A stretch of DNA of 29,951 nucleotides from Candidatus Fermentibacterota bacterium (lineage in GTDB: Bacteria > JAFGKV01), in NCBI GenBank assembly GCA_016928395.1, contig JAFGKV010000312.1:1-29951 (forward strand), in the 5' to 3' direction. The translations under genes and the position numbers were made by a program. Positions 1-29,951 of the stretch are shown here, one piece after another. Each line of letters begins with the position of its first letter. Within the stretch, counting starts at the first letter, position 1. A model generated the notes under the pieces. It saw only the letters and a list, made by a program, of their open reading frames with translations. It searched no databases and was not told the DNA's origin.

Positions 1-507
1 GACCTGTTCCACCTGGAACGTGTAGGCCTTCAGTTCCGAAGGAAGGATCAGATCGAGCTTCAGGTTGCTCTGGGCCAGCAGGTCTAGATTCTCGACGAGG
101 AAGTAGTGCCACCCCTGGCAGGAGAATACACTGTCCGTCTCGCGGAGTACTTTGGTCTCCTCCTCCTTCCCGGGCTCTTGCCGGAAGATGACGTAGTCAT
201 CGCCTTCCCTCCGCAGCCCCTCGCGGGATCCGCGAACGAGATCCTCAAACAGATAGGTTGGCATGGCAACGCTCAGCGAGTAGTCACTCTCCATGGTGGC
301 GATCAACTCACCCTCCGGCGAGAGGTACTCGGTCAGCGAGTGGAGGATCCGCTCCCCCTCAAACGTCGCCGTATGCCTTTCCCGATACGCCAGCTCCCCC
401 CCCTTGCCCCGGGCCTCACTCCAGTAGATGTCTTCTCGAGGCGCGGCCATGGCCGCCGCGGCGATTAACATGGCCACGAACACGATACGCCAGGTATTCC
501 CGTTCAT
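1..507 (-). CDS. Secreted protein of unknown function, C-terminus cut by window edge
   Basis: This reading frame is open from the ATG at 507 to the left edge (169 codons, no stop seen), so the C-terminus is missing. The start is well supported by a GGAGG ribosome site a few bases upstream. The first ~21 residues form a Sec signal peptide: a short polar N-terminus, a hydrophobic core (IVFVAMLIAAAAMA) and small residues before Ala-Pro. The mature part is charged and rich in beta-type segments, with a YSEAR-like start and a repeated pattern of acidic/basic stretches. I recognise no named domain, but single-domain periplasmic or outer-membrane-associated proteins of this size are common. It lies 188 bases downstream of the heptose adenylyltransferase on the same strand and may be separately transcribed. 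Confidence 0.72.
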   Translation of the reverse strand, partial: MNGNTWRIVFVAMLIAAAAMAAPREDIYWSEARGKGGELAYRERHTATFEGERILHSLTEYLSPEGELIATMESDYSLSVAMPTYLFEDLVRGSREGLRREGDDYVIFRQEPGKEEETKVLRETDSVFSCQGWHYFLVENLDLLAQSNLKLDLILPSELKAYTFQVEQV

Positions 508-695
508 TTCCTACCTCCCATGGTCATAGTCAGTGTTGGATTGATCTGCTGCTTTGCCTGCTTCTGTCCGTCCGGACTTCTGCAAGTTTCGTTCCGAGAC
601 AGGGCCGGGTCCAGGTGTGCTTCGATGGCGCATGACAGTTCGAGCAACGCTCGAGGCCGTGATTCTCACTGCCGATCCCCGCTGGGCCTCCTCCT

Positions 696-1178
696 TCAGC
701 CCAGGTGACGGATCGTATCCAGGAGGCTGCTGGTGGATCGGTTCTCTACCAAGGGGATGATCACCACGCGACCACCCGACGCCTCCACCACCTCACGGCC
801 GACCACGCGGTCGGGACTCCAGTCTCCGCCTTTGACTAGGATGTTGGGCCTCAACAAGGTTATGATCTCCAGGGGCGTATCCTCCGCAAAGGCGGCTACG
901 CGGTCCACCCACCGAAGGGCGGCCAACGTCTCGGCCCTTTCCTCCAAGGTCACTACAGGGCGGGATAGTCCCTTCAGCCGCCTGACCGAGTCATCGCTGT
1001 TAAGGGCAACCAGCAGCGTATCCCCCAGCTTCGCCGCCGCCTCCAGAAGGCGCACGTGGCCGATGTGCAGGATATCGAAACAGCCATTGGTGAATACCAG
1101 AGTGCGGCCGCGAACCCGCAGCGCTTCCCGCCAGCAGGCCAGATCGGCCCTATCCCAGAGTTTCATCTTGTTGCACAT
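696..1178 (-). CDS. rfaE2: D-glycero-beta-D-manno-heptose 1-phosphate adenylyltransferase
   Basis: This is a cytidylyltransferase-fold enzyme of 160 residues, matching the C-terminal half of bifunctional HldE. It transfers AMP from ATP to heptose 1-phosphate, giving the ADP-heptose used for LPS inner core. The nucleotide-binding signature FTNGCFDILHIGHV is complete at residues ~29-42. The family's GGDW motif (VKGGDWSPDRVVGRE) and a C-terminal ENRSTSSLLDTI segment, equivalent to the usual STT motif, are both present. The ATG at 1178 overlaps the kinase gene upstream by 29 bases. A second in-frame ATG at 1166 would shorten this overlap, and neither has a clear ribosome site. The close coupling to the kinase supports the function. 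In E. coli both activities sit in one polypeptide; here they are two genes. Confidence 0.93.
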   Translation of the reverse strand: MCNKMKLWDRADLACWREALRVRGRTLVFTNGCFDILHIGHVRLLEAAAKLGDTLLVALNSDDSVRRLKGLSRPVVTLEERAETLAALRWVDRVAAFAEDTPLEIITLLRPNILVKGGDWSPDRVVGREVVEASGGRVVIIPLVENRSTSSLLDTIRHLG

Positions 1179-2151
1179 CGTGTTCTAGCTCTGCGACGGA
1201 TACCGGTTGGGTGCCTATCTTTGACACGCATATGCCGGCGGCAGCATTGGCCATGTAGGCAGCCTCCCACGGGTGGGCGCCGCACGCCAGGGCCAATGCC
1301 ATGACGGCTACCGCGGTGTCGCCAGCGCCCGATACGTCGTACACTTCCCGGGCTTTGCTGGGGATGTGCCGTATCGCGCGCCCGGGGCCGAACAGCGTCA
1401 TTCCCCGTTCCCCACGGGTGATGAGCAGCAGGTCCGCATGCATACGCCTGCGTAGAGTCGTGCCTGCCGCCACGAGCTGGTTCTCATCCCGGATGGCGAT
1501 GCCCAGAAATCGTTCCACTTCGCTCTGATTTGGTTTCAGGAGCGTCACGTGGCGGTAGGAGTGAAAGTTCTCCAGCTTGGGATCCACGGCCACGGGAATG
1601 CCACGCTCATGGCTCCATTGTATGAGCGTCTCGATGACCCGAGGAGTCAGCACTCCCTTGTTATAGTCTTCCATGATGAGAGCATCTGCCTCGCCCATTC
1701 TCGCCCTGGCCGTTTCCAGCAGCCGCTCCTGATCGCGCGTGGATGCCGCGCTGGTTGATTCCCGGTCCATACGGACCAGTTGCTGCGAATGGGCCACAAT
1801 CCGGCACTTGACGGTCGTGTCACGGCCTTCCCCCACTATCAGCCCATCGGCTTTGATGCCGCGGGCGAGCAGGACCTCGCGCAGGGTCGCTCCCTCTGGA
1901 TCGTCACCCCGAAGGCCCAGGCTCATGGCGGTGCCGCCCATGGCACTGACATTGGCGGCTACATTGCCCGCCCCTCCCGGCCGGAATTCCTCCCTGTCGA
2001 CCACCAAAATGGGAACGGGTGCCTCCGGGCTCACTCTGTGTACGGTACCCCAGACATACTTGTCGAGCATGTAGTCGCCCGTGACCAGCACCCTGGCTCC
2101 CTGCATCCTCTGGATGCATGCGAGCAACCTCCGTCGTCGAAGCCGCGTCAT
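1150..2151 (-). CDS. rfaE1: D-glycero-beta-D-manno-heptose-7-phosphate kinase
   Basis: This is a PfkB/ribokinase-family sugar kinase (333 residues) that phosphorylates heptose 7-phosphate at C1 in ADP-heptose synthesis. It carries the substrate-binding signature GGAGNVAANVS at residues 59-69 and the anion-hole/catalytic motif DVSGAGDT at 272-279, with Asp278 as the expected base. The N-terminal segment VTGDYMLDKYVWGTVHRVSPEAPVP is typical of the HldE kinase domain and separates it from other PfkB kinases. I chose the ATG at 2151 because the upstream lipoprotein stops at 2153, leaving one base between stop and start. The longer in-frame extension to 2232 would run inside that gene. It overlaps the adenylyltransferase downstream, so the two are translationally coupled. 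The gene implies an LPS-bearing outer membrane. Confidence 0.93.
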   Translation of the reverse strand: MTRLRRRRLLACIQRMQGARVLVTGDYMLDKYVWGTVHRVSPEAPVPILVVDREEFRPGGAGNVAANVSAMGGTAMSLGLRGDDPEGATLREVLLARGIKADGLIVGEGRDTTVKCRIVAHSQQLVRMDRESTSAASTRDQERLLETARARMGEADALIMEDYNKGVLTPRVIETLIQWSHERGIPVAVDPKLENFHSYRHVTLLKPNQSEVERFLGIAIRDENQLVAAGTTLRRRMHADLLLITRGERGMTLFGPGRAIRHIPSKAREVYDVSGAGDTAVAVMALALACGAHPWEAAYMANAAAGICVSKIGTQPVSVAELEHDVQQDETLG

Positions 2152-2152
2152 C

Positions 2153-2944
2153 TCACGAACCCTCGCCTCTCTCTTCGTGTATCGTAAGCCACGGCCCCAG
2201 AGTTGGCCCCGGGGAAGCGCCGCCGTGACCAAAGCGCCAGCGGATTGCGGCCGTCAGCGCGCCGGCCCAATCCATCCGTAGAAAAACCCGTGCCTCTCGG
2301 GGCGTGGCAAACGGGCTTTCGCATGCCCAGTATACATCGTTCGTGCCCCGGGGCATGGGCATCTCATCCAGCATGAGCACGACTTCACCCGGAGACGGCA
2401 GGAGACCGGTGTGCCGCGAACCGATGGGTGTCGCGAACCGGGCCTGCGCGCCGGAATCCCGCACTACCCGGAGGACGCCTGCAGTGGCTGATCCGACCAC
2501 CATCATGGACGTGCCGGCCTGCGTGGCGCGGCGCGCCAGCTCGATGCGCAAGGACTCTGCCGGAGCCCACCAGGCAACCAGCCCGTCAGCGTAGCCCGGC
2601 CCGGGGTCATCAAAACCCAGCCAGATCCCCCCGTGTGACCCCTCCGATGTGGTGCGCAACGCCTGGAGCATCGGTCGTCCAAGGCCCACGACAATGCTGT
2701 CACCCCGGGCCTTTAGAGTTCGTAGCAGGCGCCGGGCGTCATCTTGCGTTGAGACTCCGTACAGGCTGAGCGTCACGCCGGCCAGTTCGCGGGCAACGGC
2801 ATCCGCCGTCTCCAGGCGGATACCCTCGGGCGGCACTGCGCCCACGACCCACACCACCGCGATTTCCTTTGCAGCGTCAGGGGCTGGTTCGTTTCCACAT
2901 CCTGCGAGGAATGCGACCAGCACCCCCGTGATGACCTCTCTCAT
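2153..2944 (-). CDS. Putative lipoprotein, possibly periplasmic-binding-protein-like
   Basis: The 263-residue product begins with a short hydrophobic signal ending in the lipobox LAGC, with Cys16 as the predicted lipidation site, so it is probably exported and membrane-anchored. The rest alternates beta strands and helices, with segments such as IAVVWVVG, IVVGLGRPMLQAL, GGIWLGFDDPG and SMMVVGSATAG. That pattern resembles a type I periplasmic-binding fold like that of PF04392-type ABC substrate-binding lipoproteins, but I see no diagnostic signature, so the family call is weak. A TGAGGA ribosome site lies 5 bases before the ATG. The stop is one base from the heptose kinase start, so it probably leads the kinase/adenylyltransferase operon. 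No transporter permease or ATPase is nearby. A role in envelope assembly is only a guess from context. Confidence 0.7.
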   Translation of the reverse strand: MREVITGVLVAFLAGCGNEPAPDAAKEIAVVWVVGAVPPEGIRLETADAVARELAGVTLSLYGVSTQDDARRLLRTLKARGDSIVVGLGRPMLQALRTTSEGSHGGIWLGFDDPGPGYADGLVAWWAPAESLRIELARRATQAGTSMMVVGSATAGVLRVVRDSGAQARFATPIGSRHTGLLPSPGEVVLMLDEMPMPRGTNDVYWACESPFATPREARVFLRMDWAGALTAAIRWRFGHGGASPGPTLGPWLTIHEERGEGS

Positions 2945-3311
2945 GGTGTCCTCAGTGGCGCCAGGTATCTAGATTCGGGGTTCAGGTATGGTCCCGCGAC
3001 GCACGGCGCTATCGGCTGTCGGCTATCGGCTGTCAGCTATCGGCCATCGGCCATCGGCCATCTTTCCGAGTGCCCAGAGTGCCGACTGCCTGCCCCTCCC
3101 CCGCCATTCAGTTCGTTCATCGCTTCATCCATCATGCCGTTTTCGACATTGGTCGACTGAGCGGTTACAGCAGAGCAAGGAAGAGGGAATCCAGTGAACC
3201 GGCAAGGGCACCGATGGTTGCAGCCAGCCGGCGAGTCCGGTATTGTGCCCCGCAAGGGACATCGTATCAGATCCTCATGTCGACGAGTTGGCTTCCCTGT
3301 GAGGTAGTACA
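2945..3311. other. Divergent intergenic region with repeats
   Basis: This gap separates the minus-strand lipoprotein operon from the plus-strand dihydrouridine synthase, so it should hold both promoters. I could not pick convincing -35/-10 pairs. Around 2970-2985 it reads, on the minus strand, as a GAACCCC-type word that recurs at 8990 and 14657. It then contains the heptamer tract listed separately, and a CATCC/TTCATC-rich stretch (about 3105-3140) whose complement resembles the GGATGAATGG-type runs near 23470 and 26520. No protein-coding frame here looks real. Confidence 0.6.
3007..3062. repeat. Heptamer tandem repeat, CYRTCGG type, eight units
   Basis: Read in steps of seven bases the tract is CTATCGG, CTGTCGG, CTATCGG, CTGTCAG, CTATCGG, CCATCGG, CCATCGG, CCATCTT. 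The seven-base period is exact with no indels, and only positions 2, 3 and 6 vary until the last unit decays. It lies between divergent genes, about 250 bases upstream of the dihydrouridine synthase start. It is the first of several 7-base-period tracts in this window and resembles in kind the heptameric STRR sequences known from filamentous cyanobacteria, although the unit differs. Confidence 0.9.
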
Positions 3312-4319
3312 GTGCAGACACTCACTATCGGGCCCGTGACTGTTCCCGGCGCGGTGATCATGGCGCCCATGGCCGGCGTTGGCAACTCAGTATTCCGCCA
3401 GATTGCCAGGGAGCAGGGCGCCGGCATGGTCGTCACTCCGCTGATCAGTGCCGAAGGCGTGGTGCGAGGCGACGGCAAAACCCTCGACCTGGCTGTGGTC
3501 CGACCGGAGGAACAGCCCTGTGCGGTGCAGATCTTCGGCGATGATCCCATGGTCATGGCCCGTTCCGCCAGGTTTCTGGAAGCACAGGGGGCGCAGCTCA
3601 TAGATATCAATGCCGGATGTCCTTCCAAGAGAGTCACGGCCTGTGGGGCGGGAGTGCGACTGCTGCGTGACATGGAGCGACTCTACGCGGTGGCGGCGGC
3701 CGTGGTGCAGGCGGTATCGATACCAGTGACCGCAAAGACGCGCCTGGGGTGGAGTCACACGGATGTGGCGGTGATCCCGGCCGTGCAGGCACTGACCCGC
3801 GCCGGGATTGCCGCCATTGCGATTCACGCCCGGTTCAAGGGTGACGGACCATCGACGCCGGCCCAGTGGGAATGGATTGGCGCCGCTGTCTCCGAGACCT
3901 CGTGCCCCGTGATCGGCAACGGAGGCATCATGCGGCCCGAGGATGCCAGAGACATGATCCAGGCCACCGGATGCGCGGGCGTCATGGTCGGCAGGGCTGC
4001 GGTGGGGCGGCCCTGGCTCCTTGGCCTGTGCCAGCGCTCCATCGACGGTGAGGAACCGGTTGAAGACCCTCCCTTGGAGGAACGCCTTGAGGTCGGTCTT
4101 CGCCACCTCGCGCTGCAAGCGGAACTCGATCCGCCCGGGCGCATGGTCCACCTCACGGCGGGAGCCATGGCGGCGTATCTCAGGGGTTTTCCCCATGCGC
4201 GGGCCCAACGGTACGCCCTGATGCACGGGCGAAGCTACGAGGAGCTTGAGGCCATGATGAGAAGCGCGGGAAGGACAAGCCCGGAGGGGGCGGAAGTCCG
4301 GGGAGTGGGCCTCCCGTAG
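3312..4319 (+). CDS. dusB: tRNA-dihydrouridine synthase (DusB-like)
   Basis: This FMN-dependent TIM-barrel enzyme (335 residues) reduces uridines in tRNA D-loops using NADPH. The N-terminal flavin-site segment MAPMAGVGNSVFR (residues 17-29) corresponds to the usual APMAGVTDxxFR, with GNS in place of TD plus one. The catalytic cysteine lies in INAGCPSKRV at Cys103, where the family has NxGCP. The barrel continues with TAKTRLGW, IAIHARFKGD, VIGNGGI and GVMVGRAAVGRPWL, all standard for Dus proteins. Translation most likely starts at the GTG at 3312, with GAGGT 6-7 bases upstream. The C-terminal helical domain is present but ends in a low-complexity tail. It is convergent with the membrane protein gene downstream, with only 27 bases between the stops. 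The DusB assignment is by overall similarity; DusA or DusC is less likely. Confidence 0.93.
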   Translation: MQTLTIGPVTVPGAVIMAPMAGVGNSVFRQIAREQGAGMVVTPLISAEGVVRGDGKTLDLAVVRPEEQPCAVQIFGDDPMVMARSARFLEAQGAQLIDINAGCPSKRVTACGAGVRLLRDMERLYAVAAAVVQAVSIPVTAKTRLGWSHTDVAVIPAVQALTRAGIAAIAIHARFKGDGPSTPAQWEWIGAAVSETSCPVIGNGGIMRPEDARDMIQATGCAGVMVGRAAVGRPWLLGLCQRSIDGEEPVEDPPLEERLEVGLRHLALQAELDPPGRMVHLTAGAMAAYLRGFPHARAQRYALMHGRSYEELEAMMRSAGRTSPEGAEVRGVGLP

Positions 4320-4346
4320 ACCATGTGCGGGACCTGGTATGCCGGG

Positions 4347-6098
4347 CTACGGAAGCTCGTAGTATGCAGTGAATCGAAGATCGCCGGGTACGGGTGTGTC
4401 ATCGGCGTATCGCGAACCGCCGACATAGCGATCCTCCAGAGTGAACCAGGTGCTCACCGGCGCACCCTCCGGCACGACCGCCACCCGTACATAGTAGCTT
4501 CGGTTTTCCGAGTCCCATTGGGGCGCGAAGGTGAACCCGGTATGGGGCCGGTCACCCGGCGCAGGATACGGGACTCGGGCGATGGCCAAGGGCTCAGGGA
4601 TGAGGGGGCTTTCCAAGAGCTGGAACTCAAGAACTCTCCGCGGCGAGTGCCGCGCCGGGGTGAAATACAGCTCGATCCTTGTCAACCCGGACTTCCGGGC
4701 GATGAACGACTGGCCTGTGCTGGGACCGCCGTACACCATCGTCCCCTGATCTTGATAGGCGTCGACCCCCAGGCCCGGGTAGAGTCGCGCGGCGTATGTG
4801 GGGCGGATCACTGCCGCCAAGGCGTACACATTCGTGCCGATCATGACCACGAGTACTGTCGCACCGATCACAATGCGTATCCGCTGTCTGCGTACTGGGG
4901 AGAGAAGCATGGCGAGGCCGATGCCGCCCAGAGGCGCATAGAGCCCGATGAGCAGTCCCAGATAGCGGCCTTGAGGGTCAAACTGCGCGAGATTGCCCTT
5001 CACGTATCCCAGCACCCCGATGCCCGCCGCCGCGGCGACAAAGAAGCTTCCGGGGGGGACCTTTCGCTTCACGAGCACCAGGATCAAGCCGGCGGCAATA
5101 AGCAAAGAGATCAGATCGAAGACATCGATCAGGCGAGCAGGAGCATAGAGATCGGCCCACCCGAAGCGCGCCCAGAATGAGTTCTTGGAATGCAGCGCCA
5201 GAGTCGTCAGACCCGCCCGAGAAAGAAACGGACGATCCACCTTCACCAGTTGCCCCCCAAGGTGACGCAAGGCCAGTAGCGACGGCCCGGGCGAGAGCAC
5301 CAGCATCCATGCCATGCCCAGCACTGCAGGTGCCGCGATTTGACCGGCCATCTGCAGGCGGTGACCCTTCTCTCGCCACACAAGGAAGGCTGCCGGCAGG
5401 TACAGAAAGACGAGAGTCGAGCGCACGGCAAACCCGGCAATCAGCAGGATGCCAAGCATGCGCATTCCCTGTGGAGTGACTGAATCGGCGAGATAGAGCC
5501 TTACCATTCGGTGTGCGGCGAGGGTAGCCGCCAGCACGGCCAAGGGCAGGGGATCGATGGCCGCATGGGAGAAGATAAATGTGGGCGTGAGGCCAAATAC
5601 CGCCACACCGAGAAAGGGCCCGAGAATCGAGCCCGGCATCAGCAATCTGGCGGTTCGCCACACGACGATCAGGGTGAGGGCACCAAGCAGTACCGATATG
5701 CCGCGCACCCCCCGGAGAAACGAGGCGCCGCGGAACCGGTCTGCGGGTATCCCTCCCGCGTGTTGGTACCGCGCCACCTCTGCCGAGACGCCGCCGAATG
5801 GGTTTGCCTCGATCTCAGGCTGGAGGTGTCTCACCGGTGAGAACACCAAACCCATGAGCGCGAAGTACGCCGGTGGGTGCAACTTGGCGTTCAGGGTTAC
5901 GCCGGGGAATAGCGGCTGGGTGTGGGGAGTCGGCACGCGGCGCATCGTGGCGACGGTGAGGGCCGTGGACACCGTGGAGGGTTCGTCGGGGCTCTCCCAC
6001 AGGGGGACTATCAGCACATAGGCCGCGCCCAGCGCGAGAAAGGCGGCAAGCAGCACGGCCACGAGCAGGACGGGCTGCCTAGTGCTCACGGCTGACAT
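4347..6098 (-). CDS. Polytopic membrane protein, GT-C/DUF2142-like, with C-terminal beta domain
   Basis: The 583-residue protein has about ten hydrophobic segments between residues 8 and ~440. After the first one comes an extracytoplasmic loop with PLWESPDEP (residues 32-40), an acidic motif in the place where GT-C glycosyltransferases and DUF2142 proteins carry their conserved Asp/Glu. The last ~130 residues are not membrane-like. They begin near a GQSFIARKSGLTRIELYF segment and look like a beta-sandwich ligand-binding domain. Likely work is transfer of a sugar from a polyprenyl-linked donor on the outer face of the inner membrane; this is inference and the substrate is unknown. The start at 6098 overlaps the paralogous upstream gene by 20 bases. 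The two share layout, loop motif and C-terminal domain, so they arose by duplication. Confidence 0.75.
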   Translation of the reverse strand: MSAVSTRQPVLLVAVLLAAFLALGAAYVLIVPLWESPDEPSTVSTALTVATMRRVPTPHTQPLFPGVTLNAKLHPPAYFALMGLVFSPVRHLQPEIEANPFGGVSAEVARYQHAGGIPADRFRGASFLRGVRGISVLLGALTLIVVWRTARLLMPGSILGPFLGVAVFGLTPTFIFSHAAIDPLPLAVLAATLAAHRMVRLYLADSVTPQGMRMLGILLIAGFAVRSTLVFLYLPAAFLVWREKGHRLQMAGQIAAPAVLGMAWMLVLSPGPSLLALRHLGGQLVKVDRPFLSRAGLTTLALHSKNSFWARFGWADLYAPARLIDVFDLISLLIAAGLILVLVKRKVPPGSFFVAAAAGIGVLGYVKGNLAQFDPQGRYLGLLIGLYAPLGGIGLAMLLSPVRRQRIRIVIGATVLVVMIGTNVYALAAVIRPTYAARLYPGLGVDAYQDQGTMVYGGPSTGQSFIARKSGLTRIELYFTPARHSPRRVLEFQLLESPLIPEPLAIARVPYPAPGDRPHTGFTFAPQWDSENRSYYVRVAVVPEGAPVSTWFTLEDRYVGGSRYADDTPVPGDLRFTAYYELP

Positions 6099-7872
6099 CT
6101 TCCTGGTCTCGATCGTGGGTCAGGTGGTACGTGGCGAATCGGAGATTGCCCCGGCCGGGAATGCGGGCACCGTGAGGGCAGTCGCCCTCGAGGGAATAGA
6201 ACAGTTGAAGGCGACCACGCACCATGCCCGAAGCTTCCACACGGATCATATAGCTTCGACCTCGTGAATCCGGTATGGCCGGGAAGTCCAGGAACAGGTA
6301 GCGGCCGTCTCGAATCTCGGCTCCGGATATCGTTCGTGACGCAACCAGCTCCCGACTCGCCCGATCCATCAGCGAGAGGACAACGGTTCCCTTCACGGGC
6401 AGCCCGTGGGTTGCGGGAACGATGCCCACCCTGGTGAGATTGTGTCGCGACGAGACAAACGCCTGTCGTTCAGGAAGGCCTGAACCCAGGGAAGGTGTGA
6501 GGTCGACACCTTCGCAGCAAGATGTTCCCACGATTAAGTCCAATGGCTCCTCGCCATAGGCTTCGGGCATGACAATCCCAAGAACATAGACGGCGCCGCA
6601 CAGCGCCACAGCCCACGCAGCCACCCGGGCAGGCCTCGGTGCCAGGTACGCCCGCATGCCGATGGCACCCAGGAGCGAGAGTGCAGCGATAGCCGGAAAG
6701 GTATGGCGCCCCTGGGCCTGGCCGGAGTGTTGGAGATTGCCGACAAACGCCACCAGAGTCGCTGTCACTAAGAGGAGCGCGATCCAGCCAACCCGTCGCA
6801 TCTGGCGAGATCTAACCAGCACCGCACCAATTCCCATGACCAGCGTCACCGTACACGTCCAGTAGGCTAGGCGAACCCACGGATGAACCGGCACATTCAT
6901 CCATCCGAAACGGCCCCAGAATGATTCCCATGCCAGGGGTATCGTGGACAGAGGCTGAAATCTGACCGCGTGCACCACGACCCGCCGCCCCACCACGTGG
7001 ATGATTCTATGCCCCATATCGGGCGTCAGCAGCATCACGAATCCAACTGCCAGGATCATCGGCAGCGCATACAAGACAAGGTGGAGCAGCCTTCTGCCTA
7101 TTCGCTGTGTACCCACCACAGGTGCAACCACACTACCTGCCACGGCCAGCGGAAGCAGGTTGAACTTGATCGAGACCGCCAGCATCGAAATGACCCCGAC
7201 GAGGAGAAACCGAAGGCGCGAGGGCCGGCGAGCGACCTCCATCCAGAGAAAGAGGATGAGAGCCCCCGCAGCCATGGCCAAGGAGTCATTGGAGATCGCG
7301 GTGCCGATGAACATCACCTGCGGCACGGCCCACATCATGGCCACCGCGGTACCCGACAAGTCGGGGTCCTGCGGTCTGGCCACCGTGCAGGCATGTCCCA
7401 CGAGGAGTCCGCACAGCAGGAGGAACAGGAGGCTCAAGGCGCGCAAGCCCCGGGGAAGGATCACGTCTCCCCAGTTGTAGAAACGCCACGGCTCGTCCCA
7501 ACATGCGACGTCCTCCATCGTGCCGAAATCAAGCCCATTGAGACTCCCGAAGAAACGACTGGCCGCGGCCGCGACCACGTAGTATACCGGAGGTTGGGAC
7601 GATTCCGCCTTGAGGTTCTGGGGAAGCTCGGATACCCCGTGGGTCAGGGTGTAGAGGCCGTACTTGCGGACATAGGCGACATTGGCCAGATGGTACGGCT
7701 CGTCTGGCGCCTCCCACAGGGGAACGACGAAGAGATAGGCGGTTCCCATCGTGGCCCCAAGAAGCAGCTCAGGCCAGAGGCGCCGTAGCGTGAGCCGCCA
7801 GGGCGCGGCCTTGGAACCTCCGCCGGGGGTCTGCTTCCGGGCGGCCGTGGGGTGCCTGCCGGCTTCATTCAT
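6079..7872 (-). CDS. Polytopic membrane protein, GT-C/DUF2142-like, paralogue of the next gene
   Basis: The 597-residue product has a basic cytoplasmic N-terminus, about ten membrane spans and a C-terminal beta-rich domain of ~130 residues. Its first outer loop carries PLWEAPDEPYH (residues 51-61), nearly identical to the loop in the downstream paralogue, and is followed by SSQPPVYYVV. A TAISNDSLAMAAGALILFLW span is typical of DUF2142/GT39-like proteins. The C-terminal part (from about RQAFVSSRHNLTRVGI) aligns in pattern with the paralogue's tail. I took the ATG at 7872, which overlaps the DUF72 stop by eight bases with GGGAGA upstream. An in-frame ATG 39 bases further upstream lies deeper inside the DUF72 gene. 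Predicted role: glycan or lipid-linked sugar transfer at the inner membrane, acceptor unknown. Confidence 0.75.
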   Translation of the reverse strand: MNEAGRHPTAARKQTPGGGSKAAPWRLTLRRLWPELLLGATMGTAYLFVVPLWEAPDEPYHLANVAYVRKYGLYTLTHGVSELPQNLKAESSQPPVYYVVAAAASRFFGSLNGLDFGTMEDVACWDEPWRFYNWGDVILPRGLRALSLLFLLLCGLLVGHACTVARPQDPDLSGTAVAMMWAVPQVMFIGTAISNDSLAMAAGALILFLWMEVARRPSRLRFLLVGVISMLAVSIKFNLLPLAVAGSVVAPVVGTQRIGRRLLHLVLYALPMILAVGFVMLLTPDMGHRIIHVVGRRVVVHAVRFQPLSTIPLAWESFWGRFGWMNVPVHPWVRLAYWTCTVTLVMGIGAVLVRSRQMRRVGWIALLLVTATLVAFVGNLQHSGQAQGRHTFPAIAALSLLGAIGMRAYLAPRPARVAAWAVALCGAVYVLGIVMPEAYGEEPLDLIVGTSCCEGVDLTPSLGSGLPERQAFVSSRHNLTRVGIVPATHGLPVKGTVVLSLMDRASRELVASRTISGAEIRDGRYLFLDFPAIPDSRGRSYMIRVEASGMVRGRLQLFYSLEGDCPHGARIPGRGNLRFATYHLTHDRDQEDVSREH

Positions 7873-8683
7873 CGAAGAGGTCTCCCTGCTCGGGACCAGA
7901 CTTTTGGCCAAGAAGACGCTTCATGAGCAGGGCATTGCGGGCCGCATGACCCGCGTGGCAGTTATTGAAGAACACGAAGACTTTGGCGGCGCGCTGCCTG
8001 AGAGTGCGAATCCGGTCGACCCACGGACGGAGTTCATCCTCCCGGTAGGCATAGTGATAGCGCTCCTCGGCGCCGCCACCCCACCACGAAGCGGCATTGC
8101 GCCCGTGGAAGCGCACGTAGCCCTTGTCGCCAGTCAGGAAGGCCTCGGAGGGCATCAGGCCCGGCAGTTCAGGCTCGTCTACCGAGCAGAAGTACAGCCC
8201 GTTGGCCTGGAGGAAGCCCAAGACCCCGGGTGTCGCCCAGCCGGCATTACGGAACTCCACGAACAACTGGGATCGCCTGAAATGGTGGGAGAGCAGCAGA
8301 AGGTGTTCCCGGGTTTCCTTGGCATTGCGGAACGACCACGGGAACTGGGCGAGGACGCCGGCCAGTTTGCCCCGCTCCTCCAGCGGCGCAACGGACTTCT
8401 TGAACTGGTCGATATTCGCCTGCAGCCCGGTACGGTCATGGGTGATGCTTCGGTGCAGCTTGACGGTAAAGAGGAAGCCCAAAGGAGTACGATCGGCCAT
8501 GCGGGCACACATCGTCGGATGGAGGATCTTGTAGTAGGTGCTGTTTATCTCCACGCAGTCGAAGAACCGGACATAGTAGTCAAGCATCTTAGAGTCGGGC
8601 AGATCGGCCGGGTAGAAGGGGCCGCGCCAGTCCTTGAAGCTGTAGCCAGATGTGCCGATTCTCAGCTCGGCGAGTTCATCCAC
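7865..8683 (-). CDS. DUF72 family protein (YecE-like)
   Basis: This 272-residue protein matches the DUF72 TIM-barrel family. It has the conserved N-terminal IGTSGYSFKDWRGPFYP (residues 8-24), the VEINSTYYKI segment and LGFLFTVKLHRSITHDR. A central LAQFPWSFRN and a C-terminal FVFFNNCHAGHAARNAL complete the pattern. The biochemical function of DUF72 is not established, so none is assigned. Translation probably starts at the GTG at 8683, with GAGGTG about seven bases upstream; the ATG two bases inside is out of frame. The stop overlaps the start of the membrane protein downstream, so the three genes 8683 to 4347 form a transcription unit. The functional link to the glycosyltransferase-like proteins is unknown. 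Upstream is a 700-base gap with repeats. Confidence 0.92.
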   Translation of the reverse strand: MDELAELRIGTSGYSFKDWRGPFYPADLPDSKMLDYYVRFFDCVEINSTYYKILHPTMCARMADRTPLGFLFTVKLHRSITHDRTGLQANIDQFKKSVAPLEERGKLAGVLAQFPWSFRNAKETREHLLLLSHHFRRSQLFVEFRNAGWATPGVLGFLQANGLYFCSVDEPELPGLMPSEAFLTGDKGYVRFHGRNAASWWGGGAEERYHYAYREDELRPWVDRIRTLRQRAAKVFVFFNNCHAGHAARNALLMKRLLGQKSGPEQGDLFDE

Positions 8684-8900
8684 GGTGTCGCACCTCGTTG
8701 CCTGGGCAGGCGCTCAGGGTTCACGGTAGCAGGGTTCGGGAGCGAGGTTGACGCTGAGAAACAAGTGTTCCATCCCGAATTCCGACTACCTGCGCAGTCA
8801 CCGCCAGTTTATCCCCGGTGCCGCCATCAGGCAACACCCGGTAGGGGAGTGGGCATGATAACGAGCGCAGCAAGGCGGGGCACTGCCAGCGACGCGAACC

Positions 8901-8963
8901 AGTAGGCAGTCAGCAGTAGGCAGTCAGCAGTCGGGAGTAGGCAGTCAGCAGTCGGGAGTAGAG
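8901..8963. repeat. Heptamer tandem repeat, AGTNNGN type, nine units
   Basis: In steps of seven the tract reads AGTAGGC, AGTCAGC, AGTAGGC, AGTCAGC, AGTCGGG, AGTAGGC, AGTCAGC, AGTCGGG, AGTAGAG. The first three bases never change and the period is exact over 63 bases. Units alternate in a pattern that suggests duplication of 14- and 21-base blocks. The tract lies ~220 bases upstream of the DUF72 start. There are no unique spacers, so this is not a CRISPR array. Confidence 0.92.
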
Positions 8964-9057
8964 CAAGGAGAGGCGGTAGATACCCGACTGAACCCCGAAC
9001 CCTGGGAACTGCGAGCGGGACCCTTTGTTTGAAGAGAAGCTGGGAAGCTCGCGCTCC

Positions 9058-9266
9058 CGCTCGTAGTCGAATACCCGGCTCGACGATTGCGACACCGATA
9101 GCGAGACCGACCCCGATTCTCCCAGGCGGGCGACCAGGGGCGGTCGCCCCTACGGGGGCAACGGGGCCACCATGATCTCCGTAGGGGCGGGACTCTGTGC
9201 CCGCCCGTGCAGCTCGTGGTCGAATGAGCGGCTTATCGACTACGATTAGACAACGATTATGACCCC
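9058..9266. repeat. Two diverged copies of a hexamer-rich module flanking nested inverted repeats
   Basis: Copy one (9058-9114) has CTCGTAGTCGAATACCCGGC followed by GATTGC, GACACC, GATAGC, GAGACC, GACCCC in exact six-base steps. Copy two (9212-9266) begins CTCGTGGTCGAATGAGCGGC and runs into a decayed GATTA/GACC tract. Between them lie three hairpin arms: GGGCGACC 9128-9135 with GGTCGCCC 9142-9149; CGCCCCTACGG 9145-9155 with CCGTAGGGGCG 9179-9189; and GGGCGGG 9185-9191 with CCCGCCC 9200-9206. A third module copy lies at 14560-14622. This looks like a dispersed intergenic repeat family. Confidence 0.75.
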
Positions 9267-9330
9267 GGCCCGTGGGCAGGGTCATAGCTCCCGTACGGAA
9301 GAAGCCCCAAAGCCGGGCCGTACACAGCAC

Positions 9331-9357
9331 GAGGCGGCGCCTCGGGGGCGCCGCCTC
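9331..9357 (-). terminator. Strong GC hairpin downstream of the secreted-protein gene
   Basis: GAGGCGGCGCC (9331-9341) and GGCGCCGCCTC (9347-9357) form a perfect 11-base stem with a 5-base loop, 25 bases past the stop of the secreted protein on its coding strand. It probably ends that transcript or protects its 3' end. No T-run follows on the minus strand, so classic intrinsic termination is not assured. Confidence 0.55.
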
Positions 9358-9381
9358 GGATTCGTCAGGCTTCGGCTTCTG

Positions 9382-11556
9382 CTACCTCAGCAGCACCACC
9401 TTGCCTGTCTGGACAAAAGCGTCGCCGCAGCGGACGCGGTACACGTAGGTGCTGGATGCCGCACGGCTGCCCATGGCCGTCAGGCCAGGCCACGCGATGG
9501 TGTAGGTGCCCGGCGCCATGTCCTCGCGCTCCAGAGTCCATACCTCGCGGCCCGCCAGGTCATAGACCTTCAGGCTCATCGGGGTCTGAGCCGGCAGCGA
9601 GAGCCGGAACTCAACCGCGTCGCCGTTCTTCGCCTGGATCGAATAGGCAAACGGCAGGGCCTCGCCTACCGATACCGTGAGAGGCCCGTGCTCCGCGGTG
9701 GCACCGTCGAAGCTGACGTCAACCAGCTTGTAGAGGTAGGTGCCGGCTGTGAGGCCCTCGTCGCGGTACTGGTATACACTCGGATCCAGGGTCGTTCCCG
9801 CTCCCTGAATCAGGTCCTGGTTCACGCGCGCGAACGCCTCGACTCCCGCCGCCTTGCGCAGCAGGTAGTAGCCGAGGTTCTCATGCTCGGTCGCCGTCTC
9901 CCACCGCAACTGGGCAAAGCCTGCGCCGCCGACCCCGCTGAAGCTCGAAAGCTCGACCGGAACGTTGTTCTGATCGGGGCCGAACATGAGGGCGAGGTTC
10001 GAGCCGAAGAGCGGGCCAGGCGTGTTGACGGTCGAACCCGTCAGACGTCGGTACTCGATGTAGTTCAGCCCATCCTGATTGACGATCCCCACGACATGGG
10101 AATCCGAGGTGTAGTTAAAGGTGGGCCCCAACTCATCTTCGTTGTACTGGACCTTGATGTTCCCATTGGGATAGATGATCACCTGGGCGGTCAGGTGATC
10201 ATCGAGATCGTTGGTGGCGTTGTACTCGGGGCAATGCCAGAACGTAACGACCATTCCACCGCCACCGGCGCCGTAGTAGACCGCGCGATCGGGGATCGGT
10301 TCGGTGTTCGCATTGAGATCCTGACCCATCCAGTACACCGCCGGTCGGATAGTTGCACCGGTTCCCATGGCTCCGTTGTAGATGCTCTCGCTGACGCCCG
10401 TCAGATCTCCGAAGTAGATCTTGCCGTTGGAGCAGATGCAGAACTGGGTGTAGTCTGTGCCCATGAACGGGAAGGTGAACCCGAAGTCGTAGGGCCCCAC
10501 CCAGTCGTCGTCACCCAAGACACCATCTGATCCGTCGGCACCTCCGTTGGTCCCGGCCAGATCGACGTATGTCCCCGTTGCACTGATGTCGATCCAATTG
10601 TAGACTGGATGACTGGGCGCAGCAGTCGCCAACGAGTTCGCAAAGTAGTAGCCGCCACCACTGCCCCAGTTGGGATCAGCGATCGTGGTGAACTCCCAGA
10701 TATCGCATGAGCCCGGGCTACCGTAGCCATTGTAGGGGACGATCTCCCAGTAATAGGTCGTGCTGAAGTCCAGCCCTGTGTACGGGTAGGTGGTCACATT
10801 CCCGAGGTCCGTGCCGTTTACGATATTAGTCGGGCGAACCGTGCCGCCACCGTCGGATCCGAAATACAGGTAGTAGCCAGTCGCGCCTGCTGCCGCGCTC
10901 CAATTGAGGGATCCATCAGGGGCTTCCGCATCCGTCGCCATGTCGGCAGGCGACATCGGCGAAGCGCACCCCGGGGGAGTCGCAAAGTCAGCGATGGTGA
11001 TGTCGTCAAGACAGATGTCGTAGTAGAAGGAAGAACTCTCCATCGCCCTGAATCGGATCTGTGTCGCCACGGAGACATAGGGCGTCAGGTCCACATACCC
11101 CAGGGACCAACCATTGCTCGCGCCGACAGTCACTACGTCGTTGTGCCATACGGAGCCGTCATAGACATCGACCACGAGATTAGACACGGGCTGCGCAGCA
11201 CCTCGCCCAATCCAGTAGTAGAAGCTCACGCCCGGATCCGTCAGACTGGTGATGTCGTATGCAGGAGAGATTAAATTCGTGGGCGTCACGGTCGGGGTAG
11301 AATCATCCACCCACGCCACGTACTGGCCGGGGTCGGCGGTATGGTCTACGGTGGCCCCGTACGAACATGGATTGCTGCTCGTTCCCGAGGGGATCTGGAA
11401 CAGCCAATCTTCCCCGGAATCGCCGGCATCATTCGTCCAGCCGGGAGGAATGGCACCACCATTCTCGAAGTCGACGAAGACCGGGAACTGGGCTGATGCC
11501 GGCATGCTCATCAGCATGAAAAGACCGGCGAGACAGACGAGTAGAGAGCGTCGCAT
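9382..11556 (-). CDS. Secreted modular protein with MAM-like, FN3-like and FlgD-like/T9SS-type C-terminal domains
   Basis: The 724-residue product starts with a Sec signal (cleavage expected after ASA, residues 20-22). Residues ~25-190 form a MAM-like/jelly-roll region (VDFENGGAIPPGWTN ... FYYDICLDDITI). Residues ~195-290 are an FN3-like repeat ending STTYYWEIVPYN. Residues ~300-530 contain a nidogen-like pattern (FGFTFPFMGTDYTQFCICSNGKIYFG). A spacer with VPVELSSFSG, a phrase common in T9SS-exported proteins, leads into the last ~85 residues, LSLPAQTPMSLKVYDLAGRE to GKVVLLR, which match the FlgD-Ig/type A sorting-domain pattern. It is probably exported to the cell surface or medium. The start is secure: AGGAGG lies seven bases before the ATG. 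No catalytic motif is visible, so binding or a structural role is likely. Confidence 0.85.
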   Translation of the reverse strand: MRRSLLVCLAGLFMLMSMPASAQFPVFVDFENGGAIPPGWTNDAGDSGEDWLFQIPSGTSSNPCSYGATVDHTADPGQYVAWVDDSTPTVTPTNLISPAYDITSLTDPGVSFYYWIGRGAAQPVSNLVVDVYDGSVWHNDVVTVGASNGWSLGYVDLTPYVSVATQIRFRAMESSSFYYDICLDDITIADFATPPGCASPMSPADMATDAEAPDGSLNWSAAAGATGYYLYFGSDGGGTVRPTNIVNGTDLGNVTTYPYTGLDFSTTYYWEIVPYNGYGSPGSCDIWEFTTIADPNWGSGGGYYFANSLATAAPSHPVYNWIDISATGTYVDLAGTNGGADGSDGVLGDDDWVGPYDFGFTFPFMGTDYTQFCICSNGKIYFGDLTGVSESIYNGAMGTGATIRPAVYWMGQDLNANTEPIPDRAVYYGAGGGGMVVTFWHCPEYNATNDLDDHLTAQVIIYPNGNIKVQYNEDELGPTFNYTSDSHVVGIVNQDGLNYIEYRRLTGSTVNTPGPLFGSNLALMFGPDQNNVPVELSSFSGVGGAGFAQLRWETATEHENLGYYLLRKAAGVEAFARVNQDLIQGAGTTLDPSVYQYRDEGLTAGTYLYKLVDVSFDGATAEHGPLTVSVGEALPFAYSIQAKNGDAVEFRLSLPAQTPMSLKVYDLAGREVWTLEREDMAPGTYTIAWPGLTAMGSRAASSTYVYRVRCGDAFVQTGKVVLLR

Positions 11557-11912
11557 GCAGTAACCTCCTCTTGCACGATAACGACAGCGTGCGGTACTGG
11601 GCCTCGTATGGCCTCAGTTCCACGCTCTGAGCTGACGCGAGACAACCTCTGAGGTGGGGGAAGGCCACACCTGGTTGCCATCAAGGTGGCGAGCGGTGGG
11701 CTTCTCGGCTAGGGCGGGCGAATCCGATAACGCATGGGTTGCTCCTTCCGGTACCGGTGATCGAAGCCGCAGACGCGTCGCCGAGGGGCGCCCCGACGAC
11801 ACTATCCGCACGAACCCATCAAGAACTTGCTCCAAGTGTACCAGAGCCGACGCCTGCGGTCAAGCCGCCGTTGTATGCCCGCGGCCACCGGTGGTGCCGA
11901 CGTCAGCCCCTA
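11557..11912. other. Intergenic region without recognised genes
   Basis: About 356 bases lie between the small orphan gene (stop at 11913) and the secreted-protein start. It includes the AGGAGG ribosome site next to 11556 and presumably the secreted gene's promoter, which I cannot place with confidence. The short open frames here have no features of real proteins, and no tandem repeat or strong hairpin stands out. Confidence 0.5.
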
Positions 11913-12416
11913 CTAGAGGTTCCACGCCTCCAGTTGGATGCGTTCAGCAGGAGTGTCGAGCCATATCCTGAGTTGAAGGCCTTCGACTCCCATCCCGATT
12001 TGGCCGTGGACGGCATTGCCTTTCAGGAGTGAGCCTTGGGCGATCCAGTAGGAGTCAAACTCCGTGGGGCGCGAATCCACGAATGACGTGCGGATCCTGG
12101 CATTGGAGAGCCGGTAGGAGATCCCGTCGGCGGTCCACGAGTTGTCGACGATCCGCTCCATGTTCTCCACATACTGAGTCACGTAGATGCTCTTGTACCA
12201 GTAGCTCTCGCTCACCATCATGGAGAACCCCGGGGCGGTGACGCTGCCCTGGGTCGACTGCTGATGCTCGAACTCGGCGCCTGAGCCGCTGATGTCGAAG
12301 GAGTACGAACCCTGCTCGGTCAGGTCGGCAGAGTAACTGATGCCGTCATGGATGTAGGTGCCAAGGAGCGTCGCCGCGGAAGAGCCTCCATGGTCAGTCA
12401 TGTTGCCGCTTCGCAA
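11913..12416 (-). CDS. Hypothetical beta-rich protein, start uncertain
   Basis: The frame encodes up to 167 residues that I do not recognise. The composition (many Ser, Gly, Tyr, Gln; alternating polar/hydrophobic segments such as YSFDISGSG, SMMVSESYWYKSIY and GLQLRIWL) suggests an antiparallel beta protein. There is no signal peptide or membrane span. An in-frame TGA lies directly before the TTG codon at 12416, so translation starts there or at the ATG at 12401; neither has a clear ribosome site. It could be the C-terminal remnant of a longer secreted protein broken at its 5' end. A 36-base imperfect palindrome about 90 bases upstream may control it. It runs in the same direction as the secreted modular protein, 356 bases away. 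Confidence 0.5.
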   Translation of the reverse strand: MRSGNMTDHGGSSAATLLGTYIHDGISYSADLTEQGSYSFDISGSGAEFEHQQSTQGSVTAPGFSMMVSESYWYKSIYVTQYVENMERIVDNSWTADGISYRLSNARIRTSFVDSRPTEFDSYWIAQGSLLKGNAVHGQIGMGVEGLQLRIWLDTPAERIQLEAWNL

Positions 12417-12504
12417 TCATGCGCCCGTCAGCCGTCGTGTCACGATGGTCTGATCATGAGCGCCTCGGGGCCCGCAGCGGATCATGACAGATTCCGTGGA
12501 TCGT

Positions 12505-12540
12505 CTCTGACCAACTATTCTAATATTAGAATAGTCAGAG
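12505..12540. promoter_or_regulatory. AT-rich palindrome, candidate operator
   Basis: The core from 12514 to 12535 is a perfect 22-base palindrome, ACTATTCTAAT followed by its complement. Flanking arms CTCTGA (12505-12510) and TCAGAG (12535-12540) extend the symmetry, with four unpaired bases on the left. Such an AT-rich, exact dyad in GC-rich DNA is typical of a dimeric repressor operator overlapping a promoter. It lies ~90-130 bases before the small hypothetical gene on the minus strand. The regulator is unknown and none is encoded next to it. Confidence 0.5.
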
Positions 12541-12677
12541 TCCTGACGGTCTTCTCGACACCGGGACAGCGCCGCACAGTGGGAGCCTGAGATTCGGAAC
12601 CGGTGCGAAGGGAACCGGCTTCCCGCCGTTCACCTCGAGGGATCAGAGGCCGCGGAATCGCCAGCATGTTGGAATCG

Positions 12678-14456
12678 TCACAGAGGTTGGGGCTCAGGCA
12701 CACCAACCCAGGCATGAGCCTCGGCGGTCAGATCAACCGACGCGGGCACGAGGGCCTCCTCCAGCCTTCTGAAGAGCCAGGCGGCCTCCAGGTACTCCGG
12801 CGATGCCGGGCAGATCCGGAAGAACTCGCGGCTTCCCACGACCAGCAGGAGCTTCCGGGCGCGAGTGATAGAGACATTGAGGCGGTTGGTGCTCAGGATG
12901 AAGTCGATCTCGTCGGCCATGAACCACCCATCCGACACCGTCAGCGAGAGTACTATCACGTTGCGCTCCTGGCCCTGCATGCGCTCCACGGTATCCACGA
13001 CAATTGGCGCCGCGGCATCCGGGCCCAGATGCCGCCACAACCGGTCGGTGATCTCGCGAACCTGGGCACGGTGGGGTGCGACCACGGCGATCTCGGCGGG
13101 CTCGATACCCTGATCCACCACGAGGGCAGTCACCAGCCTGGCCACCGCCTCGGCCTCGGGGGGGCTGACAGGACCATAGCCTTGATGATTGACCCAGAGG
13201 GCCCGCATGGGCCCTTTAATCCGCCACAGGGGGCCAAACTCCGGCTGGCGCAACTCTTTGGACGCCGTACCGATGGCAGGATCCTCGGACATGTTGCTCT
13301 GCAACTGGGCGCCGTAGAAGGCTTCCGAGGGGAAGCGACACAATCCCGGCGGCAACCGGTAGCTCTTTTGCAGCATGAACATCCGATGGGGATACAAGGC
13401 GGCCAGATGACCAAACACCGATGATGCCGCCGTCGTATCGAGATGGGTCGCGCTGAAGACGGGCGGGAGTTGGCGATGATCGCCGGCCAGGACCGCGCTT
13501 TCCCGACCCCTGGCCAGAGCCACCGCCGCGTGGGCGAGAGGAAGCTGGCCCGCTTCATCAATGATCACGACATCGAAGCGTTTCTCCCGGGGGAGGCGGG
13601 TCAAGGCGAAGACCGTCGAGCCTATCACCGCCACACGGCGCGAGAAACCGAGACGGTGAGGCTGCGTGCAGGGTATGGCGGGATCAAGGTCGGCCGATCG
13701 CCGGCCGAGCTTCACTACCGGGGTCTTTGGGTCGGCGGCCATCACGGCCTGAAGCACATTGTCTATGGCGCGATGGGTGAATGCGGTGATCAGCACGCTT
13801 TGACCGCGGGAAGCCAGAGCCTTCACCACGGCGGCCAGCACCAGTGTCTTGCCCGTGCCCGGGGGGCCGTGGATCAGAGTCAGCCGGTGGGATAGAGCCT
13901 CCGTTGCGGCGCGCTCCTGCGAGAGGTCGAGGCCGGGAGGGGGGGCCTGGGCGGTGGCGGTGTCGTCAGTCTGTTCTCCCAAAAGAAGGGAGAGCAGATG
14001 GTGATCATCGGCCGAGGCATCCCGCACAGCCGCGGCAAGGCGGGGGGTCGTGGTGTCGGACGACACATAGTCCAATGTCCACACGTCTCCTCTCAGCGCA
14101 ACCTCGCCGCTTCCGAGCACTTCCAGGGTGACCGTTCGCGCCAGAGGATCCACGCGGCCCACCACCACCTGCACTCCCGTGCCGATTTCCGGGCCCACGG
14201 GCTTGCCCCGGTTCAAGACCATCCAATCGCCTTCCCGCAGCTTGCAGGCCTGGAGTGGAAAGCGGAAGCGGAGTGCGCGGCCATGGGCATCCAGCGGCGC
14301 CAGATCGGTCATGCACATGCCCTTGGCCACCCGTTCATCCACCGGCAGCTCGTGGAGGAGCAGCGTCGCCCTGCGGGATGTCCGCTGTTCCGTGAGCAAG
14401 AAGCGGACGAGCCGGTTCTCGATGTCGCCGGCGTAAAGAGGCGGTGTCTCAGTCAT
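12678..14456 (-). CDS. Superfamily 1 DNA/RNA helicase, UPF1/IGHMBP2-like
   Basis: This is an ATP-dependent helicase of SF1B type, 592 residues, with all motifs in order: I (HGPPGTGKT, to residue 204), Ia (LITAFTHRAIDNVL), II (VVIIDEAGQ, DEAG at 300-303), III (GDHRQLPP, 325-332), IV (SYRLPPGLC), V (VDTVERMQGQERNVIVLS, ~487) and VI (NRLNVSITRARK, ~524). The first ~170 residues form an N-terminal barrel-like accessory region. Upstream on the same strand is a TM0106-type RecB-like nuclease. In several bacteria these nuclease and helicase parts are joined in one protein, so these are probably partners in nucleic-acid repair or processing. The ATG at 14456 lacks a visible ribosome site and sits ten bases from a five-unit heptamer repeat. 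Confidence 0.9.
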   Translation of the reverse strand: MTETPPLYAGDIENRLVRFLLTEQRTSRRATLLLHELPVDERVAKGMCMTDLAPLDAHGRALRFRFPLQACKLREGDWMVLNRGKPVGPEIGTGVQVVVGRVDPLARTVTLEVLGSGEVALRGDVWTLDYVSSDTTTPRLAAAVRDASADDHHLLSLLLGEQTDDTATAQAPPPGLDLSQERAATEALSHRLTLIHGPPGTGKTLVLAAVVKALASRGQSVLITAFTHRAIDNVLQAVMAADPKTPVVKLGRRSADLDPAIPCTQPHRLGFSRRVAVIGSTVFALTRLPREKRFDVVIIDEAGQLPLAHAAVALARGRESAVLAGDHRQLPPVFSATHLDTTAASSVFGHLAALYPHRMFMLQKSYRLPPGLCRFPSEAFYGAQLQSNMSEDPAIGTASKELRQPEFGPLWRIKGPMRALWVNHQGYGPVSPPEAEAVARLVTALVVDQGIEPAEIAVVAPHRAQVREITDRLWRHLGPDAAAPIVVDTVERMQGQERNVIVLSLTVSDGWFMADEIDFILSTNRLNVSITRARKLLLVVGSREFFRICPASPEYLEAAWLFRRLEEALVPASVDLTAEAHAWVGVPEPQPL

Positions 14457-14465
14457 GGTTCAGGA

Positions 14466-14500
14466 ATAGGAGATAGGAGATAGGAGATAGGAGATAGGAG
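14466..14500. repeat. Perfect heptamer repeat (ATAGGAG)5 just upstream of the helicase start
   Basis: Five perfect copies of ATAGGAG span 35 bases. On the helicase coding strand this is (CTCCTAT)5, ending ten bases before the ATG, in place of a normal ribosome site. Perfect short repeats of this type can change copy number by slippage, which would move the start codon relative to upstream signals. Confidence 0.93.
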
Positions 14501-14559
14501 TGGGGAGGCAGTTGAGGGTGGACAACTTGCGTGAGAGTACATGGGAGATCTCTTGCTCC

Positions 14560-14677
14560 TACTCGTTCACGCACTCGAATGCCCGGCTCGTCGATTCCGA
14601 TAGCGATTCCGATACCGACCGGTCTGCGCAGCGCGGAGGAGCGTGCAGTCAGGCCTGAACCCCGAACCCTGAACCCT
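14560..14677. repeat. Third copy of the hexamer module, plus three GAACCCY heptamers
   Basis: TCGAATGCCCGGCTCGTCG from 14575 matches the copy at 9067 at nearly every base. It is followed by GATTCC, GATAGC, GATTCC, GATACC, GACCGG in exact six-base steps (14593-14622). At 14657-14677 come GAACCCC, GAACCCT, GAACCCT, seven bases each; the same words occur at 8990-9003. The module fills the gap between nuclease and helicase genes. Confidence 0.8.
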
Positions 14678-14678
14678 C

Positions 14679-16121
14679 TCATTTTGATCTCGCATCGGCC
14701 TCCAGCCAGTCCCACAGCGCCATGACCGATCGCAGCGTCTCCTCGCCCTGCGCCAGGAGCGACTGCGCCGCCGCCTCATCCCCGAAGGCCCGCCACGCCA
14801 CATGGTGGATAAAGGGAGGCGACTCATCGGACATAGGGTCGAGGCCGGAAGCCGCCAGCACTCGGGCAAGATCGTAGCGCTCCACGGGCAGATACCACCG
14901 TCGCCGAATGAGCGCCTGGACATCCATCGCGTGCACGAGGATCTGCTCGAGCAGTTCATCCCCCCACCCCATCCACGCCACCAGATCGGCCAAGGCCTCG
15001 ACGGTCGAGGGGCCGAAGTACAGGAAGCCCCATGACAGGCCATCCCTGACTGCCTTCGTTGCCTGATGAGCCGCCAACTCCAGGAATGCGCGCACCTTCT
15101 TGGCCGCGTCCCCGTGGTCAGAGGGAATCGCGACGCCGCGATAGGCGCTGAGCCCCTTAGAACGGTCTCGCTTGAGCAGCCCCAGCCGGCACGGCACGGC
15201 GGCGGTCGGATCGGGCGCGGCATCCAGAAACAACTGGACCACGGTTCCCGGCGGCGCCTGCACCTCGCCCGTCGGAAGGATGCGTTCCTCCACGATGGAG
15301 CGAGCCTGCCCCTGGAGCCGTTGCAGCAGATGGCCGTCAACGGCCAAGGCATGGAGGTTCGCCGTGTCCATGGCCACAAGACCTGGAAGGTCTCCGACTC
15401 CCGCGGCCTTGAGCCGTGTGGCGACGGCGGGAGTGAGCCCGGGCACGAGGCTGACATGCCGGCGCTGCCGGGCATCCGCGGCGCAGACGGGATCGAACGG
15501 GCATCTCCCGCAGCGCATAGTGCGGTGAAACACGTCGTCACCAGCGCGCAGCCAGCGGGGGATCAGGTCGGTGACCAACTCGCCGAGAATCGCTTCGCTG
15601 GCGAGGCGAGGGGGCTCGTGGCTCCCGTAGTGGCCATCGATCATGAGAGGATCGGCCACCGGCGTGATTCTCTGCAGGAGCTCAGTGTACACGGCGGCTT
15701 GCAGCACTTGGGAGGTCTTGAGCCTTCGGGACGACTTGATTTCGATAACCTGGTAGCGGCCGTCGTCACACCGCCGAAGAAGATCGGCCATGCCCCGCAC
15801 GCCAAGCTCCGGGCTCATGGGGCCGAGAAGCACCGCCTGTTCGATCCACGGCGACTCGGCTTCGATCAACGCGCATGTCGCTGCGGCGCCACGGTCGAAG
15901 TCGCCAGGCGGATACTCGGGGGTAGCGAGCTGCCCCGGCGGCACCAGTCTCTGGACGACATGCTTCTCATGCTCCTGGCCCAGCCGGGCCAACACCTCGC
16001 CGGCCGGTGTCTCCTCCCAGCGGATTCGGGGACGCGGCTGACCGTCGGTCAGCCAGACGAGGTGGCGCGGGCACTGAAGATCATAGAGATGGGCCAGGGC
16101 GGTGACCGAAACCGTGATCAC
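14679..16121 (-). CDS. TM0106-family RecB-like nuclease with Fe-S cysteines
   Basis: Taken from the GTG at 16121 the protein has 480 residues and begins with the family's typical N-terminus, ending LYDLQCPRHLVW. The PD-(D/E)XK nuclease core is visible: Asp113 in VRGMADLL, Glu127-x-Lys129 in VIEIKSS, and the QxxxY motif at Gln141/Tyr145. Cys17 plus Cys204, Cys207 and Cys213 (MRCGRCPFDPVC) match the 4Fe-4S arrangement of Cas4/AddB-like nucleases. A helix-hairpin-helix follows (VPGLTPAVATRLKAAGV), then a C-terminal region where relatives have an RNase H-like domain, here with VVQLFLDAAPDP. An in-frame ATG at 16166 is an alternative start that overlaps the MocA-like gene by 29 bases. It probably acts with the helicase downstream. 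The metal-hydroxylase genes upstream look functionally unrelated. Confidence 0.87.
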   Translation of the reverse strand: MITVSVTALAHLYDLQCPRHLVWLTDGQPRPRIRWEETPAGEVLARLGQEHEKHVVQRLVPPGQLATPEYPPGDFDRGAAATCALIEAESPWIEQAVLLGPMSPELGVRGMADLLRRCDDGRYQVIEIKSSRRLKTSQVLQAAVYTELLQRITPVADPLMIDGHYGSHEPPRLASEAILGELVTDLIPRWLRAGDDVFHRTMRCGRCPFDPVCAADARQRRHVSLVPGLTPAVATRLKAAGVGDLPGLVAMDTANLHALAVDGHLLQRLQGQARSIVEERILPTGEVQAPPGTVVQLFLDAAPDPTAAVPCRLGLLKRDRSKGLSAYRGVAIPSDHGDAAKKVRAFLELAAHQATKAVRDGLSWGFLYFGPSTVEALADLVAWMGWGDELLEQILVHAMDVQALIRRRWYLPVERYDLARVLAASGLDPMSDESPPFIHHVAWRAFGDEAAAQSLLAQGEETLRSVMALWDWLEADARSK

Positions 16122-16137
16122 TGGCAGGGGAGGATGC

Positions 16138-16719
16138 TCACGCCTGAATCCGCCAGACGGCGGCATCCTCGGGCGTATCGATGTCGCGCACCACGGCCGC
16201 ATCTCCGGTCTCAACCCGCACCACCGCGGGCCCCAACCACCCCAGAAGATCGCGCAGGGTCAGCTGCCGCCTGGCCATCATCATGCCACAGGCGACGCGG
16301 TCCAGAGCCACTGGATGGCCGCCGCGGCCGAGGTACATCGGCACCGCAGCGTGGGCATTCGGGAAACCCTCCAACGCGCCCAAGAGCATCTGAAGGGTGG
16401 CGGGCAGCACCCCGGGGCAATCCACCGGATGGACAAAGACCACGTCCGCTTCGGCAGCGCGCCGGATCCCGGTTCGCACGGAGCTGGCCATGCCTCGCCC
16501 CGGCGCCACGTTGCGGATCACGGAAGCCTGGAGAACGGCTGCGCCTGCCTCCACCTCACCGGCGTGATACCCGGTCACCACAAGGAGGTGCACGCCCAGC
16601 GCGCGAAACGGCGCAGAAGCCTGTTGCAGCAGCGTGGTGTCTTCCTTCGTGATCAAAGCCTTGGGGCTTCCCATGCGGGAGGACTCGCCGGCCGCCAGGA
16701 TGATCGCCTCGATCCTCAC
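16138..16719 (-). CDS. mocA: MocA-like nucleotidyltransferase (molybdenum cofactor cytidylyltransferase type)
   Basis: This 193-residue protein of the MobA-like NTP transferase family has the nucleotide-binding start ILAAGESSRMGSPK (residues 7-20), the GMASSVRTGI segment and the metal-binding HPVDCPGV motif. These are the marks of MocA, which adds CMP to molybdopterin to make the dinucleotide cofactor used by xanthine-dehydrogenase-type enzymes. The GTG at 16719 overlaps the stop of the FAD-subunit gene as GTGA, so it is the last gene of a coupled four-gene operon; the longer upstream extension is not needed. Context fixes the role: it matures the hydroxylase encoded just before it. A MobA-type guanylyltransferase is less likely because of the neighbours. 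Confidence 0.88.
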   Translation of the reverse strand: MRIEAIILAAGESSRMGSPKALITKEDTTLLQQASAPFRALGVHLLVVTGYHAGEVEAGAAVLQASVIRNVAPGRGMASSVRTGIRRAAEADVVFVHPVDCPGVLPATLQMLLGALEGFPNAHAAVPMYLGRGGHPVALDRVACGMMMARRQLTLRDLLGWLGPAVVRVETGDAAVVRDIDTPEDAAVWRIQA

Positions 16720-17615
16720 GGCAGGAGCCTCGCCGTCACACGCCGCATGAGCACCGCGGTGGCATGACGCACATAGGAGGCTTCGAACCTCCCGGTCTGC
16801 ACTGCTGGTATGGCGGCCTCGGCACTCTGTGCTACGACGTCGTCGCTGCACTCCCAAGGGAGCGGGACGCGGCGGGGATAGGGCAGGGCCGCGCCGATGG
16901 CGATGGACAGGTCGCGGGTTCCCTCGTGACGGGTTCCGGCCACCACCAGATCATGGAAGTCGATGCTTCCCCGGCGCCGCAGCGTCTCCACTGCCACTGC
17001 GTCATCATCGAGGCAGGGAATCAGAATCTCACTGAGGATGCCGCCACGCCGGCACGGGCCAGCATCGTCGGGGTAGAGCGCCCGCAACGCGATAGTCTCG
17101 GCGCCGGCGGGGGTGATCAGGTTGATCGATGCCCCCGCGGCGAGCAACACGGTGCCAAGCAGGGAGCGCTGCTGGGCCCAACAGCGTTCGCCGCCGGCGT
17201 GGCAGCGCGTTCCGCCGGTGCGAAAACACGGCCCCGACGAGCGGCGCCAGTGCAGGGGGCGGTTGAGAAAGCGACACCGCCCCTCCTGCAGGAGCGCTCC
17301 GCCCAGAGTCGCCAACTCCCGTACCCGGGGGGTGGCCACTTCCATGCATTCCCGGCGCAGCCACTGTGGGCACACGGATGATCGGGATAGACGCCCCAGG
17401 GTCACCGCCGAGCCGACACGGAGACTATCACCATCGCGATGGATTTCTCTCAGTTCCACAAGGCGCCCGATGGCAACGAACGCAGCATCGGCCAGCACCC
17501 CATGCTTCACCCGGGGGAGAAGGTCGGTGCCGCCGGCCAGGGGAACAAAGCCTTCGTCGAGTCTGGCCAAGGCATCCGGCAGCGACCGGGCGATATGCAC
17601 GGTGTGGATCGTCAT
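16716..17615 (-). CDS. FAD-binding subunit of a molybdenum hydroxylase, with four-Cys insertion
   Basis: This is the medium (FAD) subunit, 299 residues, of an xanthine-dehydrogenase-family enzyme. It has the FAD pyrophosphate motif PLAGGTDLLP (25-34) and the second motif ATLGGALLQ (102-110). Between them and the C-terminal domain is a loop with four cysteines at 114, 130, 138 and 145 (EGRCRFLNRP, GPCFRTGG, TRCHAGGERC). This spacing and wording match the extra [4Fe-4S] loop of the 4-hydroxybenzoyl-CoA reductase beta subunit, which ordinary xanthine dehydrogenase FAD subunits lack. It therefore probably relays electrons through an additional cluster. The start overlaps the stop of the molybdenum subunit as ATGA, and the stop overlaps the MocA-like gene. 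The true substrate cannot be told from sequence. Confidence 0.92.
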   Translation of the reverse strand: MTIHTVHIARSLPDALARLDEGFVPLAGGTDLLPRVKHGVLADAAFVAIGRLVELREIHRDGDSLRVGSAVTLGRLSRSSVCPQWLRRECMEVATPRVRELATLGGALLQEGRCRFLNRPLHWRRSSGPCFRTGGTRCHAGGERCWAQQRSLLGTVLLAAGASINLITPAGAETIALRALYPDDAGPCRRGGILSEILIPCLDDDAVAVETLRRRGSIDFHDLVVAGTRHEGTRDLSIAIGAALPYPRRVPLPWECSDDVVAQSAEAAIPAVQTGRFEASYVRHATAVLMRRVTARLLP

Positions 17616-19855
17616 CCGCCGGCCTCCTCAACGGTTGGGTATCCTGCGGCACCGTGGCCGAGGAGAAGATCGGGAGTCAGCGGGATGCGGCAGATGTGTG
17701 CCCCGATGGCTCGGGCCACCGCATTGGCGATGGCAGGCACCACGGGCAGCAGCGGCCCCTCGCCCGCCTCCTTGGCGCCGTGAGGGCCCGCCGGATCGGG
17801 TTCCTCAACAATAACGGCATGGATACGGGGCAGATCCGCCGCGGTGGGGATGCCGTACTCCGTGAATCCCACGGGATCCATGATCCCCCGGGTCAGCCCT
17901 GACTTCTCGGTGAGCGCTTCGCCCAGGGCCATGATGGCGCAGCCATGGAGTTGGCCGCGAACACGGCCCAGATCCACTGCCCGGCCGCAGTCATGGGCCA
18001 GCCAGATGTCGTGCACCACAAGTGTTCCCAGCTCCCGGTCCACGCTCACTCGCGCCGCCGCCGCGCTGAAGCTGAACGCCGGCGACGGCCCCAAGGCGCC
18101 GCCGGGATAGGAGCCGGCCTCCACCCGAGGCGTGTATCCGCCGCCGGCCATGACCACACCGAGCCGTTCCTCAGCCCGGGCGATGGCCCGCGTTAGGCTC
18201 ATGCCTCGGCCGGGTTCGTCTCGTACCACCACCCGCCCCGGCAGGAGATCCAAGTCCTCTGCTCGCGTGCCCAATCTTCGGGCCGCCGCCTCCAGCACGG
18301 TGCGCCTGAGGGAGCCCGCTGCGGCAATGACGGCATTGCCGGCCATAAGGGTGACGCGGCTGGAATAGGAGCCCAAGTCCACGGGACACGCATCGGTATC
18401 GCCGGCAGAGACAATGACGGAGGACGGGGGCTGTCCCAGGGTCTCGGCGGCCAAAACGCGGAGGGTTTCCAAGGCGCCTTGGCCGATGTCAGCCACGCCC
18501 ACCGTGAGGGAGAACAGGCCACAGCGATCCGCACGGATGAGGGCTTGGGAATGGGGCAGGCGATTGGGCATAATGGGGAACGCGGCTCCACAGATGTAGG
18601 CCGAACCGGCGAAACCCACCGCCTCGCCGGCTCGGCAGGGGATGTCCTCGGTATGGCGGGCGACTTCCTGAAGGCATCGGACAAATCCCGTGGAACCGAT
18701 CTTCAGGCCGTTCACCGTGGCCTCGCCCTGCTCCAGCGCCAGGGCCATCCGCCATGCCACCGGGTCAAGATCCAGGTGCAGTGCGGCATGATCCATGAGC
18801 CGTTCCACGGCGAATCGGATCTGGACCGACCCGTGCCCACGCTTCGGGCCCGCGGGAGGCCCATTGGTAAACACGCGGCGGCTTCGGAACCTGAGCGATT
18901 CGACGCGATACGGCACCGCCATGAACTGGCCCGCATAGTACGAGGTGACCAGGCCCATGCCCGCGTAGGCGCCCCCGTTCAGAAGGATATCCGCATCGAG
19001 CCCCAGGATGGCATGCCGGGAGTCGACCGCCATGCGAAGGGTGATGAGTGCCTCGTGACGGCCCCGATGCGTGTAGAAGACTTCCTCGCGAGAAAGCACG
19101 ATGCGGACCGGGCGGTGCAGCATCATCGAGAGCTTCGCCGCGACGGCTTCATGGGCGTAGACCTCGCTCTTGCCCCCGAAGCCGCCGCCCACCCGGGGAG
19201 TCATGACCCGCACCGCTGCAGGATCAAGGGCGAGCAGCCGGGCCAGTTCGTGGTGGACGAGATGAGGGCATTGGGTCGAACTCCAGAGCCACAACCGTCT
19301 CTCGGGCCTCCACCATGCCAGGGCGCCGTGGGGCTCAAGGGCCGCATGAGTGCTCGCGCCGTAGCCGTAGGTTCCGGTGAACACTGTGTGGGCGCGGGAG
19401 AAGCTCTCTTCCACGGGCCCGAACTCCAGCACGATGTCACGCAGCACATTGTCGGGGTGATTTTCGTGGAGAGGCGTGGCACCTTCGGCTGAGGTCATGG
19501 TCAGCACCGGCGGAAGGGAATCCAGGGCGATTTTCACCGTGTTCGCCCCTGCGGCGGCGGCCTCGGGGGATACTCCCACCACTACGGCCAGAGGCTCCCC
19601 CACATAGCGAACCTTTCCTCGCGCCAGCACAGGTTCGTCGCGGGATGAGTGGATTACACCGCCGCGCACGGCAAACGCCTCCCCATCCAGCGCAGCGATA
19701 ACGCCGGGTGTTGCCAGGGCAGGCGCCAGATCGATCGCCCGTATGACGGCATGAGGGAGGGATGAACGTACCAACGCGGCATAGACCATGCCGGGCACGG
19801 CGAGGTCGGCCACATAGGGGTCAACCCAGGGCCAGCGAAGGTCAGGCGTGCTCAT
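17612..19855 (-). CDS. Molybdopterin-binding subunit of a xanthine dehydrogenase/4-hydroxybenzoyl-CoA reductase-like enzyme
   Basis: This is the large catalytic subunit, 747 residues. The N-terminal a/b-hammerhead domain spans roughly residues 10-120 (LARGKVRYVGEPLAVVV). The molybdopterin-binding motif GGGFGGK is at 223-229, and PPAGPKRGHGSVQ at 333-345 lies in the cofactor loop where relatives have PPxGAMRGHG. Further on are VADIGQGALETL and GDTDACPVDLGSYSSRVTLM; the latter closely resembles the 4-hydroxybenzoyl-CoA reductase alpha subunit. The catalytic glutamate is Glu699 in GAKEAGEGPLLP. I chose the ATG at 19855 because it overlaps the 2Fe-2S gene stop as ATGA; the longer frame upstream is spurious. 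The enzyme would hydroxylate, or reductively dehydroxylate, an aromatic or heterocyclic compound in the cytoplasm. Confidence 0.92.
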   Translation of the reverse strand: MSTPDLRWPWVDPYVADLAVPGMVYAALVRSSLPHAVIRAIDLAPALATPGVIAALDGEAFAVRGGVIHSSRDEPVLARGKVRYVGEPLAVVVGVSPEAAAAGANTVKIALDSLPPVLTMTSAEGATPLHENHPDNVLRDIVLEFGPVEESFSRAHTVFTGTYGYGASTHAALEPHGALAWWRPERRLWLWSSTQCPHLVHHELARLLALDPAAVRVMTPRVGGGFGGKSEVYAHEAVAAKLSMMLHRPVRIVLSREEVFYTHRGRHEALITLRMAVDSRHAILGLDADILLNGGAYAGMGLVTSYYAGQFMAVPYRVESLRFRSRRVFTNGPPAGPKRGHGSVQIRFAVERLMDHAALHLDLDPVAWRMALALEQGEATVNGLKIGSTGFVRCLQEVARHTEDIPCRAGEAVGFAGSAYICGAAFPIMPNRLPHSQALIRADRCGLFSLTVGVADIGQGALETLRVLAAETLGQPPSSVIVSAGDTDACPVDLGSYSSRVTLMAGNAVIAAAGSLRRTVLEAAARRLGTRAEDLDLLPGRVVVRDEPGRGMSLTRAIARAEERLGVVMAGGGYTPRVEAGSYPGGALGPSPAFSFSAAAARVSVDRELGTLVVHDIWLAHDCGRAVDLGRVRGQLHGCAIMALGEALTEKSGLTRGIMDPVGFTEYGIPTAADLPRIHAVIVEEPDPAGPHGAKEAGEGPLLPVVPAIANAVARAIGAHICRIPLTPDLLLGHGAAGYPTVEEAGG

Positions 19856-20319
19856 GCCAGCGCCGCCAGAGCCTCCACCATGAGGGCAGAGCCGCCGCAC
19901 CGGCATAGATTGCCCGACAGCTCCCGCTGTATGGTCTCCCGATCTGGGTTTCGCGTATGGGAGAACAGACACCAGGCGGTCACCAGTACGCCCGGCGCGC
20001 AGAACCCGCATTGGATCGCGCCCGCCTCCACGAGGGCGTCGGCGATACGCCGCGCCAGGGGATCGCCAGAGAGCCCCGCTGCGGTACGAATCGAGCAGCC
20101 ATCACAGCATGCGGTCAGCACAAGGCAACTGGGCACGGCTACGCCGTCCACTGCCACCGTACACGCGCCGCAGGCACCCTCCCCGCACCCCACCTTGACG
20201 TCCGCACAGCCATAGCGGCGCAGGGTTTCCACCAGCGTCTCATCGGGCCTTGGCGTCACGGTCGTGGGCCGGTCGTTCACCGTCAGCCGCACCGTCGCGC
20301 ATGGAGTCGCGTCTATCAT
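19852..20319 (-). CDS. 2Fe-2S subunit of the molybdenum hydroxylase
   Basis: This is the small iron-sulfur subunit, 155 residues, with both expected clusters. The plant-ferredoxin-type site is VGCGEGACGACTV with Cys45, Cys50, Cys53 and Cys65. The second, four-helix-bundle site uses Cys104 and Cys107 (QCGFCAPG) and Cys139 and Cys141 (NLCRCGG). The length is normal for the family, and it passes electrons between the molybdenum site and the flavin. It is the first gene of the operon that continues into the large, FAD and MocA-like genes with 4-base overlaps at every junction. The 133 bases upstream separate it from the ribonucleotide reductase stop. The ATG at 20319 is the only reasonable start, although its ribosome site is weak. 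Confidence 0.95.
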   Translation of the reverse strand: MIDATPCATVRLTVNDRPTTVTPRPDETLVETLRRYGCADVKVGCGEGACGACTVAVDGVAVPSCLVLTACCDGCSIRTAAGLSGDPLARRIADALVEAGAIQCGFCAPGVLVTAWCLFSHTRNPDRETIQRELSGNLCRCGGSALMVEALAALA

Positions 20320-20452
20320 GCCACACCCTGGCGTCGAATGGGTCTCATGGGGGAGGGCCTCACACGCGGGCCAACTTACAGCGAAGACTGCTCCACAGCC
20401 CGCGGAATCCGCGCGGCTTCAGTCCGCAACCCGGCTCGTGGGGAGCGGGGCG

Positions 20453-23194
20453 CTAGGAGCAGCCGGTGGTCGTGCCGCAGTTGGGGCACACGTAACACTT
20501 TCCGCTGCTGATGGTGATGCTCCCGCATGAGGGGCACGGCGGGCTGCCGATCTGGTTCTTGGCGGCCTGGGCGGCTTCGGCTTGGGACACGGGCAGCACG
20601 GCAAGCTCAAGCTGGGGCTGGCCGGTCATGGTATCTGCCTCCTCGGGAGCAAAGAACTTCAAGGCCAGCCAACGGAAGATGTAATCAAGGACGGATTTCG
20701 CGGTCGGGATCTGCGGGTTGGTCGTCGCCCCCGATGGCTCGAACCTGAGGTGACTGAACTTGTCAATGAGCACAGTGAGAGGCACGCCATACTGCAGCAT
20801 GATGGATGTGGCGGTGGCAAAGGAATCCATGAGCCCGCTGACCACGGATCCTTCCTTGGCCATGCGGACAAAGATCTCACCAGGGGATCCGTCCTCGTAC
20901 TTGCCGACCGTGATATACCCCTCATGGCCTCCGATGGAGAACTTGTGGGTAACCGCCAGGCGCTCCGCGGGGAGCCGGCGGCGCATGGGTTTTTTCGGAG
21001 CGGGCTTCGGGTCTTTCCTGACGGAGAGCGGCTGATCGTTCTTGCAGCCATCGCGGTAGATGCACACCGCTTTCAACCCCAGCTTCCACGCCTCGACGAA
21101 GATGTCGTAGATTTCGTCTACCGTCGTTTCGTGGCCGACATTCACGGTCTTGGAGATGGCGCCTGAGATAAAGGGCTGGACCGCGGCCATCATGCGGAGG
21201 TGGCCCAGAGGTCCGATGCAGCGGACGCCCCGCTCGGGCGTCAGCGCGCAATCGAACACGGGGAGATGATCATCGTGCAGACCTCCGGCGCCTTCGATGG
21301 TGCCGGTGCGCTCCACATGGTCAAGGATCTTGCCGGTCTCATGGGGAGCATACCCCAAGGTGGTCAGCGCCCTGGCCAGGGAGCGGTTCACCATGCGGAT
21401 GGTGCCCCCGTCCACCATCTTCTTCGTCTTGACAAGGGCAATGTCGGGCTCGATTCCGGTGGTATCGCAGTCCATCATGAACGAAATGGTTCCCGTCGGC
21501 GCGAGCACGGAAACCTGCGCATTGCGCACCCCGAAACGACGTGCTCCTTCGTCGGCCAGTTGCCAGACCTTGCGCACCGTATCCAGAAGGAGGGAGGGAA
21601 CGCTCTCACTATCGATCTCGTTGACTTTCTCTCGGTGCATGTTCAGCACCTTCTGAACCGAAGAGCGATTTGCCGAGTATTCCTCAAAGGGGCCCAGAAG
21701 TGAGGCAAGCTCAGTGGAAAACCTGTAGGCTTCTCCCGTCATCAGGGCGGTTATGGCTGCGGCCAGCGCCCGGCCCTGGTCGCTGTCATAGGGAAGGCCC
21801 AAAGACATGAGCAGGCATCCGAGATTCGCATAGCCCAGACCCAGAGGCCGGTACCTGTGGCTGTTGGCTCCGATGCGGAGTGTCGGGTACTGCGCATTGT
21901 CCACGATAATGTCCTGGGCGGCGATCATGATGTCCACCACGTAGCGGAACGACTCGACGTCGAATGCACCATCCTCCCCGACAAACTTGACAAGGTTCAG
22001 GGAGGCGAGATTGCAGGCGGAGTCATCCACGAACATGTACTCGCTACAGGGGTTGCTGGCGCGGATGCGCGTGGTGTCCGCGCAGGTGTGCCAGGCATTT
22101 GCCGTGGTGTCGAACTGCAGCCCAGGGTCGCCGCATTCATGGGCGCACTCGGCCATGAGCCGGAGAAGCTCCCGGGCGCTGCGGCGCTCCAACACCTCGC
22201 CGTTGGTCACCGCCCGCAGATTCCACTCGCCGCCCCGGAGCGCACGCTCCATGAAGTCATCGGTGACACGCACGGAGTTGTTGGAGTTCTGGAAGAATAC
22301 CGAGGAGTACGCCTCTCCCGTAAGGCTGCCATCGTATCCCGCGGCGATAAGGGCCTTGGCCTTACGTTCCTCCCGGATCTTGCATTGCACGAATTCGGCG
22401 ACATCGGGATGATCAACATCGAGGATGACCATCTTGGCGGCGCGACGGGTCTTGCCACCGGACTTGATGACGCCGGCAAACGCGTCGTACCCGCGCATGA
22501 ACGAGACGGGCCCCGATGCATGACCGCCGGAAGAGAGGCGTTCCTTGCTGGAACGTATCGTAGAAAGATTGGTGCCAGTCCCGCTGCCATGCTTGAACAG
22601 GGTGCCCTCAGTCTTGGCCAGATCAAGGATCGAGTCCATGGTGTCTTCCACGGAATTGATGAAGCAGGCCGAACACTGAGGCCGCTCCTCGATGCCGACA
22701 TTGAACCAGACAGGGCTATTGAATGAGGCGATCTGGTGGAGGAGGATATGTGACAATTCCTCGGAGTAGACCCGGGCTTGGTCATCCCCGGAGAAGTACC
22801 CGTCCTTGATGCCCCACGCGGTGATCGTATCAACGACGCGGGAGATGAGTTGCTTGACGCTGTGCTCGCGGCTGCCGAGGTCGGGCGATCCCTTGAAATA
22901 CTTGGAAGCGACCACATTGGTTGCCGTGGCCGACCACGATGCCGGAACCTCCACCTTTTCTTGTGTGAATACGGTCGTACCGTCCGCCGCGTTGATCGAA
23001 GCTGAGCGCTCCTCCCATTCCACGGCGTCGAAGGGATGGATCCCGGCACGGGTGAAGTGACGCCGAAGAAGGATTCCCCGGGCCGGTCCATCACCCGGGG
23101 CGGACCGAGGCGGGCGCCATCCTGAGGACTTCTGGGGCCAGAAAATCAACTGCCGTTCATCCACAGCCGAGTCGTCCTGAACTGCATGCTTCAT
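20453..23194 (-). CDS. nrdJ: Adenosylcobalamin-dependent (class II) ribonucleoside-diphosphate reductase
   Basis: This 913-residue B12-dependent reductase makes deoxyribonucleotides using a thiyl radical generated from adenosylcobalamin, with no oxygen requirement. The substrate-site cysteine region is PQCSACFIN (Cys174/177). The Asn-x-Cys-x-Glu catalytic triad is NPCSE at 381-385, followed by DDSACNLASLNL. VLAPTGTISFMMDCDTTGIEP is a further class II signature. The C-terminus carries the zinc-ribbon CPSCGSITISSGKC/CPNCGTTTGC with redox cysteines that re-reduce the active site. The gene stands alone, with its own probable promoter upstream and a GGAGGGGGAGA stretch about 10-20 bases before the ATG at 23194. 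No NrdR gene or second reductase is in the window. The use of NrdJ implies that the cell makes or imports cobalamin. Confidence 0.96.
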   Translation of the reverse strand: MKHAVQDDSAVDERQLIFWPQKSSGWRPPRSAPGDGPARGILLRRHFTRAGIHPFDAVEWEERSASINAADGTTVFTQEKVEVPASWSATATNVVASKYFKGSPDLGSREHSVKQLISRVVDTITAWGIKDGYFSGDDQARVYSEELSHILLHQIASFNSPVWFNVGIEERPQCSACFINSVEDTMDSILDLAKTEGTLFKHGSGTGTNLSTIRSSKERLSSGGHASGPVSFMRGYDAFAGVIKSGGKTRRAAKMVILDVDHPDVAEFVQCKIREERKAKALIAAGYDGSLTGEAYSSVFFQNSNNSVRVTDDFMERALRGGEWNLRAVTNGEVLERRSARELLRLMAECAHECGDPGLQFDTTANAWHTCADTTRIRASNPCSEYMFVDDSACNLASLNLVKFVGEDGAFDVESFRYVVDIMIAAQDIIVDNAQYPTLRIGANSHRYRPLGLGYANLGCLLMSLGLPYDSDQGRALAAAITALMTGEAYRFSTELASLLGPFEEYSANRSSVQKVLNMHREKVNEIDSESVPSLLLDTVRKVWQLADEGARRFGVRNAQVSVLAPTGTISFMMDCDTTGIEPDIALVKTKKMVDGGTIRMVNRSLARALTTLGYAPHETGKILDHVERTGTIEGAGGLHDDHLPVFDCALTPERGVRCIGPLGHLRMMAAVQPFISGAISKTVNVGHETTVDEIYDIFVEAWKLGLKAVCIYRDGCKNDQPLSVRKDPKPAPKKPMRRRLPAERLAVTHKFSIGGHEGYITVGKYEDGSPGEIFVRMAKEGSVVSGLMDSFATATSIMLQYGVPLTVLIDKFSHLRFEPSGATTNPQIPTAKSVLDYIFRWLALKFFAPEEADTMTGQPQLELAVLPVSQAEAAQAAKNQIGSPPCPSCGSITISSGKCYVCPNCGTTTGCS

Positions 23195-23297
23195 GATCTG
23201 CCGTCTCCCCCTCCATGCGGTACGCGCCGCAGAGGCATGGTACTACTCTGAAGGTGTCTTCCCCTTGTCTGACGAAGTGCTCGAGCGGATGTGTCGC

Positions 23298-23350
23298 ACA
23301 CAACATGTTGTTGTGGGTCGCAACATGACCCCAACACCTTGGGCTGTCAA
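23298..23350 (-). promoter_or_regulatory. Candidate nrdJ promoter with NrdR-like boxes
   Basis: On the minus strand TTGACA (23350-23345) is a perfect -35 hexamer. Seventeen bases on is CATGTT (23327-23322), a poor -10 with three matches. ACACAACATGTTGTTG (23298-23313, plus strand) closely fits the known NrdR box pattern. A second CAACATG lies exactly 20 bases away (23321), inside GGTCGCAACATGACC. Two phased boxes over a promoter of a ribonucleotide reductase gene are what NrdR repression looks like, though the usual box spacing is nearer 30 bases. Confidence 0.45.
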
Positions 23351-23528
23351 GAGGGGATTACCGCCAGGCGATGCACTGGCGTCTTGACGGCTGAGGACCG
23401 GGAGATAACCTTAGTGCCGACGGTCAGAAGCCCCATTCCTGGCGCGATGGCAGGCCGCCAATGAAGACGGGAAGGATGGCGTAATGAATGGGTGGAAGGA
23501 TGGGGGAGAGGGTTTGGGGTTCGAGGAA

Positions 23529-23639
23529 GAACATCGAACATCGAAGACCCGCATCGTGAGGATGATGGAAGCAGGCGAAGCTAGCGGGATGGAGGGGTGT
23601 GATGGTGGACTGTGAACTGCACACCGTGAACTGTGTACT
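23529..23639. repeat. Two short heptamer tracts
   Basis: GAACATC, GAACATC, GAAGACC occupy 23529-23549. GTGGACT, GTGAACT, GCACACC, GTGAACT, GTGTACT occupy 23605-23639. Both keep an exact seven-base step. They lie in the probable leader of the TPR-HD-GYP gene, the second ending 27 bases before its ATG. Confidence 0.75.
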
Positions 23640-23666
23640 GCTCGCGAGGCGAGCCCGAGGAGGCCG

Positions 23667-25250
23667 ATGACTACGAAGCGTCTGCGAAGGCTGTCGCAGC
23701 ACATCGCGTCTCTACCAGCCTTGCCGACATTGGCGCCTGAGGCCTTCCAGGAGGCGTCCGATGCCGTGGATGCCCTCGTGCGCGACATCAGGGCTTTGGG
23801 CTCGGAGCTTCTCCTCGATGGGGCCTCACTGGTCACCTTAGCCAAGGATCTGCGTCGGATCGGTGATCCTTCTGCCTCTGAAATGGTCGCCGGCCACCTG
23901 GCGGAGGTGTTCATGGAGGCGGGACGGCCCCGAGAGGCCGCGCAGTTCCTCAAAGTTGGAGGTCTGGCGTGCACCGACCAGGGGCTCTTCCCTCCGGCGA
24001 TTTCCATGTTCGAGAGGGCGCTGGCTGCAGTCGCAGACGATGATCCCGAATTCGAGGCTGTGGCTATCCTCAACAACCTGGGCAATGCCCTTACCGAGTT
24101 GGAGCGCTTCGAGGATGCCCACGCTACATACGGAAGGGCGGCCAGACTTCTCGACGAAGCTCCCATGGACGCGTTCCAGAAGGCCCGGGGCGAGGAACCC
24201 GAGATGGTGCGGGGCACTGTCATCAACAATGCCGGATGGGCGCTTATGCGCCAAGGCAAACAGGCGGGTCGGGATCACGATCTGCTCATGCACGCAATCC
24301 GCGCTTTTCGGCAAGTACTTCAGGGTCGTCTCAGGCCGCGCACACGGATCATCGCCACGGGCAATCTGGCCGAAGCGTGCCTTCTCCGCGGGGAGATCGC
24401 CACCGCCGAACGTCTCCTCCAACCTCTGGAGGCCGAGTGTGTGGAATTGCGTCTGGAGCGGCTGCTCCCCGAAGTGTACCGCCGCCGAGCACAGCTTAGC
24501 GCTGCCCGGGGTCATGTGGAAAGCGCCATGTCCTGGACACGAAAGGCTCTGCAGAGCAGCCTGATCTTCACGAGCCCACGCCAGGAAATTCGGGTGATTG
24601 AGGTGTGTTTCGATCTCTTGAAAGAGCTTCTTGCATCCGAGGGAGACCGTATGACAGGTCTGGAGCGCTCGGGCGCCCAGGTACTGGGTGAACTCCTGGA
24701 TCTTCTCGAGAGCAAAGATACCTACACCGGCGGTGATCATTCGCGACGTGTTGCCAGCCTTTCCCGGCGATTGGCTGCCCAATTGGACGATGCGTCGGGG
24801 CACGACGAGCGGCATCTCAAGACCGTGGAGTTAGGCGGTCTGCTCCACGATATCGGTAAACTCATGATCCCCTGGAGCCTTCTCAACCGACTCCGACCTC
24901 TGCAACCGCACGAGATTGAGCTTCTCCATCATCACGCGGCGGCAGGCGAGGCGCTGTTGATGGATATTGGGCTCCCCGAGTTGGCACGAATTGCCGGCGA
25001 ACACCATGAGCGACCGGATGGGACGGGCTATCCTCGAGGAATCACAGCCCTCAGTCTCGACGGGGCCGTGGTCGCGGTGGCCGATGCGTACGAAGCGATG
25101 ACCTCACCGTCGCGCCGGTATCGCCTTCCCCTACGCCCCAAGAGCGCCGTGGCAGAAGTGCTGGCCGCCTCGGGACATCAGTTTGTACCCTTGGCGGCCC
25201 AGGCACTGGAGGCGGTGATCCTACGCCGACCGCAGGCGCCTCGGCGCTAG
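23667..25250 (+). CDS. TPR-repeat protein with C-terminal HD-GYP domain
   Basis: The 527-residue protein joins a helical repeat region to a phosphodiesterase-type domain. Residues ~60-300 contain TPR-like helix pairs (for example AVAILNNLGNALTELERFEDAHATYGRA and IATGNLAEACLLRGEIATAERL). Residues ~335-515 are HD-GYP: His358, the HD pair His394-Asp395 in GLLHDIGKL, His421-423, and the HHERPDGTGYPRG motif at 446-458 with an intact GYP. Asp473 lies in VAVADAYEAMTS. Such domains hydrolyse cyclic di-GMP or related cyclic dinucleotides; no receiver or sensor domain is present, so the TPR part probably takes the input by protein contact. It is cytoplasmic, with no membrane segments. The start has GAGGAGG five bases upstream. 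It is divergent from nrdJ and upstream of tdh on the same strand. Confidence 0.93.
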   Translation: MTTKRLRRLSQHIASLPALPTLAPEAFQEASDAVDALVRDIRALGSELLLDGASLVTLAKDLRRIGDPSASEMVAGHLAEVFMEAGRPREAAQFLKVGGLACTDQGLFPPAISMFERALAAVADDDPEFEAVAILNNLGNALTELERFEDAHATYGRAARLLDEAPMDAFQKARGEEPEMVRGTVINNAGWALMRQGKQAGRDHDLLMHAIRAFRQVLQGRLRPRTRIIATGNLAEACLLRGEIATAERLLQPLEAECVELRLERLLPEVYRRRAQLSAARGHVESAMSWTRKALQSSLIFTSPRQEIRVIEVCFDLLKELLASEGDRMTGLERSGAQVLGELLDLLESKDTYTGGDHSRRVASLSRRLAAQLDDASGHDERHLKTVELGGLLHDIGKLMIPWSLLNRLRPLQPHEIELLHHHAAAGEALLMDIGLPELARIAGEHHERPDGTGYPRGITALSLDGAVVAVADAYEAMTSPSRRYRLPLRPKSAVAEVLAASGHQFVPLAAQALEAVILRRPQAPRR

Positions 25251-25299
25251 CGGCGTGCCCCTCTGGGGGACCAGAAGAGACTTGATGCGTAACGAACAC

Positions 25300-25327
25300 C
25301 GGCGCGCGAATCTGCGCCGTCATTTCT
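25300..25327 (+). terminator. Weak hairpin between the HD-GYP gene and tdh
   Basis: CGGCGC (25300-25305) and GCGCCG (25314-25319) form a six-base stem with an eight-base loop, followed by TCATTTCT. The T-run is poor, and the hairpin lies only 12 bases before the tdh start, so it may instead be a leader structure. Confidence 0.3.
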
Positions 25328-25339
25328 GAAGGAGGACTC

Positions 25340-26455
25340 ATGCCGCGAACCATGAAGGCTGTGGTCAAGACTGCCCCTCACCTTGGGGCCGAATGGCGTG
25401 ACGTGCCCGTGCCGATGCCCCTACCGGACTGGGTGCTCCTCAGGGTCCGGGCGACGTCCATCTGCGGGACCGATGTCCACATCTACGGGTGGAATCAATG
25501 GGCGCAGACACGCATCGGCATAGAGAGACTTCCGCAGATACTAGGCCATGAGGTGGCGGGGGAGGTGGTGGAGGCCGGCTCGCAGTGTAGGTGCATCAGG
25601 GTGGGAGATTACGTGTCCGCGGAGACCCACATCTATCACCCCGCAGATCTCCAGGCGATGCTGGGCCAGCGCCACATCGGTGAACGAATGAAGATCGTAG
25701 GCGTCGATCACGACGGTTGCTTTGCGGAGTACTTCGCAGTGCCGGAATCGGTATGCTGGGTAAACGATGGGGCTATTCCGCCCGAACTGGCAGCGGTACA
25801 GGAGCCCATGGGCAATGCGTGCTACGCCTTGCTAGGCGAGGATTGCGATGTTGCCGGCAAATCGGTGGTCATACTAGGAGACGGCCCCACGGCATTGTTT
25901 GCTGTCGGCATTGCTAGGGCCGTCGGTTTGACCACCATCGTGGTGATAGGCGCCTCGTCGTACGCATTAGGCATTGCGCGGCGAATGGGGGCGGATCACA
26001 CGCTGGACATCACCGATAGCGGCGTTGACCGCGTGCAGTACGTTCGTGACCTCACCGGCGGGTACGGCGCTGATCTTGTCCTCGACATGGTGGGAGCGGC
26101 CTCGGCCATCCAGGAGGGGCTGAAGATCATCCGAAAGGGAGGCCGCTACAGCGCATTCGGAGTATCAGGAAGCGCCACGATTCCCATCGATTACAACAAC
26201 GGCATTGTGTTCCGCGGTATCCAGATCCACGGCATTTCGGGCCGCAAACTGTTCGATACCTGGTATCGCGTCCGCAACCTGCTGGCCTCGGCGCGGGTGG
26301 ATATTCGACCGATCATCACTCATCTGCTGCCCCTGGAGCGCTTCACCGAGGGCTTTGAGACTGCCATGGGCACGCCCAGGCAGTGCGGCAAGGTTGTCCT
26401 CTTCCCGGATGCACAGGAGCTGGCGGCTGCCCGGCAGAGGATGAGCGCGACATAG
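25340..26455 (+). CDS. tdh: L-threonine 3-dehydrogenase-like zinc alcohol dehydrogenase lacking the structural zinc cysteines
   Basis: This medium-chain dehydrogenase has 371 residues and aligns along its length with L-threonine 3-dehydrogenase, which oxidises threonine to 2-amino-3-ketobutyrate. The catalytic zinc site is complete: Cys42 with Thr44 and His47 in ICGTDVHIY, His70-Glu71 in GHEVAG, and the EPMGNA segment. The threonine-type C-terminal signature ISGRKLFDTWYRV is present. The structural zinc loop aligns without gaps, but all four cysteines are replaced (His100, Asp103, Ala106, Gly114). After the nucleotide-binding GDGPTA motif, the second strand ends VVIGASSYAL, without the acidic residue usual for NAD. 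AGGAGG precedes the ATG. The neighbouring acetyl-CoA synthetase, carrier protein and kbl genes support a threonine/glycine role. Confidence 0.85.
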   Translation: MPRTMKAVVKTAPHLGAEWRDVPVPMPLPDWVLLRVRATSICGTDVHIYGWNQWAQTRIGIERLPQILGHEVAGEVVEAGSQCRCIRVGDYVSAETHIYHPADLQAMLGQRHIGERMKIVGVDHDGCFAEYFAVPESVCWVNDGAIPPELAAVQEPMGNACYALLGEDCDVAGKSVVILGDGPTALFAVGIARAVGLTTIVVIGASSYALGIARRMGADHTLDITDSGVDRVQYVRDLTGGYGADLVLDMVGAASAIQEGLKIIRKGGRYSAFGVSGSATIPIDYNNGIVFRGIQIHGISGRKLFDTWYRVRNLLASARVDIRPIITHLLPLERFTEGFETAMGTPRQCGKVVLFPDAQELAAARQRMSAT

Positions 26456-26924
26456 CGACTCATGCGCCGGATGCCGGGACATACCGGGACGACGCATGGA
26501 ACTCACGACGCGGTGACGGGGCGGATGGATGACGGGGAGACAGGATGAATGGAATGATGGGAGCGGACCACGAACCGTTTCCGCAACGCGCTGGAAGTTG
26601 GGGGTTTTGCTCAATCCTCACTGCGGGGGGTGTGGCCGGTCTGAAGGCCGATCCCTCTCTCTGTGAACCGCGAGTGAAGCTCGCTCCATTCCGCCGGGGT
26701 TGCCCTTGGGGGGCCTTGGCGCTATGCTGCGCCCTCGCGAACGGGTATGAACCGGGGGATGCAGCGGCGTCTCCACGGCTCCCCGGCGCACGGCGCCCTC
26801 CAGGCCATCGTGTCGTGAGCGCCGAGGGGAATCCGTTTCTGCCCGTGTGCGTCCGGGCCAGATGCCCAAGGCCCGACGGCCTGCCACCGATAAGGAAACA
26901 AGCACACCGCCAAGGAGGAAAAGC
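26456..26924. other. Intergenic region between tdh and the acetyl-CoA synthetase
   Basis: This 469-base gap begins with a GGATGGATGACGG/GATGAATGGAATGATGG-rich stretch (about 26510-26560), like those near 23470 and, inverted, 3110. It also contains small hairpins: GCGAG/CTCGC around 26669-26683, GGCGC/GCGCC near 26717-26732 and near 26782-26794. One open frame runs through but has the composition of translated GC-rich noncoding DNA. AAGGAGG near 26912 is the ribosome site for the next gene. A promoter for that gene probably lies here, though none is convincing by eye. Confidence 0.5.
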
Positions 26925-28625
26925 GTGAGCAGTATGGGTCTGTACGAGGACCGGGTGAAGGATTTCGACTGGTCGATTTCCGAACAGGAATTGGAGTATG
27001 GCGCAGGCGGCATGTACAACATAGCGTTCTATTGCACCGATCGGATCTGCCAGAAGGGTTTGGGCGGCAAACCCGCCTTCATCTGGGAGGGGTTCAGCGG
27101 CCACGTTAAACAGTTCACCTACGATGATATCCGGGTTCACAGCAATGCCATTGCCCAGTTTCTGCAGAATCAGGGGCTGGAGCCCGGCGACAGAGTCTGC
27201 CTGTTCATGGACCGGATACCGGAGCTGTATATCGGCTTTGTCGGCGTGCTCAAGATGGGCGCCATCGCGCAACCTCTTTTCTCCGCGTTCGGCGAGGAGG
27301 CTCTGTTCACGCGGCTGGAAGACGCCTCAACCAAGGCGGTGATCACGACCCGGAAGCACTTGGGAAAGGTGCGCCGCATCCGCAAGGACTTGCCGGCCTT
27401 GGCCACCATCATCGTCGTGGATGCCGGCGAGAAATCGTTGGAACCAGGAGAGGTTGCATTCGACATGGAAGGGGCCGCCCGGGTCGAGGATTTTGATATC
27501 TATAAGGCCGGTCCGGAAACACCCTCGGTTCTTCACTACACCTCTGGCACCACCGGCAAGCCCAAGGGCGCGTTGCACGTACATTCCTCACTCATTGCGC
27601 AGTACCTGACGGCCAAGTGGGTCCTTGATATGCACCCCGACGATGTCTATTGGTGTACCGCCGATCCGGGATGGGTCACCGGCACGTCCTACGGGATCAT
27701 CGGTCCGTGGGCCAACGGCGTGACGCAGGTGGTCCTCGATGCGGGATTCAGCGCGCAGAACTGGTATTCGTTCGCCGAGCGGATGAAGGTTACGGTCTGG
27801 TATTCAGCGCCCACGGCCATCCGGTTGCTCATGAAGGAGGGGATGGACCCCGTCCAGAAGCATGATCTCTCGACGCTACGACACCTGGTGAGCGTTGGAG
27901 AGCCGCTGAACGCCGAGGCGGTCATCTGGTCGGAGAAGGCCTTTGGCAGGCCGTTCCATGATTCGTTCTGGCAGACGGAGACAGGCTCCATCATGATCAG
28001 CAACTACCCAGGAATGCGGATCAAGCCCGGCTCCATGGGAAAGCCCTTCCCAGGCATCACGGCCACTGTGGTGAACCCCAAGACCTTCGAGCCCGTGCAG
28101 ACCCCTGGCACCGTAGGGCTGATCGCCATCAAACCCGGCTGGCCGTCAATGTTCCGTGCCTACTGGAACAACGAGCAAATTTACAACGCCAAGTTCAAGA
28201 ACGGCTGGTACCTCTCGGGAGACCGGGCCAGCATCGATGGCGACGGCTACTTCTGGTTTGTCGGCAGGGATGATGACGTGATCAACACCGCCGGCCATCT
28301 TGTCGGCCCGTTTGAGATCGAATCGGCCCTGCTGGAACACCCCGCCGTGGCCGAATCGGCGGCGGTGGGGAAACCGGATCCCATCAACATGGAAGTCGTG
28401 AAGGCGTTCATCGCCCTCAAGCCGGGCTATGTCGCCGACGACGATCTGACGATGGATATCATGAACTTCATCCGCAAGAAGCTCTCACCCCTGGCAATGC
28501 CGCAGGATATCGAGTTCGTGCCCTCCCTCCCGAAGACCCGTAGCGGCAAGATTATGCGTCGCGTGCTGCGGGCCCAGGAGTGGGGCGAAGATATAGGTGA
28601 TGTTTCGACCCTCGAGAATGAGTAG
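26925..28625 (+). CDS. acsA: AMP-forming acetyl-CoA synthetase, AcsA type
   Basis: This is an adenylate-forming ligase of 566 residues, close to the length of Bacillus AcsA. It activates acetate to acetyl-AMP and transfers it to a thiol. Motifs: P-loop YTSGTTGKPKGALHVH (205-220), ADPGWVTGTSYGIIGP (246-261), VWYSAPTAIRLLM, WQTETGS (349-355), YLSGDRASIDGDGYFWFVGRDDDV, the hinge/AGHLVGPFEIES, and PKTRSGKIMRR with catalytic Lys542. Trp349 directly before QTETG is the residue that restricts the pocket to acetate in characterised Acs enzymes, so acetate is the expected acid. The GTG at 26925 is chosen because AAGGAGG is six bases upstream. The carrier-protein gene follows after 33 bases, so the acyl acceptor could be that protein's phosphopantetheine, CoA, or both. 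Confidence 0.9.
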   Translation: MSSMGLYEDRVKDFDWSISEQELEYGAGGMYNIAFYCTDRICQKGLGGKPAFIWEGFSGHVKQFTYDDIRVHSNAIAQFLQNQGLEPGDRVCLFMDRIPELYIGFVGVLKMGAIAQPLFSAFGEEALFTRLEDASTKAVITTRKHLGKVRRIRKDLPALATIIVVDAGEKSLEPGEVAFDMEGAARVEDFDIYKAGPETPSVLHYTSGTTGKPKGALHVHSSLIAQYLTAKWVLDMHPDDVYWCTADPGWVTGTSYGIIGPWANGVTQVVLDAGFSAQNWYSFAERMKVTVWYSAPTAIRLLMKEGMDPVQKHDLSTLRHLVSVGEPLNAEAVIWSEKAFGRPFHDSFWQTETGSIMISNYPGMRIKPGSMGKPFPGITATVVNPKTFEPVQTPGTVGLIAIKPGWPSMFRAYWNNEQIYNAKFKNGWYLSGDRASIDGDGYFWFVGRDDDVINTAGHLVGPFEIESALLEHPAVAESAAVGKPDPINMEVVKAFIALKPGYVADDDLTMDIMNFIRKKLSPLAMPQDIEFVPSLPKTRSGKIMRRVLRAQEWGEDIGDVSTLENE

Positions 28626-28658
28626 CTGCACCACGGGTACTCACGGAAGGAGCCTCCA

Positions 28659-28916
28659 ATGGCAGACGATCTGAAACCCACCATCCTTGCCTATGTGAAG
28701 AAGGAATACCTCGACGAGGATTCCGACGAAGAGATCACCACCGGAACCCGGCTGATCTCCAGCGGCATCGTGGACTCGTTTTCCATGGTCTCACTCAAGC
28801 GCTTCCTGGAGAAGAAGTACGCCATCCAGATTCCGGATGCGGATGCCTCCCCCGAGGCGTTCGATACCGTGGATAGCATAGCCTCGCTGGTAATCCGCTT
28901 TCAGGCCAAGGCCTGA
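28659..28916 (+). CDS. Acyl carrier protein-like protein
   Basis: This acidic 85-residue helical protein fits the phosphopantetheine-carrier family. The attachment serine is Ser40 in SGIVDSFSMVSLKRFLE, where typical fatty-acid ACPs have DSL; the DSF form is seen in dedicated carrier proteins paired with their own adenylating ligases. Helix one (LKPTILAYVKKEYL) and the C-terminal ASPEAFDTVDSIASLVIRF helices are in place. A ribosome site, GGAAGGAGC, precedes the ATG. It sits 33 bases after the acetyl-CoA synthetase and 13 before kbl, so the three are almost surely co-transcribed. Expected role: carrying an acetyl or similar acyl group between ligase and the Kbl enzyme. The housekeeping ACP is unlikely, given no fatty-acid genes nearby. 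Confidence 0.88.
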   Translation: MADDLKPTILAYVKKEYLDEDSDEEITTGTRLISSGIVDSFSMVSLKRFLEKKYAIQIPDADASPEAFDTVDSIASLVIRFQAKA

Positions 28917-28929
28917 GCCGGAGGGCACA

Positions 28930-29951
28930 ATGGCGTTCTCTTCGGCTGCGCGCGCGTCATACCAGAACGAGATCTCCAGCCTCCGGGACCAAGGCCTGTT
29001 CAAGCAGGAGCGGTACATTCATTCGCCCCAGGCTGCCGACATTGAGGTCGAGTTTCCCATCGGTCAAGGCGTTGTGCCCAAGAAAGTCATCAACCTCTGC
29101 GCCAACAACTACCTCGGGCTTTCCAGCCATCCTGACGTGCTCAAGGCAGCCCACGACGGGTTGGAGGCACGCGGGTATGGTATGTCGTCGGTGCGGTTCA
29201 TCTGCGGCACGCAGGACATCCACCGTGAACTGGAAGACCGGTTGACCGCGTTTCTGGGCACCGAGGACACCCTGCTGTTTCCTTCATGCATGGACGCCAA
29301 TGCCGGCGTGTTCGAGGCGGTACTGTCCCCCGAGGATGTCATGATCGCCGATCGTCTGGTGCATGCATCCATCGTCGACGGAATGCGGCTCTGTAAGGCC
29401 ATGCAGGATACCTACAAGCATTCCGACATGGGTCATCTGGAAGAGAAGCTTCAGGAACATCAGGACAAGCGCCACCGCCTGGTAATCACCGACGGCGTGT
29501 TCTCCATGGACGGGGACATCGCTAAGTTGGATGAGATCGTGGAGCTGGCAGAGAAATACGATAGCATGGTGTTTGTCGACGATTCCCATGCCAGCGGATT
29601 CATCGGCAAGACCGGCAGGGGCACCCACGAGCACTGCGGTGTCCTTGGGCGGATCGACATCATCACCACGACGTTGGGTAAGGCTCTGGGCGGCGCTTCG
29701 GGCGGGTGCGTATCGGGGCGGAGCGAACTCGTAGAGTTGTGTCGCCAGCGGGCTCGTCCATATTTGTTTTCCAATAGCGTCGCGCCGGTCATAGTCGCCG
29801 GAGCCATCACGGTGCTTGACCTTATCTCCAAGACCACCGAGCGACGCGACACGCTGGAGTGGAACACCACCTACTGGCGGAAGCTCCTTTCCGAGGCGGG
29901 GTTCGACATCAAACCCGGGGATTCCCCCATCGTCCCGGTGATGCTGTACAA
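28930..29951 (+). CDS. kbl: 2-amino-3-ketobutyrate CoA ligase (glycine C-acetyltransferase), C-terminus cut by window edge
   Basis: This is a PLP-dependent alpha-oxoamine synthase; 340 codons are visible and roughly 60 are missing at the right edge. It matches Kbl throughout, including the diagnostic SVRFICGTQDIHRELE (88-102) that separates Kbl from 8-amino-7-oxononanoate synthase and serine palmitoyltransferase. The PLP site is seen as His145, Asp217 and His220 in VFVDDSHASGF, and Lys251 in TTLGKALGGASGG. Kbl splits 2-amino-3-ketobutyrate with CoA into glycine and acetyl-CoA, or runs in reverse. GGAGGG lies five bases before the ATG and the carrier-protein stop is 13 bases upstream. Together with tdh about 2.5 kb upstream it completes the two-step threonine-glycine route; the carrier gene suggests the acetyl donor or acceptor may be protein-bound. 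Confidence 0.94.
   Translation, partial: MAFSSAARASYQNEISSLRDQGLFKQERYIHSPQAADIEVEFPIGQGVVPKKVINLCANNYLGLSSHPDVLKAAHDGLEARGYGMSSVRFICGTQDIHRELEDRLTAFLGTEDTLLFPSCMDANAGVFEAVLSPEDVMIADRLVHASIVDGMRLCKAMQDTYKHSDMGHLEEKLQEHQDKRHRLVITDGVFSMDGDIAKLDEIVELAEKYDSMVFVDDSHASGFIGKTGRGTHEHCGVLGRIDIITTTLGKALGGASGGCVSGRSELVELCRQRARPYLFSNSVAPVIVAGAITVLDLISKTTERRDTLEWNTTYWRKLLSEAGFDIKPGDSPIVPVMLY

Follow-up and report, generated by a model that had tools for sequence, protein, structure and literature searches.

A conserved acs-acp-kbl gene set and a candidate carrier-protein-linked acetyl/Kbl system in candidate-phylum bacteria

Genes and features of the locus

The window, by which we mean the whole 29,951-nt stretch of DNA analysed, ends with genes for a threonine dehydrogenase-like protein (tdh), an AMP-forming acetate ligase (acs), a small acyl carrier protein (ACP; acp), and a 2-amino-3-ketobutyrate synthase/lyase (Kbl) family enzyme (Table 1). 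Gene calls agree with the initial annotation that all four genes lie on one strand, and that acs and acp are separated by 33 nt and acp and kbl by 13 nt. The tdh gene stands about 470 nt from acs, which makes a shared transcript with acs less sure. No sigma-70 promoter was found in this gap, where matches were no richer than chance for a consensus that may not suit this host, and a search of the same gap for a remnant of a holo-ACP synthase (AcpS) gave no credible match.

Table 1. Features of the locus and their positions in the window
Feature	Positions	Strand	Remarks
tdh, zinc-type L-threonine 3-dehydrogenase family protein	25340-26455	+	371 aa; best match TIGR00692/PRK05396
ribosome-binding site AAGGAGGA before the acs GTG start	26912-26919	+	direct reading of the sequence
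acs, acetate-activating AMP-forming ligase, proposed acetate:ACP ligase	26925-28625	+	GTG start; PRK04319
Leu459 codon of acs, at the A8-motif Arg position (Arg526 of Salmonella Acs)	28299-28301	+	alignment
acp, dedicated acyl carrier protein	28659-28916	+	85 aa; VDSFSMVSLK motif
Ser40 codon of acp, presumed 4'-phosphopantetheine attachment site	28776-28778	+	84/84 invariant
kbl, proposed carrier-type 2-amino-3-ketobutyrate synthase/lyase	28930-29951	+	3´ end lost at contig end; PRK06939
kbl signature stretch: R142, V144, H145 (catalytic), lost R159/R161, K163, H169, K173	29353-29448	+	clade comparison
Lys251 codon of kbl, PLP-binding lysine	29680-29682	+	76/76 conserved

The window holds 340 of the about 415 codons of kbl, the rest lying beyond the contig end. 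Contig C105 (1-300) of the same genome opens with exactly the missing C-terminal codons, and about 60 nt after the end of this first kbl it carries a second kbl of the canonical type. The two contigs thus look like genome neighbours; we infer this join because the protein reads on exactly across the break and because relatives, L057 and L082 among them, show the same arrangement. A tandem second kbl is a feature of this genome, as it is of several relatives. No natural acs-acp or acp-kbl fusion was found among the loci examined; where long stop-to-stop frames ran across an acp gene, they proved to be out of frame with acs and were ruled out as fusions. AlphaFold models of artificial read-through proteins reached a pLDDT of 84 for acs-acp of the window and 90.5 for acp-kbl of locus L034, and structure comparisons of these models took in the enzyme parts only.

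Elsewhere in the window, on the reverse strand, are a gene for an adenosylcobalamin-dependent class II ribonucleotide reductase (20453-23194; PRK06556) and, from translations read by eye, genes for apparent xanthine-dehydrogenase-type molybdenum and FAD subunits and a MobA-like nucleotidyltransferase (16138-20011).

Conservation of gene order and linked genes

A search with the ACP against GTDB species genomes returned 186 relatives, and the best 80 (L028-L107) were kept. These 80 span 17 named phyla plus unassigned ones, with phylum names taken from the records, nearly all of which are metagenome-assembled genomes. Within this set, kbl adjoins the ACP gene in 77 of 79 testable loci and acs does so in 64 of 79, with both genes beside the ACP gene in 61 of the 80; because the loci were picked by ACP similarity, these rates are valid for close ACP relatives. 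Median gaps are 47 nt for acs-acp and 30 nt for acp-kbl. In the 15 loci of this set that have no adjacent acs, the ligase was seldom found at another site, since 10 of these genomes, all drafts, were searched and 8 showed no cluster-type copy. Co-occurrence was also seen among 289 comparison genomes: the ACP is present in 18 of them, including all 15 with a cluster-type ligase (62% identity or more; Fisher p about 2e-22). Pairwise distances of the ligase, ACP and Kbl correlate with one another (r 0.67-0.73, against a shuffled maximum of 0.22).

Conservation of the gene order was the check for which the initial annotation had called, and the acs-acp-kbl order proved to be widespread, across the 17 named phyla. 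The picture is divided by distance, however. The order holds in distant relatives, but ligase and ACP are both missing from the two closer genomes searched, of which one belongs to the same genus (82% complete) and the other to the same family (98%). The absence of the cluster from these genus and family neighbours makes its distribution patchy, a pattern suggestive of either horizontal transfer or repeated loss.

The place of tdh had to be revised. It had been read as part of the set, but 12 of the 80 loci have a linked Tdh-family gene, in the same orientation in 11 of them, so that tdh is an occasional partner, found in several phyla, outside the invariant core. The window tdh scores below both relevant cut-offs (353 bits for TIGR00692, with an equivalog cut-off of 458, and 343 bits for PRK05396, with a cut-off of 380), with L-threonine 3-dehydrogenase still its best family match. 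The linked Tdh proteins of L087 (489 bits) and L034 (426 bits) each pass a Tdh cut-off, and here the tdh gene lies next to acpS, overlapping it by 4 nt in L087 and spaced from it by 21 nt in L034.

A more regular neighbour is the gene for AcpS (PF01648): in 57 of 78 loci it immediately precedes the cluster genes and has the same orientation (L020 and L039, both counted here, are one contig). PF01648 matches were found in 15 of 16 cluster genomes searched, with two or three matches in 14 of these 15, and the cluster AcpS is thus usually an extra copy. The window cluster is without a linked acpS, and the only PF01648 match of its genome, on contig C260, is an open frame of 255 residues with no BLAST match to any of the cluster AcpS proteins. 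From its length and this lack of similarity it looks like an Sfp-type enzyme, and could serve the window carrier. The linkage of a phosphopantetheinyl transferase in most relatives lends further support to the idea of a carrier-linked unit. In two loci (L041 and L065), a gene for an acetate permease of the Gpr1/Fun34/YaaH family lies inside the cluster.

Residue changes in the ligase, the carrier and Kbl

By family score the ligase is an acetate-CoA ligase (776 bits for PRK04319, above the cut-off of 729). Its closest family is the B. subtilis-type AcsA (PDB 9g79; PRK04319), with which it shares 44% identity in a structural alignment and the same acetate pocket; the pocket residues V310, T311, V386 and W414 and the catalytic Lys609 are kept in 63 of 63 cluster ligases. 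All 63, however, have Leu in place of the A8-motif Arg that marks the AcsA family. The Arg is present in the CoA enzyme 9g79, in 8rpk, in Salmonella Acs, and in Acs-type paralogs encoded by genomes whose cluster has no acs, whereas the cluster ligase has Leu and is encoded beside an ACP. In Salmonella Acs this residue, Arg526, touches the phosphate of the adenylate and has been proposed to stabilise the thioester-forming conformation (PMC10455477). All 63 cluster ligases retain Arg584, a contact of the CoA 3´-phosphate in the Salmonella enzyme (PMC10455477), so they may still use CoA. The loss of another CoA phosphate contact, Arg191 of Salmonella Acs (PMC10455477), was considered as an argument against CoA use and dropped, since the CoA enzyme 9g79 is also without it. 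The cluster ligase family is also marked by a basic stretch, KHLGKVRR.

Ligases outside the cluster offer a view of how closely the Leu follows a carrier. In two acs-less genomes, ligases encoded in trans carry the same Leu. Another genome (G177; L135 and L139) has two AcsA-like ligases, of which the more distant, with Leu, adjoins a different ACP gene, while the Arg-bearing paralog is not beside an ACP gene. A further ligase outside the cluster (L136) has Met at this position and no ACP nearby, and loss of the A8 Arg is thus not perfectly diagnostic of carrier use.

The carrier itself scores 18.6 bits for PF00550, just under the cut-off of 20.8, with a clear VDSFS motif, and the Ser of its DS motif, where phosphopantetheine would be attached, is the same in every carrier compared. 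Helix II, which follows this Ser, is basic in the cluster ACP (SLKRFLEKKY) and acidic in the housekeeping ACP of the same genome (VELVMALEEAF); the acidic part of the cluster ACP is instead its N-terminal stretch, EYLDEDSDEE. Judged by composition, a basic recognition helix would fit a private carrier unseen by the general machinery, and could explain the extra AcpS.

Kbl likewise belongs to a known family by score (489 bits for the window protein against PRK06939 glycine C-acetyltransferase, cut-off 460; 574 bits for the protein of the Zixibacteria locus L030 against TIGR01822, cut-off 493). In a tree, the Kbls of the cluster fall into a single clade (SH-aLRT 100), whose neighbour is the group that holds the second kbl of this genome, and they keep the active-site Lys, His, Asp, Arg and Asn. 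Relative to the canonical Kbls (three compared) and the paralogs (18 compared), the clade has gained R142, K163, H169 and K173, the last three being invariant, and V144 stands for the Asn of an LNHAS motif that is Asn in 18 of 18 paralogs. Canonical Kbls have basic residues at positions 159 and 161, near the presumed CoA site (R/R in all three); across the 76 cluster Kbls this pair is lost, with Q, H, R or T at the first position and T, N or S at the second. We take position 159 to be that of the CoA-contacting lysine in ALAS structures. The paralogous Kbls, including the second one of this genome, keep LNHAS and mostly keep R159.

A putative carrier-linked route and its alternatives

The initial annotation had proposed that ligase, ACP and Kbl work as a carrier-linked unit similar in logic to those of bacterial sphingolipid synthesis. 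Order across phyla, near-perfect co-occurrence, and mutually consistent residue changes in the ligase and Kbl all strengthen this proposal, and we consider it likely that the genes encode a carrier-linked acetyl/Kbl system, whichever its direction and product. With slightly better than even confidence, we further suggest a dedicated acetyl-carrier-protein system that feeds a Kbl-type alpha-oxoamine synthase as follows. A phosphopantetheinyl transferase, the cluster AcpS in most relatives and an enzyme encoded elsewhere in this genome, would convert the carrier to its holo form. The ligase would use ATP and acetate to form acetyl-AMP and then pass the acetyl group to the carrier thiol, and the carrier-type Kbl would condense acetyl-S-carrier with glycine to give 2-amino-3-ketobutyrate. 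Where Tdh is linked, it could reduce this product to threonine; in genomes that, like this one, have a CoA-type Kbl in tandem, that enzyme could exchange 2-amino-3-ketobutyrate with acetyl-CoA and glycine. The reversible Kbl/Tdh pathway would then be powered by free acetate and ATP, with acetyl-CoA not drawn on. The gene set, its order, its co-occurrence, the conserved catalytic and acetate-pocket residues and the substitutions specific to the clade are seen in the sequences; the loading and condensation steps, the carrier specificity and the direction are proposals built on them. The synthetic direction is modestly favoured, because the ligase uses ATP that way and an acetate permease is sometimes linked.

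A bolder version, which we put forward tentatively and hold at less than even odds, is a phylum-spanning primary-metabolic route. In it, a private holo-carrier with its own AcpS would bring acetate to a carrier-specific Kbl for ATP-driven synthesis of 2-amino-3-ketobutyrate, and of threonine, from acetate and glycine, and tandem carrier- and CoA-linked Kbls would split synthesis from breakdown. The threonine synthase gene thrC is present in this genome, so a role for the cluster in threonine synthesis is not required. A search that covered GHMP-type homoserine kinase found thrB below the cut-off in 12 of 16 cluster genomes, this one included.

Acetate is loaded onto a carrier protein, as would happen here, by MadH, an acetate:ACP ligase of Malonomonas rubra; unlike the cluster ligase, MadH serves a decarboxylase, the malonate decarboxylase of that organism. 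The closest parallel for the set as a whole is the sphingolipid module of Rhodobacteria, in which AasR acylates only its carrier AcpR, and serine palmitoyltransferase (SPT) prefers acyl-AcpR (PMC9386255). Both combine an AMP-forming ligase, a dedicated ACP and a PLP-dependent alpha-oxoamine synthase, whose genes co-occur and cluster (PMC9386255). The Rhodobacteria module, however, has a long-chain acyl group, serine as acceptor, a FadD-like ligase and SPT (PMC9386255), whereas the cluster has an acetate-type Acs, Kbl, an occasional Tdh and a linked AcpS, and occurs in other phyla. With another acyl chain, another amino acid, other enzyme subfamilies and other hosts, the cluster is not a member of the AasR/AcpR/SPT set, with its SPT and long-chain ligase, but would work alike. 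SulA, a cysteate acyl-ACP transferase (PDB 7u7h), is another alpha-oxoamine synthase; it prefers acyl-ACP over acyl-CoA, and the electropositive patch at its active-site entrance is a precedent for a positive patch in an ACP-using enzyme (PMC9304779). It differs in using cysteate and long-chain acyl-ACP, in belonging to the SPT subgroup, and in having no dedicated ligase shown (PMC9304779). With the canonical Tdh/Kbl pathway of E. coli the cluster shares enzyme families and catalytic residues, but that pathway is CoA-based, without ligase, ACP or AcpS, and the cluster Kbls are a clade of their own with distinct residues. By these analogies, the cluster is best viewed as a variation on the ligase-ACP-oxoamine synthase theme of sphingolipid synthesis, and its putative carrier-linked Kbl version as new; no description of a carrier-linked Kbl system was found in the open-access literature searched, which is weak evidence of novelty.

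Other readings account for part of the data. Tdh and Kbl normally serve threonine breakdown, and the identical gene set could run catabolically: Tdh would oxidise threonine, a carrier-type Kbl would split 2-amino-3-ketobutyrate with the holo-carrier as acceptor to yield glycine and acetyl-carrier, the ligase in reverse would make acetate and ATP from AMP and PPi, and the permease would export the acetate. The presence of thrC, with which synthesis is not obviously needed, fits such a run, but a carrier has no evident gain over CoA for energy conservation and few loci have the linked Tdh that it begins with, and we think it unlikely. Ordinary CoA chemistry, in which the ligase makes acetyl-CoA, Kbl uses it, and the ACP is unrelated or regulatory, is quite unlikely in our estimation. 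It agrees with the family cut-offs that both enzymes pass and with the retained Arg584. It also agrees with the cluster ligase being perhaps the only one of the cell, since no other Acs-like gene above 300 bits was found in 12 of 16 genomes searched. Against it, ACP-kbl is the most invariant pair of the cluster, even without acs, an extra AcpS is linked, and the changes near the Kbl active site are specific to the clade and not seen in paralogs.

The product could also be different, namely an aminoketone building block for a lipid, pyrazine or cofactor, formed with another amino acid as acceptor or as aminoacetone after decarboxylation. The acceptor does differ among alpha-oxoamine synthases, most loci have no linked Tdh, and a small uncharacterised gene follows kbl in 10 loci; we find this reading very doubtful all the same, as the active-site residues and NCBIfam identity of Kbl are those of a glycine C-acetyltransferase and Tdh is linked in several phyla. 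Lastly, acetyl-ACP can prime condensing enzymes, and a ligase that is acetate-specific by its pocket could supply acetyl-ACP as a primer for fatty acid synthesis. This is highly improbable: the carrier recognition helix is basic where that of the housekeeping ACP is acidic, no fatty-acid-synthesis family recurs in the cluster flanks, and kbl would be left unexplained.

Kbl and Tdh are textbook CoA chemistry, and a widespread carrier version, as we favour, would carry the ligase-ACP-oxoamine synthase principle beyond lipids to the central metabolism of amino acids. If it exists, many "acetate-CoA ligase" and "glycine C-acetyltransferase" names in candidate phyla would be mis-assigned. The acs-acp-kbl set is also a small, clonable system for asking why acetate would sit on a protein and not on CoA.

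Several further genes were seen near the cluster in relatives. The small gene after kbl, conserved and of about 101 aa, occurs in L029 (5544-5849), L037, L042, L043, L048, L053, L056, L061, L069 and L088; the L029 copy matched no Pfam family above the cut-off. Related genes whose products have a signal-peptide-like N-terminus are inserted in the cluster in L045 (8252-8896; nitroreductase family) and L036 (6730-7368). A DAO-family FAD-dependent oxidoreductase is encoded just downstream of kbl in L074 (9630-10778), and ORFs of similar length and position follow kbl in L054 and L087, which like L074 are from Caldifarciminota. Finally, the window's own genome (G000) has a third oxoamine synthase on contig C330 (L025:8292-9497), which resembles the serine palmitoyltransferase of Sphingobacterium (429 bits), and the host may therefore make sphingolipids.
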